From the NCBI RefSeq assembly GCF_013911085.1, contig NZ_JACERN010000023.1:124001-188000 (forward strand): DNA of 64,000 nt. Reading direction: 5' to 3'. Position numbers and translations under genes: made by a program. Positions 1 to 64,000 of the stretch are shown in pieces. Numbering within the stretch: position 1 is the first letter of the stretch; the number at the start of each line of letters is the position of its first letter. The notes under the pieces are model-generated. The model did no database searches and was not told the origin of the DNA. It worked only from the letters and a program-made list of their open reading frames with translations. This stretch comes from Aquitalea aquatica (GTDB lineage Bacteria > Pseudomonadota > Gammaproteobacteria > Burkholderiales > Chromobacteriaceae).

Positions 1-90
1 CTGGCCCTGCAGCAATTGCAGGCGGAGAAGGCCGCTTTCCCCGAGTCGGCGGTCTACATCGACTTTCTGTTGAAGAAATACCAGAAGTAG
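1..90 (+). CDS. DUF4810-type lipoprotein, 3' end only
   Basis: The window opens inside a reading frame that runs 29 codons to a TAG stop at 88-90. The visible tail (ending AAFPESAVYIDFLLKKYQK) resembles the C-terminus of DUF4810 lipoproteins. These are usually encoded directly before a DUF799/GNA1162 lipoprotein, which is what follows here after 9 bases. A CsgG-like gene would be expected further upstream, outside the window. The identification rests on the tail and on the neighbour. Its function is not established; in Neisseria these proteins are surface or outer-membrane lipoproteins. Confidence 0.6.
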   Translation: MALQQLQAEKAAFPESAVYIDFLLKKYQK

Positions 91-99
91 GAAAGACAG

Positions 100-765
100 A
101 TGCGAAACACATTTCGATTGATGATCTGCCTGGTGGCCGCAGCACTGCTCAGTGCCTGTGCCAGCCAGCCGCCAGCCAAGCGCGATTACACTGCTTACAA
201 GCAAAGTAATCCCAAGACCATTCTGGTGCTGCCACCGCTGAACAATTCACCGGATGTCAACGCCAGCTACAGCGTGCTATCCCAGCTGAGCTACCCGCTG
301 GCTGAATCGGGCTATTACGTGTTGCCGGTAGCGCTGGTGGATGCCACTTTCAAGCAGAATGGCCTGACGGTGGCCGGTGATATTCACCAGGTTGCACCAG
401 CCAAGCTGCGTGAAATCTTTGGTGCCGATGCCGCCTTGTTTGTCACGGTCAGCAAGTACGGCTCGACTTATACCGTACTGGATAGCGTGACCGTGGTGAC
501 TGCTTCGGCGCGACTGGTTGATCTGCGCAGCGGGACCGAGTTGTGGAGCGGTAGCGCCAGTGCGTCCAGTGCCGAAAATCAGAACAACAACTCTGGTGGC
601 GGGTTGGTGGGCATGCTGATCAGTGCGGCGATCAGGCAGGTTGCCAACAACCTGAGTGACAGTGGCCATGATGTGGCGGGCATGACCAGCCAGCGGCTGT
701 TGTCGGCCGGCTACCCCAATGGCTTGCTGTTTGGACCGCATTCCCCGCGTTACGGTACGGACTAA
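100..765 (+). CDS. DUF799 (GNA1162-family) lipoprotein
   Basis: A 221-residue protein with a lipoprotein signal peptide: a basic N-terminus, a hydrophobic stretch and a lipobox LLSAC, so Cys20 is the predicted lipidated residue. The mature part matches the DUF799/GNA1162 family, outer-membrane-associated lipoproteins known from Neisseria as vaccine candidates. Their fold resembles periplasmic lipoproteins related to TolB-N/CsgG assembly proteins. AGGAAAG lies just upstream of the ATG. It forms a two-gene unit with the DUF4810 tail before it and ends at a strong hairpin terminator. The family call is good; the molecular role is unknown. Confidence 0.8.
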   Translation: MRNTFRLMICLVAAALLSACASQPPAKRDYTAYKQSNPKTILVLPPLNNSPDVNASYSVLSQLSYPLAESGYYVLPVALVDATFKQNGLTVAGDIHQVAPAKLREIFGADAALFVTVSKYGSTYTVLDSVTVVTASARLVDLRSGTELWSGSASASSAENQNNNSGGGLVGMLISAAIRQVANNLSDSGHDVAGMTSQRLLSAGYPNGLLFGPHSPRYGTD

Positions 766-778
766 GCATACCGTCACG

Positions 779-817
779 AAAAAGCCGCCAGCGGACTGCT
801 CCGTTGGCGGCTTTTTT
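779..817. terminator. Bidirectional intrinsic terminator
   Basis: Inverted repeat AAGCCGCCA / TGGCGGCTT, with an A-tract before it and a T-tract after it. It lies between the convergent lipoprotein gene and pyruvate kinase gene, so it can serve both strands. Confidence 0.85.
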
Positions 818-842
818 CATGCGTGGTGGGCCAGCAGGCCGA

Positions 843-2252
843 TCAGGGGTAGACGATGCGCAGCAGGTTGGTGGCGCCCGGGGTGCCGAAAGGCACGCCG
901 GCGATGATCACCATCGGCTTGCCCTGTTCGGCCAGGCCCAGTTTGGTGGCGCAGAAGGTGGTTTTCACCACCATGTCTTCCAGGTTTTCCGCGTCCGGGC
1001 CGTTATAGGCCACCACACCCCATACCAGGGTCAGGCGGCGGGCGGTGCTCAGCCGCGGTGAGATGCCCATGATGGGGGTATGCGGGCGCTCGCGCGCCAG
1101 GCGCAGGCAGGTAGAGCCTGAGGTGGTAAAGGCTGCCGATACGGTGACCGGCAGGATGGAGGCTACCTTGCGCACGCAGGCGGCGATGGCATCGGCCTGC
1201 TCGGGAGACTCGGCTGCGCTGTAATCCAGCGCCATCACCCGGCGGTAGTCCGGCGCACCTTCCACGCGGCGGATGACCCGGTCCATGATCTGCACCGCTT
1301 CTACCGGGAAGGCTCCGGCAGCGGTTTCGGCTGACAGCATTACGGCATCGGCACCTTCATACACTGCCGTGGCGACGTCATTGGCTTCCGCACGGGTGGG
1401 GGTGGGGGCGGAAATCATCGACTCCAGCATCTGGGTAGCCACGATCACCGGACGGCCCAGGTGGCGGCACTGGTGCACGATGCGGCGCTGTACCACCGGC
1501 ACGTCTTCCGGCGGCAATTCCACGCCCAGATCGCCACGGGCCACCATCACCGCATCGGCCAGTTCGGCAATTTCGTCCAGCTGATCCACCGCTGACGGCT
1601 TTTCAATCTTCACTACGATGCCCACGCTATTGCCTATCATCTGGCGCAATTCGCGTACGTCTTCGGCGGTTTGCACAAAGGACAGGGCGATCCAGTCGGC
1701 ACCTTCCTGCAGGGCAAACTGGGCGTCCTTGCGGTCTTTCGGGGTGATGGCGGACAGCGGCAGGATGGTTTGCGGCAGGTTGAAGCCCTTGCGGTCAGAC
1801 AGCTCACCCCCCACGGCCACCGTGGTGTGGATGACCCGGTCCTGCACGCGTTCCACGTGAAACGACAGCTTGCCGTCATTCACCAGGATGTGATGGCCAT
1901 GTTCCAGTGCGGCAAAGGCTTCCGGGTGGGGCAGGGTGACCTGCTCGGCATCGCCGTCCACCTGATCAAGCACAAAACGGTAGGGCTGGCCGGTGCTGAC
2001 GGTGACTGGGCCTTGCGGGAAAGTGCCGATGCGCAGCTTGGGGCCTTGCAGATCAACCAGTACACCGATGGGGCGGCCCATTTCGGTTTCTGCTGCGCGG
2101 ATGGCGGCCAGGCGGGCGCGGTGATCGTCGTGGCTGCCGTGGCTCATATTGAGCCGGAATACATTCACCCCGGCGCGTGCCAGCGCCAGGATCTGCTGCG
2201 GGCTGCTGGATACCGGTCCCAGCGTGGCGAGAATCTTGGTATTGCGGAGCAT
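843..2252 (-). CDS. pyk: Pyruvate kinase
   Basis: A full-length 469-residue pyruvate kinase, which transfers phosphate from phosphoenolpyruvate to ADP in the last step of glycolysis. The N-terminus TKILATLGP and the RLNMSHG segment are the usual start of the barrel. VVKIEKPSAVDQLDEI is the active-site signature with its catalytic lysine, and MVARGDLGVELP follows as in the family. The C-terminal domain has the nucleotide/effector fold. Length and start match bacterial enzymes. It is monocistronic, converging on the DUF799 gene and divergent from glpK. Whether it is the PykA or PykF type cannot be settled by eye. Confidence 0.95.
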   Translation of the reverse strand: MLRNTKILATLGPVSSSPQQILALARAGVNVFRLNMSHGSHDDHRARLAAIRAAETEMGRPIGVLVDLQGPKLRIGTFPQGPVTVSTGQPYRFVLDQVDGDAEQVTLPHPEAFAALEHGHHILVNDGKLSFHVERVQDRVIHTTVAVGGELSDRKGFNLPQTILPLSAITPKDRKDAQFALQEGADWIALSFVQTAEDVRELRQMIGNSVGIVVKIEKPSAVDQLDEIAELADAVMVARGDLGVELPPEDVPVVQRRIVHQCRHLGRPVIVATQMLESMISAPTPTRAEANDVATAVYEGADAVMLSAETAAGAFPVEAVQIMDRVIRRVEGAPDYRRVMALDYSAAESPEQADAIAACVRKVASILPVTVSAAFTTSGSTCLRLARERPHTPIMGISPRLSTARRLTLVWGVVAYNGPDAENLEDMVVKTTFCATKLGLAEQGKPMVIIAGVPFGTPGATNLLRIVYP

Positions 2253-2675
2253 GTACTTGTCCTTGTCGATGCCCGGCCAGAGCTGCCGGCGGGCGTGAGG
2301 TGTTGTCTGGTGCGCCTGATCTGCAGGCTAGTTGCCTGCCAGGTTCTCTTTGTTTCCGCATCATGCTGCCACATCCGCGCTGTAGTGGCTGCGCTACCTT
2401 GCCGGTACTTGGTCTGGGTGTTGCCGTCTTGTCAGTAGACAAATTTTCCGGGTGCGAATCATGCGCGTTTTGCTTGCGCTGCGGTGGTCTGGTGTTGTTA
2501 TTTTGCCTCGTCTGGCAAAACGCCTGGTTTGCTGCAAAGCAAGAAAGGCGCAAATCATTGTAGTGCGGTGCTTACAGACCATGGTCATTTGCGATATCGT
2601 GCGCTGCAAAACGGCCAGTTGGCCGCTAACGGCGGGTCGGATTTCAGCAAACAGCGAAAGTTTTATGCGTGTTGA

Positions 2676-2703
2676 TTGACAGCTGAATCGTGACAACTAG
2701 AAT
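2676..2703 (+). promoter_or_regulatory. Sigma-70 promoter of glpK
   Basis: TTGACA at 2676-2681 and TAGAAT at 2698-2703, separated by 16 bases. The -35 is perfect and the -10 differs from TATAAT at one position. It lies about 170 bases before the glpK start, leaving a long AT-rich leader. Confidence 0.65.
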
Positions 2704-2713
2704 TGGCCGAAAA

Positions 2714-2730
2714 TAAAACGAACAATATAA
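2714..2730 (+). promoter_or_regulatory. Candidate GlpR operator at glpK
   Basis: AAACGAACA at 2716-2724, just downstream of the predicted -10, where a repressor would block initiation. The same 9-mer occurs upstream of glpD at 5483-5491. CGAACA matches the half-site of the E. coli GlpR operator (recalled as ATGTTCG...CGAACAT). The opposing half-site is poor, so the full operator boundaries are uncertain. Confidence 0.4.
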
Positions 2731-2873
2731 ATACAAAAAACAACATAACAAAGATTGCTGCCTCGCTTTTCCAGCCAGTTCGCTGGAGAGGTCTGAGGTG
2801 ATGCCGTCAAAACCAGTCAGCAAAAAGCGCTCGGCCTGCAACGGCCCTTTGGATTGCAAAGGAGACACCTCAC

Positions 2874-4370
2874 ATGAAAAACCAGTTCATCCTGGCTCTG
2901 GACCAGGGAACCACCAGTTCCCGCGCCATTCTGTTCAATCAGGCTGGCGACATCGTTTCGCTGGCACAAAAGGAATTCCGCCAGATCTACCCCCAGCCGG
3001 GCTGGGTAGAGCACGACCCGCAGGAGATCTGGGGCGGTCAGGCCGGTGTCGCGGCCGAAGCCGTGGCCAAGGCCGGTATCGATGGCCGCAGCATTGCCGC
3101 CATCGGCATTACCAACCAGCGCGAAACCACCATCGTGTGGGACCGTGAAACCAGCCTGCCGGTATACAACGCCATCGTCTGGCAAGACCGCCGCACGGCG
3201 GAATTTTGCGATCAGCTGAAAGAGCGCGGCCTGGCCGACGCCATCCGCAACAAGACCGGCCTGCCGGTGGATGCCTATTTCTCCGGCAGCAAGATCAAGT
3301 GGATTCTGGACAATGTGCCGGGTGCGCGTGCCCGCGCCGAAGCCGGCAAGCTGGCCTTCGGTACGGTGGACAGCTGGCTGATCTGGAATTTCACCCACGG
3401 CAAGGTACACGTCACCGATGTGTCCAATGCCTCGCGCACCATGCTGTACAACATCCACACCCAGCAGTGGGATGCCGAGCTCTTGGACATCATGGGCATC
3501 CCGGCCAGCATGTTGCCGGAGGTGAAAAGCTCCAGCGAAGTGTATGGCCACACCCATGCGGCCCATCTGGGCGTGGAAATCCCGATTGCCGGCGTAGCCG
3601 GTGACCAGCAGGCTGCCCTGTTCGGCCAGCAGTGCACCCGTCCGGGCATGGTGAAGAATACCTACGGCACCGGCTGCTTCATGATGATGAATACCGGCAG
3701 CAAGCCGATTGAATCCTCCAATAATCTGCTGACCACCATTGCCTGGAAGGTGGATGGCCAAGTGCAGTACGCGCTGGAAGGCTCCATCTTCATTGGCGGT
3801 GCGGTGGTGAAATGGCTGCGCGATGGCCTGGGCATCATCCGTCATTCGGCTGATGTCGGCCCGCTGGCACAGGAAGTGGCCAGCAGCGACGGCGTGTACC
3901 TGGTACCGGCTTTTGCCGGCCTGGGTGCGCCGCACTGGAACCCCAATGCCCGTGGCACGATTGTCGGTGCCACGCTGGGGACCAAGGCTGCCCACATCGC
4001 CCGTGCCGCACTGGACAGCATCGCCTACCAGACCATGGACGTGCTCAAGGCCATGGAAGCCGATGCCGGCATGGCGATTGCCGAGCTGCGTGTGGATGGT
4101 GGCGCCACCGTCAACGAACTGCTGATGCAGTTCCAGTCCGACATCCTGGGGGTCGATGTGGTCCGTCCGAAAATCACCGAAACCACCGCGCTGGGTGCTG
4201 CCTATCTGGCGGGTCTGGCCGTGGGTTACTGGGATGGCGTGGCGGATATCCAGGGCCAGTGGCAGCTGGACCGCCGCTTCCAGCAGAACATGGCTGCCGA
4301 TGAGGTGAGCAGCAATGTCCGTGGCTGGAACCGCGCAGTCAACGCAGCCAAGGCCTGGGCTGAATCCTGA
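2874..4370 (+). CDS. glpK: Glycerol kinase
   Basis: A 498-residue FGGY-family kinase that phosphorylates glycerol to sn-glycerol 3-phosphate in the cytoplasm. The N-terminus [14 protein letters not shown] is the phosphate-binding motif of glycerol kinases. Other family landmarks are [25 protein letters not shown] and the C-terminal [18 protein letters not shown]. The length is normal. An AGGAG ribosome binding site precedes the ATG. glpF follows after 227 bases and glpD further on, giving a glycerol uptake and oxidation set. Regulation by the GlpR encoded at 9582-10346 is likely, as half-sites lie near the glpK and glpD promoters. Confidence 0.97.
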
Positions 4371-4597
4371 GACGCAAGCTGACCGCCTTGTCCTGCCGCC
4401 GCCATGCCCGGGCGGACGGCAGGCCGGATGATCTGTCCGGCGGTTGCTGTGCTTCATTTTCCTGAGTGTCCACCATGCAGCCGGTGCGCCGACCTTGCGT
4501 CGCCAACGGCCTGCGGTGGTGGCAATAGCGTCGGGGGAGAGCAGCCGTCTGCCAATGTAGCGGACGGTAGCGGGAGCCCTGGCGCGGAGACAAAACC

Positions 4598-5302
4598 ATG
4601 AATCCTTTGTTTGGTGAATTTATCGGAACGGCCCTGCTGGTGTTGCTGGGCAATGGTGTGGTGGCCAATGTGCTGCTGAGCAATACCAAGGGTCATAACA
4701 GCGGCCTGATCGTGATTGCCTTTGGCTGGGCCATGGCGGTGTTTGTCGGTGTGTTCAGCGTGGCCGCCATCAGCGGTGCCCACCTGAACCCGGCGGTGAC
4801 CGTGGCGCTGGCAGTGGCAGGCAAGTTCGAATGGGCCCGCGTGCCGGGTTATGTGCTGTCACAGATGCTGGGCGGCATGATGGGTGCGCTGCTGGTGTGG
4901 GTGATCTACCGCAAGCATTACGAAACCACCGACAGTGCAGATCTCAAGCTGGCCACCTTCTGCACCGGCCCGGCCATTCGCAGCCTGCCGGGTAACCTGT
5001 TGTCCGAGGTGCTGGCTACCTTTGTGCTGGTGTTTGCCATCCTCAGCATGGTGGCGCCGAAGATGTCGCTGGGGGCGATGGATGCCCTGCCGGTGGCGCT
5101 GCTGGTGCTGGGCATCGGCGTGTCGCTGGGTGGTACCACCGGCTATGCCATGAGCCCGGCGCGCGATCTGGCCCCGCGCATCATGCATGCCCTGCTGCCC
5201 ATTCCCGGCAAGCGCTCCAGCGACTGGGGCTATGCCTGGGTGCCGGTGGTGGGCTCCTTGCTGGGCGCTACCCTGGCCGCGGTGACCTATACCCATCTGT
5301 AA
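4598..5302 (+). CDS. glpF: Glycerol uptake facilitator (aquaglyceroporin)
   Basis: A 234-residue MIP-family channel with six predicted membrane segments that lets glycerol diffuse into the cell, where GlpK traps it as the phosphate. The first pore motif is canonical (HLNPAV, N64-P65-A66). The second is S186-P187-A188-R189-D190: the conserved Asn at the second half-helix tip is Ser, read from codon AGC at 5153-5155. The Arg of the selectivity filter is kept. GGAG precedes the ATG. It sits 227 bases after glpK, probably in the same transcript, and ends at a terminator. The substrate is inferred from context. Confidence 0.93.
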   Translation: MNPLFGEFIGTALLVLLGNGVVANVLLSNTKGHNSGLIVIAFGWAMAVFVGVFSVAAISGAHLNPAVTVALAVAGKFEWARVPGYVLSQMLGGMMGALLVWVIYRKHYETTDSADLKLATFCTGPAIRSLPGNLLSEVLATFVLVFAILSMVAPKMSLGAMDALPVALLVLGIGVSLGGTTGYAMSPARDLAPRIMHALLPIPGKRSSDWGYAWVPVVGSLLGATLAAVTYTHL

Positions 5303-5343
5303 TTTTGTTTTGCTCCTGGTCGCCCCGGAAGTTCGGGGCCGGC

Positions 5344-5368
5344 AAGCCACCTGCGGGTGGCTTTTTTT
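5344..5368 (+). terminator. Intrinsic terminator after glpF
   Basis: Stem AAGCCACC / GGGTGGCTT followed by a run of seven T. It separates the glpK-glpF unit from glpD, so glpD should have its own promoter. Confidence 0.85.
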
Positions 5369-5470
5369 ATGCGCTTTGTTTGTCTCCCGCATGTGTCCTG
5401 GTGCAGCCATGGGAGGGCGGATGGCGGGGGAAGCAAACAAAATTGTGGCCTATACGCACATTGCAGCGCA

Positions 5471-5527
5471 CAAAACGAAAACAAACGAACATTTCATGTT
5501 GAATTTGTATTCGTATGACTCTATGCT
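5471..5527 (+). promoter_or_regulatory. glpD promoter with candidate GlpR half-sites
   Basis: TTGAAT at 5499-5504 and TATGCT at 5522-5527 are 17 bases apart. Upstream lie ACGAAA (5475-5480) and AAACGAACAT (5483-5492), ten bases apart, and an oppositely oriented TTCGTA (5510-5515) lies inside the spacer. CGAACAT equals the E. coli GlpR half-site as I recall it and is shared with the glpK region. The promoter is moderately supported; operator identity is inference. Confidence 0.45.
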
Positions 5528-5611
5528 AAGCAGCATCAACAAGCAGAATCCGCCTTCTTGCCCTGTAGCGACAGGCGCAGGCCGGATGCAGACAAGACCG
5601 AGGATTGCACT

Positions 5612-7150
5612 GTGAAACTCTATGACCTGATGGTGATTGGCGGCGGCATCAATGGCACCGGCATCGCGCGCGATGCGGCAGGGCGCGGGCTGTCCGTGCT
5701 GCTGTGCGAAAAGGATGATCTGGCTTCGCACACCTCGTCGGCCAGTACCAAGCTGATTCATGGCGGCCTGCGTTATCTGGAATATTACGAATTCGGCCTG
5801 GTGCGCAAGGCGCTGCAGGAGCGCGAAGTGCTGCTCAAGGCCGCACCGCACATCATCTGGCCGCTGCGCTTTGTCATGCCGCATGACAAGGCCCAGCGTC
5901 CGGAGTGGATGATCCGCAGTGGCTTGTTCCTGTACGACCACCTGGCCAAGCGTGAAGTATTGCCCGGCTCGGAAACCATCAGTTTTGACCGTCACCCTTC
6001 CGGCGCGCCGCTGAAAGCCGCATTCAAGCGTGGCTTTGTCTATTCCGATGGCTGGGTGCAGGATGCCCGGCTGGTGGTGCTCAATGCCATGGCGGCTGCC
6101 GAACATGGCGCGCGTATTGTCACCCGCACTGCTTGCGTGGGTGCGCGACGCGAGGACGGCCGCTGGATTTGCACCTTACAGCATAGCGATGGCCAGCGTG
6201 AGCAGGTGGCGGCCCGCGCCGTGGTGAATGCCGCCGGCCCCTGGGTGGAAAGCCTGTTGAAAGACACCCTGCAGCTGCCGTCGCCCAAGTCCATCCGTCT
6301 GGTCAAGGGCAGCCACATCGTGGTGAACAAGCTGTTCGATCACCCCTATGCCTATATTTTCCAGAACCCGGACAAGCGCATCATCTTTGCCATCCCGTAC
6401 GAAAACGACTTCACCCTGATTGGCACCACCGATGTGGAATACCACGGCGACCCCGGTGCCGTGGCCATCGATGCGGACGAGGTGGATTATCTGTGCCGCA
6501 TGAGCAATCGTTATTTCAACAGCCAGATCGGCCCCGACGATGTGCTCAGCACTTATTCCGGCGTGCGCCCCCTGCTGGATGACGAAGCCAGCAATGCCTC
6601 CAGCGTAACCCGTGACTATGCGCTGGAACTGGATGCCGACGTGGCACCGATGCTGTCGGTGTTTGGCGGCAAGATCACCACCTACCGCAAGCTGGCGGAA
6701 GAGGCGGTGGATCGGCTGGCCCCGCTGCTGGGCAATGGCAAGCCTACCTGGACGGCTGGCGTGCCGCTGCCGGGTGGTGACATGCCGAATGCCGATGCTG
6801 CGGCGTTCCTGGCGGCCAGCCAGCAGCGCTACCCCTGGTTGCCGGCAGCCGTACTGCAGCGCTATGTGAAGAGTTACGGCACGCGTCTGGCCACGCTGCT
6901 TGGCAGTGCCAGCAAGCTGGCCGAGCTGGGGGCGGAAATCCTCCCCGGCGTGTACGAGGCCGAGCTGAGCTACCTGGTAGACCAGGAATGGGCGGTCACC
7001 GCCGAAGACATCCTGTGGCGGCGCAGCAAGCTGCGGCTGCATTTGCCCGCCGATGCCGGCGCCATCCTGGATGGCTGGCTGGCGCAGTACCGTGCCGGCG
7101 CTGGCCTGCGCCAGCCTGAGCTGCTAGTCGCGGGCACCCAGCCGGGCTGA
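5612..7150 (+). CDS. glpD: Aerobic glycerol-3-phosphate dehydrogenase
   Basis: A 512-residue FAD enzyme of the inner-membrane face that oxidises sn-glycerol 3-phosphate to dihydroxyacetone phosphate and passes electrons to quinone. The N-terminal dinucleotide-binding motif is LMVIGGGINGTGIARDAAGR, followed by SSASTKLIHGGLRYLE, typical of GlpD. A longer reading frame with an ATG at 5558 exists. I prefer GTG at 5612 because GAGGA lies 7 bases upstream and translation then begins right at the FAD motif. It completes the pathway begun by glpF and glpK. A terminator follows at 7213. Confidence 0.95.
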   Translation: MKLYDLMVIGGGINGTGIARDAAGRGLSVLLCEKDDLASHTSSASTKLIHGGLRYLEYYEFGLVRKALQEREVLLKAAPHIIWPLRFVMPHDKAQRPEWMIRSGLFLYDHLAKREVLPGSETISFDRHPSGAPLKAAFKRGFVYSDGWVQDARLVVLNAMAAAEHGARIVTRTACVGARREDGRWICTLQHSDGQREQVAARAVVNAAGPWVESLLKDTLQLPSPKSIRLVKGSHIVVNKLFDHPYAYIFQNPDKRIIFAIPYENDFTLIGTTDVEYHGDPGAVAIDADEVDYLCRMSNRYFNSQIGPDDVLSTYSGVRPLLDDEASNASSVTRDYALELDADVAPMLSVFGGKITTYRKLAEEAVDRLAPLLGNGKPTWTAGVPLPGGDMPNADAAAFLAASQQRYPWLPAAVLQRYVKSYGTRLATLLGSASKLAELGAEILPGVYEAELSYLVDQEWAVTAEDILWRRSKLRLHLPADAGAILDGWLAQYRAGAGLRQPELLVAGTQPG

Positions 7151-7212
7151 GTGATCGAGTTTGTTGTTGGCGTATCTTGTTGTATCGGGGCTTGCTCCCG
7201 TCTCCTCCCCTG

Positions 7213-7242
7213 GCCCCACCTTTCACGGTGGGGCATTTTTTT
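7213..7242 (+). terminator. Intrinsic terminator after glpD
   Basis: Perfect 8-bp stem GCCCCACC / GGTGGGGC with a 6-base loop and a run of seven T. Confidence 0.88.
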
Positions 7243-7288
7243 GTCTGCAACTTGACGCCACCTTGTGGCCAACCAGTACCATGCCGCC

Positions 7289-8023
7289 ATGCATACCACT
7301 GATACCCTGTTGCTGGAGCTGCGTAGCTATCAGCAGGAAAGCCAGCAGCACCAGCATGATTACCACCAGCTGGTGTTGCCGGCGCGTGGCCGGCTGGAGC
7401 TGGAGGTCGATGGCCGGGGCGGCCATGTCGAGGCCGGGCAACTGGCGGTGATCGCTGCGGGTAGCGATCACGGCTTTGCTGCGCCCGGCGACAATGTCTT
7501 TGTGGTGGCCAATGTGCCGACGGCGCTGGCCCCGCAATTGGCGCAGCTGCCGGCGTTCCTGCCGCTGGATGCCGGTCTGCTGGCCTATGTCGCCTTTTTG
7601 CGCGAGGAGTTGCAGCGGCCACAGGCGGGCGAAAACGGGCGCCGGCAGATGTTGTTATTGCTGACGCAATTGCTGGCCGAGCGTGCCGGGGCCGGGCTGC
7701 AGCTGGACCGGCGCGTGGCAGCGGCGCGTGCGCTGCTGGATGCGCGCTTTGCCGAAGAAATCAGCCTGGTGCAACTGGCGGCGGCAGCACACCTGAGCGT
7801 GCGCCAGCTGTCCGAGCTGTTTCGCCGTCAGCTGGGCATGAGCCCCGGCCAGTACCAGCTGGAACAGCGCATGCAGCATGGCTGGCTGTTGCTGGAGCAG
7901 GGTAGTTTGCCGGTGCAGCAGGTGGCCGAGCACTGCGGCTATGCCAGCCTGTCCGCCTTCAGCGACCGCTTCCGCCGCCATTTCGGTATCGCTCCCAGCC
8001 ATTTCCGCCATCCTGCCAAATAA
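7289..8023 (+). CDS. AraC-family transcriptional regulator
   Basis: A 244-residue regulator with an N-terminal cupin-like sensing domain (HQHDYHQLVLPARG and AAGSDHGFAAPGDN resemble cupin strands) and a C-terminal pair of helix-turn-helices (ISLVQLAAAAHLSVRQLSELFRRQLGMS, then VAEHCGYASLSAFSDRFRRHFG). ATG at 7289 is chosen; a GTG at 7265 would add eight residues, and neither has a clear ribosome binding site. It stands 77 bases before a DMT-type exporter on the same strand, a frequent regulator/exporter arrangement. The ligand is unknown. Confidence 0.85.
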   Translation: MHTTDTLLLELRSYQQESQQHQHDYHQLVLPARGRLELEVDGRGGHVEAGQLAVIAAGSDHGFAAPGDNVFVVANVPTALAPQLAQLPAFLPLDAGLLAYVAFLREELQRPQAGENGRRQMLLLLTQLLAERAGAGLQLDRRVAAARALLDARFAEEISLVQLAAAAHLSVRQLSELFRRQLGMSPGQYQLEQRMQHGWLLLEQGSLPVQQVAEHCGYASLSAFSDRFRRHFGIAPSHFRHPAK

Positions 8024-8100
8024 GCCCGCCAGCCCGGCAAAGCCGCGCTAGTGGCCGCGCATTAAGCTGGCATATTGCCTTTCCATCACGGGTATTTGCC

Positions 8101-8964
8101 ATGCTTAGCCGCCGCCAGGCTACCTTGATCGGCAGTCTGTCCATCGTGTTATGGGGCTGTCTGGCCCTGCTGACCCGGCTGACTGCCGGTGTGTTTCCGC
8201 CTTTCCAGTTGCTGGCGATGACCTTTGCGCTGGCCTTCGGCCTGATGCTGGCCAAATGGCTGCGCGCCGGTCAGTCGCCGCTCGGCTTTCTACGCCAGCC
8301 GCCATTGGCCTGGGCGCTGGGGGTGGGTGGTCTGTTCGGTTATCACTTTTGTTATTTTCTGGCCATGCGGCTGGCCCCGGCGGTGCAGGTGAGCTTGCTG
8401 GCTTATTTGTGGCCGCTGCTGATTCTGCTGTTTTCCGCCATGCTGCCCGGCCATCGCCTGTCGCGCTGGCATGTGCTGGGTGGCCTGTTGGCTCTGGGTG
8501 GCTGCTGGTTGTTGCTGGGCGGCGGGCAAGGGGGCTTTGCCAGCCAGTATCTGCCCGGCTATCTGATGGCGCTGCTGTGCGCGCTGATCTGGTCGCTGTA
8601 TTCGGTGGCCAGCCGGCTGGTGGCACAGGTGCCGACCGATGCGGTGGGCTGGTTTTGCGCAGGCACCGCGCTGCTGGGCGGGCTGTGCCATCTGTATGGC
8701 GAAACCACGGTGTGGTCCGCGCCGTGGTCGGCCTGGCTGGGCGTGCTGGCCCTGGGCCTGGGGCCGGTGGGTCTTGCCTTTTTTACCTGGGATATCGGCA
8801 TGAAGCAGGGCAATCTGCCCTTGCTGGGGGTGTTGTCCTATGCCGCGCCGCTGATTTCCACCCTGCTATTGCTGGTGTGTGGTCTGGCCCAGCCCAGTGG
8901 CGCGCTGGCTTTGGCTTGTGTGGCCATCATCGGCGGGGCGGCGCTGGCGGCACGCGGCCGCTGA
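8101..8964 (+). CDS. DMT-superfamily exporter (EamA, YddG-like)
   Basis: A 287-residue integral membrane protein with about ten hydrophobic segments in two EamA repeats. The SIVLWGCLALLTRLTAG start and the SLLAYLWPLLILLFSAML stretch resemble YddG, an inner-membrane exporter of aromatic amino acids. The substrate here cannot be deduced beyond that resemblance. It follows an AraC regulator. The 3' end is 28 bases from the convergent peroxiredoxin gene. Confidence 0.8.
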   Translation: MLSRRQATLIGSLSIVLWGCLALLTRLTAGVFPPFQLLAMTFALAFGLMLAKWLRAGQSPLGFLRQPPLAWALGVGGLFGYHFCYFLAMRLAPAVQVSLLAYLWPLLILLFSAMLPGHRLSRWHVLGGLLALGGCWLLLGGGQGGFASQYLPGYLMALLCALIWSLYSVASRLVAQVPTDAVGWFCAGTALLGGLCHLYGETTVWSAPWSAWLGVLALGLGPVGLAFFTWDIGMKQGNLPLLGVLSYAAPLISTLLLLVCGLAQPSGALALACVAIIGGAALAARGR

Positions 8965-8992
8965 GCCGCATCCGCCAGGCATGCGGGCAGGG

Positions 8993-9541
8993 CTAGTGGC
9001 CGGCCGCTTTCCAGGCTTCCACCGCCTGCATGGTATTGGCCACATGCTGGTTGGGGTCCATGGCGCTGTAGCTGTACCACACCTTGTGGTCCGGGGTGAT
9101 CACGTAGGAGGTGCGGCTGGCGTAGCTGGTGCCGGGAATCATCACCGTATCGTAAGCCTTCATGATCTTGCGCTCGCCATCGGCCGCCACCGGGAATTTG
9201 CTGCGGCATTCGGACACGGAAAAGCGCTGCAGCTTTTCGATGTCATCACCGGATACGCCGATCACCGTCGCCCCCAGTGCCTTGAACTTGTCCACCGCCT
9301 CGGCAAACAGGTGGGCTTCCACCGTGCAGCCACTGGTGAAGGCCGCCGGGTAGAAGTACAGCACCACCGGGCCGTGCTGCAGCGCTTCGTTCAGCGAATA
9401 CTGAAAGCGCTTGCCGCCCAGCGAGGCTTCGGTGCGAAAGTCGGGTGCGGCGGCGCCCTTGGCCAGCTCGGCCTGGGCCAGGGCCGAACACAGCAGGCCG
9501 CTGACACCCAGCGACAGACACAGACGGGATAACAGTTTCAT
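8993..9541 (-). CDS. Secreted peroxiredoxin (AhpC/TSA, Bcp-like)
   Basis: A 182-residue thioredoxin-fold protein with an N-terminal signal peptide (MKLLSRLCLSLGVSGLLCSALAQA), so probably periplasmic. The peroxidatic motif is FTSGCTVEA, and a second cysteine lies in FSVSECRSKFPV; they could form the resolving pair of an atypical two-Cys enzyme. It would reduce hydrogen peroxide or organic peroxides. ATG at 9541 is chosen over an upstream in-frame start because GGAG sits before it and the signal peptide begins there. The glpR gene ends 41 bases upstream in the same direction, so read-through is possible. Confidence 0.82.
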   Translation of the reverse strand: MKLLSRLCLSLGVSGLLCSALAQAELAKGAAAPDFRTEASLGGKRFQYSLNEALQHGPVVLYFYPAAFTSGCTVEAHLFAEAVDKFKALGATVIGVSGDDIEKLQRFSVSECRSKFPVAADGERKIMKAYDTVMIPGTSYASRTSYVITPDHKVWYSYSAMDPNQHVANTMQAVEAWKAAGH

Positions 9542-9581
9542 GGCAGGACTCCGTAGTACAGCGGGTGCTTGGGCGTAAGGA

Positions 9582-10346
9582 TCAGCCGGCCACAAACAGC
9601 TGGGTGCCGGCTTCGGCAATCACCGCTTCCATTTCCGGCGGCACCGGCTTGTCGGTAAACAAGGCATGCACCTGCGACAGATGGCCCAGTTCCACCAGTG
9701 CCGGGCGGCCAAACTTGGAGTGGTCGGCCGCCAGCAATACCTGGCGTGACTGCTGGATGATGGCTTCCGAGGTGCGTACTTCACGATAGTCGTAATCGCG
9801 CAGCACGCCGTCGTTTTCGATGCTGGAAATGCCGATGATGCCGTAATCCACCTTGAACTGGCGGATCAGCTGCACCGTGGCCTCGCCGGTGATGCCACGG
9901 TCGCGCTTGCGCAGTACGCCGCCCAGCACGATGACTTCGCAATCCGGGTAGTCGCACATCATGTCGGCCACGTGCAGGTTGTTGGTGATCACCCGCAGGC
10001 CGCGATGGCGGTGCAGCGCCTTGGCCACTTCTTCGGTGGTGGTGCCGATATTGATGAACAAGGAGGCATTGTCGGGAATCTGCTTGGCCAGCAGCTCGGC
10101 CAGCCGGCGTTTTTCCTCGATGCACAGTACCTGGCGCGCGTTGTAGGCCACGTTTTCCACGCTGGACAGCACGCTGGCACCGCCGTGATAGCGTTGCAGC
10201 AACTGGTGTTCTGCCATCAGCGCAATGTCGCGGCGTATGGTCTGGTGGGTGACGCCAAAATGGGCAGCCAGCTTTTCCACGGTGACATAGCTTTCGCGAT
10301 GGACGATGCCCAGCAGCTCTTGCTGGCGCTGATTGAGAATGATCAT
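9582..10346 (-). CDS. glpR: DeoR-family repressor of glycerol metabolism
   Basis: A 254-residue DeoR-family protein. Residues 1-57 form the HTH (RQQELLGIVHRESYVTVEKL, then HFGVTHQTIRRDI), and the rest is the sugar-phosphate sensor domain with IGTTTEEVAKAL and the GEATVQLIRQFKVD segment. GlpR homologues sense glycerol 3-phosphate and repress glpK, glpF and glpD. The location about 2.4 kb after glpD and the CGAACA half-sites near the glpK and glpD promoters fit this. The peroxiredoxin gene follows on the same strand. Confidence 0.88.
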   Translation of the reverse strand: MIILNQRQQELLGIVHRESYVTVEKLAAHFGVTHQTIRRDIALMAEHQLLQRYHGGASVLSSVENVAYNARQVLCIEEKRRLAELLAKQIPDNASLFINIGTTTEEVAKALHRHRGLRVITNNLHVADMMCDYPDCEVIVLGGVLRKRDRGITGEATVQLIRQFKVDYGIIGISSIENDGVLRDYDYREVRTSEAIIQQSRQVLLAADHSKFGRPALVELGHLSQVHALFTDKPVPPEMEAVIAEAGTQLFVAG

Positions 10347-10442
10347 GGTGGTGGGTCGTTGTCTGTATGCAGCGGTGTTGGAGGCTGTCCGATTCTACAT
10401 GAGCGGCGCATTTCGCCAAATGCCGTCTGTATGAGCCACTTT

Positions 10443-11042
10443 TCAGTCCAGCCGGTGCAGCCTGCGGCGGAAGGCTTCGGCCATACTCAGCTGGCGCGGG
10501 CCGGGCAGGATGCGAAAGCGCTCGCCAGCCTGCAGCGTGCCCGTTTGCAATACCGCCAGATAAAAGCCGCAATGGCCGCTTTGCGCCATCAGCTTTACCG
10601 CGAGGCGCATGTCCATGTGCGCCTGGAACTTGAAGCAGGGCTGGCGCGGCTCGGTAATCTGCAGCTGGCAATCGGCAAATTCCAGCACATCCCCCACGTA
10701 GGCATCTTGCTCCAGCAGGCCGCTGATGGTGAGGTTTTCTCCCAGCATGCCGTGGTGCAATGTGCTGCCGGCATGGCGCGAACCATGCTGCTGGCAGGCT
10801 TGCTGCCAGAACGGGTAATGCTCCAGCGGATAGGCGTAGATGGCCTTGGCCAGACCGCCATGTACCGTGGGGTCTGCCTGCTCGTCGCCCGCCAGTCCCA
10901 GCTTGCCCACGGCAATGGCCGTGGGGTGGAGCAGGGTGCTGACCGGCAGCTTGTTGATGCCGCTCATGATGCGGCGGCCCTCGATCAGCATGGGGCTGAC
11001 CGCTGCCAGATTGATGGAGTGCAGGGTGGGGCTGTCGCTCAT
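10443..11042 (-). CDS. MOSC domain protein, YiiM-like
   Basis: A 199-residue MOSC-domain protein. The segments GLAGDEQADPTVHGGLAKAI and GMLGENLTISGLLE are family hallmarks, and the TEPRQPCFKF cysteine corresponds to the conserved MOSC cysteine. E. coli YiiM uses this fold with molybdenum cofactor to detoxify N-hydroxylated bases, as reported for the family. It is the last gene of a three-gene run with the MocR regulator and an FAD oxidoreductase, seven bases after the latter. The substrate here is unknown. Confidence 0.82.
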   Translation of the reverse strand: MSDSPTLHSINLAAVSPMLIEGRRIMSGINKLPVSTLLHPTAIAVGKLGLAGDEQADPTVHGGLAKAIYAYPLEHYPFWQQACQQHGSRHAGSTLHHGMLGENLTISGLLEQDAYVGDVLEFADCQLQITEPRQPCFKFQAHMDMRLAVKLMAQSGHCGFYLAVLQTGTLQAGERFRILPGPRQLSMAEAFRRRLHRLD

Positions 11043-11049
11043 GTCTGTC

Positions 11050-12150
11050 TCATCTGTGTTGATTGGCCATGGCAGTCACCGCCTCGGCCAGTGCCAGGCA
11101 GCTGGTCAGGCCGGGAGATTCGATGCCGTAGAGGTTGATCAAGCCTGTCACGCCATGCTCGGCCGGCCCCTGGATGACAAAGTCGGCATCCGGCTCGCCC
11201 GGCCCTGCCAGCTTGGGGCGCACCCCGGCATAGCCCGGTTGCAGCGCACCATCCGCCAGCTGCGGCCACCACTGGCGGATGCTGTGATAAAAAGCAGCGG
11301 CACGGGCTGGGTCCAGCCGGTAGTCCACGCTGTCTATCCATTCCACATCCGGGCCGAAGCGCGCCTGGCCGGCCAGATCCAGCGTCAGGTGGCAGCCCAG
11401 CCCGCCCGCTTCCGGCAGCGGATAAATCAGCCGCGAGAACGGCGAACGGCCACTGAGGCTGAAATACACGCCACGCGCATAATGGGCCGTCGGGATGGTT
11501 TCACGTGGAACGCCGACGATGCTGGCGGCAACGGACGCTGCCCACGGCCCGGCCGCGTTGATGACAGATCTGGCCTTGATGGTGATGCCGGCAATCTCCA
11601 GTTCCATGCCATCCGCCAGCACCCGGCCACGGCTGAGCGGGGAATGGCAGGCCAGCTGTGCGCCGTGGGCTTCGGCATCGGCCAGCAGGGCTTGCAGCAG
11701 CGCGTGGCTGTCGATGATGCCGGTGGATGGCGACAGCAAGGCGGCATGGGCGTGTAGCGCCGGCTCCAGCGCCCGCACCCCGGCGGCATCCAGCCATTGC
11801 AGATCGTGCACGCCATTGGTGGCGGCGCGTCGGGCAATGTCCTGCAAGCGCGGCATATCGGCGGCGGTGTCGGCCAGCAGCAGCTTGCCGATGCGCTGGT
11901 GCGGGATGTGCCGCTCGGCGCAGTAGCGATACAGCAGATCGCGGCCCTGCACGCACAGCCGGGCCTTCAGGCTGCCGCTGGGGTAGTAGAGGCCGGCGTG
12001 GATCACTTCGCTGTTGCGGCTGCTGCAATGCTGGCCAATCTGGCTTTCGGCCTCGCAGATCAGCACCTCGCGCCCGGCCATGGCCAGCTGGCGGGCAATC
12101 GCCAAGCCCACCACGCCCGCACCGATCACCACGCAATCCACGCTGTCCAT
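11050..12150 (-). CDS. FAD-dependent oxidoreductase, LhgO-like
   Basis: A 366-residue DAO-family flavoprotein with an N-terminal Rossmann motif [18 protein letters not shown] and the sequence [21 protein letters not shown], characteristic of L-2-hydroxyglutarate oxidase (LhgO) and relatives. The C-terminal [20 protein letters not shown] also matches. Such enzymes oxidise 2-hydroxy acids and pass electrons to quinone. Its ATG overlaps the stop of the MocR gene (TGATG), implying translational coupling, and a MOSC gene follows at once. The precise substrate is inferred only from resemblance. Confidence 0.82.
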
Positions 12151-13583
12151 CAGCCACGTCCTGCCAGTTGCTCACCTGCCAGCCAGCCTAGCAGGTGGAT
12201 GTCCTCGGCCAGCTGGGTGGACCAGGGCAGGCCGCAATTGATGCGCAGGCAATGGCCAAAACGCGGCTCGGCGGAAAACACCAGGCCGGGAGCAAAGCTG
12301 ATGGAGCGGGAGAGCGCTGCCTCCAGCAAGGCCTGGCTGTCCAGCCCTTCCGGTCCTTCCACCCATAGCAGCATGCCGCCCTGTGGCCGCCGTACGCGGG
12401 TGCCGCGTGGAAAGGCGTCCAGCACCGCGTCGCTCAGTTGTTCCATCTGCTGCTTCAATTGCTGGCGGATGCGCTGGCTGATGCGGGCGTAATCGCCGCT
12501 GGCCAGCACCTCGGACAACACCGCCAGCAAGATGGCCGGGCTGACCAGGCTACTGCTCTCGCGCAGCCGCTCCAGCGCGGCATGGTGGCGGCCACCGGAC
12601 AGCCAGCCCAAGCGGAAGGCCGGGGCAAAGCTCTTGGTAAAGGACGAGCAGTAGATCACCTCGCCGTCGCGGTCCCAGGCCTTGAGCGGGCTAGGGTGCT
12701 GGCTGCCGAAATACAGTTCGCCGAATACATCGTCCTCGATGATGGTGAGGCCGTGACGACGCGCCAGTTGCAGCAGGCGTTTCTTGTTGTCGTCCGGCAT
12801 CAGCGCGCCGGTGGGGTTCTGGAAGTTGGTCACCGTCACCAGGCATTTCACCGGCGCGCCGTGGCGCAGGGCGAATTCCAGTGCTTCCAGCGACAGGCCG
12901 GCATCCGGCGTGCAGGGAATCTCCAGCGCCTTCAGCCCCAGCATCTGCAGGGTTTGCAGCAGGCCGAAGTACACCGGGGTTTCCACCGCCACCACATCGC
13001 CCGGCCGGGTGAGCAAGCGTAGCGACAGGCTGATGGCTTCGGTAATGCCCTGGGTGAACAGGATTTGGTCCGCCGGGATGTCCAGCTGCCAGCCAGCCGC
13101 CAGCCGCCGTATCTGCTGCTGCAGCTGTTGCTGGTCGGCGGTGGGCAGGTAGGCGCCAATCAGCTCCGGCTGGCGCGCCAACCGCATTTGCATGCGCCGT
13201 GCCAGTTCCTGTGCCGGATACAGGCTGTGGTGGGCCTCGGCCATGTGCAGTTGCTGGCGGATGGATGAGGCCGACAGACGAATCAGATTGCTCATGCGGC
13301 TGTCCACATCCACCAGTGCGGCGGCGGTGGGGCCGGGCTGGGTGATGTTGCCGGCTGCCACATGGCGCGGCAGCGCGGCAAAAAAGCCGCTGCGCGGCCG
13401 CGCTACCACGCGCTGCTGTTCTTCCAGGTGGCGATAGGCCGCCAGCGCGGTCAGGGTGTTGACCCCGTGTTCGGCTGCCAGCTGACGCACCGCCGGCAGG
13501 CGACTGCCCGGTGGCCATTCGCCATTGTCCAGCCGGGCTTGCAACTGGCGGGCGATATGCAGATAAAGCGGAAGATCGGTCAT
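12150..13583 (-). CDS. MocR-family (GntR-HTH/aminotransferase) regulator
   Basis: About 477 residues: a winged HTH of the GntR type ([36 protein letters not shown]) and a fold-type I aminotransferase domain. [15 protein letters not shown] contains the PLP-binding lysine, and [11 protein letters not shown] and [12 protein letters not shown] are further PLP-pocket motifs. MocR proteins use PLP aldimines as effectors. ATG at 13583 is preferred to a TTG at 13607. A CTGTT...AACAG palindrome lies immediately upstream, suggesting autoregulation and control of the divergent transporter. It is coupled to the LhgO-like gene. Confidence 0.88.
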
Positions 13584-13585
13584 CG

Positions 13586-13601
13586 CTGTTCTATATAACA
13601 G
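13586..13601. promoter_or_regulatory. Palindrome between mocR-type gene and benE-type gene
   Basis: CTGTTCTATATAACAG: arms CTGTT and AACAG around an AT-rich centre, directly before the MocR-type start codon and about 100 bases before the divergent transporter. The position suits an autoregulatory operator. Binding by the MocR protein is inference. Confidence 0.4.
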
Positions 13602-13697
13602 ATTCAACCCAGTCTACGCTGTTTGCACCGGGTGTGGGAAGGCAGACGAATCGCCATCGCTTACCCTGTGTGCATTGACGCATCAAGGAACTCATCC

Positions 13698-14960
13698 ATG
13701 TCCACCCTTTCCCCGCGAGAGTCTCCTGCCAGCCCGCCGCATGCTGATCGTGTGCCGTTCAGCTGGTCGCATTTCTCGCCTTCGGCCGGCCTTGCCGCAG
13801 TGCTTGCACTGCTGGTGGGGTATTCCGGCCCCTTTCTTATTATTGTGCACGCCGCCCAATCCGCCGGGCTGAGCGCGGCCCAGCTTGGCTCCTGGGTGTG
13901 GGCGGTGTCCATTGCCTCTGGCGTGGCCGGTATCTGGCTCACCCTGCGCTGGCGCGTGCCGGTGATTACCGCCTGGAGCACGCCGGGTGCGGCGCTGCTG
14001 TTGGCAGCGCTACCCGGCGTACCGTATGGCGAGGCAGTGGGGGCATTTCTGGCTGCTGCCGTCATTGTCACCCTGGTCGGGGTGAGTGGTGCTTTTGACA
14101 AGCTGATGAAGATTTTCCCGGCTTCACTGGCGGCGGCCATGCTGGCGGGCATTCTGTTTCACTTTGTCGCTGATGTGGCCGGGGCCGCCAGCCAGCAGGC
14201 GCTGCTGGTGGTGCCGATGACGGTGCTGTTTTTCATTGGCCGCAAGCTGTTTCCGCGCTTTGCGCTGTTGGCCGCCATTGGCCTGGGGCTAGCGCTGGCT
14301 GGCTGGCAGGGCATGTATGGCACGGCGGCCAGCTGGCAGGGCAGCAGCGGTCCGCTGTTTACCATGCCGCAGTGGTCGTGGACGGCCTTTGTCAATCTGG
14401 CCTTGCCGCTGGCCTTGCTGGCACTCACCAGCCAGTTTCTGCCGGGGATGGCGGTGTTGTCGGCTTCCGGCTATCACATTCCGGCGCGCTCACCGGTAAC
14501 CGTGCTGGGGCTGGCTTCCATCATTACCGCGCCGCTGGGTGGTCATGGTGTGACGCTGGCAGCCATCATCGCTGCCATTTGCACCGGGCCGGAAGCCCAC
14601 CCGGACCCGCAGCGCCGCTACATGGCCGGGCTGGTGTGCGGAGCGCTGTATATCGTGCTGGGCATTGCCGGTGGTGCACTGGCCGGCCTGGTGCTGCTCT
14701 TGCCCAAGGCGCTGGTGGTGACGGCGGCCGGGCTGGCGCTGTTTGGTACGCTGGCCTCCTCGCTGACTGCCGCGCTGATGGACGAAGGCCACCGCGAAGC
14801 GGCACTGCTCACCTTTGTGGTGGCGGCATCGGGCGTCACCATTGCCGGGTTGGGTTCACCCTTGTGGGCGGTACTGGCCGGTGGCAGCGTAAGCTGGCTC
14901 TTGAAGGCGCGCCCCAAAAGCACGCCGGCCATGACGCCGGTGATGCAAAGCAAAAACTGA
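13698..14960 (+). CDS. BenE-family transporter
   Basis: A 420-residue polytopic membrane protein with 11-12 hydrophobic segments that matches the BenE benzoate/H+ symporter family. Landmarks are FLIIVHAAQSAGLSAAQLGSW, LRWRVPVITAWSTPGAALL and the GGHGVTLAAIIAAICTGPEAHPD loop. The first ATG of the frame is at 13623 or upstream, but AAGGA sits before ATG 13698, which gives the usual N-terminus. No benzoate catabolic genes are nearby, so the substrate may differ. It is divergent from a MocR regulator and ends at a bidirectional terminator. Confidence 0.82.
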   Translation: MSTLSPRESPASPPHADRVPFSWSHFSPSAGLAAVLALLVGYSGPFLIIVHAAQSAGLSAAQLGSWVWAVSIASGVAGIWLTLRWRVPVITAWSTPGAALLLAALPGVPYGEAVGAFLAAAVIVTLVGVSGAFDKLMKIFPASLAAAMLAGILFHFVADVAGAASQQALLVVPMTVLFFIGRKLFPRFALLAAIGLGLALAGWQGMYGTAASWQGSSGPLFTMPQWSWTAFVNLALPLALLALTSQFLPGMAVLSASGYHIPARSPVTVLGLASIITAPLGGHGVTLAAIIAAICTGPEAHPDPQRRYMAGLVCGALYIVLGIAGGALAGLVLLLPKALVVTAAGLALFGTLASSLTAALMDEGHREAALLTFVVAASGVTIAGLGSPLWAVLAGGSVSWLLKARPKSTPAMTPVMQSKN

Positions 14961-14974
14961 TCCGGTAGTTGAAG

Positions 14975-15013
14975 AAAAATGGCCGCCCAGCATGAAGCAG
15001 GCGGCCATTTTTT
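14975..15013. terminator. Bidirectional terminator, benE-type / fimbrial gene
   Basis: Stem AAAATGGCCGCC / GGCGGCCATTTT with A- and T-tracts. Its right end reaches into the stop codon of the convergent fimbrial gene. Confidence 0.85.
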
Positions 15014-16028
15014 ATTGGTAAGACAGGGTGAAGGTGGCGGTGGCTGAAACACTGCCGGGGGTAACCGTGCCGGTGCGGATATAGCTGACTGAAAAAGGAA
15101 AATTGCCCAGGCCGGCGAACTGGGCCAGGGCCAGCTGGCCGCTATTGCCTGCCGTGGCTGAGTCGGGGCCGAAACTGATGGGGCTACCCTGATAGGCCAG
15201 TTGCAAGCCAACGCCCTTGGCGGTGGAGCCACTACCCAGGCTGAGGATGTCGCTGGTCTGGCCGCTATTGTTGTTGTCGGTGAAGGTGAGGTACAGCTTG
15301 GTGGTGGCCGGACAATTGATGGTAAGGGCAAATGAGGTATTGCCGGCAAGGCTGCCCACCGTTGGCAGTGCGCTGTTACTGATCACCGGCAGGCTGATGG
15401 TGCTGGAACTGATGCCGCTGAGCGCGCAGCTAGTGGCCGTGGCAGAAAACGTATTGGCCAGCAAGGGCGTTTCCCCCGGTTGGGTGAGATAGGGCAACCA
15501 TGTGCCACCCAGACGCAAAATGGCGCGGATATTGTTGCTGAGCTGAACTGTCCCCGTGCCAATGCTGGGGGCTATCTTGTAAAAAGCGAGGTAAAACGTG
15601 CCACTGAGCTTGGTCTGTACCCCGCTGCTGCTGCAGATCAACCGATTGCGGATATTGCCATCTCCAGTATTACTGCCATCAACCCACACCGTAGTGCGTG
15701 AACAGCTCGCCGGTGCGCTGACCGTGAAACCGGCCGCATAGCCGATACCCGGCACATTGGTGCTGAATACGCTGCGGCCGTTGATCATGGTGACATAGGC
15801 ACCGGTGGTCATCTTGATGCCGAGTTCCTTGCTATTGCTGTCACTGCTGTCGCAGTTGAACTGTACGCCGGGTGTAGAGGCGATATCGCTGCCCAGCTGG
15901 CTGTTGAGCGGGATGTCGCGGGCAAAGGTGAGATTCGGCAGGGCAATGCTGCTGCCGGCGGCTGGTGTGCAGAGCGCCCACGCCGTTGTCGGCAGCAATA
16001 GACTGAGCAGACTGAGCAGATGCTTCAT
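15012..16028 (-). CDS. Two-domain fimbrial protein (adhesin-like), copy 1
   Basis: About 338 residues with a signal peptide (MKHLLSLLSLLLPTTAWA). The N-terminal half, with paired cysteines, looks like a receptor-binding or lectin-type domain. The C-terminal half is a type 1 fimbrial pilin domain (LGSGSTAKGVGLQLAYQGS, GPDSATAG) ending in the strand TATFTLSYQ, which receives donor-strand complementation from a chaperone or pilin. This two-domain layout is that of tip adhesins such as FimH. AGGA precedes ATG 16028. It is strongly similar to its upstream neighbour. No chaperone, usher or major pilin gene is nearby. Confidence 0.75.
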   Translation of the reverse strand: MKHLLSLLSLLLPTTAWALCTPAAGSSIALPNLTFARDIPLNSQLGSDIASTPGVQFNCDSSDSNSKELGIKMTTGAYVTMINGRSVFSTNVPGIGYAAGFTVSAPASCSRTTVWVDGSNTGDGNIRNRLICSSSGVQTKLSGTFYLAFYKIAPSIGTGTVQLSNNIRAILRLGGTWLPYLTQPGETPLLANTFSATATSCALSGISSSTISLPVISNSALPTVGSLAGNTSFALTINCPATTKLYLTFTDNNNSGQTSDILSLGSGSTAKGVGLQLAYQGSPISFGPDSATAGNSGQLALAQFAGLGNFPFSVSYIRTGTVTPGSVSATATFTLSYQ

Positions 16029-16226
16029 GATCCTGACAACCCCCCTCTGGCAGCGGCACAAGGCCGTATCCGCAGAATCTAGTCGTCTGGCTCAGTATGT
16101 TTTCTAAGAAAATTTTAATTTATCAGAAGAATATTCTGCAAAACACCTTGATGCCGTGCTGATGGGCGCTGCAGTGGCGCTGATATCGGGCAGAGGGATT
16201 TCGGATTCTTGTTCTGGAGATATCCT

Positions 16227-16249
16227 CTGCACCGCGGCAGGCGGTGCAG
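16227..16249 (-). terminator. Hairpin after fimbrial copy 2
   Basis: Perfect 8-bp arms CTGCACCG / CGGTGCAG with a 7-base loop, 13 bases beyond the stop of the upstream fimbrial gene. No T-tract follows on the minus strand, so termination may be partial or factor dependent. Confidence 0.3.
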
Positions 16250-16261
16250 GGCAGCAGGCTG

Positions 16262-17281
16262 CTACTGATAGGACAGGGTAAAGGTGGCCGTGGCCGACAG
16301 GCTGCCGGGACTAACCGTGCCGGTGCGGATATAGCTGACAGCAAAGGGAAGGCTGCGCAGGCCGGTAAGGTTGGCCAGAAAGAGCTGATTGGTATTGCCT
16401 GAGGCGGCCGAGTCGGGGCCAAAACTGATGGTGCTGCCCTGGTAGGCCAATTGCAGGCCGACACCCTTGGCGGTGGAGCCACTGCCCAGGGCGAGGATGT
16501 TGCTGGTCTGGCCGATATTGTTGTTGTCGGTGAAGGTGATGTATAGCCGGGTGGCGGCCGGGCAATTGATGGCAATGGCAAACGGTGTGGTGCCGGCCAA
16601 GCTGCCTATCGTCGGCAGCGTGTTGTAGCTGAGGGCAGGAAGGCTGACTGTCGTGGGGTTGATGCCGCTGAGCGAACAGGTGGTGGCTGCCAGGGAAAAG
16701 GTGTTGACGCGCAAGACCGTGTCCCCTGGCTGGGTGAGATTGGGCAGCCAGACGCCGCCCAGGCGCAAAATGGCGCTCACGGCATTCGTGAGGTGGACTG
16801 TTCCGCTGCCAATGCTGGGGGCGGTCTTGTAAAAGGCGAGATAGAAGGTGCCTGCAAGCTGGGTTTGCACGCCACTGCTGTTGCAGATCAGCCGGTTGCG
16901 GATATTGCCATCGCCGGTATTGCTGCCATCGACCCAGACCGGGCCCTGCGCACAGCTCGCTGGCGCACTGATGGCAAAGCCGGCTGCATAGCCTACGCCC
17001 GGCACATTGGTGCTGAATACGCTGCGGCCATTGATCATGGTGATGTAGCTGCCGGTGTTGAGCTTGACGCCCAGTTCCTTGCTATTGACATCGTTGCGGT
17101 CGCAGTTGAACTGCAGGCCAGTTGACGAGACCGTATCGCCGCCCAGCTGACTATTGACCGGGATGTCGCGGGCAAAGGCGATATTCGGCAGGGTGATGCT
17201 GCTACCGGTGGCGACGGTACAGAGAGCCGATGCCGGACTGGCCAATACAGTCAAAATAAATATTATTAGGTATTTAATCAT
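16262..17281 (-). CDS. Two-domain fimbrial protein (adhesin-like), copy 2
   Basis: A 339-residue paralogue of the downstream gene, with signal peptide MIKYLIIFILTVLASPASA, an N-terminal cysteine-containing domain (ALCTVATG, QFNCDRND, SCAQG, LICNSSG) and a C-terminal pilin domain ending FTLSYQ. It would be exported by Sec and needs a chaperone-usher system for assembly, not encoded here. The 233-bp spacer to copy 1 includes an AT-rich stretch (about 16100-16140) that may hold a separate promoter for copy 1. The adhesive role is inferred from domain layout. Confidence 0.75.
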   Translation of the reverse strand: MIKYLIIFILTVLASPASALCTVATGSSITLPNIAFARDIPVNSQLGGDTVSSTGLQFNCDRNDVNSKELGVKLNTGSYITMINGRSVFSTNVPGVGYAAGFAISAPASCAQGPVWVDGSNTGDGNIRNRLICNSSGVQTQLAGTFYLAFYKTAPSIGSGTVHLTNAVSAILRLGGVWLPNLTQPGDTVLRVNTFSLAATTCSLSGINPTTVSLPALSYNTLPTIGSLAGTTPFAIAINCPAATRLYITFTDNNNIGQTSNILALGSGSTAKGVGLQLAYQGSTISFGPDSAASGNTNQLFLANLTGLRSLPFAVSYIRTGTVSPGSLSATATFTLSYQ

Positions 17282-17651
17282 TACTTATGTGTATTGGGAT
17301 GCTCGGGACTGGGCTACTTTAATGGCACAGTCATCCGGACCGGCAAAGAAAGTTCACTTGATGGGCGGGGATTTTCTTTTAAGTAAAGCCATAAATTCAC
17401 GACTTTATTGTTAATGGTTGCAATGGTTTTTGGATGAGCAGGGAGGAGGTCTCGAGCGAGGCCTGTGCGGTGACGCCGGTACTGGGCTGGGTCTGTGCCA
17501 GTACAATTCTGGCGGCAAGCTGGTCATGTTCCGGCCTGCCGTGTACAGTGGTCATTCTGTATACAATTTTCCAGTCAGCGCCATATCGGCTATAAAATGC
17601 CGGCCGGGTGCGATAAGCACGGCTGACATGGTTGAAAAAGGAGTGAACAAG
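17282..17651. other. Divergent intergenic region, fimbrial gene / aminopeptidase
   Basis: A 370-bp region. The fimbrial side (17282-17415) is AT-rich and should carry the minus-strand promoter. On the plus side, TATAAAAT at 17591-17598 is a good -10 element with only a weak -35 (TTTCCA, 17568-17573). TGTATACA at 17558-17565 is a small palindrome of unknown meaning. In-frame codons upstream of 17652 have no family resemblance and are not assigned to the gene. Confidence 0.45.
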
Positions 17652-19040
17652 ATGTTTTCTGCCGCCACCTATCAGCAGCGCCGTACCGCGCTGCAACAGT
17701 CTTTGTCAGGCAGCCTGCTGCTGTTCGTCGGCAATGTGGATTCGCCGATGAACTACCACGACAACATCTTTCCCTTCGTGCAGGATTCCAGCTTTCGCTA
17801 CTTCTTTGGCCAGAACCAGCCGGGCATGGCCGCCTTGATCGACACGGCCGCTGGCACCACCACTTTGTTTGGCAATGATCCGGACGTGGCAGACATCGTG
17901 TGGACCGGTCCGCTGCCCACGCTGGCCGAGCGCGCTGCGCGCGCCGGCATCAGCCACAGCCAGCCCTATGCCGCGCTGGAACAGGTGCTGGCATCCGCGC
18001 AAGCTGCCGGGCGTCCCATCCATTACCTGGCCCCGTATCGCGGTGAAACCAGGCTGGAACTGGGCCGTCTGCTGAAGGTGCATCCGGCGGAAGTGGCGGC
18101 AGGTTTTTCCCCCGCCTTGACCCGTGCCGTGGTGGCACTGCGTGAAATCAAGAGCGCCGAGGAAGTGGCCGAAATGGAAGCCGCGCTGGCGGTGACTGGT
18201 GCCATGCATGTGGCGGCGATGCAGTCCTCGCGCCCCGGCGTGGTGGAACACCAAGTTGTGGGCATCATGGAGGGCATCATGCGCCGCCACGACTGGCAGC
18301 TGGCTTATCCGTCCATCTTCTCGCGTCGCGGCGAGGTGCTGCACAACCATGCCCACGACAATGTGCTGCAAAAGGGTGATCTGGTGTTGAACGACACCGG
18401 CTGTACCTCCGGTGGCGGCTACGCCAGCGACATCACCCGTACCTTCCCGGTAGGTGGGCGTTTCAACCAGCAGCAGCGCGAGTTGTACAACATCGTGCTG
18501 GACATGCAGCTGCAGGCCATCGCCGCCATCAAGCCCGGCGTGCGCTATCTGGACGTGCACAAGCTGGCAGCGCAGGTGATGGTGCAGGGCATGAGCGAGC
18601 TGGGTTTCTTCCACGGCCCGGTGGAGGAGATTGTCGAGTCCGGTGCCTATGCCATTGCCTTCCCGCATGGACTGGGGCATCAGATCGGCATGGATGTGCA
18701 CGATATGGAAGGCCTGGGCGAGGATCTGGTGGGCTATGACGACACGGTGCAGCGCAGCCCGTTGTTCGGCATGGGCTATCTGCGGCTGGGCAAGGCGCTG
18801 AAAGCCGGCATGGTGCTGACGGTGGAGCCGGGCATTTATTTCATTCCGGCACTGATTGCTGCCTGGCAGGCCGAAGGCCGCCACAGCCAGTACATCAACT
18901 ATGCGCGCTTTGCCGAGATGACCGCTTTTGGCGGCATCCGCATCGAGGACAATGTGCTGGTGACCGACTGCGGCAGCCGTGTGCTGGGTGAGCCGATTCC
19001 GAAAACGGTGGAAGAGCTGGAAGCCATCATGCAGATGTGA
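17652..19040 (+). CDS. Xaa-Pro aminopeptidase (aminopeptidase P family)
   Basis: A 462-residue M24-family metallopeptidase that removes N-terminal residues preceding proline. The N-terminal creatinase-like domain (SPMNYHDNIFPFVQDSSFRY) is followed by the pita-bread catalytic domain. Metal ligands appear in order: Asp in NDTGCTSG, Asp in YASDITRTFPV, His in HGLGHQIGMDVHD, Glu in TVEPGIY and Glu in RIEDN. AAGGAG lies 8 bases before ATG 17652, which sets the start although the frame is open upstream. The length equals cytosolic bacterial PepP enzymes (about 440). A terminator follows. Confidence 0.92.
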   Translation: MFSAATYQQRRTALQQSLSGSLLLFVGNVDSPMNYHDNIFPFVQDSSFRYFFGQNQPGMAALIDTAAGTTTLFGNDPDVADIVWTGPLPTLAERAARAGISHSQPYAALEQVLASAQAAGRPIHYLAPYRGETRLELGRLLKVHPAEVAAGFSPALTRAVVALREIKSAEEVAEMEAALAVTGAMHVAAMQSSRPGVVEHQVVGIMEGIMRRHDWQLAYPSIFSRRGEVLHNHAHDNVLQKGDLVLNDTGCTSGGGYASDITRTFPVGGRFNQQQRELYNIVLDMQLQAIAAIKPGVRYLDVHKLAAQVMVQGMSELGFFHGPVEEIVESGAYAIAFPHGLGHQIGMDVHDMEGLGEDLVGYDDTVQRSPLFGMGYLRLGKALKAGMVLTVEPGIYFIPALIAAWQAEGRHSQYINYARFAEMTAFGGIRIEDNVLVTDCGSRVLGEPIPKTVEELEAIMQM

Positions 19041-19355
19041 CCCCGGCAGGCTACCGTGCCAGCCAAGTAAACCGCCCTTCGGGGCGGTTTTTGTTTGTCA
19101 GTTTCAACTTGCCGCACGCTAAGCAGAATGCTCTGCCGGGCGGGGTCGGCAGGCCGCGCCGCAACATTAATTTGCAGCTTGAGTGCAAGCGCGGCCTTGC
19201 ATCCGGAAAATCCTGCCTAGAATGAAATCTGGACCGGGGTGGGGGAGACAGCCACGGTTCAGCCCGTCAGCGACGTGTCAGCCCGCCTGCCGCGCCACTG
19301 TGACCAGGCCTCGCCGCCTAGCCAGACAACAACATCGATCCAGCTGGAGAGTCAC
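19041..19355. other. Intergenic region before the CBS gene
   Basis: A 315-bp region holding the aminopeptidase terminator (19069-19093) and a possible promoter (TTGCAT 19197-19202, TAGAAT 19218-19223, spacer only 15) for the CBS gene. No other gene is evident. Confidence 0.4.
19069..19093 (+). terminator. Intrinsic terminator after aminopeptidase gene
   Basis: Stem AAACCGCCC / GGGGCGGTTT with a tetraloop-like TTC turn and a T-rich tail. Confidence 0.85.
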
Positions 19356-19958
19356 ATGGAAACTTCATTTCAAGCGCTGCCATCCATGGCCATGCCCAAA
19401 CATACCGACCTGGTGCATCTGGACCAGCGTCCACTGCGCCCCATCAATCTGAAAAGCCCGGCACTGGAGGTGATGACAGATCTGCGCATCATCGACCCGG
19501 TGAGCATAGGCGAGGATGAAATCCTGCGTCACGCCCATAATCTGATGATCAGCCGTGGTATCCGCCTGTTGTTCGTGCAAGACGAAGACAGCCGGCTGGT
19601 GGGCCTGATCACCGCATCCGACATCCTGGGCGAGCGCCCGGTGCAGTGCATGCTGGAGCATGGCAAGCGTCACGGCGAAGTGCTGGTGCGTGATGTGATG
19701 ACGCCGCGCAACGAGCTGGAAATGCTGTCGCTGGCCGATGTGCAGCACGCCACCGTCGGCCACATGGTAGCCACGCTGAAGCAACAGGGACGACAGCATG
19801 CGCTGGTGGCCGAGCTGGATCTGAACACTGGCCATTACCAGCTGTGCGGTATGTTCTCCACCTCGCACATGGCGCGGCGGCTGGGCATGCCACTTAACTT
19901 TATGCGCGTGCCGCAGGCACTGTCGGAAATCCAGCACGCGCTGCTGCACGAGGGCTAG
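19356..19958 (+). CDS. CBS-domain protein
   Basis: A 200-residue soluble protein with a CBS-domain pair: the first is seen in VMTDLRIIDPVSIGEDEILRHA and RLLFVQDEDSRLVGLITASDIL, the second in VRDVMTPRNELEMLSLADV and the following strands. CBS pairs usually bind adenine nucleotides and act as regulatory modules. No attached catalytic domain is present, so this is a stand-alone sensor of unknown partner. GGAGA precedes ATG 19356. It converges on an Lrp-type gene 31 bases away. Confidence 0.8.
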   Translation: METSFQALPSMAMPKHTDLVHLDQRPLRPINLKSPALEVMTDLRIIDPVSIGEDEILRHAHNLMISRGIRLLFVQDEDSRLVGLITASDILGERPVQCMLEHGKRHGEVLVRDVMTPRNELEMLSLADVQHATVGHMVATLKQQGRQHALVAELDLNTGHYQLCGMFSTSHMARRLGMPLNFMRVPQALSEIQHALLHEG

Positions 19959-19989
19959 CCGGCAGCGCGGGGCTGCGGCTCAAGCAGGT

Positions 19990-20481
19990 TCAGCCCGCTT
20001 CGCCCGCCGTGTCTTGTGGAACGGCGGTGCTGTACTTGGTGGTTTCCATCACCACCAGCGATTCAAACTCGCGCACATTGTCATTGCTCATGATGTGCTC
20101 GCGGCAAAAGCGTTCGTAATCGCCCATGTCCCGCACCAGTACCACCAGCACAAAGTCCGGCCGCCCGGTCACGTGGTAGCACTCCACTACTTCCGGCGCG
20201 GCGCGGATAGCCTGCTTGAAGGCATCCACCAGCGCAATGCGCTCGCGTTCCAGAATCACATTCACCACCAGCCGTAATGGCCGTCCCAGTACCGCCGGGT
20301 CTACCAGTGCCACTTCGCGGCGGATGATGCCTTCGCTGCGCAGCCGCTTCAGCCGCCGGGTGACCGCCGTGGGCGACAGGCTGACGGCCTCGGCCAGCTC
20401 GTCGTGGGTGCGGCGGGCATCATCCTGCAGCAGGGCCAGCAGTTTGCGATCGTAGCTGTCCAGCTGTTTGTCTTCGGCCAT
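19990..20481 (-). CDS. Lrp/AsnC-family regulator, first copy
   Basis: A 163-residue regulator. The N-terminal HTH (DSYDRKLLALLQDDARRTHDELAEAVSLSPTAVTRRLKRLRSEGII) and C-terminal RAM ligand-binding domain (VVECYHVTGRPDFVLVVLVRD) are both intact. ATG 20481 is chosen because an AGGA lies before it and the family N-terminus begins there. It is divergent from an EamA exporter with 119 bases between starts, a common layout in which an Lrp protein controls amino-acid export. It shares an 11-base motif upstream with the second Lrp/exporter pair at 60865/60997. Confidence 0.88.
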   Translation of the reverse strand: MAEDKQLDSYDRKLLALLQDDARRTHDELAEAVSLSPTAVTRRLKRLRSEGIIRREVALVDPAVLGRPLRLVVNVILERERIALVDAFKQAIRAAPEVVECYHVTGRPDFVLVVLVRDMGDYERFCREHIMSNDNVREFESLVVMETTKYSTAVPQDTAGEAG

Positions 20482-20523
20482 ATCAGTATTCCTGCATTGC
20501 ATATTCAAAATCATCAGTTTGCG

Positions 20524-20534
20524 TGCATTCTGGC
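20524..20534 (+). promoter_or_regulatory. Motif shared by two Lrp-exporter intergenic regions
   Basis: TGCATTCTGGC lies between the divergent Lrp and EamA genes and recurs exactly at 60888-60898 between the other Lrp gene and lysE-type gene. Candidate Lrp-family binding element; not a known consensus. Confidence 0.35.
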
Positions 20535-20600
20535 GCAGTAAAACGCAGCGGCGCAAGCTGCAGTGCTGCCTACACTGGCTGCATCTTCAGGAGATGCACC

Positions 20601-21506
20601 ATGTCCACATCCAGCGCCGTACTGACCCCGTCTTTTTTCCGTAGCGCCAGCACCGCCCGCTGGCTGCCCATGGCCCTGTTCTGCGCACTGGTGCTGCTGT
20701 GGGCTTACAACTACGTGGTGATGAAGCAGACGCTGCAGGCCACCACGCCCATTACCCACCTGATTCTGCGCACTGCGCTGGGCAGCCTGACTCTGTTTGG
20801 CGTGTTGCTGGCGCGTGGCCGGGCCATCCGGCCGCAGCGGCTGGCGCAGGCAGCGCAGGTGGGGCTGAGCACTACCTGTATGTACAGCCTGTCCATTACG
20901 CTGGCGCTGGTCGCCGGGGCCGCCGGGCGTACCTCGGTGCTGGTGTTCACCATGCCGTTCTGGGTGGCGCTGCTGTCGCGCTGGCTGCTGGCCGAGCCGT
21001 TTACTCGCCGTGCCCGACAGGCGCTGGCTGCCGGCTTTGCCGGCCTGATGCTGATCGTGGCGCCCTGGCAGCTGCATGGCGGGGTGCTGCCGATGCTGCT
21101 GGCAGTGCTGGCCGGTTTCTTCTGGGCGCTGGGATCGGTGCTGAGCAAGCGGGCGACACGGGATGGCGGCATGGACAGCCTGAATTTTTCCGCCTGGCAG
21201 GCGCTGATCGGCCTGTTGCCGATTCTTGCCTTGTGGCCGTGGGCGGATTTCGCCCATATCCGCTGGTCGGCTGGTTTTGTGCTGGGCCTCTTGTATGCCG
21301 GGGTGTTGTCCAGCGCCGTGGGCTGGCTGGCCTGGCTGTGGTTGCTCAAGCGGCTGCCGGCCAGCACGCTCAGCTTCAATGCGCTGGTGATTCCGGTACT
21401 GGCCGTGGCCATGGCGGCCAGCCAGCTGGGCGAATGGCCGGCCAGCCGCGAACTGGCGGGCATGCTGCTGGTGGGCGCCGGCATCGTGCTGATTGCCCGG
21501 CGCTAA
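20601..21506 (+). CDS. EamA-family (DMT) transporter
   Basis: A 301-residue membrane protein with two EamA repeats, about ten hydrophobic segments, starting LPMALFCALVLLWAYNYVVMKQTL. The family exports amino acids and other metabolites from the cytoplasm. CAGGAGA precedes ATG 20601. The divergent Lrp-type gene suggests the substrate is an amino acid sensed by that regulator. The carnitine operon starts 174 bases downstream on the same strand. Confidence 0.82.
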   Translation: MSTSSAVLTPSFFRSASTARWLPMALFCALVLLWAYNYVVMKQTLQATTPITHLILRTALGSLTLFGVLLARGRAIRPQRLAQAAQVGLSTTCMYSLSITLALVAGAAGRTSVLVFTMPFWVALLSRWLLAEPFTRRARQALAAGFAGLMLIVAPWQLHGGVLPMLLAVLAGFFWALGSVLSKRATRDGGMDSLNFSAWQALIGLLPILALWPWADFAHIRWSAGFVLGLLYAGVLSSAVGWLAWLWLLKRLPASTLSFNALVIPVLAVAMAASQLGEWPASRELAGMLLVGAGIVLIARR

Positions 21507-21533
21507 ACAGCAGCAGGCAGGTTTCGCCAGGCG

Positions 21534-21590
21534 CAGCGACATCTGTCGCTGGTGTCGCCGCAAATGTCGCCACAGTACGCTGTGTCGCTG
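21534..21590. promoter_or_regulatory. TGTCGC repeat array upstream of carnitine operon
   Basis: A perfect palindrome CAGCGACA-TC-TGTCGCTG (21534-21551) is followed by three more direct TGTCGC copies at 21553, 21565 and 21583. This is the only regulatory-looking structure before caiX. TGTCGC is the half-site core reported for P. aeruginosa ArgR, an AraC regulator of the same amidotransferase-like subfamily as CdhR, so this is a candidate CdhR site. Confidence 0.5.
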
Positions 21591-21680
21591 TCACAAGCCG
21601 TTAGATTTAGCCTGACTTGCTTAGCAGGCAAGGATGACCGGGTGCCTGCCCGGGACCGACATTCTGACGGGAGTGGAGAC

Positions 21681-22622
21681 ATGAACAAAAGCAAAGGCTG
21701 GTTGGCGCTGGGCTGTATGGCGCTATCGATGCAGGGCGCACTGGCGGCAGAACCGGCAAGCTGCCGGAATGTCCGGTTTGCTGATGTGGGCTGGACGGAT
21801 ATTGCGGCTACCACCGGGCTGGCCAGCGTGGTGCTGCAGGGCCTGGGTTATCTGCCGGCCAAGCAGATCGCCTCTGAACCCATCGTGTTTTCCGGGCTGA
21901 AAAACAAACAGCTGGATGTGTATCTGGGTTATTGGGACCCGTCGCAAACCCCGGCGATTACCCCCTTCATCCAGGCCAAGGCGCTGCAGGTGCTGCCTGT
22001 TCCCAATCTGGAAGGGGCCAAATACACCCTAGCCGTGCCCAGCTATGCCGCCCAGCAAGGCCTGCGCAGTTTTGCCGATATCGCCCGCTTCCGCGAGCAG
22101 CTGGGTGGCAAGATCTACGGTATTGAAGCGGGCAGCCAGGGCAATGCCCAGATCAAGAAAATGATTGCCGACAACGAGTTCGGCCTGGGCGGTTTCACGC
22201 TGGTGGAATCCAGCGAGGCCGGCATGCTGGTGGAAGCGACCAAGGCGGTGCGGCAGAAGCGGCCCGTGGTATTTCTGGCCTGGGAGCCGCATCCGATGAA
22301 TTTCCTGATGCAGCTGACCTATCTCACTGGCGGTGACAAGCAGTTCGGCCCCGATTTTGGCGGTTCCAAGGTGTATACCGTGGTGGCGAATGACTGGTTG
22401 CAGCGCTGCCCCAATGCCGGCCGGCTGGTCAGTCAGCTGCGTTTCACCACCGACATGGAAAACCATGTCATGGAACCCATCATGAAAAAGGTGAAGCCGG
22501 AACAGGCCGCCCGCCAGTGGTTGCGTAGTCATCCGCAGGCGTTGGACAGCTGGCTGGCTAGTGTCACCACCTTTGACGGCAAGCCGGGACTGGCGGCCGT
22601 GAAATCCTATCTGGCGCGATAA
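21681..22622 (+). CDS. caiX: Carnitine/betaine-type ABC substrate-binding protein
   Basis: A 313-residue periplasmic binding protein of the OpuAC/ChoX family, with signal peptide [23 protein letters not shown]. Aromatic residues such as those in [11 protein letters not shown] and YLGYWDPS form the usual quaternary-amine cage. It is the first gene of a run matching P. aeruginosa caiX-cdhC-cdhA-cdhB, so carnitine is the likely ligand. No permease or ATPase is encoded nearby, as in Pseudomonas, where CaiX works with a distant choline/betaine transporter core. GGAG precedes the ATG. Confidence 0.85.
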
Positions 22623-22660
22623 GCCCCTTGCTTCCCTTTTCTCCTGCTGTGGAGTCCGGC

Positions 22661-23560
22661 ATGAATCATGAAGTCATCCTCACCTGCGCCGTCACTGGTG
22701 CAGGGGATACCGTGGGCCGCCATCCGGCCATTCCCGTCACCCCGCGCCAGATCGCCGATGCGGCCATCGAGGCGGCACGCGCCGGTGCTACGGTCGCGCA
22801 CTGCCATGTGCGTGATCCGGCCACCGGCAAGGCCAGCCGCGATCCTGCGCTGTACCGCGAGCTGGTCGAGCACATCCGCGCCGCTGGCGTGGACATCATC
22901 CTCAATCTCACTGCCGGCATGGGGGGCGATCTGCAGATCGGTGCTGGCGAACAGCCGTTGCAGTTTGGCCCTGGCACTGATCTGGTCGGCCCACTGGAGC
23001 GGCTGGTCCATGTGGAAGAGCTGCGCCCGGAAATCTGCACCTTGGACTGTGGCACGCTCAATTTTGGCGATGGCGATTTCATCTATGTGTCCACGCCGGC
23101 GCAATTGCGGGCCGGCGCGGCGCGTATCCAGCAGCTGGGCATCAAGCCCGAGCTGGAAGTGTTCGATACCGGCCACCTGTGGTTTGCCAAGCAGCTGCTG
23201 ACCGAAGGGCTGCTGGATGCCCCGCCGCTGTTCCAGCTATGCCTGGGCATTCCCTGGGGCGCTCCCGCCGATACCACCACCATGAAAGCCATGGTGGACA
23301 GCCTGCCAGCCGGAGCGCAATGGGCCGGCTTTGGCATTGGCCGCCAGCAAATGCCCATGGTGGCGCAGGCGGTGTTGCTGGGCGGCAATGTACGGGTGGG
23401 GCTGGAAGACAACCTCTACCTGGACAAGGGCGTGTTTGCCAGCAATGGCGCGCTGGTGGAGCGTGCGCGCCAGTTGGTCGAGCTGATGGGTGCCAGGGTG
23501 CTCACCCCGGCAGAAGGCCGGCGCAAACTGGGCTTGCCGGCGCGCGGCGGAAAGGAATGA
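22661..23560 (+). CDS. cdhC: Dehydrocarnitine cleavage enzyme (BKACE family)
   Basis: A 299-residue beta-keto acid cleavage enzyme (DUF849/Kce family). The start [24 protein letters not shown] and [23 protein letters not shown] are hallmarks; the His-Cys-His segment binds the catalytic zinc. In this pathway it condenses 3-dehydrocarnitine with acetyl-CoA to give acetoacetate and betainyl-CoA. It lies between the binding protein and the carnitine dehydrogenase, one base before the latter. Function is supported by both family and gene order. Confidence 0.88.
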
Positions 23561-23561
23561 C

Positions 23562-24527
23562 ATGACTTACCGGACCGAAATCAACACCTTGGCGGCGCTC
23601 GGCGTGGGTGTCATTGGCAGTGGCTGGGTCAGCCGCGCACTAGCCGCCGGGCGCGATGTCATCGCCTGGGACCCGGCACCCGGCGCAGAAGCACGCTTGC
23701 GCGCCAATATCGCCAATGCCTGGCCGGCCCTGCAGCGCCGCGGCCTGGCCAGCGGTGCCTCTCCCGAGCGCTTGCGCTTTGTCGCTACTGTTGAAGAGTG
23801 CGTGGCTGCAGCGGACTTTATCCAGGAGAGCGCGCCGGAGCGGCTGGAGCTAAAACAGGCGCTGCACCAGCAGATCAGCCAGGCGGCTGCGCCGGATGTG
23901 CTGATTGCCTCTTCCACTTCCGGTCTGCTGCCCAGCGAGTTTTACCGCAGCGCCGTGTTGCCGCAGCGCTGCGTGGTGGGTCACCCCTTTAACCCGGTCT
24001 ATCTGCTGCCGCTGGTGGAGGTGGTGGGCGGGCAGCATACCGACCCGCAGGCACTGACGGCGGCCATGCAGGTGTATGCCGGGCTGGGCATGCAGCCGCT
24101 GCTGGTGCGTCAGGAAGTGCCCGGTTTCATTGCCGACCGCCTGCTGGAGGCGCTGTGGCGCGAGGCTTTGCATCTGGTCAACGACGGTGTGGCCAGCACC
24201 GGGGAGATCGACGACGCCATCCGCTTCGGGGCAGGTTTGCGCTGGGCCTTCATGGGCAGTTTCCAGACCTATACCCTGGCCGGTGGGGAAGCCGGCATGC
24301 GCCATTTCATGCAGCAGTTTGGCCCGGCATTACAGCTGCCCTGGACCCGGCTACCTGCGCCGGAGCTGACCGAGACCCTGATCGAGCGGGTGGTGGAAGG
24401 TTGCCAGCAGCAACAGGCCGGGCGCAGTATCCTGGCGCTGGAAGCCTATCGCGATGATTGCCTGCTGAGCATCATGCAGGCCGTGGCAGAGGCGCGACAG
24501 CGCCATGGCCTGCCGCCAGGCTATTGA
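23562..24527 (+). CDS. cdhA: L-carnitine 3-dehydrogenase
   Basis: A 321-residue NAD-dependent dehydrogenase of the 3-hydroxyacyl-CoA dehydrogenase fold. The Rossmann motif is [28 protein letters not shown], the STSGLLPS loop and [20 protein letters not shown] (catalytic His) are typical of carnitine dehydrogenases, as is [10 protein letters not shown] further on. It oxidises L-carnitine to 3-dehydrocarnitine, the first step of aerobic carnitine degradation. AAAGGA precedes ATG 23562, one base after the cdhC stop, so translation is coupled. Confidence 0.92.
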
Positions 24528-24580
24528 TCAACCCTGGCCGGGGACGATGCGCCCCGGCCCAGTCTGAAAGCCAGAGCACC

Positions 24581-25057
24581 ATGAGCAGCCTGCCCTTGTT
24601 GTACCGGGATCATGTCCGTAGCGAATGGGTCGATTACAACGGCCACATGCGCGATGCTTATTACCTGTTGCTGTTCAGCCATGCCAGCGACGCCCTGATC
24701 GATGCCATCGGGCTGGACGAAGCAGGCAGGGCGCGTAGCGGGCACTCGGTTTATACCGTGGAAGTGCATCTGAATTATCTGCAGGAGCTGAAGCAGGGCG
24801 CTGCGCTGCGGGTGGAGTGGCGGCTCTTGGGCCATGATGCCAAGCGGCTGCACATCATGCTGTTGCTCTACCGTGGCGAGGAAATGCAGCCGGCCGCCCT
24901 GTGCGAGCAGATGTTGCTGCATGTGGATGCCCGGCAGGGCAGGTCCGCCCCCTTCGCCGCCGAGGTCGCCGCGCGCCTTGCCGCCATGGCGGCGGAGCAG
25001 GCCAGTTTGCCGCTGCCGGAACATGGCCGGCACATTGCACTGCCTGTCCGACCTTAG
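24581..25057 (+). CDS. cdhB: Betainyl-CoA thioesterase
   Basis: A 158-residue hot-dog-fold thioesterase. The VRSEWVDYNGHMRDAYYLLLFSHASD segment carries the Asp and the NGHM motif of 4-hydroxybenzoyl-CoA-type enzymes. In carnitine degradation it releases glycine betaine from betainyl-CoA. It is the last gene of the carnitine run, 53 bases after cdhA, and its stop overlaps the convergent cdhR stop by four bases. The betaine-demethylating enzymes needed next are not in this window. Confidence 0.85.
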   Translation: MSSLPLLYRDHVRSEWVDYNGHMRDAYYLLLFSHASDALIDAIGLDEAGRARSGHSVYTVEVHLNYLQELKQGAALRVEWRLLGHDAKRLHIMLLLYRGEEMQPAALCEQMLLHVDARQGRSAPFAAEVAARLAAMAAEQASLPLPEHGRHIALPVRP

Positions 25058-26010
25058 TTGCCGGCGTGTGGCTCGCGGCGATCCAGGCTGGGAGCGCAGC
25101 CGAACAGCTTGCGATAGGCGCGGGCAAAGTAGCTGGCTGAATCAAAGCCGCAGGCCACGCTGATTTCCATGATGTTCAGTTCACTCTGACGCAATAGCCG
25201 GCGTGCACCCTGCAGCCGCAGCCGCAGGTAAAACCCGCTGGGGGTATCGCCCAGCTGGGCGCGGAACAATCGCTCCAGTTGACGACGGGTGATGCCGACC
25301 TGCCCGGCCAGATCATCACAGCGATAGGGTTGTTCCAGCTGGCTTTCCATCAGGCTGATGGCGTGTACCAGCTTGTGATTGTGTACGCCGTAGCGCTCGC
25401 TTACCTGCAGGCGCTGGTGGTCTTTCTTGTCGCGGATACGGCCCAGCACAAACTGCTCGCTCACCTGGATGGCCAGGGCATGGCCATGCCGTCTGGCAAT
25501 CAGCTCCAGCATCATGTCGATGGATGCCGTGCCACCCGCCGAGCTCAGCCGCAGCCCGTCCAGTTCGTATAGCTCCTGGCTGACTTTCAGCTGTGGATAG
25601 CGTTCGCGAAACGCAGGCACCGCCTCCCAATGCAGGGTCAGGCGCTGCTGCCGGTACAAGCCGGCCTCGGCCAGAATAAAGCTGCCAGTGTCGATGCCTC
25701 CCAGTGCCACAGCTCGCCGGTCGAGCTGGCGCAGCCAGCCCAGCAGTGCCGGCGTGCAATGCGCCAGCGGGTTGAAACCGGCCACCACCAGTACGGTAGT
25801 GGCGTGCTCCGCATCTCCCCAGCAGCCTTGCACTTGCAGCTCCATGCCATTGCTGGCACAGACCGCCTGCCCGTCCCGGCTCAGCAAACGCCAGCGATAG
25901 GCATCGGCATGAAAGCGGTTGGCCGCGCGCAAGGGTTCGATGGCCGAGAGCAGACCCAGCATGGAAAACTGCGGCAGCAGCACAAAGCACAGTGTCTCGG
26001 TGGCAATCAT
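25054..26010 (-). CDS. cdhR: Carnitine catabolism regulator (GATase1-like AraC)
   Basis: A 318-residue regulator with an N-terminal DJ-1/PfpI-like domain (CFVLLPQFSMLGLLSAIEPLRAANR, ALGGIDTGSFILAEAGL) and a C-terminal AraC HTH pair (DDLAGQVGITRRQLERLFRAQLG, then ISVACGFDSASYFARAYRKLFG). This is the subfamily of ArgR, GbdR and CdhR of Pseudomonas. Convergence on the carnitine operon points to CdhR, the carnitine-responsive activator. In P. aeruginosa cdhR lies on the other side of caiX, so the arrangement differs. ATG 26010 is chosen over GTG 26037. Confidence 0.85.
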   Translation of the reverse strand: MIATETLCFVLLPQFSMLGLLSAIEPLRAANRFHADAYRWRLLSRDGQAVCASNGMELQVQGCWGDAEHATTVLVVAGFNPLAHCTPALLGWLRQLDRRAVALGGIDTGSFILAEAGLYRQQRLTLHWEAVPAFRERYPQLKVSQELYELDGLRLSSAGGTASIDMMLELIARRHGHALAIQVSEQFVLGRIRDKKDHQRLQVSERYGVHNHKLVHAISLMESQLEQPYRCDDLAGQVGITRRQLERLFRAQLGDTPSGFYLRLRLQGARRLLRQSELNIMEISVACGFDSASYFARAYRKLFGCAPSLDRREPHAGN

Positions 26011-26150
26011 GGTGGCAGGGTGCAGGGAGGAAGGCACAGCATAACGCCTTGCCCGCTGGCTCCCTACTGCCTGCCGGCAGGATCAGGGTAAGTGTGGGGG
26101 CCTGGCAACAGCCGGTGGGACGCTGCTGCGGAAAACCGCATAGGCCAGCC

Positions 26151-26522
26151 CTACACCACTAATGAAACCAGTGTGCCCACGGTGACGGCGGCAGCGGCCC
26201 AGCGGCCGGCGGTGAAGTAACTATTGTCTGCGCTGCTGGTCTCGACCGCCGGAGCGGTGGCGCTTGGGTCCGGCAGATTCAGTACGCCGTAGGTGAAGGA
26301 TTTGACGGCCGAAGGCGGGTTGTCCTCGCCAGTGCTGCTGCTTTCTGCGCTGGCACTGTCAGTGGCCTTGCCGGCATTTTGCAGGCGAACCACCGTGGAG
26401 GGCGATAGCTGCTCCTGTTTGCCATCCTTGGCATCCAGCGCCGTCTTGCCATTCTGCCGGTTACTAAGTGGCAGTTTGCTGGTACTGCTGCTGGTCACTG
26501 CATTTGTCTTGTTGATATCCAT
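26151..26522 (-). CDS. Hypothetical protein with C-terminal membrane segment
   Basis: About 123 residues, not recognised. The N-terminal two thirds is polar and low in complexity, rich in Ser, Thr, Ala and Lys (SSSTSKLPLSNRQNG, DSASAESSSTGED), and probably disordered. The last 20 residues (GRWAAAAVTVGTLVSLVV) form one hydrophobic segment reaching the C-terminus, as in tail-anchored proteins. There is no N-terminal signal peptide. Tandem ATG codons at 26525 and 26522 leave the start open by one residue; the frame continues further upstream. The DUF2145 gene starts 1 kb upstream on the same strand. Confidence 0.5.
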   Translation of the reverse strand: MDINKTNAVTSSSTSKLPLSNRQNGKTALDAKDGKQEQLSPSTVVRLQNAGKATDSASAESSSTGEDNPPSAVKSFTYGVLNLPDPSATAPAVETSSADNSYFTAGRWAAAAVTVGTLVSLVV

Positions 26523-26660
26523 CATGAGCTCGCCACGGGTAATGATGATCGATGCTTCATTATCGGCAGCCGGTGGCGGTGGCATGAGGGTGGGCAAGGT
26601 AAAGATGAGGTAAAGAAAGGTAAGGGCAGCCGTGGGCTGCGTGTGCGTGGCGGTCGGGCC

Positions 26661-27584
26661 CTAGTCCAGCTGCTGAACGGTATCCCCGGCTGCCGGGCTG
26701 CAATCGGCGGCCATGTCGTCCCAGCCGCGATGCGTCACCAGCGTGCTGTCACGCAGGCATAGCTGGAGGCGCTCGGTGCCGGCAATCTGCTGCCGGACAA
26801 AGCCTTCGATTCCCGCCGGCAGGCTGACCTGATAGCGGCGTGCGTCCAGTTCGGCGGCCGGGTGGTCGTCGTTATGCACCAGCGGCACCACATGGGCGGC
26901 CCATACCATGTAGCGGTGCTTCACATCGACGGTATCCGGGCGGTAGCCCTGCTGTTGCAGCCAGTCCTGTGCCTGCTGGCGCGCGGTATTGCCACCGGGC
27001 AGGCTGCCCCAGGCATGGGCCAGCAGCTCCACCAGCCACTGGTTGCAGTTCTGGTAACGGGTGGAATAGGGGTAGGCATTGGCGCTGTAGTCGGCGGACA
27101 GCAGCTGCAGTGCCAGCTTGTTGTCCAGCGCGGCCTGCCGCAATTGCGCCTCTTGTGCCGGGGGCAACAGCAGGATGGACAGATAAACCGTGCTGCCCTG
27201 GCGCTGGTCGATCAGAAAGCCCGGCAGGCCCTGGTCGTACAGATGGGGGCGTTGCTCATCACAGGCGTAATACAGCTGGCGCACCGACCACGGCGAGTTG
27301 GGGTTGTCACGCAGGCTGATGCCGGCATGCGACAGGCGGATGTTGAAGCGCTCCAGATCCAGCCCGGAGCGCGAGATGATGGCCGCCTGATGGCCAGACT
27401 GTTCCAGCAGGTTTTTTACCTGTTGGCTGAATAGCAACAAACCGCTCTTACGCGCCACGCTGGCTGGTGCAGCCTGTTCGCAGAACATCAGCGAGGAGGC
27501 CCCGGCCTTGGTGGGTAGTAGCGCGCCAAATGCAAACAGCCCTGCCAGTAGCAGGGTCTGGGCGATGTGCGTCGGCTGCCGCAT
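26661..27584 (-). CDS. DUF2145-family exported protein
   Basis: A 307-residue protein with a signal peptide (QTLLLAGLFAFGALLPTKAGA), matching DUF2145. SHAGISLRDNPNSPWSVRQLYYACDE and YDQGLPGFLID are the characteristic segments, and the Asn-Cys-Asn-Gln stretch (RYQNCNQWLVELLA) recalls NlpC/P60-like cysteine peptidases, so a catalytic Cys-His pair is conceivable but unproven. ATG 27584 is chosen because the signal peptide begins there. It follows the 148-residue exported gene after 11 bases, an apparent two-gene unit. Confidence 0.7.
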   Translation of the reverse strand: MRQPTHIAQTLLLAGLFAFGALLPTKAGASSLMFCEQAAPASVARKSGLLLFSQQVKNLLEQSGHQAAIISRSGLDLERFNIRLSHAGISLRDNPNSPWSVRQLYYACDEQRPHLYDQGLPGFLIDQRQGSTVYLSILLLPPAQEAQLRQAALDNKLALQLLSADYSANAYPYSTRYQNCNQWLVELLAHAWGSLPGGNTARQQAQDWLQQQGYRPDTVDVKHRYMVWAAHVVPLVHNDDHPAAELDARRYQVSLPAGIEGFVRQQIAGTERLQLCLRDSTLVTHRGWDDMAADCSPAAGDTVQQLD

Positions 27585-27595
27585 GAGGCGGCTAA

Positions 27596-28042
27596 TCAGG
27601 ACACCACCTTGGGTTGTACGTCGGATTGCCATGCCTGATCCAGCAGCAGGGCAAATGGCTGCTTGTTGTCGGCACGGGCAAAGGCCAGGCCATAAGCCTG
27701 CTTCTGTGCATGTACGATCTGGCCGGTTTCCACGCCTGCGCGTTTCACATCAGCTTGTGCCACAAACAGATTGAACGGCTCCGTGGCAGCGGCCAGCGGC
27801 ACCAGCGTCAGCTGGGTTTTGCCCGGCTGGTTCGCCTGGGCCACTGCGACGACCTTGTAGTCACCTTCGGCAATCTTGCCGATGGCCTTGGACGAATTCT
27901 GCAAGGAGGTGGAAATGCTGCCTACCGTCGCGCTGACGCTATCGGACACGGAGAGCAGGGAAACGGCAGCCTGTGCCGTACTGCACAGCATGCCCAGGCT
28001 AAGCAGCAGGGAGCCGGCAATGGTTTTCTTCAGATGGGTCAT
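27596..28042 (-). CDS. Hypothetical exported protein paired with DUF2145
   Basis: A 148-residue protein with a clear signal peptide (MTHLKKTIAGSLLLSLGMLCSTAQA). The mature part starts with a Ser-rich coiled-coil-like stretch (SLLSVSDSVSATVGSISTSLQNSSKAI) and continues with a beta-rich domain of roughly 90 residues. I do not recognise a named family. It sits 11 bases before the DUF2145 gene, so the two are probably co-transcribed and act together in the periplasm. An upstream in-frame start at 28093 is less likely because it would displace the signal peptide. Confidence 0.65.
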   Translation of the reverse strand: MTHLKKTIAGSLLLSLGMLCSTAQAAVSLLSVSDSVSATVGSISTSLQNSSKAIGKIAEGDYKVVAVAQANQPGKTQLTLVPLAAATEPFNLFVAQADVKRAGVETGQIVHAQKQAYGLAFARADNKQPFALLLDQAWQSDVQPKVVS

Positions 28043-28280
28043 GGTCTTGGCGTTATCTATCACGGTGCGGAATAGTGCGGTGAGAAAAGTCATTGCAGCA
28101 GCGGCCTACTGTACTGAGCGGACTGTCGGTCAAGCCGGCCGTGGCTACGGTGGACTGCATGCGCAGGCCTATTGTTCCCAGTGGGCTGGGTGTGACACAA
28201 GCTGATTTACAAAAATTGATTGGCGATCGGCCTGCCTGGCTTGTGCGGCAGCAGTCAAGACGGCAAGATCAGGCCATTGC

Positions 28281-29357
28281 ATGGCAAACCGCGAGGAAAC
28301 CCGCTTGGCCCAGTCTTCCAGCAAGGACAGCGCTGTTTTGCCCGGCGGGAATAATCCATCCGGCCGGCCGGTGTCACTGCACGCCATCGTGGCCACGGTG
28401 AATGTGCTGGCCGAACAGGGCATTGCGGCGGCGGATCTCTTGGCCGGCAGCGGCATCCCGCCGGAACGATTGCAGGAGCCGGCACGGCTGATCAACCACC
28501 ACCAGGAAATGACGGTGTTCGACAATGCCCGCCGCCTGTCCTGTGACGAAGCGCTGGGCCTGCGGCTGGGGCGTGCCATGCACACTTCCAATTACGGCAT
28601 TCTGGGCTACACCATGCTGGTCAGTCCCACGCTACGGGTGGCACTGGAAACCGCCATCCGTTTTCCCTTGCTGCTGGCCAGCTATTTTACCCTGCGGCTG
28701 GAAGAGCGGGGCAAAGAAGCCTGGCTGCTGGCCGACGATTACCACTACCGGGCCGACCTGCTCAGCTTCAATGCCGAGATGTGCCTGTCCTCGATGTGGA
28801 CCATCGCCGGCGACTGCATGGGTGTGCGCTGGAGCCCGAAGGCGGTGCACATGAGCTTCCCCCTGCCGGCCCACGCCGGGTTTTATCCGGCCATTTTCGG
28901 CCATGCCGGCCACTTTGACATGGCGGACAATGCGCTGGTTTTTCCGGCCAAATGGCTGGACCGCCCACAGCCACTGGCCGATGCCGTCAGCTTTCACATG
29001 GCACTGGAGCAATGCCAGCGCCAGCAGGAACAATGGGCCAGCAGCCATGGTTCGGCGCTGGTGGCACGGGTGCTGCGGCTGATCCAGTCCGACCCGGTGC
29101 GCTTTGCCCGTCTGGATGAACTCACGACCACCCTGCACATGTCGGAACGCACCCTGCGGCGCAAGCTGGCGGCATTGGGAACTTCCTTTCAGGCCTTGCT
29201 GGATCAGGCCCGCCATCAGCAATCCCTGCATCTGCTACATGACACCAGGCTGTCCATCGGCATGATTGCCGAACGGCTGGGTTTTGCCGAATCCGCCAGT
29301 TTTCGTCACGCTTTTGCTCGCTGGACCGGCAAGCGCCCATCCGACCTGCGCCGCTAG
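28281..29357 (+). CDS. AraC-family regulator (arabinose-binding-like N-domain)
   Basis: A 358-residue regulator of the OruR/ArgR-like AraC group. The N-terminal domain (PF12625 type) spans residues 30-230, including ADLLAGSGIPPERLQEPARL and YGILGYTMLVSPTLRVAL. The C-terminal HTH region has LDELTTTLHMSERTLRRKLAALGTSF and IAERLGFAESASFRHAFARWTGKRPS. No strong ribosome binding site precedes ATG 28281. It stands before the polyamine cluster on the same strand and is the likely regulator of it. A pair of TTGGCC repeats 21 bases apart lies in the gap that follows. Confidence 0.82.
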   Translation: MANREETRLAQSSSKDSAVLPGGNNPSGRPVSLHAIVATVNVLAEQGIAAADLLAGSGIPPERLQEPARLINHHQEMTVFDNARRLSCDEALGLRLGRAMHTSNYGILGYTMLVSPTLRVALETAIRFPLLLASYFTLRLEERGKEAWLLADDYHYRADLLSFNAEMCLSSMWTIAGDCMGVRWSPKAVHMSFPLPAHAGFYPAIFGHAGHFDMADNALVFPAKWLDRPQPLADAVSFHMALEQCQRQQEQWASSHGSALVARVLRLIQSDPVRFARLDELTTTLHMSERTLRRKLAALGTSFQALLDQARHQQSLHLLHDTRLSIGMIAERLGFAESASFRHAFARWTGKRPSDLRR

Positions 29358-29664
29358 GCCGCAGCGATCCAGCCTCCGGCCAGCGCGGCCGCCTCCCCTG
29401 TTTTCCTGTCCTGCCCGAGATCACCATCTGCGGCCCGGCTAGCGCATTGCAGCATCGGCACTTGGCCATCCGGCCAGATGATTTGGCCGAAATTATCCCT
29501 TAGTTGACCGCTTTGTATCTTTCTCCACGCTGCCTTGTTGGCAGAATGAATAAAAAAATAACGGACCACTTCGCAGCCCGAACTCGCCCAGACCACGACT
29601 GTTGCCAACAGCCATGGCCCAGGGCGGCAGCCTGTCCGTTTACACAAGAGTGGAGGAGAAACCA
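29358..29664. other. Intergenic region before the polyamine cluster
   Basis: A 307-bp region. TTGGCC occurs at 29462-29467 and 29483-29488, 21 bases apart (two helical turns), a spacing typical of AraC-type half-sites. TTGACC at 29504-29509 could be a -35, but the -10 below it is weak, as expected for an activated promoter. The last 60 bases are AT-rich, then a strong GGAGGAG ribosome binding site for aguB. Confidence 0.4.
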
Positions 29665-30555
29665 ATGAGCAAGGCATCCGTCGCCGTCATCCAGATGGCA
29701 GTCGATCCCGCCTCGCGCCAGCATAACTGGCAACAGGCGGAAACCCTGATCCGTCAGGCCGCGGCACAGGGCGCACAGATCATCCTGTTGCCCGAGCTGT
29801 TCGAGTGGCGCTATTTCTGTACCGAGCAGGATGCGCGCTACCACGCGCTGGCCGAACCACTGGCCGGCCACCCGGCCGTGCAGCACTTTTCCCGGCTGGC
29901 TGCCGAGTTGCAAGTGGTGTTGCCGCTGAGTGTGTTCGAAGCCGCCGGTCAGGCGCGCTACAACACCGTGGTCATCATCGATGCCGATGGCAGCGTACTG
30001 GGCCACTATCGCAAGACCCACATCCCGGATGGTCCGGGCTATTCCGAAAAATTCTATTTCAATGGCGGCGACACCGGCTTCAAGGTGTGGCACACCCGCT
30101 ATGCCCGGCTGGGTGTGGGCATCTGCTGGGATCAATGGTTTCCCGAAGCCGCCCGCGCCATGGCCTTGCTGGGAGCAGAGCTGCTGTGCTACCCCACCGC
30201 CATCGGCAGCGAACCGCAGGACCCCACGCTGGATTCGCGCGACCACTGGCAGCGCACCATGCAGGGCCATGCTGCGGCCAACCTGATGCCGCTGTTTGCC
30301 GCCAATCGTATCGGTAGCGAACAGGGGCGCGACTTGTCCCAGACCTACTACGGCAGCTCCTTCATCACCGATGGCAAGGGTGCTGTGCTGCACAGTGCCG
30401 GGCGCACTGAACAGGCCGTGCTGGTACAGGAGTTCGATCTCGCCGAGCTGGCCGCCGTGCGCGCCAGCTGGGGCGTGTTTCGCGACCGCCGGCCGGATGC
30501 CTATGCGCCGCTGCTAACGCTGGACGGGCACACGCCAGTCCCTGCCGCAGGCTAA
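29665..30555 (+). CDS. aguB: N-carbamoylputrescine amidase
   Basis: A 296-residue nitrilase-superfamily enzyme that hydrolyses N-carbamoylputrescine to putrescine, ammonia and CO2. The catalytic triad is visible: Glu44 in LLPELFEW, Lys117 in HYRKTHIPDGPGY and Cys154 in GVGICWDQWFPEAAR. The family's characteristic YFNGGDTGFKVW is present. GGAGGAG lies before ATG 29665. AguA (agmatine deiminase), the usual upstream enzyme, is absent from the window. Polyamine transporter genes follow after 96 bases. Confidence 0.93.
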   Translation: MSKASVAVIQMAVDPASRQHNWQQAETLIRQAAAQGAQIILLPELFEWRYFCTEQDARYHALAEPLAGHPAVQHFSRLAAELQVVLPLSVFEAAGQARYNTVVIIDADGSVLGHYRKTHIPDGPGYSEKFYFNGGDTGFKVWHTRYARLGVGICWDQWFPEAARAMALLGAELLCYPTAIGSEPQDPTLDSRDHWQRTMQGHAAANLMPLFAANRIGSEQGRDLSQTYYGSSFITDGKGAVLHSAGRTEQAVLVQEFDLAELAAVRASWGVFRDRRPDAYAPLLTLDGHTPVPAAG

Positions 30556-30651
30556 GCCTCTCTCATTTCCGAAGTATTGCGTGACTGCGCATGACCCGTC
30601 AGCGGGCAGGGCGCGGCCATGTTATCCACTGCATTCCACAGGAGGACTGCC

Positions 30652-31737
30652 ATGACCGGCAACCGTGTGGCGATTGAGATCGACCATGTCTGCAAGCGCT
30701 TCGGCGCGGGCGAACAGGCCGTGCTGGCGCTGGACCATATCGCGCTGGATATCCGCGAAAACGAATTTTTCACCCTGCTGGGGCCATCGGGCTGCGGCAA
30801 GACCACCTTGCTGCGCATGATTGCCGGCTTCGAGGATGTCAGTGCCGGCGACATCCGCCTGTATGGCGCCTCGCTCACCGGCAAGCTGCCCTTCCAGCGC
30901 CCGGTCAACACCGTGTTCCAGAGCTATGCGCTGTTTCCGCACCTGACGGTAGAAGAAAACATCGCCTTCGGGCTGGAAATGCGCGGCTTCAAACCAACCG
31001 ACATCAAACCCATCGTGGCGGAAAAACTGGAACTGGTGAAACTGTCCGGCTTTGCCCGCCGCCGGCCGCACCAGCTGTCCGGTGGCCAGCAGCAGCGCGT
31101 GGCCTTGGCGCGGGCGCTGGCCCCGTCGCCCAGGGTGCTGTTGCTGGACGAATCGCTGTCGGCGCTGGACCTGAAGCTGCGCAAGGAAATGCAGGTGGAG
31201 CTCAAGCGCCTGCAACGCGAAACCGGCATCACCTTTGTTTTCGTCACTCACGACCAGGAGGAGGCGCTCACCATGTCCGACCGCATCGCGGTGATGTCGG
31301 CCGGCAAGCTGCAGCAAGTGGGCAGTCCGGAAGACATTTACGACCGTCCGGCCAACCGCTTTGTCGCGGACTTCATTGGCGAAACCTCCTTCCTGCAGGG
31401 CCAGGTGGCAGAGGGGCAGCTGCAGTTTGGCGCGGCAGGCAGCCTGTCCTGTCAGGTGCTGGATCAATCACATGATGGCGCGGCAGCGCTGGCGGTACGG
31501 CCCGAACGGCTGCAGCTGTCAGTCAGCGGCAGCGGACTGGCCGGGGTGGTGGCCGAGGTGGTGTATCGCGGGGTGGATACCGTCTACCTTGTGCAACTGG
31601 CCGATGGCCAACCCTGCCGGGTGCGCCATACCAATGACAGCGGTGCCTCGCGCCTGGCGCGGGTGGGCGATGCGGTACGGGTAGCCGCCCTGCCGGGCGC
31701 CTTCCATCGTCTGCAGGAGGCCGGCCATGACGCTTGA
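30652..31737 (+). CDS. potA: Polyamine ABC transporter ATP-binding protein
   Basis: A 361-residue ATPase of the spermidine/putrescine importer class. Walker A is GPSGCGKTT, the signature [15 protein letters not shown], and Walker [13 protein letters not shown], where the usual DEPL is DESL, a frequent variant. The C-terminal TOBE_2 regulatory domain starts near residue 280. AGGAGG precedes ATG 30652. The next gene begins 11 bases before this one ends. With the two permeases and a PotD/F-type binding protein it forms a complete importer. PotG is an equally good name. Confidence 0.88.
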
Positions 31738-32617
31738 CCCCTATCGCCGCACCCGTCGGCGCTTGCTGCTGGCCCCCACCACGCTCACCCTGCTGCTGTT
31801 CATGGTGCTGCCCATGCTGCTGATGGGCTGGATGTCGCTGCTGGCCCCGGACACCTACGGTGGCGTGCGCTGGAAGGAATGGAGCCTGGATGCCTATGTG
31901 CAGTTCCTGTACGAGCGCGATCTGGACGACAGCCTCACGCTGAACAGCGATTACCTGCAAATCTTTGGCCGCTCCTTCCTGCTGGCCGGCTTTGCCACGG
32001 TGGTAACGCTGCTGATCGGCTTTCCCACCGCGCTGTATATCGCGCTGAAAGAGGAAAAAACCCGCCAGCGGCTGATCCTGCTGATTTCCATTCCCTTCTG
32101 GACCAACCTGCTGGTGCGCACTTACGCCTGGATGCTGCTGCTGCGCAATGGCGGGCTGATCGACAGCAGCCTGTCGGCCCTGGGGCTAAGCCAGGGCACG
32201 CTGGATGTGCTGTATACCCCCACGGCAGTGGCCATCGGCTTTGTCTATTCCTTCCTGCCCTTCATGGTGCTGCCCATCTACACCAGTCTGGAAAAAATGG
32301 ACTGGCGGCTGGTGGAAGCGGCCTTCGACCTGGGTGCCAATCGCTGGCTGGCGCTCCGGCGGGTGATTCTGCCACTGGCCATGCCCGGCATCGTCGCGGG
32401 CTGTCTGCTGGTATTCATCCCGGCCATCGGCTCCTACTTCATCCCCGAGCTGTTGGGCGGTGGCAAGAGCCTGATGATAGGCAACCTGATCCAGAACCAG
32501 TTTGGCACCGCCCGCAATTGGCCGTTCGGGGCGGCCCTGTCCTTCATGTTGCTGGCACTGGTACTGCTGGTGATGTGGATCTACACCAGACGCTTCCAGC
32601 GTCCGCCGGGAGAATGA
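31727..32617 (+). CDS. potH: Polyamine ABC transporter permease (PotB/PotH type)
   Basis: A 296-residue inner-membrane permease with six predicted segments. The cytoplasmic coupling loop [26 protein letters not shown] is the EAA motif that contacts the ATPase. The N-terminal periplasmic loop is long, as in PotB/PotH. The ATG overlaps the end of the ATPase gene by 11 bases, and the second permease starts one base after the stop. Confidence 0.87.
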
Positions 32618-32618
32618 C

Positions 32619-33407
32619 ATGCAAGCCTCCAATACCTTGTGGCGCTTTCGCGGGGTCACCCCTACCGCCATGCTGGCCTTTGTCTATCTCTACCTGCCCA
32701 TCGTGGTGCTGGTGGTGCTGTCCTTCAACGCCAACCGCATTGCCACGCTGTGGACCGGTTTCTCCTTCGACTGGTATCTGAAGGTGATGGACAACGACAA
32801 CATCCTGCGGGCCACCAAGAACTCGCTGATCATCGCCAGCGGCGCCACGGTGCTGGCCACCAGCTTTGCCACCATGGCGGCGCTGGCCATGGCCGGCAAG
32901 CGCTTTCGTGGCCAGGCCTTCATCAATGCCATGCTGGGCCTGCCGCTGCTGGTGCCGGAAATCGTCACTGCCGTGGCCTCCTTGCTGTTTTTCCTGGCAC
33001 TGGGGCTGGACCTGGGGCTGCTGACGGTGCTGATTGCCCACACCGTGTTCTGCATTCCCTTTGCCTACTTGCCCATCCGTGCGCGGCTGGAAGGGCTGGA
33101 CCCACGGCTGGCCGAAGCCGCGGCCGATCTGTATGCCGGGCCGTTTGCCACCTTCCGCCGTGTCACCCTGCCGCTGATCCTGCCCGGCGTGCTGTCCGGG
33201 GCCATGCTGGCCTTCATTGTGTCGCTGGACGATTTCGTCATCACCTTTTTCGTGGCCGGTGCCGGTGCCACCACCTTGCCGGTTTACATCTTCGGCCTGA
33301 TCCGTATGGGCATCACCCCGGAAGTAAACGCGGTATCGGCGCTGATGCTGCTGGTGTCGATTGCCTTTGTCGCGCTGTCCTACTGGATGGGCCAGCGCAA
33401 ATCCTGA
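32619..33407 (+). CDS. potI: Polyamine ABC transporter permease (PotC/PotI type)
   Basis: A 262-residue permease, six predicted membrane segments, EAA loop EAAADLYAGPFATFRRVTLPLILPGV. Family landmarks are YLPIVVLVVLSFNANR near the N-terminus and SLDDFVITFFVAG before the last helices, both typical of PotC/PotI. It pairs with the preceding permease and probably forms the channel heterodimer of the importer. Confidence 0.87.
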   Translation: MQASNTLWRFRGVTPTAMLAFVYLYLPIVVLVVLSFNANRIATLWTGFSFDWYLKVMDNDNILRATKNSLIIASGATVLATSFATMAALAMAGKRFRGQAFINAMLGLPLLVPEIVTAVASLLFFLALGLDLGLLTVLIAHTVFCIPFAYLPIRARLEGLDPRLAEAAADLYAGPFATFRRVTLPLILPGVLSGAMLAFIVSLDDFVITFFVAGAGATTLPVYIFGLIRMGITPEVNAVSALMLLVSIAFVALSYWMGQRKS

Positions 33408-33473
33408 ACCGGGTCGGCGGCTGATCCGCCCCTCATGTTTCGCTTGTTGCACAACATACGAAGGAGAAATGCC

Positions 33474-34517
33474 ATGAAAGTCTGCAAACTGCATTCGCTG
33501 GCCCTGGCTGCGGGCCTGCTGGTATCGGCATCGGCCATGGCCGCTGGCGAATTGAACCTGTACAACTGGTCCGACTACATTCCGCAAGACCTGCTCAAGC
33601 GCTTTGAAAAGGAAAGCGGCATCAAGGTCAACCTGGATGTATTCGATTCCAACGAATCCCTGCTGGCCAAGCTCAAGGCCGGGGCCAAGGGCTACGACGT
33701 GGTGGTGCCGTCCGACTACATGGTGAAAATCATGATCGAAGAGGGCCTGCTGGAAAAAATCGACGCCAGCAAGATGGCCAATTTCAAGCTGGTGGAAGCC
33801 CCGCTCAACAAGCCGGATTTCGACCCGAAACGCGAATATTCCGCACCGTATATGTGGGGGGTAACCGGCTTTACCTATGACGCCAGCCGCGTGCCGGGCG
33901 GCAAGCTGGATAATAGCTGGAAGAGCTTCTTCACTCCGCCGGCCGCGCTCAAGGGCAAGGTGGTGGCGCTCAACGACGTGGCCGAGCTGTACAAGGCCGC
34001 CGCCATCTACCTGAAAGTGGATCAGTGCACCGAAGACCCCAAGCAGGCCAAGCGCATCCAGGACCTGCTGGAAGCGCAAAAGCCCATGCTGGCCATGTAT
34101 AACTCCGATGGCACCATCGAACGCATGCAGGCGCAGGAAGTCATCATGCACCAGCAGTGGAACGGTGCGGCCTATCGCACCCGGCAAAAGCTCAAGTCCG
34201 CCGTGTTTGTTTATCCGAAAGAGGGCATCCCCTTCTGGAACGACAATCTGGTCATTCCCAAAGGTGCCAAGAACCGCGACAACGCGCTCAAGTTCATCAA
34301 CTGGATGATGGAGCCCAAGAATATCGCCGAAGCCTCCAACTTCACCGGCTACAACAATGCCATCAAGGGCTCGACCGCTTTCTTCAAAGCGGATCTCAAG
34401 GCCGATCCGGCCATCAATCCCACCGCTGCCATGCGTGCGCTATTTGTCCCCAGCAAAACCTGCTCGGCCAAGGCCAATTCGCTGCGCGACCGGGTGTGGA
34501 CCAAGCTGAAGAAATGA
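33474..34517 (+). CDS. potF: Polyamine-binding periplasmic protein
   Basis: A 347-residue substrate-binding protein with signal peptide ending ASAMA. The mature start GELNLYNWSDYIPQDLLKRFEKESGIKV is the PotD/PotF hallmark, with Trp and Tyr residues that contact the polyamine. GYDVVVPSDYMVKIMI and YMWGVTGFTYD follow as in the family. AAGGAGA precedes ATG 33474. Putrescine or an acetylpolyamine are plausible ligands given the flanking AguB and acetylpolyamine amidohydrolase. The exact ligand cannot be read from sequence. Confidence 0.88.
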   Translation: MKVCKLHSLALAAGLLVSASAMAAGELNLYNWSDYIPQDLLKRFEKESGIKVNLDVFDSNESLLAKLKAGAKGYDVVVPSDYMVKIMIEEGLLEKIDASKMANFKLVEAPLNKPDFDPKREYSAPYMWGVTGFTYDASRVPGGKLDNSWKSFFTPPAALKGKVVALNDVAELYKAAAIYLKVDQCTEDPKQAKRIQDLLEAQKPMLAMYNSDGTIERMQAQEVIMHQQWNGAAYRTRQKLKSAVFVYPKEGIPFWNDNLVIPKGAKNRDNALKFINWMMEPKNIAEASNFTGYNNAIKGSTAFFKADLKADPAINPTAAMRALFVPSKTCSAKANSLRDRVWTKLKK

Positions 34518-34598
34518 CACTTGCCGGCTGAGGCCGGCTTCCCCTTGCCATGACTAAACAATGCCGCCGGCCCCTCCGCCTGCGGCAGGGAGACTTGC

Positions 34599-35636
34599 AT
34601 GCTGACGATTTACAGTGACGACCACCATCTGCACCACGGCAATGCCGAGCTGATCGATGGCACCCTCAAGCCCTGCTTCGAAATGCCCAGCCGCGCCGAC
34701 ATGGTGTTGCAGCGCGTGCGCCAGACCGGGCTGGGCGACATCATTACCCCCACCGAACACGGGCTGGAGCCGCTGTTGCGCGTGCATGACGCCGGTTATG
34801 TGCGCTTTCTGGAGCAAGCCTGGAGCCTGTGGCAAGCCGAAGGGCGCAACCATGACGCGCTGCCGCTGGTATGGCCGGTGCGCGGCCTGCGTACCGACCG
34901 TATCCCGCAGGATATCGATGGCCTGATGGGCTATTACTCCTTCGATGCCGGGGTGCCCATCACCGCCGGCACCTGGCAGGCCATCCGCTCCTCGGCCAAT
35001 GTCGCGCTGACTGGGCTGGACGCCATGCTGGCCAGCGGCCGCAGCACCTTTGCCCTGTGTCGTCCGCCCGGCCACCATGCTGCGGCCGACTACATGGGCG
35101 GCTATTGCTATCTGAACAATGCCGCCATCGCCGCCCAGGCCATGCTGGACAAGGGTGCCAAGCGGGTGGCCATCCTGGACGTGGACTATCACCACGGTAA
35201 CGGCACGCAGAGCATCTTCTACCAGCGCAGCGATGTGCAGTTCCTGTCGCTGCATGGCGACCCGACGGTGGAATACCCCTTCTTCCTCGGCCATGCCGAC
35301 GAGCTGGGCGAGGGTGCCGGGCTGGGTTTCAACCACAACTACCCGCTGGCCCATGGCACGGACTGGTCGCACTACGGCCCGGCGCTGGCCGATGCCTGCA
35401 GCAAGATTGCTGCCTATGCCCCGGATGCGCTGGTGGTATCGCTGGGCGTGGATACCTTCGAGCAGGACCCGATCTCGCGCTTCAAATTGAAGAACGCCGA
35501 CTATCTGCGCATGGGCGAAGCCATCGGCGCGCTGGGCTTGCCCACGCTGTTCGTGATGGAAGGCGGCTATGCGGTGGAGGACATCGGGGTGAATGCGGTG
35601 AATGTGCTGTCCGGCTTTGAAAGCGTGGCGGGCTGA
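34599..35636 (+). CDS. Acetylpolyamine amidohydrolase (histone-deacetylase family)
   Basis: A 345-residue zinc hydrolase of the arginase/deacetylase fold. ALCRPPGHHAAADYMGGYCYLNNAAIAA and VAILDVDYHHGNGTQSIFY carry the catalytic His pair and the zinc-binding Asp-x-His; GVDTFEQDPIS supplies another zinc Asp. Length and N-terminus (MLTIYSDDHHLHHGNAEL) fit bacterial acetylpolyamine amidohydrolases such as Mycoplana APAH and P. aeruginosa AphA. It would deacetylate imported N-acetylpolyamines. GGGAG precedes the ATG. It closes the polyamine cluster. Confidence 0.88.
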   Translation: MLTIYSDDHHLHHGNAELIDGTLKPCFEMPSRADMVLQRVRQTGLGDIITPTEHGLEPLLRVHDAGYVRFLEQAWSLWQAEGRNHDALPLVWPVRGLRTDRIPQDIDGLMGYYSFDAGVPITAGTWQAIRSSANVALTGLDAMLASGRSTFALCRPPGHHAAADYMGGYCYLNNAAIAAQAMLDKGAKRVAILDVDYHHGNGTQSIFYQRSDVQFLSLHGDPTVEYPFFLGHADELGEGAGLGFNHNYPLAHGTDWSHYGPALADACSKIAAYAPDALVVSLGVDTFEQDPISRFKLKNADYLRMGEAIGALGLPTLFVMEGGYAVEDIGVNAVNVLSGFESVAG

Positions 35637-35643
35637 GTGCGGC

Positions 35644-35665
35644 GGGGAGGCCGGGCGGCCTCCCC
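35644..35665. terminator. GC-rich hairpin between convergent genes
   Basis: 9-bp arms GGGGAGGCC / GGCCTCCCC with a 4-base loop between the acetylpolyamine amidohydrolase gene and the convergent glutamate-synthase-like gene. There is no T-tract, so it is a moderate terminator at best. Confidence 0.5.
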
Positions 35666-35675
35666 ATTGCTAGCC

Positions 35676-37292
35676 TCAGGCATGTGCCGGGGCTGGGGCA
35701 AAACTGCCCGCCTGCGCCATGCGCCACATGCGGCCATAAAACTCGGCCTTGATGTCGCTGCCCAGCAGTTCGCCGGGCTGCAAAAACACATGCAGCTGCG
35801 AGTACAGGCGGATTTCGGTATCGCTCACCCGCCGTACCAGATGATGGGCGGCCAGTTGCTCCGGGTGGGTAAGGCCGGCGGCAGCCAGCATCTCGGCCAG
35901 CGCATGCAGGGTGTTGCGGTGGAAGTGAAACACCCGCTCGGCCTTGTCCGGCACCACCAGTGCGCGCTGGCGTAGCGGGTCTTGCGTGGCCACGCCAGTG
36001 GGGCAGCGGTTGGTATGGCAGCTCTGGCTCTGGATGCAGCCCACGGCAAACATGAAGCCGCGGGCCGAGTTGGCCCAGTCGGCCCCGATGGCCAGCACGC
36101 TGGCAATATCAAAGGCGCTGATGATCTTGCCGCTGGCACCCAGCTTGATCTGGTCGCGCAGCTTCAGCCCCACCAGGGTGTTGTGCACGAACAGCAGGCC
36201 TTCGCGCAGCGGTACGCCGATATGGTCGGTAAATTCCAGCGGTGCCGCGCCGGTGCCGCCTTCCTTGCCGTCCACCACAATGAAGTCCGGCAGGATGCCG
36301 CTTTCCAGCATGGCCTTGGCAATGGCCATGAATTCCCACGGATGGCCCAGGCAGAATTTGAAACCCACCGGCTTGCCGCCGGACAGCTCACGCAGCCGGG
36401 CAATAAAGGCCATCATCTCCAGCGGAGTGGAAAACGCGCTGTGGCCGGAGGGCGAGACGCAGTCCTGGCCCAGCGGCACGCCACGGGTGGTAGCGATTTC
36501 CGGCGTCACCTTGTGCTTGGGCAAAATGCCGCCGTGGCCCGGTTTGGCTCCCTGGCTGAGCTTGATCTCGATCATCTTCACCTGCGGGTTTTGCGCCTGG
36601 GCGGCAAAGCGTTCCGCATCGAAATGGCCCTCGGCATCGCGACAGCCAAAATACCCGCTACCCAGCTCCCATACCAGGTCGCCGCCGTGCTCCAGATGGT
36701 AAGGGCTGATGCTGCCCTCGCCGGTGTCGTGGTAGAAGCCGCCTTGCTTGGCCCCCTGATTGAGCGCACGGATGGCATTGGCGCTGAGTGCGCCAAAACT
36801 CATGGCCGAGATATTGAATACCGATGCCGAGTAGGGCTGGCGGCATTGCGGGCCGCCAATGGTGATCCGAAAGCCGGCCGGATCGCTGCGTGGTGCCGGG
36901 CGGATGGAGTGGCTGATGAATTCGAAGCCGCTACCATAGACATTCAGCATGGTGCCGAAGGGCTTGTCCGAGGCTACGTTCTTGGCACGGGTATAAACCA
37001 GCGAGCGCTGGTCGCGGGAGAAGGGCAGCTGTTCGCCATCGGCTTCCAGCAGGTATTGGCGGATTTCCGGGCGGATGGTTTCCACCAGATAGCGGATATT
37101 GCCCAGTATCGGATAGTTGCGTCGTACCGCGTGGCGGGTTTGCGTGAGGTCCAGTACGCCGACCAGGCTGAGAGCAAGGGCCGCCAGGGTGAAGGGCCAC
37201 AGCCCTTCGATCTGGTGCAGGGTCAGGCCGATCAGGCTGAACACGATGCAGGCGACAAAAAAGGCATAGCGGCTGAGCAGGGACAGATTCAT
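35676..37292 (-). CDS. FMN-binding glutamate-synthase-family protein
   Basis: A 538-residue protein with two N-terminal hydrophobic segments (RYAFFVACIVFSLIGLTL, LWPFTLAALALSLVGVL) and a GltB-like FMN barrel. The barrel shows SFGALSANAIRALNQGAKQGGF, KPGHGGILP and VDGKEGGTGAAPLEF. CIQSQSCHTNRC gives the C-x5-C-x4-C pattern of the [3Fe-4S] cluster. It lacks the glutaminase domain of true glutamate synthase, so it is a membrane-anchored relative of unproven activity. ATG 37292 is preferred to the frame's first start because GGAG precedes it. Confidence 0.82.
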   Translation of the reverse strand: MNLSLLSRYAFFVACIVFSLIGLTLHQIEGLWPFTLAALALSLVGVLDLTQTRHAVRRNYPILGNIRYLVETIRPEIRQYLLEADGEQLPFSRDQRSLVYTRAKNVASDKPFGTMLNVYGSGFEFISHSIRPAPRSDPAGFRITIGGPQCRQPYSASVFNISAMSFGALSANAIRALNQGAKQGGFYHDTGEGSISPYHLEHGGDLVWELGSGYFGCRDAEGHFDAERFAAQAQNPQVKMIEIKLSQGAKPGHGGILPKHKVTPEIATTRGVPLGQDCVSPSGHSAFSTPLEMMAFIARLRELSGGKPVGFKFCLGHPWEFMAIAKAMLESGILPDFIVVDGKEGGTGAAPLEFTDHIGVPLREGLLFVHNTLVGLKLRDQIKLGASGKIISAFDIASVLAIGADWANSARGFMFAVGCIQSQSCHTNRCPTGVATQDPLRQRALVVPDKAERVFHFHRNTLHALAEMLAAAGLTHPEQLAAHHLVRRVSDTEIRLYSQLHVFLQPGELLGSDIKAEFYGRMWRMAQAGSFAPAPAHA

Positions 37293-37406
37293 GCGGGCTC
37301 CGGCAGGCAGGCTGAAACAGGTTGGAGCACGGCAAACCTGCTTGGTTGCCGGCAACGGTGTTTCAGCTTAGCGACTGCTCAGGCGCAATGCCATGCCCGG
37401 CGGTTT

Positions 37407-37814
37407 TCAATGAAAACGGACCGGTTCGCCCCCGGTGTCAAAAGCCAGGTAGCGCGACACATCACCACCGGTCTGGATGGTCTGGATCATGCGCTTAAGC
37501 GCGGCTTCGATGTCGGCTGCCGCAGGCGGGCGACCGGCTTTGCCGTCCAGACAGGCCACGAACACGATTTGCCAGGGCTCGCCCATGCGCGCTGATTCGG
37601 CCTGCAGGCTGGCAAAATCCACCAGCTCACTGGCGGCGCGGTCCAGGCACATGATGGGCAGCAGGATGCCGCCTTCGCCACGGGCAAAGCGCTCGGCCTC
37701 CTGCGGCTGGTGGTCGTCGTGCAGCACGGCCTTGGTAAATACCAGCAGCAGATGCTGTGGTTCGGCCTGCTGGCAGGCAGCGACCAGCAGCGCGTTGAAA
37801 TCGTGGATGTCCAT
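37407..37814 (-). CDS. Small conserved protein, often labelled RNR alpha
   Basis: A 135-residue soluble protein (PQHLLLVFTKAVLHDDHQP, GILLPIMCLD, WQIVFVACLDG, YLAFDTGGEPVRFH). Close relatives in betaproteobacteria are often labelled ribonucleotide reductase subunit alpha, but the protein is far too short and has none of that enzyme's motifs, so I treat the label as an error. Function unknown. ATG 37814 follows the natural N-terminus (MDIHDFNALL). It is divergent from an EamA gene. Confidence 0.65.
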   Translation of the reverse strand: MDIHDFNALLVAACQQAEPQHLLLVFTKAVLHDDHQPQEAERFARGEGGILLPIMCLDRAASELVDFASLQAESARMGEPWQIVFVACLDGKAGRPPAAADIEAALKRMIQTIQTGGDVSRYLAFDTGGEPVRFH

Positions 37815-37994
37815 GGTGATCAGTACTGGGCGAAAGTGGCAGCTTGCAGTGTGTGGTGTGGCTACCCTGTTTGCCATCCTCCGCTGGAACTAGTTGGCAG
37901 CGGCATTGGAATGAGTCATTTGATGGCAAGAAACAGGGAGCGGCGGCGGCATTTCCCACTTATGCTGGCAGGCATGACAAAGGGGAGAGTGGCA

Positions 37995-38855
37995 ATGCGA
38001 CGGGAAATGGCAGGACTGGTGGTGCTGGCCGCCTTGTGGGGGGCTTCGTTTCTGTTCATGCGGGTGGCTGTGCCCGCGCTGGGGCCATTTGTGCTGATTG
38101 CCTTGCGGCTGGGGCTGGCCTCGCTGGTGTTGTTGCCCATTTTGCTGCTGCGCGGCGGTCTGCCGCTGTGGCGGCAACATTGGCAGCGCATTGCGGTGGT
38201 GGGGGTGTTTCTGTCGGCCCTGCCATTCTGCCTGATTGCCTGGGCCAGCCTCAGCCTGCCGGCCGGCGTGGCGTCGGTACTGAACGCCACCACGCCGTTG
38301 ATGACCGCGCTGTGGGCCATGCCACTGGCGGGTGAGCGCATGAGCGTGCCACGGGCGGCCGGCTTGTCGCTGGGCTTGGCCGGTGTGCTGGTGTTGATGC
38401 TGGGGCGCGGGGCTGCTTTCGATGTGCAGACTTTGCTACCGGTGCTGGCCATGCTGGGTGCCACGGCTTGTTATGGCTGGTCCGGTCACATGGCCAAGCG
38501 CTGGCTGCCCGGCCTGCCTTCGCTGGTGACAGCCACCGGCAGCCTGTTCAGCGGGGCCGTACTGGTGACGCCACTGGCCTTGCTTACCCTGCCGGCCCAG
38601 ATGCCATCGGCCACGGTCTGGGGCGCGGTGGTGATGCTGGCGCTGGGCAGCACCGCCCTGGCCTATCTGATTTTCTATTGGCTGATCGACAAACTGGGTG
38701 CCACCCGCGCCAGCAGCGTCACTTATCTGGTGCCGGTATTCGGCGTGCTGTGGGGGAGCCTGTTGCTGGCCGAGCCGGTGGGCGTGCTGATGCTGCTGGG
38801 CGGGCTGCTGATTCTGTGCGGGGTATTGCTGCTGGGCTGGCGCCGTGCTGGCTGA
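37995..38855 (+). CDS. EamA-family (DMT) transporter
   Basis: A 286-residue ten-segment membrane protein of the RhaT/EamA group (LVVLAALWGASFLFMRVAVPALGPF; LNATTPLMTALWAMPLAGERMS; YLVPVFGVLWGSLLLAEP). These export small metabolites. ATG 37995 has GGGAGAG before it; an in-frame ATG lies at 37974. The substrate is unknown. The gene converges on the envZ-like gene 23 bases away with no visible terminator hairpin. Confidence 0.8.
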   Translation: MRREMAGLVVLAALWGASFLFMRVAVPALGPFVLIALRLGLASLVLLPILLLRGGLPLWRQHWQRIAVVGVFLSALPFCLIAWASLSLPAGVASVLNATTPLMTALWAMPLAGERMSVPRAAGLSLGLAGVLVLMLGRGAAFDVQTLLPVLAMLGATACYGWSGHMAKRWLPGLPSLVTATGSLFSGAVLVTPLALLTLPAQMPSATVWGAVVMLALGSTALAYLIFYWLIDKLGATRASSVTYLVPVFGVLWGSLLLAEPVGVLMLLGGLLILCGVLLLGWRRAG

Positions 38856-38878
38856 GCGAAGCGGCACCAGCCTTCACT

Positions 38879-40204
38879 TCAGGCGCTGATTGGTACGGTC
38901 TGGCCGAGTGGCAGCAGGATACGAATGCGAAAGCCGCCATCGGCCTCGTCGGCAAACTGCAGCTGGCCGTGGTGCTGTTTGACCACGCGCGACACGATGG
39001 CCAGCCCCAGTCCGCTGCCACCATCGGTACCGCGGTGTTCGGCCAGCCGTTCGAACGGGGCCAGTGCCGATTCACGCAGTGCGGCGGGAATGCCAGCACC
39101 GTGGTCGATCACGCTCAGCTCAGCCATGCCGTTGCGCTGGTCGATTTCCACCCGTACCGGCGGTTTGCCATAGCGGCGGGCATTTTCCAGCAGATTGGAC
39201 AGCAGCCGCTCCAGTGCCAGCGCATCGGCCTGCAGTTCCGGTTCGGCATGACGGACCAGGCTGACATCCAGTCCACTGCGGGCCAGACGGGCCACCACGC
39301 TGTCGGCCAGTTCTGCCAGTGCTACCGGTTCCAGCCGCGCTGATTCCTCGGCACGGGCAAAGTCGATGAACTGGCGCACAATACGTGACAGCTCGTCGAT
39401 GTCCGCCAGCATGTCCGGTGTGTCCGGGCTGCTGTCCTGCAACTCCAGCATCAGCTTCAGTCGGGTCAGCGGGGTGCGCAGGTCGTGCGACAGTCCGGCC
39501 AGCATCAGCCGGCGTTCGCGGGCCGCGCTATCCAGTGCGCTGGCCATGTGGTTGAAGCCACGTGCCAGGGCCGCCAGCTCTCGCGGGCCGTCTTCGCACA
39601 GTGGCGGCGGCATATTGCCACGTGCCAGCTCACGCGAGGCCTCCACTACCTTGCCAATCGGGCGGGTGATGCGCCAGGCCACCAGTGAAGCCAGCAAGGT
39701 GGCCAGCAGGGTGGCCAGCAAGGCGGCCTGCATCAGTGAGTAGATGGGGCGGTCACTGTAGCGACCAAAGGGAATCACCAGCCAGTAAGGGGTGTCCAGC
39801 ACATGCAGGTTGACCCACAGCTCGTTGCGGTCTTCGCGGTGCACCATATAGCCGCGCACGGTGTCGTCCAGCCCCTTGCTCAGCCGGCTGACCAGGCTGT
39901 CGGCCACGCGTGGCAGCTCGGTGTCGAACTGCTGCCTGGCCGCCGCTTGTTGCGGCAGCAGGCGCGGCAGGCCGGGGCGGTTGTAGCTGGCCAGAAACGC
40001 GGTACGCTGGGCGGGGTTCATATTGTCCATTGAGCCTTCGAGGAAGGCCAGCGTATCCACCACCTGGGCATACAGCTGCTTGTCCATCAGCTTGTGGCGC
40101 TCACCCGCCGCGATATAGACCGTGACGATCTGGGTGGTGACCACCACCACCACTACCAGCACGATCAGGCGAAACAGCAGGGAACCGGCAAGGCGTCGCA
40201 ACAC
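38879..40204 (-). CDS. Sensor histidine kinase, EnvZ-like
   Basis: A 441-residue membrane kinase. Segment one is LFRLIVLVVVVVVTTQIVTVYIAAG, then a periplasmic domain of about 130 residues, and segment two is AALLATLLATLLASLVAW, followed by a HAMP domain (ITRPIGKVVEASRELARGNMP). The H-box is LAGLSHDLRTPLTRLKL, the N-box NLLENARRYG, and the G-boxes DHGAGIP and GGSGLGLAI. Architecture and partner match EnvZ/OmpR-type systems. It starts three bases after the regulator gene. The stimulus is unknown. Confidence 0.88.
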   Translation of the reverse strand: MLRRLAGSLLFRLIVLVVVVVVTTQIVTVYIAAGERHKLMDKQLYAQVVDTLAFLEGSMDNMNPAQRTAFLASYNRPGLPRLLPQQAAARQQFDTELPRVADSLVSRLSKGLDDTVRGYMVHREDRNELWVNLHVLDTPYWLVIPFGRYSDRPIYSLMQAALLATLLATLLASLVAWRITRPIGKVVEASRELARGNMPPPLCEDGPRELAALARGFNHMASALDSAARERRLMLAGLSHDLRTPLTRLKLMLELQDSSPDTPDMLADIDELSRIVRQFIDFARAEESARLEPVALAELADSVVARLARSGLDVSLVRHAEPELQADALALERLLSNLLENARRYGKPPVRVEIDQRNGMAELSVIDHGAGIPAALRESALAPFERLAEHRGTDGGSGLGLAIVSRVVKQHHGQLQFADEADGGFRIRILLPLGQTVPISA

Positions 40205-40207
40205 CGC

Positions 40208-40933
40208 TTACTCCCGCTCGCTGCCGTCGGGCACGAAGACATAGCCGTAGCCCCACACGGTCTGGATGAAGCGCAGGGGGCTGTCGCCGCCTTCCAGCGT
40301 CTTGCGCAGGCGGGAAATGTGCACGTCGATGCTGCGATCCAGCGATTCGCCATTGCCCTTGCCCAGCGCCATTTCCATCAACTGTTCACGGGTGAGCGGG
40401 CGGCGCGGATGCGTGGCCAGTACGGTGAGCACGGCAAATTCGGCGGTGGTGAGTGACAGGGCTTGCTGGTTTTTCAGCAGTTCGCGCCGTCCCAGATTGA
40501 GCTGGAACTCGCCAAACTCGATCACTTCGTCGGACTCGTGGCGGGCGGCCAGTGCTGGGGTGGCATGGTGGCGGCGCAGTACCGACTGGATGCGGGCGGT
40601 CAGCTCGCGCGGGTTGAAGGGCTTGGGCAGATAGTCGTCTGCACCCATTTCCAGCCCGAGAATGCGGTCCACATCTTCGCCGCGCGCGGTCAGCATGATG
40701 ACGGGCACCGTCTCGCCCTGGGCGCGCAGGCGGCGCACCACGGCCAGGCCGTCATCGCCTGGCATCATCACGTCCAGCACCATCAGGTCCGGGCGGTTTC
40801 GCGCCAGTTTGCGGTCGAGTTCGCGGGCATCCGGCAGGGTGTCAACCACATAACCCTGCTGTCCCAGGTAGCGGGTAAGCAGCTCGCGCAGTTTGGCGTC
40901 GTCGTCGACGATAAGAATCTTGTTGTGTTCCAT
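40208..40933 (-). CDS. OmpR-type response regulator
   Basis: A 241-residue regulator: receiver domain (LIVDDDAKLRELLTRYL; phospho-acceptor Asp54 in LDVMMPGDDG; Lys in YLPKPFNPRELTARI) and C-terminal winged helix (SLTTAEFAVLTVLATHPRRPLTREQL and SIDVHISRLRKTLE, TVWGYGYVFVPD). AAGGAAA precedes ATG 40933. The closest match by eye is OmpR of beta- and gammaproteobacteria. The region upstream carries tandem 10-base repeats that fit an OmpR-type operator shared with the divergent small exported gene. Confidence 0.88.
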   Translation of the reverse strand: MEHNKILIVDDDAKLRELLTRYLGQQGYVVDTLPDARELDRKLARNRPDLMVLDVMMPGDDGLAVVRRLRAQGETVPVIMLTARGEDVDRILGLEMGADDYLPKPFNPRELTARIQSVLRRHHATPALAARHESDEVIEFGEFQLNLGRRELLKNQQALSLTTAEFAVLTVLATHPRRPLTREQLMEMALGKGNGESLDRSIDVHISRLRKTLEGGDSPLRFIQTVWGYGYVFVPDGSERE

Positions 40934-41041
40934 GGTGTTTTCCTTGAGCGCACGGCGCGGCAAAGCGGCAGGCATGCTGATGGCAAAGCTTAACCCGGCC
41001 CAGCCGGCTAGGCGATGGTGGATCATGAATTTCTGTTAAAC

Positions 41042-41081
41042 GTTATCTGCCGTTCACAAAAGTTAACATTTGGTAACATGT
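41042..41081 (+). promoter_or_regulatory. Tandem decamer array, candidate OmpR-type operator
   Basis: Four consecutive 10-base units start at 41042, 41052, 41062 and 41072 with GTTATC, GTTCAC, GTTAAC and GGTAAC. Ten-base direct repeats are the mode of DNA recognition by OmpR/PhoB regulators, and GGTAACATGT resembles OmpR half-sites. The array ends just above the predicted -35 of the gene at 41149, whose -35 is poor, as at activated promoters. Confidence 0.55.
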
Positions 41082-41109
41082 GACACACGGATGCGCAAAG
41101 GCCGCCTTC

Positions 41110-41115
41110 TACACT
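41110..41115 (+). promoter_or_regulatory. -10 element of the small exported protein gene
   Basis: TACACT at 41110-41115. No good -35 lies 17 bases upstream, but the decamer array does, which suggests activator dependence. Inference only. Confidence 0.35.
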
Positions 41116-41148
41116 GGGATCGTGTGCTGCATGCCGGAGATTTTTATT

Positions 41149-41361
41149 ATGAAAAAGTCATTGATTTTAAACATTTTTGCCATTGCTGCCCTGAGTCTGG
41201 GCGCGACGGCGCAAGCCGCCGAACGCGGCGGTAATGGTGCCGATATCCGCGAGGCGCGCCAGTTGGCCGCACAGAGCACGCAAGTGGCGACGCCTGCTGC
41301 CGGATACACCGTGCCGGATGGCGCATCGACCTCGATGCGCCGTCCTAGCGGTGAGAAGTAA
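41149..41361 (+). CDS. Small exported protein, 70 residues
   Basis: Signal peptide MKKSLILNIFAIAALSLGATAQA, then a short mature chain of about 47 residues rich in Ala, Arg, Ser and Thr (ERGGNGADIREARQLAAQST), with no cysteine and no recognised domain. GGAG lies about 10 bases before ATG 41149. It is divergent from the OmpR-type gene, directly below the decamer array, so it is the best candidate target of that system. I do not recognise a family. Confidence 0.6.
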   Translation: MKKSLILNIFAIAALSLGATAQAAERGGNGADIREARQLAAQSTQVATPAAGYTVPDGASTSMRRPSGEK

Positions 41362-41451
41362 GCACCATCGTCATTCATGTCCATCAGCCTTCTGCCGTTA
41401 TGCCGCTGAGTCAGCATGGCAGGAGGCGTAATGTCAGGTTAAAATGAAGCC

Positions 41452-41823
41452 ATGAAGTACCATGCCATTTATGTCTTGCTGTTTGCCTCGGTGACGGCAT
41501 TCGCCTTGCCGGCGCTGGCGCAGGGCCCAAATGGCGCGGAGGACGGCGCGGCGGAATTCCAGCGTTTCCCACCCCGGCAATCTGCCGGAGAGGAACGCCG
41601 CTTGCGCAATCTGCGTCTGAAAGAGGCCGTGCAGGCCGGTGACTTGTCGCCGGAAGACGCACGGCGCCTGCAGCGTCGCCATCCTCCGGGGGGGCCGCCT
41701 GCGGGTGGCATGGGCGAACCTGACCGTTTTGCACCGGATGGTTTTTCACATCCTCCGCCGGGGCAGCGCAATTTCTGGCGCGACAAGCGACAAAAGGCTC
41801 AGGAGCAATTCCAGAACGATTGA
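41452..41823 (+). CDS. Hypothetical secreted Pro/Arg-rich protein
   Basis: 123 residues with signal peptide MKYHAIYVLLFASVTAFALPALA. The mature chain has a charged helical stretch (RRLRNLRLKEAVQAGDLSPEDARRLQRR) like the helical motif of small periplasmic stress proteins, then a Pro/Gly-rich part and a basic tail (RDKRQKAQEQFQND). No cysteine. No clear ribosome binding site precedes the ATG. It lies 90 bases after the small exported gene and 49 before the Cys-repeat gene, possibly one transcript. Function unknown. Confidence 0.55.
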   Translation: MKYHAIYVLLFASVTAFALPALAQGPNGAEDGAAEFQRFPPRQSAGEERRLRNLRLKEAVQAGDLSPEDARRLQRRHPPGGPPAGGMGEPDRFAPDGFSHPPPGQRNFWRDKRQKAQEQFQND

Positions 41824-41872
41824 TCCGGCTATCTTTAGTAGCCGGACATTGCCAGTGGCAAGGATCACGGCC

Positions 41873-42340
41873 TTGAACAAAGCTTGGGGTAGGTGGAGTA
41901 AGGGCAACTGGCTGGTGGGTTTGGCCATGTTGGCAGGGATGATGTGGTCGGCGCCAGTGCTGGCCGCCCCGGACTGTGACAAGGCCATGGCACCGCAACG
42001 CTGTGCCAGTTACCGGCAAGGCTGGCTCAGTTGTTCAGATCTGACCGCTGGGTCGCGTCGCGCCTGTATCGAACAGTTCACCCCGGCGCTCAGTTGCCAG
42101 CGCAGCCGTGATGCCCGGCGCTGTGAAGCCTTGCTGGCGGCACAGGCTGCCTGCGAGGGGAGCGAGGGGCTGGCTCGACGGCTGTGTGTGCGTGAGCGAC
42201 TGCCCGCAGCCGATTGCAGCCGCGCCAGCGACAAGGCCCGCTGCGAGCAGCGGGCGGCGGCAGAGCAAAGTTGTGCTGAAACTGCGGCCCAGCAAGGACG
42301 AGAATGTGTACGCAAGGCACTGGCTCCTTCAGGTGACTGA
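41873..42340 (+). CDS. Secreted 12-Cys protein with three 40-residue repeats
   Basis: About 155 residues from a proposed TTG start at 41873 (AAGG upstream; GTG 41855 is an alternative). A signal peptide with basic n-region ends at VLA-A. The mature chain has exactly 12 cysteines, at 35, 44, 54, 65 / 75, 84, 94, 105 / 115, 124, 134, 145. The spacing C-x8-C-x9-C-x10-C-x9 is repeated three times without deviation, with Arg before the second Cys of every repeat. Sequence between cysteines is divergent and helix-prone. The pairs C-x9-C...C-x9-C recall twin-CX9C helical hairpins. I know no named bacterial family for it. A terminator follows at once. Confidence 0.65.
   Translation: MNKAWGRWSKGNWLVGLAMLAGMMWSAPVLAAPDCDKAMAPQRCASYRQGWLSCSDLTAGSRRACIEQFTPALSCQRSRDARRCEALLAAQAACEGSEGLARRLCVRERLPAADCSRASDKARCEQRAAAEQSCAETAAQQGRECVRKALAPSGD
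41975..42337 (+). repeat. Three 120-bp coding repeats of the 12-Cys protein
   Basis: Units at 41975-42094, 42095-42214 and 42215-42337. They are defined by cysteine register, not DNA identity; the nucleotide sequences have diverged. Confidence 0.75.
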
Positions 42341-42354
42341 AACCGCCACAAAAC

Positions 42355-42385
42355 AAAACCCCGCTGTCACGACAGCGGGGTTTTT
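42355..42385. terminator. Intrinsic terminator after the 12-Cys gene
   Basis: Stem ACCCCGCTGTC / GACAGCGGGGT with A- and T-tracts on either side. It can also serve the convergent quinone oxidoreductase gene. Confidence 0.9.
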
Positions 42386-42411
42386 CATGCAGAGCAGCTA
42401 CTCGCAGGTAC

Positions 42412-43386
42412 TCAGGGCAGCAGAATGATGGAGCCGGTGGTGCGGCGGCCTTCCAGATCACGGTGTGCAGTCGCTGCGGCAGCCAGCGGGTAACTGGTGG
42501 ATGGCTTGACCTGCACCGCCCCGGCGGCAATGCGTTCGAACAAGGCCGCCGCCGAAGCTTCCAGTTCCTCGCGCTGGGCAATGTAGTCTCCCAGCTTGGG
42601 CCGGGTGAAAAACAGCGAGCCTTTTTGCGATAGCAGCAGCGGTTCGAATGCCGGCACCGCTCCCGAGGCATTGCCGAAGCTGACGAAAGTACCACGCGGG
42701 GCCAGGCTGTTCAGCGACATTTCAAAGGTGCTTTTGCCCACTGAGTCGTATACCACCGGCACGCCCTTGCCGCCGGTGATCTCGCGTACCCGCGCCACCA
42801 CATCTTCCTCGCTGTAGTTGATGACATGGGCGCAGCCCAGCTGGCGGGCCAGTTCGCCCTTGGCCGCCGAGCCGACCGTGCCGATCACCTGTACCCCAAG
42901 CGAATTGAGCCACTGCACGGCGATCTGGCCTACGCCACCTGCGGCGGCATGCCACAGTACGGTCATACCGGGCTGCACGGCAAAGGTGCGGCGGATCAGG
43001 TACTCCACGGTCATGCCCTGCAGCATGATGCAGGCGGCCACTTCATCGCTGATGCTGTCCGGCAGCCTGACCAGTACCGCTGCGGGAATCAGCCGGACCG
43101 TGCTGTAGGCTCCCAACGGCCCGCCGGCATAGGCGACGCGGTCGCCCACTTGCAGCTGTGTCACGCCTTCCCCTACTGCGTCCACTACCCCGGCCGCTTC
43201 GCTGCCCAGGCCACTGGGCAGGGCAATCGGATAGAGTCCGCTACGCTGGTAGGTATCGATGAAATTGATGCCGATGGCGCGGTGACGCAGGCGTACTTCG
43301 CCTGGGCCGGGTTCGCCGACACTGATGTTTTCCAGCTGCAGCACATCGGGTGACCCGGTGACATGAAAACGGATGGCCTGGCTCAT
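42412..43386 (-). CDS. qorA: NADPH:quinone oxidoreductase
   Basis: A 324-residue zinc-independent medium-chain dehydrogenase/reductase. Family segments are RHRAIGINFIDTYQRSGLYP, LPSGLGSEAAGVV and VLWHAAAGGVGQIAVQWLNSLG (nucleotide-binding), followed by YDSVGKSTFEMSLNSLAPRGTFVSFG. It reduces quinones using NADPH and probably protects against electrophiles. The length fits E. coli Qor (327). It is monocistronic and divergent from the H-NOX gene by 216 bases. Confidence 0.9.
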   Translation of the reverse strand: MSQAIRFHVTGSPDVLQLENISVGEPGPGEVRLRHRAIGINFIDTYQRSGLYPIALPSGLGSEAAGVVDAVGEGVTQLQVGDRVAYAGGPLGAYSTVRLIPAAVLVRLPDSISDEVAACIMLQGMTVEYLIRRTFAVQPGMTVLWHAAAGGVGQIAVQWLNSLGVQVIGTVGSAAKGELARQLGCAHVINYSEEDVVARVREITGGKGVPVVYDSVGKSTFEMSLNSLAPRGTFVSFGNASGAVPAFEPLLLSQKGSLFFTRPKLGDYIAQREELEASAAALFERIAAGAVQVKPSTSYPLAAAATAHRDLEGRRTTGSIILLP

Positions 43387-43602
43387 GGAATCGTCCTTTT
43401 TTCAGCATGATGACAGGCTGTCGAGTCTGCACCGCAGGCTAGTACCACGCAAGCCGTCTGCAGAGAACAGAGTGTTTGCCGTGGGCGATGACTTGGTGTT
43501 TGTCCCGTTTTCTTCCTACATTGAATCCATGGTGCCTTGCAGCGTGCAGGGTTAATCGTAGCGGGCGGAGCAGCGCATGCAAGCCACACGAAGGGAACAA
43601 GC

Positions 43603-44142
43603 ATGAAAGGCGTGGTGTTTACCGAGTTTCTGGAAATGGTGGAGAGCCGTTTTTCTGCCGACATGGTGGATGACATCATCGAGGATGCCGGCATCAAGTC
43701 GGGAGGCGCCTACACCGCGGTGGGCAGCTATCCTTTCGCCGAGATGGTGGCGCTGGTGACGGCCTTGTCACAGCGCAGCGGGCTGGAACCACAGGCACTG
43801 ATCTATACCTTCGGCCATCACCTGTTCGGGCGCTTTGCCCTGCTGTATCCGTACAGCATTCAGGGCTGTAGCAGCGCCTTCATGGTGCTGGGCAATATCG
43901 AGAAGCACATTCACCAGGAAGTACAAAAGCTCTACCCGGATGCACAGCTGCCACAGATCGAGGTGCTCAGCAGCGATGAGCGGAGCATGGTCTTGCTGTA
44001 CAGCTCGCCGCGCTGCCTGGCACCGTTGGCTTCCGGCCTGATCCAGGGGGCGCTTGATCATTTCGGTGAACAGGGGCGCATCGGGGTCGAGCCACTGAAT
44101 GACGAGGGCAGCAAGGTACGCTTCGTGGTGGACCTGGTATGA
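43603..44142 (+). CDS. H-NOX heme nitric-oxide sensor
   Basis: A 179-residue heme NO/O2-binding protein. MKGVVFTEFLEMVE at the N-terminus, the proximal heme ligand His104 in KHIHQEVQKLYPDAQLP and the YxSxR heme-propionate motif (Y133-S135-R137 in YSSPR) are all present. Facultative anaerobe H-NOX proteins bind NO and regulate a co-encoded kinase or diguanylate cyclase. AAGGGA precedes ATG 43603. The kinase gene follows with an ATGA overlap, so the pair is co-translated. Confidence 0.92.
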   Translation: MKGVVFTEFLEMVESRFSADMVDDIIEDAGIKSGGAYTAVGSYPFAEMVALVTALSQRSGLEPQALIYTFGHHLFGRFALLYPYSIQGCSSAFMVLGNIEKHIHQEVQKLYPDAQLPQIEVLSSDERSMVLLYSSPRCLAPLASGLIQGALDHFGEQGRIGVEPLNDEGSKVRFVVDLV

Positions 44143-45557
44143 CAGATGCTGAACTGGCCCAGCTGCAAGACCAACTGCTGCGCTACCAGAAGCGCTACCA
44201 GCGCGAGAAGACTGCGCGCAAAGAGGCCGAGGTGCTGCTGGAGCAGCGCAGCCGCGCCTTGTACGATGCCAACTTCGAACTGTCCACTGTCGCGGCCCAG
44301 CTGGAAAAAATCGTCGAATGGCGTATGGCGCAGCTGTCCGAGGCGCTGCTGAAAGCAGAAATGGCGGCCAAGGCCAAGTCGGAATTCCTGGCGGTGATGA
44401 GCCACGAAATCCGTACCCCGCTCAACGGGGTGCTGGGCATGGCCGAATTGCTGTCGCATTCCCACCTGACTTCGGAGCAGGGCGATCAGGTTGCCACCTT
44501 GCAAGAGTGCGGCACTTCGCTGCTGGCCCTGATCAACGACATCCTCGACCTGTCCAAGATCGATGCTGGCAAGCTGACGCTGGAACAGCGGCCTTACAAT
44601 CTGTATGCCTTGCTCGATAGCGTGGTCAATCTGTTTGTACCCAAGGCGATGGAGGCGGGGCTGCGTATCGAATGGCAACGGCCGCTGGGCAGTGCCTGGC
44701 TGCTGGGTGATGCAACCCGGCTGCGCCAGATCACCAGCAATCTCTTGAGCAATGCCATCAAATTCACCCATCAGGGTGATATCACCGTGACGGTGGGCAT
44801 CGAACCGCTGGAAGATACTTTTGATATGAAGCGCCTGGTGCTGGTGATCCGTGATACCGGCATCGGCATGACTCAGGAACAACTGGGCAAGGTGTTTACT
44901 GCGTTTGAACAGGCCGACTCCACCACCACCCGGCGCTATGGCGGTACCGGCCTGGGGCTGGCCATCTGCCGTCGGTTGGCCGAGGCCATGGGCGGACGCA
45001 TCGATGTCAGCAGCGCGCATGGCGTGGGTAGCAGCTTCAGTGTGCACTGGGTGGCCACCGAGGCCAGCGCCCCGGCGGCCGAGACCCCCGTCGTCGTGCT
45101 GCCGGTTGAGCCGCCCAGCTCCAGCGTGGCACCGTTGTCGGTCATGGTGGCCGAGGACAATACGGTGAACCAGAAGCTGATCATCAAGCTGCTGGAAAAA
45201 CTGGGTTTTCGCGATGTCATGCTGGCGGGCAACGGGCGGCAGGCGCTGGAGCGGGTCAGCCAGGGGGGGGTGGAGCTGATCCTGATGGACATGCAGATGC
45301 CGGAAATGGACGGGCTGGACGCCACCCGCGCCATTCGCCAGCTGGATCTGGACTACCAGCCCCACATCATTGCGCTGACGGCCAATGCCTTCGATGAAGA
45401 CCGTGAGCGCTGCCAACAGGCCGGCATGAATGACTTCCTGTCCAAGCCGGTGAGCCTGGAGCGTCTGTCAATGGCCATGCAGCGTGGCAGTGACCGGCTC
45501 AGCAGCCAGAGCCTGCCCACCCCAGCAGGGGCGGCAGACACTCAGGCCAGCGTTTGA
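44139..45557 (+). CDS. H-NOX-associated hybrid histidine kinase
   Basis: A 472-residue soluble hybrid kinase with no membrane segment. Residues 1-80 form a coiled coil, probably the docking site for H-NOX. HisKA has His89 in FLAVMSHEIRTPLNG; HATPase follows (NLLSNAIKFTHQG, DTGIGM, YGGTGLGLAI); then a C-terminal receiver (MVAEDNTVNQKL, Asp in LILMDMQMPEMDG). NO-bound H-NOX typically inhibits such kinases and so alters downstream phosphorelay and often c-di-GMP. The 3' end overlaps the convergent yqiA gene by 59 bases. The phosphotransfer partner is not adjacent. Confidence 0.9.
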   Translation: MTDAELAQLQDQLLRYQKRYQREKTARKEAEVLLEQRSRALYDANFELSTVAAQLEKIVEWRMAQLSEALLKAEMAAKAKSEFLAVMSHEIRTPLNGVLGMAELLSHSHLTSEQGDQVATLQECGTSLLALINDILDLSKIDAGKLTLEQRPYNLYALLDSVVNLFVPKAMEAGLRIEWQRPLGSAWLLGDATRLRQITSNLLSNAIKFTHQGDITVTVGIEPLEDTFDMKRLVLVIRDTGIGMTQEQLGKVFTAFEQADSTTTRRYGGTGLGLAICRRLAEAMGGRIDVSSAHGVGSSFSVHWVATEASAPAAETPVVVLPVEPPSSSVAPLSVMVAEDNTVNQKLIIKLLEKLGFRDVMLAGNGRQALERVSQGGVELILMDMQMPEMDGLDATRAIRQLDLDYQPHIIALTANAFDEDRERCQQAGMNDFLSKPVSLERLSMAMQRGSDRLSSQSLPTPAGAADTQASV

Positions 45558-46068
45558 GGCGGTGGTCGTCGCCATTGAAAATGGTTTGCCGGTGGCCGCG
45601 GTAATAGCGAGCCGCAGCCTGCCAGTCCAGTACCTCATCTGCACTGCCCAGCCATAGCCAGTATTGACCCGCCACTGGCGCGGGCAGGCGCATGGTCAGT
45701 AAAGCCTGCATGTCGGCATCATCCAGTAGGTATTCTTCCCCGGTGTAAGGATTGCGCTGCGCACCCAGATAGCCCTGCAGATCAATATACGGTGTGATGG
45801 CTGGATTGATCAGCGCGGCTTTGCGGCCATGCTTTTCTGCCAGCCAGCCGGCGTAATAGCCGCCCAGCGAACTGCCGATCAGCCAGCTGTCGGCGGGCAG
45901 GGATAGCAATAATGCTTCCGCCTGAGCAATGGCGGTGGCCGGGTGCGGCGACAGCTTTGGGCTATGCAAGGTGACCGCAGGGACATGCTGCGCCAGCCAG
46001 GCGGCTGTCTCCTGTGCTTTCAGGGATAGAGGGCTGGAGTTGAAGCCGTGCAGATAGATGATGTGCAT
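45499..46068 (-). CDS. yqiA: YqiA-family esterase
   Basis: A 189-residue alpha/beta hydrolase. The start MHIIYLHGFNSSPLSLKAQ, the nucleophile elbow LIGSSLGGYYAGWLAEKHG and the C-terminal His in FNGDDHRLKRW match YqiA, which hydrolyses short-chain acyl esters. ATG 46068 begins the family N-terminus; the longer frame lacks support and no good ribosome binding site is visible. It overlaps the convergent kinase gene by 59 bases, all within coding sequence of both. Confidence 0.85.
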   Translation of the reverse strand: MHIIYLHGFNSSPLSLKAQETAAWLAQHVPAVTLHSPKLSPHPATAIAQAEALLLSLPADSWLIGSSLGGYYAGWLAEKHGRKAALINPAITPYIDLQGYLGAQRNPYTGEEYLLDDADMQALLTMRLPAPVAGQYWLWLGSADEVLDWQAAARYYRGHRQTIFNGDDHRLKRWPECLPPLLGWAGSGC

Positions 46069-46297
46069 GATGCGTATACGAAAAAGGGCAGATGGATGAG
46101 AAAACCCCTGGCGCCTGCCGCCCTTAAAACGGTGCACCCTGGCAGGTGTCGGGCCGGGAATGACTATTCGGCCGGAAAATCGCAAAAACCGCTACAGCGA
46201 TAGTGCAACTTGCTGGTTTGGGGGGGGCGCTGACCGTCCGCATGGTGTTTGCAGCCGGGGCAAGCCGGCGGGCTTGCCCTGTTTCACGTGAAACAGC

Positions 46298-47062
46298 TTA
46301 TTGCGTCTGCCATTCGTAGGCTTTGAGAATGGCTTTCAGCTTGCCGCTGCGGCGCATGGCTTCGATGCCCTGGTTCAGCTTGTCGGTGCTGACTGACGAG
46401 TTGGGTGCCACGGCACACATGGTGGGCATATAGGTCACCGTCATCGGGTGCTGTTTGAAAGCCCGCGCCTCCTGCGGATTGGTCTTGGCCCACCAGGCCA
46501 GCTCCAGTTCCGAGGAGATGGCGACATCGGTCAGTTTCTTTTGCAGTGATTTCACCAGCAGCTCCAGCCGTGATTCATCCACGCGCGTGGTGCGGCCCAC
46601 TGCCCATAAATGCTCCAGTGTCGGATAGCTGTAGCCACGAATGGTGCCGATGCGCTTGCCAACCATTTCATCGGTCTGGTGCAGGTCGGGCATGTCTTTG
46701 AGCGATAGTGCCCGCTCTACCTGTGGATAGAATTCGCGTGTCCAGCCCAGGCGGGTGGCATTGCCATACCATTCCGGATTGGCATTGCACACAATATTGA
46801 CCCTGCCAGCCTCAATGGTGCTTTCCACCCGCTTGCGGGCGATCACCACATACTGGGCTTTCAGTCCCAGTTCGCCGGCCAGTGCATCGCCCAGTTCCTT
46901 GGTGAGGCCGCCGGCCAGCGCCTGGTTATCCGGCGTCAGTACCACGATGGGCGGTGCGTCCGAATCCGACACCCCGATTTTCAGTATGCCGTTTGCTGCG
47001 GCTGCTTGTGCCAGTGCTGCTCCCGTCAACAGCGCCAGCCAGGTCTTATTCAAACGAACCAT
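46298..47062 (-). CDS. Periplasmic solute-binding protein, family 3 type
   Basis: A 254-residue protein with signal peptide ending AQAAAA and an SBP_bac_3 fold (LKIGVSDSDAPPIVVLTPDNQALAGGLTKELGDALAGELG; GRVNIVCNANPEW; GKRIGTIRGYSYP). Such proteins bind amino acids for ABC import or serve as sensors, but there is no permease or ATPase gene here, so it is an orphan. Ligand unknown. It starts 118 bases before metH, divergently. Confidence 0.75.
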   Translation of the reverse strand: MVRLNKTWLALLTGAALAQAAAANGILKIGVSDSDAPPIVVLTPDNQALAGGLTKELGDALAGELGLKAQYVVIARKRVESTIEAGRVNIVCNANPEWYGNATRLGWTREFYPQVERALSLKDMPDLHQTDEMVGKRIGTIRGYSYPTLEHLWAVGRTTRVDESRLELLVKSLQKKLTDVAISSELELAWWAKTNPQEARAFKQHPMTVTYMPTMCAVAPNSSVSTDKLNQGIEAMRRSGKLKAILKAYEWQTQ

Positions 47063-47180
47063 AAGCTTGTACTCTCTTCTTCTTAGTTAGTTGTCTGACA
47101 GTTCCAAACGCAATGGTAATATGATCGGCCGCACCTTGAGTGTGCCTTTTATCGATACAGCCAATTACAGCCTGTTTGCC

Positions 47181-50894
<3,714 letters not shown>

Positions 50895-50910
50895 TCGACT
50901 GTCTGCCAGT

Positions 50911-50938
50911 AAAAAAGCCGCCGGTGGGCGGCTTTTTT
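50911..50938. terminator. Bidirectional terminator, metH / GGDEF gene
   Basis: AAAAAAGCCGCC / GGCGGCTTTTTT stem with a tight loop between the convergent metH and diguanylate cyclase genes. Confidence 0.9.
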
Positions 50939-50943
50939 GTGGG

Positions 50944-52011
50944 CTAGCTCGCCTGGACCAGTGTTTGCTGTGGCACCGGGTGGCCACAGGGCAGGGCCAG
51001 TACAAAGCCATTCTTGCCACGGTGCTTGGCCTGGTATAGCGCCGCATCGGCCTGGCGCAGGGCTGCGGTCAGGCCGATGCGGCCATCCATCAGCACGATG
51101 CCGATGCTGATGGACAGCCGCCGTTGCTCCACGCTGCAGGTATTCACCCGGTGTATCAGCTGGCCAGCCAGTTCGCTGACGCGCTGGCTGTCCAGCAGCC
51201 GGGTGAACAGGCCGAACTCCTCGCCGCCCAGCCGCCCGCACAGGGCCACGTCGGGATGTCCGCTCAGTTGCTGGGCCACTTGTTGCAGCACCTGATCGCC
51301 AGCTTCATGGCCGAAGTCGTCATTGACGCTCTTGAAGTCGTCGATATCCACCATCAGGAAATGACCGTGCTGCGCCGGATACCAGGCTTGCAGCTTTTCC
51401 AGCAGGCTGCGGCGGTTGTCGATGCCGGTGAGGGCATCCTGAAAGGCCAGCGCTTCCAGGTCACGGCGCAGATGATAGCCACGTAGCCGCAGGCGGCGAA
51501 ACAGGATGTTGAGCATCAGGCCCGAGGCCAGCGTGACCAGGGTCAGCAGGGCAATCAGCGTATCTTGTTGCCATAGCCGCCGGTCATCCAGTGTGCCTTG
51601 CAGCAAAATGGCCCAGACACAGCCGCTGGCCAGCATGAAGCAATATGAGCTGTGGAAAACCGGTGCCATGGTGAGGGTGATGCATACCGCAATCGAGGTG
51701 CTCCACAAGCTGGTATTGCTGACAAACAGCATGTTCAGACGGAAACCCAGCGCCAGACCGCACAGGTTCAGCAGCATGCCCAGCAGCAGGGTGTGGCGGT
51801 GACTGGCATTCAGCGACAGCACGGTACCGGCCAGCATGATCAGGCAGACCAGCACGGTGTTGGCGGCGTCGACCTGCTGGTGTGGGTGGCTGAGCAGCAG
51901 GGAAGCCAGCCAGGATAGCTCCCCCAGCAGCTGTGTCCATACTGCGATGGGCCGCAGCTCGAGAAAGGATTGATGCTGGAAATCTGCATCGCCAGCATAA
52001 AGGTACTTCAT
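50944..52011 (-). CDS. Diguanylate cyclase with membrane sensor domain
   Basis: A 355-residue protein. Residues 1-185 contain five or six hydrophobic segments, a membrane-embedded sensor without a named family. The C-terminal GGDEF domain is complete: FQDALTGIDNRRSLLEKL, DIDDFKSVNDDFGHEAGDQVL and the active-site motif GGEEF in RLGGEEFGLF, then ISIGIVLMDGRIGLTAALRQADAALYQAKHRGKNGF. It should make c-di-GMP from GTP. AAGGAGG directly before ATG 52011 sets the start. There is no RxxD inhibitory site five residues before GGEEF that I can see. Confidence 0.9.
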   Translation of the reverse strand: MKYLYAGDADFQHQSFLELRPIAVWTQLLGELSWLASLLLSHPHQQVDAANTVLVCLIMLAGTVLSLNASHRHTLLLGMLLNLCGLALGFRLNMLFVSNTSLWSTSIAVCITLTMAPVFHSSYCFMLASGCVWAILLQGTLDDRRLWQQDTLIALLTLVTLASGLMLNILFRRLRLRGYHLRRDLEALAFQDALTGIDNRRSLLEKLQAWYPAQHGHFLMVDIDDFKSVNDDFGHEAGDQVLQQVAQQLSGHPDVALCGRLGGEEFGLFTRLLDSQRVSELAGQLIHRVNTCSVEQRRLSISIGIVLMDGRIGLTAALRQADAALYQAKHRGKNGFVLALPCGHPVPQQTLVQAS

Positions 52012-52304
52012 GGGGCCTCCTTGCAACGCGGCGACAGCGGAGGCTGCCACTCCGGGGACATCGCAGCATCGTGGCGGCTCGGTCCAGGGTGGTCGACTGG
52101 ACCTATGTGCAGGCGGTGGCGGCGCGGAGCCGATATCCTGCCTGCCGTGTACTCTTGCATCCGGACTTGGGCGGTGCACAATGGCCGGATGTCTGTTACC
52201 GGCGCATATGCCTTAGATCAAGAAAGCAGACTGGTGTCGGGGCTAGCATGAAGTTGTAGTCAGGTGGCATGCGCGCCACCCCACCCACCCATCAGGAGAA
52301 GCCG

Positions 52305-52520
52305 ATGTTCCCAGAATTCCGTGATCTGATCAGTAAACTGAAAACCGAAGACGACCACTTCAGCCGCCTGTTCAACAAGCACAATGAACTGGACCAGAAG
52401 ATCAAGAATATCGAGGCTGCCATCGAAAAGGGCAGCCAGCAGGAGGTGGAGGTGCTGAAAAAGGAAAAGCTCAAGCTTAAGGATGAGCTATACGTGATCC
52501 TGAAAAAAGCCGAAGCCTGA
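52305..52520 (+). CDS. YdcH/DUF465-family small protein
   Basis: A 71-residue highly charged helical protein (FRDLISKLKTEDDHFSRLFNKHNELDQKIKNIE; KKEKLKLKDELYVILKKAEA). It matches the DUF465/YdcH family of short coiled-coil proteins, widespread in proteobacteria and without a firm function. AGGAGA precedes ATG 52305. It is monocistronic and ends at a bidirectional terminator. Confidence 0.85.
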   Translation: MFPEFRDLISKLKTEDDHFSRLFNKHNELDQKIKNIEAAIEKGSQQEVEVLKKEKLKLKDELYVILKKAEA

Positions 52521-52538
52521 TATCCGGCATCGGCCATA

Positions 52539-52565
52539 AAAAAACCCGCCAGTTGGCGGGTTTTT
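52539..52565. terminator. Bidirectional terminator, ydcH-type / ABC exporter
   Basis: Stem AAACCCGCCA / TGGCGGGTTT with A- and T-tracts. Confidence 0.88.
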
Positions 52566-52590
52566 GTTTGTGGCAGGCAGGATGGTGGCA

Positions 52591-54456
52591 TCAGGCCGGG
52601 TCCAGCTCTCCCGGACGGACCTCCTCGTCGACTTCCTCTCCCAGAAAACCGCCGCTCTGGTGTGCCCACAGCCGGGCATACAGGCCGCCCTTGGCCAGCA
52701 GGCTGGCATGGTCGCCTTCTTCCACCACTCGGCCCTTGTCCAGCACGATCAGCCGGTCCATGGCGGCGATGGTGGACAGGCGGTGAGCGATGGCCACCAC
52801 GGTTTTGCCCTCCATCAGCCGGTACAGGCTGCTCTGGATGGCGGCTTCCACTTCCGAGTCCAGTGCGCTGGTGGCTTCATCCAGCAGCAGGATCGGCGCA
52901 TCTTTCAGCATCACCCGGGCAATGGCCACGCGCTGACGCTGGCCGCCGGACAGTTTGACGCCGCGCTCACCCACATGGGCATCGTAGCCGCGGCGGCCCT
53001 TGGGGTCGGTCAGGGCCTGGATGAAATCATGCGCCTCGGCCTGCTTGGCGGCATGGATCATGGCTTCGTCGCCGGCATCCGGCCTGCCGTATAGCAGGTT
53101 GTCGCGTACCGAGCGGTGCAACAGCGAGGTATCCTGCGTCACCATGCCGATCTGCGCGCGCAGGCTGTCCTGGGTCACCGTGGCAATATCCTGGCCGTCG
53201 ATCAGGATGCGGCCCTGCTCGATGTCGTAAAAACGCAGCATCAGGTTGACGATGGTGGACTTGCCGGCACCGCTGCGGCCGACCAGGCCGATTTTCTCGC
53301 CGGGGCGAATGGTGAGGCTCAGCCCGTCGACAATGGTGCGTTCGCCACCATAGGAAAAGCTGACATTGTCGAAGCGTATCTCGCCACGCGCCACCTGCAG
53401 CGCTGGCGCATCCGGCTGGTCGACAATGGCGACTGGCCGCGACAGGGTGCTGATGCCGTCGTGCACGGTACCGATATTTTCGAACAGGCTGGACATCTCC
53501 CACATGATCCAGTGCGACACGCCATTGAGCCGCAAGGCCATGGCCGTGGCGGCGGCTACGGCACCAATGCCCACCTGGCCCTGGGTCCACAGCCACAGCG
53601 TGGCACCGGCGGTGCTGGCAATCAGCCCCATGCTGAGAATGTGGTTGGCGATTTCAAAGCCGCTGACCAGGCGCATCTGGCCATAGGCCGTCTGCATGAA
53701 TTCCTGCATCGCACTTTTGGTGAAGGCGGCCTCGCGCTGCCCCTGGGCAAACAGCTTGACCGTGGCGATATTGGTATAGGCATCGGTCACGCGGCCGGTC
53801 ATCAGCGAGCGGGCATCGGCCTGGCGGGCCGAGGCCTTGCCCAGCCGTGGCACGAAGAAGGCCAGGGTGGCGACGTACAGCAGCAGCCAGCCGATGAAGG
53901 GCAGCAGCAGGCTGCGATCAAAGCTGCCGACCACGGCCACCATGGTGATGAAGTAGATCACCACAAACACCAGGATGTCGGTGATGATCAGTACCGTGTC
54001 ACGCACCGCCAGCGCGGTCTGCATCACCTTGGCGGCCACCCGGCCGGCAAATTCATCCTGATAAAAGCTCATGCTTTGCCCCAGCAGATGGCGGTGAAAC
54101 TGCCAGCGCAGGCGCATGGGGAAATTGCCGAACAGACTCTGGTATTTGAACATGGCCTGCAGGGCGATCAGCAGCGGGCTGGCCAGCAGGATGCCGCCCA
54201 GCAACAGCAGGTGATGACGCTCCTGGGTCCATAGCTGTGATGGCGCCACATGGCTGAGCCAGTCGACAATGGAGCCCAGCATGGAGAACAGCAGGGCCTC
54301 GAAGGCGCCGATGAGCGATGTCAGCAGGGTCATGCACAGGATATAAGGGCGCATGCCGCTGGTGGCGGACCAGACAAAGGCCAGAAAACCCTTGGGGGGT
54401 TGGACGGGAGGAGTATCCGGGTAGACGTCTACCCGCTTTTCAAACCAGGAAAACAT
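52591..54456 (-). CDS. ABC exporter, fused membrane and ATPase domains
   Basis: A 621-residue half-size exporter. Six hydrophobic segments lie within residues 40-330. The ATPase domain follows, with Walker A GRSGAGKST, signature LSGGQRQRVAIARVML, Walker B ILLLDEATSALDSE and the H-loop IAHRLST. It acts as a homodimer in the inner membrane. Resemblance is to the multidrug/lipid group (MsbA-like, MdlB-like); the substrate is unknown. ATG 54456, preceded by AAGGA, is chosen. Divergent space of 367 bases follows. Confidence 0.87.
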   Translation of the reverse strand: MFSWFEKRVDVYPDTPPVQPPKGFLAFVWSATSGMRPYILCMTLLTSLIGAFEALLFSMLGSIVDWLSHVAPSQLWTQERHHLLLLGGILLASPLLIALQAMFKYQSLFGNFPMRLRWQFHRHLLGQSMSFYQDEFAGRVAAKVMQTALAVRDTVLIITDILVFVVIYFITMVAVVGSFDRSLLLPFIGWLLLYVATLAFFVPRLGKASARQADARSLMTGRVTDAYTNIATVKLFAQGQREAAFTKSAMQEFMQTAYGQMRLVSGFEIANHILSMGLIASTAGATLWLWTQGQVGIGAVAAATAMALRLNGVSHWIMWEMSSLFENIGTVHDGISTLSRPVAIVDQPDAPALQVARGEIRFDNVSFSYGGERTIVDGLSLTIRPGEKIGLVGRSGAGKSTIVNLMLRFYDIEQGRILIDGQDIATVTQDSLRAQIGMVTQDTSLLHRSVRDNLLYGRPDAGDEAMIHAAKQAEAHDFIQALTDPKGRRGYDAHVGERGVKLSGGQRQRVAIARVMLKDAPILLLDEATSALDSEVEAAIQSSLYRLMEGKTVVAIAHRLSTIAAMDRLIVLDKGRVVEEGDHASLLAKGGLYARLWAHQSGGFLGEEVDEEVRPGELDPA

Positions 54457-54823
54457 AAAGATCGTCCTTGTCGGGACCGGCGGTCCGTTGAGGTTGTATG
54501 GGTGTATGACGATAGCTTGAAGCGAAGCGATCAGCAATGCTTTTTTTGCATGGCTGGATTCTGACCTACCGCCAGCGTTGCGGCTAGCTCGGCGCAGCTG
54601 ACAAAACCCCTGCTGCTGCGTTACCCCCTTGGTACTGCCTGCCTCTGCGCGCCTTGCTCCTGGGGGGGCACGCTATTTTGTTAGCCACTTTTAGTGGGCT
54701 TTGCGTGCCGGCAGTTCCTGGCGCAGTGTTGTTGTTTTGTCCGGAGGAGAGCAGAAGCGAGGATGGGCAGAAACAATACTGCCCGGCCGAGCGGGTCGGC
54801 CGGGCAGTCTGGCTCCATGGCAA
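54457..54823. other. Intergenic region upstream of the ABC exporter
   Basis: A 367-bp stretch holding the exporter promoter region and, at its right end, a GC-rich hairpin after the convergently oriented neighbour's tail. It has no convincing ORF or RNA fold; a short AT-rich patch at 54674-54697 is the only base-composition feature. Confidence 0.4.
54780..54809 (-). terminator. Hairpin after RlmI-like gene
   Basis: Arms CTGCCCGGCCGA / TCGGCCGGGCAG, strong, followed on the minus strand by TATTGTTT. Probably an intrinsic terminator with a broken T-tract. Confidence 0.6.
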
Positions 54824-55840
54824 TCAGACGTGCAGCAGCACGATCTTCAGCGGATGCTGGCCATCGGCGCTGGGGAAATCCTGCTCCGGGGTAATCCATT
54901 CCACTTCGTGAATGGTGCGGCCGGCTTTTTCCGCGCTGCGCTTGAGCGATTCCAGCCAGGCATTGCCGTCAACCTGGGCCACATTATTGCAGCAGATCAG
55001 CATGCCGCCTTCGGCGGTGCACAGCAGGGCCGGCTTGAACAGCGCCTGGTAGTCGTTGATCAGGTCGACCACGCCGAAGGGGCTCTTGGCGTAACGCGGC
55101 GGGTCGAGGAAGACCAGATCAAACTGGCGGGCTTCCAGGGCCGGGAAGGGAGGCATTTTCTTGCCACGCACCATCTTGGGCTGGCCGATGCCGGACAGCT
55201 GGCGCAAGGCGGCAAAGGCATCGCTCTGCACGCAGCGTGGACGGGTGGCCAGGCTGTTGAGCTTGGCATTGGCGCGGCCGACGGCCAGGCTGGATTCGGC
55301 AAAATCCACGTTCAGCACAAACTGTGCACCACCCTTGGCGGCAGCCAGGCCGACACCGCAGGTGTAGGCGAACAGATTGAGCACGCTTTTGCCTTCGGCC
55401 AGCTGCATCACGCGGCGGCGGCCGGCGCGCAGGTCGAGAAACAGCCACGGGTCCTGGCCGCTGTGGCGACCACGAATGTGGTAGCGGATGCCCAGCTCAT
55501 GGGCAACGCGGTTTTCTTCGGCCACGGCTTGTTCGGGCAGGCTCAGGGTGTTGTTGATGCGGGAATTCTTGCCGCTGCGGTCGTTGTAGACCAGCTGCAA
55601 TTCCGGCAGCAGGCCGGCGTAGAAGCTGCGGATTTCGTCCAGCTCGGCATCTTCCAGGCTCTGGTGGAAGCTTTGCACCAGCAGCAGGTCGCCGTAGCGG
55701 TCTACCGTCAGGCCGGCCACGCCTTCCACGCTGCCATGGAACAGGCGGTAAGTATTGGTATCTTCGGCGATCAGGCGGCTAACAAGATCACTGCGGCGGT
55801 CGGCTGCTGCTTGCAGCAGGGCGCTCAGGGAGTCGGACAT
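54824..55840 (-). CDS. RlmI-like class I SAM methyltransferase
   Basis: A 338-residue SAM-dependent methyltransferase of the RlmI/RlmK group. GVAGLTVDRYGDLLLVQSFHQS is the middle domain; VLNLFAYTCGVGLAAAKGGAQFVLNVDFAESSL is the SAM site; and LVFLDPPRYAKSPFGVVDL is the catalytic DPP motif. E. coli RlmI makes m5C1962 in 23S rRNA and has an N-terminal PUA domain. Here that domain is missing or reduced, so target and base are uncertain. ATG 55840 begins the family-like part. Confidence 0.82.
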   Translation of the reverse strand: MSDSLSALLQAAADRRSDLVSRLIAEDTNTYRLFHGSVEGVAGLTVDRYGDLLLVQSFHQSLEDAELDEIRSFYAGLLPELQLVYNDRSGKNSRINNTLSLPEQAVAEENRVAHELGIRYHIRGRHSGQDPWLFLDLRAGRRRVMQLAEGKSVLNLFAYTCGVGLAAAKGGAQFVLNVDFAESSLAVGRANAKLNSLATRPRCVQSDAFAALRQLSGIGQPKMVRGKKMPPFPALEARQFDLVFLDPPRYAKSPFGVVDLINDYQALFKPALLCTAEGGMLICCNNVAQVDGNAWLESLKRSAEKAGRTIHEVEWITPEQDFPSADGQHPLKIVLLHV

Positions 55841-55992
55841 GGAATGCTTTCTTTCTGGAATGGCTGCAATTGTAAGCCCTGTAGTGGAATGCCTCAAAAA
55901 TTAGCGCTAAGTTGTAAGAATTCATTGGCATAGTCGACCCATGACAGACAGCCAGATCTGGGCCAGCGCATGGCCACTTAGCGGAGCACAGC

Positions 55993-56871
55993 ATGCAGGC
56001 AGCACAAGAATTACTGAAAACCCTCTACACCATGGCGATGATGGTGGAGACCCGCGATGCCTATACCGGTGGCCATTTGTGGCGGGTATCGCGTTTTTCC
56101 GGCCTGCTGGCACAGGAGCTGGCGCTGCCCCGCGGCGAAGTGCTACGCATCATGCTGGGTGGTTTTCTGCATGATCTGGGCAAGATCGGCGTGCCGGATG
56201 CCATTCTCAACAAGCGCGACCGCCTGACTGACGACGAGTACGCGGTCATCAAGACCCATCCACAGCAGGGGGCGGATCTGCTGCGCGAACATCCGCTGGC
56301 GGCGCTGGCGATGGACGCGGTGCTGATGCATCACGAAACGCCGGACGGGCGTGGCTATCCGGCTGGCCTGCAAGGTGAGGCCATTCCGCTGGTCGCCCGT
56401 ATCGTCGGCATTGCCGATGCCTTTGACGCCATGACCAGCCACCGGCCCTACCGTGCCGGCATGCCAGTTTCCCGTGCGCTCGACATCATCCGCGATCATC
56501 TGGGCAGTCAGTTTGACCGTGCCTGCGGCGAGCGCTTTATCGCGCTGGGCGAGGCCGGCAAGCTGGAGCATATCGTCGGCCATAGCGAGGCGGGCATTCC
56601 CATGCAAAGCTGCCTGGCTTGCGGCCCCATCATCGCCATTCCGCGCCGCATGCATGACGGTGCCTCCGTGCATTGTCCCTCCTGTGGCGGCGAGTACCAG
56701 TTGAGTCGGCAGCGGCAGACGCTGGCTCTGGCACCCACTGGCCGGCGTGATCCGCTGCAGGTGCAGCGACCCGCAGTGGACCACGAACTGGTGGCCGAAC
56801 TGGTACAGGAGGCTTCTGCCTGCCTGCAGCCGGTACGACAGGCTGGCTGGCTGGCGCGGCTGTTTGCCTGA
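55993..56871 (+). CDS. HD-GYP phosphodiesterase with C-terminal zinc ribbon
   Basis: A 292-residue protein. Residues 5-200 are an HD-GYP domain: TRDAYTGGHLWRVSRFSG, the HD pair H60-D61 in FLHDLGKIGVPD, and HH113-114 with D118-G-R-G-Y-P. This class hydrolyses c-di-GMP to GMP. Residues 207-231 carry C-L-A-C and C-P-S-C, a two-knuckle zinc ribbon, an uncommon addition. There is no membrane segment or receiver domain. GGAG precedes ATG 55993. With the GGDEF gene at 50944 and the NO sensor at 43603 it makes c-di-GMP turnover a local theme. Confidence 0.88.
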   Translation: MQAAQELLKTLYTMAMMVETRDAYTGGHLWRVSRFSGLLAQELALPRGEVLRIMLGGFLHDLGKIGVPDAILNKRDRLTDDEYAVIKTHPQQGADLLREHPLAALAMDAVLMHHETPDGRGYPAGLQGEAIPLVARIVGIADAFDAMTSHRPYRAGMPVSRALDIIRDHLGSQFDRACGERFIALGEAGKLEHIVGHSEAGIPMQSCLACGPIIAIPRRMHDGASVHCPSCGGEYQLSRQRQTLALAPTGRRDPLQVQRPAVDHELVAELVQEASACLQPVRQAGWLARLFA

Positions 56872-56997
56872 GCCCGGCCCGGGGCGCGGCGATTGTGTCA
56901 GCGTCTGTTAAGCACGGGATGTAAGGCTAGAGTTACAGCCGTTTAGTCGGTAGGCTTGATCTCTTTGTCATGGCCGGTCCGGCCGTTTTTGCCCCTG

Positions 56998-58233
56998 ATG
57001 AACGACGCTTCTGCATCCCTGCGGCATTGCCGCCCTTTCTGGCAGTTCTGGTCGGCCCGCGTGCTGCTGACTGCCGGTTTTCAAATCCTTACCGTGGCTA
57101 TTGGCTGGCAGGTGTATGCCCTGACCGGCAGTGCCCTCGACCTGGGGCTGGTGGGACTACTGCAATTTCTGCCGCGGGTGCTCCTGGTGCTGGTGACCGG
57201 AGTGGTGTCTGACCGCTTTGATCGCCGCCGGGTGGTAGCCATCAGCCTGTTTATCCAGTCGCTGGCTGCGCTGACTTTGCTGCTGGGCAATCTCGGCATG
57301 GGCTGGCAGGTCAGCCGCGCGCTGATCTTCGCCCTGTCGGTGGTGGTGGGCTGCTGCCGCGCCTTTGACATGCCCGCCATGCAGTCGCTGCTACCCAATA
57401 TCGTGCCGCCTCGCTTGCTGGGGCAGGCCATTGCCATGGCGGCCTCGGCCAATGAGGCAGCCACCATCATCGCGCCGGCGCTGGGCGGTTTCCTGTATGC
57501 CGTGGGTGCCGAACTGACCTATGGCCTGTCGGCCGCCTGTTTTCTGGCCTGCCTGGTGCTGGTCAGCCTGCTGCCCTCCAGCCGGGTGCTCCCCACCGGC
57601 CAGCGGGTGTCGCTGGATTCCTTGCTGATGGGCGTGCGCTTCATTCGCAGCCGGCCGGATATTCTGGGGGCGATTTCGCTGGACCTGTTTGCCGTACTGT
57701 TGGGTGGGGCGACCGCCTTGCTGCCAGTGTTTGCCCGCGACATCCTGCTGACCGGGCCATGGGGTCTGGGCCTGCTGCGTTCGGCCCCGGCCGCCGGGGC
57801 GCTGCTGATGTCGGTGTGGCTGATGCGTCATCCGATACGTCGTCGCTCCGGGCATATCATGTTTGCTGCGGTTGCCGTGTTTGGCCTGGCCACCATCCTG
57901 TTCGGTCTGTCACGTTCCTTTCCGCTGTCCTTGCTGGCGCTGATGCTGCTGGGCTCGGCCGATGTCATCAGCGTGGTGATTCGTGGCACGCTGGTGCAGC
58001 TGGAAACACCGGATGACATGCGTGGCCGGGTGAATTCGGTGAACTCGCTGTTCATTGGTGCCTCCAACCAGCTTGGCGAGTTCGAATCCGGTGTCACGGC
58101 GGCCTGGTTGGGAACCGTGCCGGCCGTGGTGCTGGGCGGAGCGGGCACCTTGCTGGTGGTGCTGCTGTGGATGCGCTGGTTTCCGCAACTCGCCCGGCGT
58201 GACCAGCTGGTATCCAGTCCTGAAACCGTCTGA
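56998..58233 (+). CDS. Major facilitator transporter (EntS-like)
   Basis: A 411-residue transporter with 11-12 hydrophobic segments of the MFS_3 (EntS) group. Loop motifs are VVSDRFDRRRVVA between segments 2 and 3 and DDMRGRVNSVNSLFIGASNQLGEF in the second half. EntS exports enterobactin, but this group also carries other compounds and no siderophore genes are nearby. ATG 56998 is provisional: a TTG at 56956 would extend the N-terminus by 14 residues, and neither has a good ribosome binding site. Confidence 0.78.
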   Translation: MNDASASLRHCRPFWQFWSARVLLTAGFQILTVAIGWQVYALTGSALDLGLVGLLQFLPRVLLVLVTGVVSDRFDRRRVVAISLFIQSLAALTLLLGNLGMGWQVSRALIFALSVVVGCCRAFDMPAMQSLLPNIVPPRLLGQAIAMAASANEAATIIAPALGGFLYAVGAELTYGLSAACFLACLVLVSLLPSSRVLPTGQRVSLDSLLMGVRFIRSRPDILGAISLDLFAVLLGGATALLPVFARDILLTGPWGLGLLRSAPAAGALLMSVWLMRHPIRRRSGHIMFAAVAVFGLATILFGLSRSFPLSLLALMLLGSADVISVVIRGTLVQLETPDDMRGRVNSVNSLFIGASNQLGEFESGVTAAWLGTVPAVVLGGAGTLLVVLLWMRWFPQLARRDQLVSSPETV

Positions 58234-58308
58234 GCTGGCACATTTAATGACTTTGGTATATTAATGTGCGGCAAACGCTGAAGTTTGCCCAAGTCAGGAG
58301 AAGTACAC

Positions 58309-59247
58309 ATGCATGCAGTCAGCCCCAAGCTGACCGACTGGTTGTACCAGCTCAACCAGCTCATCGGCCGCCTGCGCGACAGCGGCTACAAGCCCACCGC
58401 CATCGGTGCCCGCGAGGCGCTGGCCAATGTCACCCGCAGCTTGGTCAGTGCCGGGCCGGACATTGCCTGGGTCAATGATGAAATCGTCCATGGCCGCGAC
58501 TACAGCGTGCCGGTACGTATCTACCATCCGGCACCGGGCGAGGCACGACCAGTGCTGCTGTTTCTGCATGGTGGCGGCCATACCGCCGGCAGTGTCAGCG
58601 TATACGACCCCATCAGCCGCCGGCTGGCGGCGGCCACCGGCCATATCGTGGTGGTGCCGGAATACCGGCTGGCTCCGGAAAACCCCTATCCGGCAGCACT
58701 GCATGATGCTTATGCCGCTGCCCGTGGCGTGTTTGCTGCGCTCAGTGCACGCCAGCTGCCATTTCTGCCAAGCCTGTCGCTGATCGGTGATTCTGCCGGT
58801 GCGGCGCTGGCGGCTACGGTGAGTGCGCGCGCGCAACATGATACCGCCTTGCAGATTGCTGCCCAGGTGCTGATCTATCCCAGCCTGGACTACAGCATGA
58901 GCCTGCCGTCGATTAGCGAGAATGGCGAAGGCTATTTCCTCAACAGCGATCGCATTGCCTGGTATTTCGACAATTATTTCCAGCATGGTGAAGACCGGCT
59001 GGCGGCGTCGCCCTTGCACATGGCGATGACCGAGCGGCTACCGGCCACCCTGGTGGTATCGGCGGGTTTTGATCCGCTGCGCGACGAAGCGCTGAGCTAC
59101 CTGGATAGATTGCGCACGGCAGGCGTGCCGCACCAGCATCTGCATTTTGATGACCTGGTGCATGCCTTCCTCAATATGGAGCAGCTGGTGGCGGACGAGT
59201 GCGTCCAGACTTACCAGCAGATCGCCGCCTTCCTCGACCGCAACTAG
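58309..59247 (+). CDS. Alpha/beta hydrolase, HSL-type esterase
   Basis: A 312-residue esterase of the hormone-sensitive-lipase family. Oxyanion motif HGGG (LLFLHGGGHTAGSV), nucleophile GDSAG (LIGDSAGAALAAT), Asp in SAGFDPLRDEALSYL and His in HFDDLVHAFLNM complete the triad. Such enzymes hydrolyse short acyl esters in the cytoplasm. CAGGAG precedes ATG 58309. The 3' end overlaps the convergent metallopeptidase gene by four bases. Confidence 0.88.
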   Translation: MHAVSPKLTDWLYQLNQLIGRLRDSGYKPTAIGAREALANVTRSLVSAGPDIAWVNDEIVHGRDYSVPVRIYHPAPGEARPVLLFLHGGGHTAGSVSVYDPISRRLAAATGHIVVVPEYRLAPENPYPAALHDAYAAARGVFAALSARQLPFLPSLSLIGDSAGAALAATVSARAQHDTALQIAAQVLIYPSLDYSMSLPSISENGEGYFLNSDRIAWYFDNYFQHGEDRLAASPLHMAMTERLPATLVVSAGFDPLRDEALSYLDRLRTAGVPHQHLHFDDLVHAFLNMEQLVADECVQTYQQIAAFLDRN

Positions 59248-59759
59248 CGCGGAGCCGGGCTGGCGGCTGGCTCCAGTTCGCGCAGGGTCAGCCACAGCCG
59301 GGTATCAAATTCCAGCTGGTGATAAGCCGGCTCCATATGGCAGCACAGCTGATAGAAGGCCTTGTCGTGGTTTTTCTCGCGCAGATGGGAAAGCTCGTGA
59401 ACGACGATCATGCGCAGGAAGGGCTCGGGTGCGTCGCGGAACAGCGTGGCAATGCGGATTTCGTGCTTGGCCTTGAGCTTGCTGCCCTGCACCCGCGAGA
59501 TCTGGGTATTGGTGCCCAGCGTCCCTTTTACCGGGTGCTGGCGATTGTCGTACAGCACCTTGGTGGGCGCCGGGGCATTTTTCAGATAGCGCTGTTTCAG
59601 CTCGCTGACATACTGGTACAGCGCGTTATCGCTCTGCACGGCGTGGCTGTCGGGATAGCGGCTGGCCAGCCAGTTGCCCAGGCTGCCGTCGTCCAGACGG
59701 GCCTGGACCTGGGCGAGCAGGCTGGGTGGGTAGTGCAGCAGGTATTTGAGGGCAGACAT
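59244..59759 (-). CDS. YgjP-like metallopeptidase domain protein
   Basis: A 171-residue protein of the YgjP/DUF45 group. The zinc motif is VVHELSHLREKNHDKAFYQL (HELSH plus a downstream His). The preceding part, with YVSELKQRYLKNAPAPTKVLYD and SRVQGSKLKAKHEIRIATLF, is typical. The family is thought to include metalloproteases, but activity of this member is unproven. No clear ribosome binding site precedes ATG 59759. Confidence 0.8.
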   Translation of the reverse strand: MSALKYLLHYPPSLLAQVQARLDDGSLGNWLASRYPDSHAVQSDNALYQYVSELKQRYLKNAPAPTKVLYDNRQHPVKGTLGTNTQISRVQGSKLKAKHEIRIATLFRDAPEPFLRMIVVHELSHLREKNHDKAFYQLCCHMEPAYHQLEFDTRLWLTLRELEPAASPAPR

Positions 59760-59809
59760 GGCGCCAGTTTAGCAAAGCCGGCGCGGCACTGTCGCAAGAG
59801 GCCTGCTGT

Positions 59810-60346
59810 TTATGCCTGGACGGCGGCCAGTTGTGCCGGCTGCGCCCAGCGATAGCACAGGGCAATGGCCTTGCGTCCGTCCGGTGCCAGTACGTTCTCG
59901 CGGTCTACCATTTCCCCGCCCATGCGGCTGTAAAACCGCCGTGCCTCGCTATTGGCCTCGTATACCCACAGGTGCATAGGCCGGCCCGGCTGCAGGGTGT
60001 CGGCCTGCGCTGCGGCGGCCTGCAGCAGGCTGCGGCCAACGCCACGGCCTTGCTGACCGGGCAGTACGTGCAGATTATCCAGCAGCAGGCCACGCTCGGT
60101 TTCGCCATCCGGCAACAGGCAGACAAAGCCCACCGGCTCGCCTTCCCACAGGGCCAGCAGCACCCACAGATGATTGTCGTAATGGAAACGGCGGGTCCAC
60201 ATAGTGTGGCGCTCGGTGGGGGCAACGTGGTCGAGATAGTCGTCGGACAGAATGGTGCGGTAGCTGTGCTGCCAGCTTTCGGTATGCAGCCGGGCAATCA
60301 GTCCGGCATCGTCAAAGGTGGCAACACGCAGGGTCAGCGAGGTCAT
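59810..60346 (-). CDS. GNAT-family N-acetyltransferase
   Basis: A 178-residue GCN5-type acetyltransferase. LRVATFDDAGLIARLHTESWQHSYR is the N-terminal alpha-beta unit, and LLLDNLHVLPGQQGRGVGRSLLQAA contains the Q-x-x-G-x-G acetyl-CoA loop. YEANSEARRFYSRMGGEMVDRE is the C-terminal helix and strand. The substrate cannot be told. It lies between the metallopeptidase and an Lrp gene, same strand as both. Confidence 0.82.
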   Translation of the reverse strand: MTSLTLRVATFDDAGLIARLHTESWQHSYRTILSDDYLDHVAPTERHTMWTRRFHYDNHLWVLLALWEGEPVGFVCLLPDGETERGLLLDNLHVLPGQQGRGVGRSLLQAAAAQADTLQPGRPMHLWVYEANSEARRFYSRMGGEMVDRENVLAPDGRKAIALCYRWAQPAQLAAVQA

Positions 60347-60421
60347 GGGGCTTGGCTAGGGGCTAGGGATACCGGCATTTTACGACAGCCAGATGACATT
60401 AAGGTTCGCTTTACATGGCAA

Positions 60422-60865
60422 TTAACGCGGCGTGCGCAAAGGGCGCGCAGCAATCGGGGTGGACAGGATGATGGAGGTGCGGGTTTCGCCCAGATGATTC
60501 ACCCGTGCCACCAGTGTTTCCAGATGGCCGACATCGCGTGCCAGCAGGCGGAACAGATAGGAATCGGCCCCGGTAACATGGTGGCACTCCAGCACTTCCG
60601 GCATGTCCTCCAGTAATTGCAGCAGTTTTTTCTTGTAGGGCTGCGCCACGGTAATGCCCACCATGGCCGACAAGGTGTAACCAGCTTTGGCGGGCGACAG
60701 CCGGGCGTGGTAGCCCTGGATCACCCCGGCTTCTTCCAGCCGTTTTACCCGTTCGGACACGGCGGGCACCGACATTTCCACCGCGCGGGCCAGCTCGGTC
60801 AGTGACAGCCGTGCGTCCTGCTGCAGGCATTCCAGAATCTTCCAAGCCTTGCTGTCGATTTCCAT
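60422..60865 (-). CDS. Lrp/AsnC-family regulator, second copy
   Basis: A 147-residue regulator with HTH (DSKAWKILECLQQDARLSLTELARAVEMSVPAVSERVKRLEEAGVI) and RAM domain (VLECHHVTGADSYLFRLLARD). AGGGG precedes ATG 60865. It is divergent from a LysE-type exporter, repeating the layout of the Lrp/EamA pair at 19990-21506. The two intergenic regions share the exact 11-mer TGCATTCTGGC. Control of amino-acid export is the likely job. Confidence 0.88.
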   Translation of the reverse strand: MEIDSKAWKILECLQQDARLSLTELARAVEMSVPAVSERVKRLEEAGVIQGYHARLSPAKAGYTLSAMVGITVAQPYKKKLLQLLEDMPEVLECHHVTGADSYLFRLLARDVGHLETLVARVNHLGETRTSIILSTPIAARPLRTPR

Positions 60866-60887
60866 TAGCGCCCCTTTATGGTCGAAA

Positions 60888-60898
60888 TGCATTCTGGC
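60888..60898 (+). promoter_or_regulatory. Motif shared by two Lrp-exporter intergenic regions
   Basis: TGCATTCTGGC, identical to 20524-20534. Here it is followed by an AT-rich stretch with ATGCAT at both ends (60887-60892 and 60916-60921), which could be paired half-sites for a multimeric Lrp protein. Confidence 0.35.
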
Positions 60899-60996
60899 TT
60901 TAATTTATCAGTTATATGCATGGGTTTGCCTGAAAAAAACCATGTCAGCCAGCTGGCTGGCCGGGCAGACTGGCTGTTCTTGTCAGGAGTCCTCTC

Positions 60997-61629
60997 ATGC
61001 ATATGTTGATCTTGTTTGCCCAAGCCCTGTTGCTGGGGCTGGCCATTGCCGCTCCGCTAGGCCCCATCGGCCTGCTGTGTATCGACCGCAGCTTGCGTCA
61101 GGGACCGTGGGTGGGGCTGGCCACCGGGCTGGGCGCGGCGACGGCCGACGCACTGTATGCCACCTTGGGCGCGCTGGGCCTGAGTGCGCTGATTCAGCAG
61201 CTGACGGCGCTGGCCCTGCCGCTGGCGGTAGCCGGCAGCCTGCTGTTGTCATGGATGGGGCTGGGCATGTTGCGGCGGCATGCGGCAAGCGAGGCCGCCC
61301 GGGTGGCAAGTGCCCATGGCTGGTGCAGTGCCTGGGCATCGGCGCTGCTGCTGACCTTGAGCAATCCCATGACCATCTTGTCTTTTCTGGCCGTGTTCGC
61401 CAGCCTGTCCGGCCATGCCGCGCCGAGTAGGTCCGAAGCCCTGCTGATGGTTGCCGGTGTATTTGCTGGCTCGGCACTATGGTGGTGTGTGTTGGCTTTC
61501 GGGGCTGGCCGCTTGCTGGGCCGACTGGGAGAGGCCGGGCGGCAGCGCATCGATATCGTCTGTGGCCTGTTGCTGCTGGGTATGGGCTTGCTGATGCTGT
61601 GGCGTGCGCTGGCCGCCCTGGCGAGATAG
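60997..61629 (+). CDS. LysE-family amino-acid exporter
   Basis: A 210-residue membrane protein with six hydrophobic segments. LGLAIAAPLGPIGLLCIDRSL contains the PxGP-type motif of LysE/RhtB exporters, and TLSNPMTILSFLAVFASL is the second conserved stretch. It would efflux an amino acid such as lysine, threonine or homoserine; which one is unknown. CAGGAG precedes ATG 60997. It is divergent from an Lrp gene 131 bases away. Confidence 0.87.
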   Translation: MHMLILFAQALLLGLAIAAPLGPIGLLCIDRSLRQGPWVGLATGLGAATADALYATLGALGLSALIQQLTALALPLAVAGSLLLSWMGLGMLRRHAASEAARVASAHGWCSAWASALLLTLSNPMTILSFLAVFASLSGHAAPSRSEALLMVAGVFAGSALWWCVLAFGAGRLLGRLGEAGRQRIDIVCGLLLLGMGLLMLWRALAALAR

Positions 61630-61715
61630 TGGTTCCTTGTCTGGCGATAAAAGTGGATCTGTAATAGGGCCATTGCCGGATGAATAATACCGGCTTGCCC
61701 TCAGGAGAAACCGTC

Positions 61716-62147
61716 ATGTCCAGCCTGCGTCAGCCTTATGTCGAATTGTCCGGTCCCGCCTTGCAGCATTTGCGTGCCATCAAGAAACTGCTGGAAGACA
61801 GCCCCTTGGGGCGTAATCTTGTGGAACTGGTGTATTTGCGTGTGTCGCAGCTGAATGGCTGCGCCTTTTGTCTGGACATGCATGCCCGGGCCTTACGCAA
61901 CGGCGGGGAAAACAATGCCCGGCTGGATACGCTGGCCGGCTGGCGGTTGAGCCCGCATTTTTCGGCAGCCGAGCAAGCCGCGCTGGCCTGGGCCGAAGCG
62001 CTGACCGATATTGCCGCCAGCCAGGCGGCCGATGCCGTGTATCAGCCCTTGCTGCAGCATTTTTCTGCGCAGGAAATCTGCGACCTGACCATGGCCATCG
62101 CCAGCATGAATGCGCTGAACCGCCTGGCCATCGCCATGCGGCAATAA
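61716..62147 (+). CDS. AhpD/carboxymuconolactone-decarboxylase-family protein
   Basis: A 143-residue all-helical protein of the AhpD-like family. The redox motif LNGCAFCLDMHARALRNGG has the CxxC with the downstream His of peroxidase-type members. FSAAEQAALAWAEALTDIA is the second hallmark. It could reduce organic peroxides. AGGAGA precedes ATG 61716. The next gene starts 11 bases after, then paiB overlaps, making a three-gene unit. Confidence 0.87.
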   Translation: MSSLRQPYVELSGPALQHLRAIKKLLEDSPLGRNLVELVYLRVSQLNGCAFCLDMHARALRNGGENNARLDTLAGWRLSPHFSAAEQAALAWAEALTDIAASQAADAVYQPLLQHFSAQEICDLTMAIASMNALNRLAIAMRQ

Positions 62148-62158
62148 GGAGACACAAT

Positions 62159-62470
62159 ATGTACGTGGTGATTTTCCGGGCGGTGGCCCGCCAGCTGGAC
62201 GAGGAATACAGCCGGGTAGCGGCGCAATTGCGGGAACTGGCGTTAAGCCGCTTTGGCTGCCTGGAGTTTGTCGCGGTGAATGAAGACGGGCAGGAAGTTG
62301 CGCTGTCTTACTGGCCGGATCTGGGCAGTATCCGCGCCTGGAAAGCCGATGCCGATCATCTGCTGGCACAGCAACTGGGACGCGAGCGCTGGTATGCCGG
62401 CTACCGGGTACAGATTGCCGAGGTCGTGCGTGACTATGCTTTCCCGGTCAGCACGGGGGAACAGCCATGA
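62159..62470 (+). CDS. Antibiotic-biosynthesis-monooxygenase-fold protein
   Basis: A 103-residue ferredoxin-like-fold protein of the ABM group (MYVVIFRAVARQLDEEYSRVA; FGCLEFVAVNEDGQEVALSYW; IRAWKADADHLLAQQLGRERWYAGYRVQIAEVVRDY). Relatives act as small cofactor-free oxygenases or stress proteins; activity here is unproven. AAGGAGA precedes ATG 62159. The stop overlaps the paiB start (ATGA). Confidence 0.82.
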   Translation: MYVVIFRAVARQLDEEYSRVAAQLRELALSRFGCLEFVAVNEDGQEVALSYWPDLGSIRAWKADADHLLAQQLGRERWYAGYRVQIAEVVRDYAFPVSTGEQP

Positions 62471-63075
62471 GCCTGTACTGCCCTGCGGCGTTTGCTGCCG
62501 AAGCTGACTATGCCCGCCAGGTGATGGCCGATAATCCGCTGGCCACGCTGATTACCCAGGCCGATGGCGAACCCTGGCTCAGCCATGTGGTGCTGCTGCC
62601 TGATCCAACCGAAGCAGATTGCCTGCTCGGTCATCTGGCGCGGGCCAACGGCCATGCCGGGGTGCTGTTTGGGCAAGACAGTGTGGCGGTGTTTACCGGT
62701 GTGCATGGCTATGTCTCGCCGCGCTGGTATGTGTCGGACGGCATGGTGCCTACCTGGAATTACCGGGTGGCGCATGCCCATGGACGGGCCGAAGGGGTGG
62801 AGGGGGAGGCGCTGTCGGCCTTATTGCAGCAGCTGGCACTGCAGTTTGAAGGCGAGGCGGGGTGGAATAGCAGCGCACTGTCGGCGCAGGCCATGGCCGC
62901 CATGCAGCGCGGCATTGTCGGCTTCCGGCTGCGGGTGCAACGCTGGGATGTCAAGGCCAAGCTCAGCCAGAACCGGCTGCCGCAGGATAGGCAGAGCGTG
63001 ATCGCCGCGCTGGAGCAGGGCGATGAAGCCGCCCGTCAGCTGGCAGCCAGCATGCCACGGCCTGTGCACGGCTAA
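62467..63075 (+). CDS. PaiB-family FMN-binding protein
   Basis: A 202-residue protein of the PaiB/FMN-binding negative transcriptional regulator family. YVSPRWYVSDGMVPTWNY and KLSQNRLPQDRQSV are the conserved segments. In Bacillus PaiB affects sporulation and protease genes; in proteobacteria the members are probably FMN-dependent enzymes with a split-barrel fold. Its ATG overlaps the upstream stop, so it is coupled to the monooxygenase-like gene. Confidence 0.87.
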   Translation: MSLYCPAAFAAEADYARQVMADNPLATLITQADGEPWLSHVVLLPDPTEADCLLGHLARANGHAGVLFGQDSVAVFTGVHGYVSPRWYVSDGMVPTWNYRVAHAHGRAEGVEGEALSALLQQLALQFEGEAGWNSSALSAQAMAAMQRGIVGFRLRVQRWDVKAKLSQNRLPQDRQSVIAALEQGDEAARQLAASMPRPVHG

Positions 63076-63221
63076 CCAAACCGTGTACGACGACGCAGAC
63101 GGTAGCCGAAGTCCTGGCGCACCGAGGTGCAAGGCCGAAGTGGGCTGCAGTAGGTTTTGGAGCCGGTTGACGATCTGGCGGACACAGAATGAGTCGCATT
63201 GCGCAGATCGTAAACCAGTTC

Positions 63222-63767
63222 TTAATGCGGCACTTTCAGCGGCTCTACCTCCACCAGCACGCTGCGGCTTTCGTCCGCCAGCCACAGTTGGCCGTCTTGT
63301 ACGGTGGCGGTCAGCTGCATGCTGCGCTGGCACAGGCTGGCCAGTTCGGCCAGGGTGGCCGTGCTGATGCGGTAGACGCTGAGCTTGTCCAGCTTCACCA
63401 GCTTGTTTTCGATCTGCGGCCACCATACTTCGCTGGAGCGGCCGCCATGGCTGTACAGCACTACCTTGTCGGCACGGCTGCAGGCTTTTTTCAGGCGTTT
63501 TTCATCCGGCTCGCCCAGCTCGATCCACAGTTCGATTTCGTCGCTGTAATTCTTCTGCCACAGTTCGGCTTCGTCGTCGGAGCTGAGGCCACGGGTAAAG
63601 CTCAGGGTTTCACTGGCGTTCAGCACAAAGGCCACCAGGCGCACCATCATGCGCTCCACGGTTTCCGAAGGATGCTGGGCCAGGGTCAGGTTGTGGCTGG
63701 CATAGTAGCCGCGGTCCATATCGGAAATCGACAGGCCGGCTTTATAAATGGTGGCTGTAAGCGCCAT
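63222..63767 (-). CDS. yaeQ: YaeQ-family protein
   Basis: A 181-residue protein matching YaeQ throughout (MALTATIYKAGLSISDMDRGYY; ETVERMMVRLVAFVLNA; EIELWIELGEPDEKRLKKACSRADKVVLYSHG). YaeQ has a PD-(D/E)xK nuclease-like fold and was linked to suppression of RfaH loss; its activity is unclear. ATG 63767 starts the family N-terminus; the open frame upstream is not supported. It follows the MliC-like gene on the same strand by 83 bases. Confidence 0.88.
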   Translation of the reverse strand: MALTATIYKAGLSISDMDRGYYASHNLTLAQHPSETVERMMVRLVAFVLNASETLSFTRGLSSDDEAELWQKNYSDEIELWIELGEPDEKRLKKACSRADKVVLYSHGGRSSEVWWPQIENKLVKLDKLSVYRISTATLAELASLCQRSMQLTATVQDGQLWLADESRSVLVEVEPLKVPH

Positions 63768-63850
63768 GATGAGGTGTCCGCAATGTGGGGGTGAAGGCCG
63801 CCGCACTGGCAGCGGCCGTAATCTGGAACAAACCGGGGGCGAGTCGGGCG

Positions 63851-64000
63851 CTATTGCTCTGGCTGGCTGATGCACAGCAGGCTTTCGCCTTTCCAGTTGA
63901 TGCTGGCTTCCTTGCCCCGGATGGTGAACTCGACATTCTGGCCGGCGTAGCGGGCACCGCCGGTGACCAGTTCCTGCTGATGCAGGATGACCTGGCTTTT
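63851..64000 (-). CDS. MliC-like lysozyme-inhibitor protein, 3' end
   Basis: Fifty codons to a TAG stop, with the 5' part beyond the window. The tail (VTGGARYAGQNVEFTIRGKEA, then a Trp-Lys-Gly-Glu and a Cys near the end) resembles the C-terminus of MliC/PliC-type inhibitors of C-type lysozyme, with their GARY, conserved Gly-Lys-Glu-Ala and C-terminal Cys. Partial sequence keeps this tentative. Confidence 0.5.
   Translation of the reverse strand, partial: KSQVILHQQELVTGGARYAGQNVEFTIRGKEASINWKGESLLCISQPEQ

Follow-up and report, generated by a model that had tools for sequence, protein, structure and literature searches.

We describe a cysteine-repeat protein of Aquitalea aquatica, encoded in the 64,000-nucleotide stretch of DNA analysed here (the window), that indicates an exported family of bacterial repeat proteins outside the copies of Pfam and NCBIfam that we searched. 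After an export signal, its 12 cysteines form three exact copies of C-x8-C-x9-C-x10-C-x9, at residues 35, 44, 54, 65, 75, 84, 94, 105, 115, 124, 134 and 145. Taken as a whole, our best explanation is an exported, disulfide-stapled helical repeat scaffold in the periplasm that serves a partner, a proposal on which we consider the case evenly balanced. Its structural half, a disulfide-stapled helical scaffold, is quite probable; the role of the scaffold with a partner is offered tentatively, as a rather doubtful assignment.

The frame is translated into 155 residues from a putative TTG start (Table 1), and the eight closest relatives (L002-L009) share both this start and the AAGGA ahead of it. 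The initial annotation had reported three Cys4 repeats of fixed spacing with an arginine before each second cysteine; the translation reproduces the spacing with zero deviation and places the arginines at R43, R83 and R123, one per unit. When 12 cysteines are placed at random over 124 positions, the probability of three identical four-cysteine blocks of any kind is 2.3e-10, and sequence identity to unit 2 amounts to 22% for unit 1 and 34% for unit 3. Comparisons with close relatives gave dN/dS values of 0.03-0.09 in six of eight cases, the remaining two being saturated, and a profile of 24 homologues detected a relative in 45 of the 61 genomes of the window's family, Chromobacteriaceae, with one match in the window genome. 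Both results oppose the idea, initially named as a possible refutation, that the frame is not translated, and judged by its substitution pattern and spread the ORF is a real gene under purifying selection. Among organisms with a name, the nearest relative is Aquitalea magnusonii, at 92% identity, in keeping with an origin of the window in or near Aquitalea. A chance ORF at this position was ruled out by dN/dS, and no antisense frame over the gene was present among the frames common to at least six loci.

Table 1. Features of the cysteine-repeat locus, in window coordinates.
Feature	Position	Strand	Basis or remark
Sensor kinase, envZ-like	38879..40204	-	Best NCBIfam match EnvZ, below cut-off; HAMP, HisKA, HATPase
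ompR, divergent from partner and Cys-repeat genes	40208..40933	-	NCBIfam NF007005 above cut-off
Promoter-like match, 9 of 12, just 5' of partner gene	41416..41445	+	1 found vs 0.3 expected; weak
Partner gene: small exported protein, LRxLRLxEAxxxGDL and C-terminal WR motif, 49 bases upstream of CDS	41452..41823	+	Conserved linkage
Putative ribosome-binding site AAGGA, 8 bases 5' of TTG	41860..41864	+	Read from sequence; kept in L002-L009
CDS of Cys-repeat protein, 155 aa, TTG start	41873..42340	+	Relatives in 45/61 family genomes; dN/dS
Predicted signal peptide, residues 1-31, cleavage VLA/AP	41873..41965	+	By eye from sequence
Unit 1, C35 to residue 74	41975..42094	+	Translation; two helices in low-confidence whole-protein model
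Unit 2, C75 to residue 114	42095..42214	+	Translation; hairpin when modelled alone, mean pLDDT 81.7
Unit 3, C115 to residue 155	42215..42337	+	Translation; shortened or cut in 11 Chromobacterium-genus proteins
Perfect 13-pair stem, terminator-like, between Cys-repeat gene and convergent oxidoreductase gene	42355..42384		Motif scan
Zinc-type alcohol dehydrogenase/quinone oxidoreductase-like gene, convergent	42412..43386	-	Pfam ADH_N, ADH_zinc_N

No fitting model for the window protein was found in Pfam at an E-value of 10 or in NCBIfam, and the seven Pfam families matched by 24 members at an E-value of 1 did not include CHCH, Sel1 or TPR. Titles and opening parts of abstracts of open-licence PMC papers contained neither a report of a bacterial twin-CX9C protein nor a description of this cysteine-repeat family. 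That the layout belongs to no recognised bacterial family, as initially supposed, thus holds for the Pfam and NCBIfam copies searched, in which no named family covers it.

Alignment of homologues had been proposed as a check, and within Chromobacteriaceae it revealed a cysteine register that is maintained while the remaining sequence drifts. Counting from the first unit cysteine onward, and leaving out L025 and L026, whose frames contain stops, 41 of the 45 family proteins carry 12 cysteines and four carry 10, and all eight cysteines of units 1 and 2 are kept in every one of the 45. Spacing deviates in some of them: x6 replaces one x8 in L022, L024 and L154, and x9 replaces the last x10 in L010, L012, L121, L123 and L125. 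The arginine before the second cysteine is invariant in unit 1, near-invariant in unit 3 and variable in unit 2 of the 24-row alignment. Each of the four proteins short of cysteines is down by exactly two, always in the third unit. L129 has lost the second and third cysteines of that unit through an in-frame gap and kept the first and fourth; L148, by a less certain alignment, has apparently lost the first and fourth and kept the second and third; L140 and L142 each have two cysteines left in the third unit. Shortened or cut third units occur in the Chromobacterium-genus proteins L023 (/L131), L129, L130, L140-L146 and L148, a natural series that includes the four losses of a cysteine pair.

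Beyond the window's family, relatives were accepted in 16 genomes from four other families, all of the same order, Burkholderiales. Matches in G375 and G039 were rejected and G145 was left out for a contig gap (L037, L045, L080, L092, L097); L043, a 40-residue frame, and L090, a frame with a stop, were dropped as not credible, and loci repeating an already counted gene were left out. The 19 proteins counted, from 15 genomes, contain one unit (4 proteins), two units (12), three units (2) or five units (1). The five-unit gene (L058) holds a duplicated two-unit block, with 227 of 252 bases identical, and the two-unit L038 has two extra cysteines in its tail. Because relatives carry 1, 2, 3 or 5 units, the 40-residue unit together with its four cysteines is a closed module. 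Counted from the first unit cysteine onward, the cysteine total is even in all 64 chains, which is consistent with disulfides, although these totals are not independent, reflecting mostly descent and profile searches that favour intact cysteines. Four of the other-family genomes carry pairs of paralogues, namely L087 and L093 (G147), L096 and L088 (G221), L095 and L089 (G251), and L042 and L094 (G164); three of these pairs combine a one-unit with a two-unit paralogue. In a sample of the order, matches were found in 17 of 399 genomes with one profile and in 22 with a broader one, six of the 22 coming from the window's family, and in a sample of the class the single match among 369 genomes was the window's own. 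Because few candidates were scored per genome, confinement to one order is a provisional result.

To characterize the fold, we used AlphaFold at two levels. The whole protein, modelled with nine sequences, yielded six helices, two per unit (pLDDT 69.4, pTM 0.48), with unreliable packing between units. Unit 2 alone, modelled with 21 of 27 available unit rows, formed a two-helix hairpin (pTM 0.52) in which the first helix spans positions 9-21 of the unit, with Cys2 at 12 and Cys3 at 22 just past its end, and the second spans 28-37 and holds Cys4 at 33; Cys1, at 3, lies in the leading coil. The unit is thus probably an alpha-alpha hairpin in these models, and together with the signal read by eye the predicted helices bear out the early description of an exported, helix-rich protein. 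Natural length variation is in line with this architecture: L033, L034 and L036 have x13 between Cys2 and Cys3 where others have x9, with x8 and x10 unchanged, and the four additional residues correspond to about one turn, as expected for a helix between these cysteines. The spacing in L095 and L096 is x11/x13/x11.

The model also constrains the pairing. Should Cys2 and Cys3 mark the two ends of one helix, a bond between them would be impossible; the remaining options would be Cys1-Cys2/Cys3-Cys4 and Cys1-Cys3/Cys2-Cys4. We prefer the former: a Cys3-Cys4 bond would bridge the loop between the two helices, and helix A begins close to Cys1. What L129 and L148 have lost would fit nested pairs better than such staples; the third units related to them already lack the x9 spacing, and pairing may differ there. 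Genes of the DsbA and DsbB families are present in the window genome, so that oxidative folding would be expected after export. Together with the predicted signal they agree with the earlier placement of the protein where disulfides form, and we infer that the protein is exported and contains disulfides.

The gene directly upstream, here called the partner, also encodes a small exported protein. A partner profile built from 9 rows matches 59 of the 61 family genomes, and in all 45 that carry the Cys-repeat gene it is preceded, on the same strand, by the partner, with 30-380 bases between match ends. Fourteen of the 61 genomes have the partner without the Cys-repeat gene, none has the Cys-repeat gene alone and two have neither; among the partner-only genomes, the match in G015 is far from ompR and that in G018 is short. 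The profile matched none of the 16 repeat-carrying genomes of other families, where divergence could hide a partner. From the 14 partner-only genomes and this null result outside the family, neither gene needs the other everywhere. The partner matches neither Pfam at an E-value of 0.01 nor NCBIfam at 1e-20. A promoter-like match before the pair and a terminator-like stem after it make a two-gene unit likely. The stem was reported on the minus strand only, with 1 found vs 1.8 expected in shuffles, and the run of five T on its plus side was read by eye. Similar regulator and kinase frames flank all 14 family loci compared, and the convergent gene of the window is quinone oxidoreductase-like. Between ompR and the partner lies a third small exported frame (41080-41361, plus strand; AERGGNGADIREARQ), with similar frames in L047-L051.

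This constancy of the locus bears on a different reading of the protein, as a disulfide-stabilised effector or inhibitor of an outside enzyme, secreted and resistant to proteases. A small, cysteine-rich protein with an export signal and a repeat number that varies between genera would suit such a role. Against it, the gene occupies one kind of locus throughout the family, beside the partner and near ompR/envZ-like genes; it is under strong purifying selection; and the window protein found no match among 72,556 plasmid or 50,697 phage records. We regard this reading as distinctly unlikely.

Neighbours in other families differ from those in the window and raise another alternative, namely that the four thiols of a unit bind copper, zinc or iron and so store or buffer the metal in the envelope. 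In L060, L061 and L101, two-unit relatives from one genus, the repeat gene follows a ferritin-like gene (Pfam Ferritin in L060 and L101; a bacterioferritin motif only in L061). In L060 (region 1921-6300), genes for a TonB receptor, for an Fe(II) hydroxylase of the PKHD type and for a DUF3016 protein also lie upstream. The ferritin-like gene, the receptor and the hydroxylase, the four cysteines per unit and a Gly/Met-rich linker after the signal in five of the six f21 relatives read (L033-L036, L038) speak for metal binding. The ferritin neighbour, however, was limited to 3 loci among the 18 from other families that were scanned; cysteines in intact units stand 8-13 residues apart, with no CxxC-type sites; third units that drop two cysteines and keep two would be odd for a Cys4 site; and the compartment would be oxidising if DsbA acts on the protein. 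On balance, metal binding is an unlikely function.

Returning to the stapled scaffold, we propose the following mechanism. Gene, repeat, register, even cysteine number, modularity and linkage are established by comparing sequences, and the steps built on them are conditional. Each 40-residue unit would fold into a short alpha-alpha hairpin, in which helix A would start shortly ahead of Cys2 and extend to Cys3, and Cys4 would sit in helix B. The Dsb system would oxidise the four cysteines of each unit in the periplasm to two disulfides, one at the base (Cys1-Cys2) and one bridging the loop (Cys3-Cys4), giving a rigid, stapled helical rod whose other surface would be free to vary. As to function, our guess is that the rod acts in the periplasm, where it would bind the small exported protein encoded just upstream or serve it as an adaptor; the two genes would form one unit next to ompR/envZ. 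The natural one-, two-, three- and five-unit versions offer a system for asking how disulfides replace a hydrophobic core, and the family would be useful for asking how Dsb enzymes fold multi-disulfide helical proteins. The linked partner gene is a direct lead toward function.

The closest parallels come from two known systems. The first is the CHCH fold, in which, according to PMC10653836, two cysteine pairs with nine residues between their members lie in separate helices. The initial annotation had pointed to twin-CX9C geometry, of which one CX9C helix per unit is supported and the twin arrangement, as worded there, is not: one CX9C is found per unit where CHCH has two, one per helix, and among the four one-unit members L083 and L087 have a single CX9C and L095 and L096 have none. 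In the window's family the other CX9C of the array, from Cys4 to Cys1 of the next unit, contains a proline at +6 (P71 in 24/24 rows, P111 in at least 90%), and helix B of the unit model ends before this segment; in other families the x13-type units of L033, L034 and L036 are not followed by this proline. A profile of 24 homologues searched against the sequences of solved structures nevertheless gave its best match to a CHCH protein, ATPTG9 from the ATP synthase of Toxoplasma (E 0.033), with CX9C segments in register by manual reading. At 16.3 bits it exceeds 992 of 1000 shuffles that hold the cysteines fixed, with 8 scoring equal or higher; since it is the top score among 177,635 sequences, the similarity is weak and suggestive only.

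Common descent with mitochondrial intermembrane-space proteins, which would make the family a bacterial branch of the twin-CX9C fold, draws on this match and on the hairpin model of unit 2. The weakness of the match, the one-unit members, the conserved proline of the second x9 segment within the family, the Pfam matches of the 24 members, free of any CHCH model, and the occurrence of the repeat in one bacterial order only, in the samples searched, make it highly improbable. Also improbable is a looser version, in which Burkholderiales would have evolved a tandemly repeated CHCH-like disulfide hairpin in the periplasm. Each unit would contribute a single CX9C helix and draw its fourth cysteine from the loop ahead of it, making the family a free-living counterpart, by convergence or remote kinship, of the intermembrane-space proteins. 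The family bears on whether CX9C-type hairpins arose more than once. What the unit shares with CHCH proteins such as ATPTG9 is a CX9C helix, a predicted helical hairpin and an oxidising compartment; what sets it apart is that it has one such helix and a Cys1 placed ahead of it. The unit may resemble a CHCH hairpin in how it works while not belonging to that fold.

The second parallel is bacterial. HcpB and HcpC of Helicobacter are described in PMC3851747 as having a signal peptide and tandem, disulfide-stabilised alpha/alpha units, the SLRs usually being 36-38 residues long, with disulfides that connect the tail of a repeat to the head of the following one. The Cys-repeat protein resembles them in being bacterial, in its predicted signal peptide and in its predicted tandem alpha/alpha units of similar length, probably also stabilised by disulfides. 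The Pfam scans (E-value of 10 for the window protein and 1 for 24 members) matched no Sel1/SLR family, and unlike the Hcp proteins its family has four cysteines per unit and includes single-unit members, which show that these units can stand alone.
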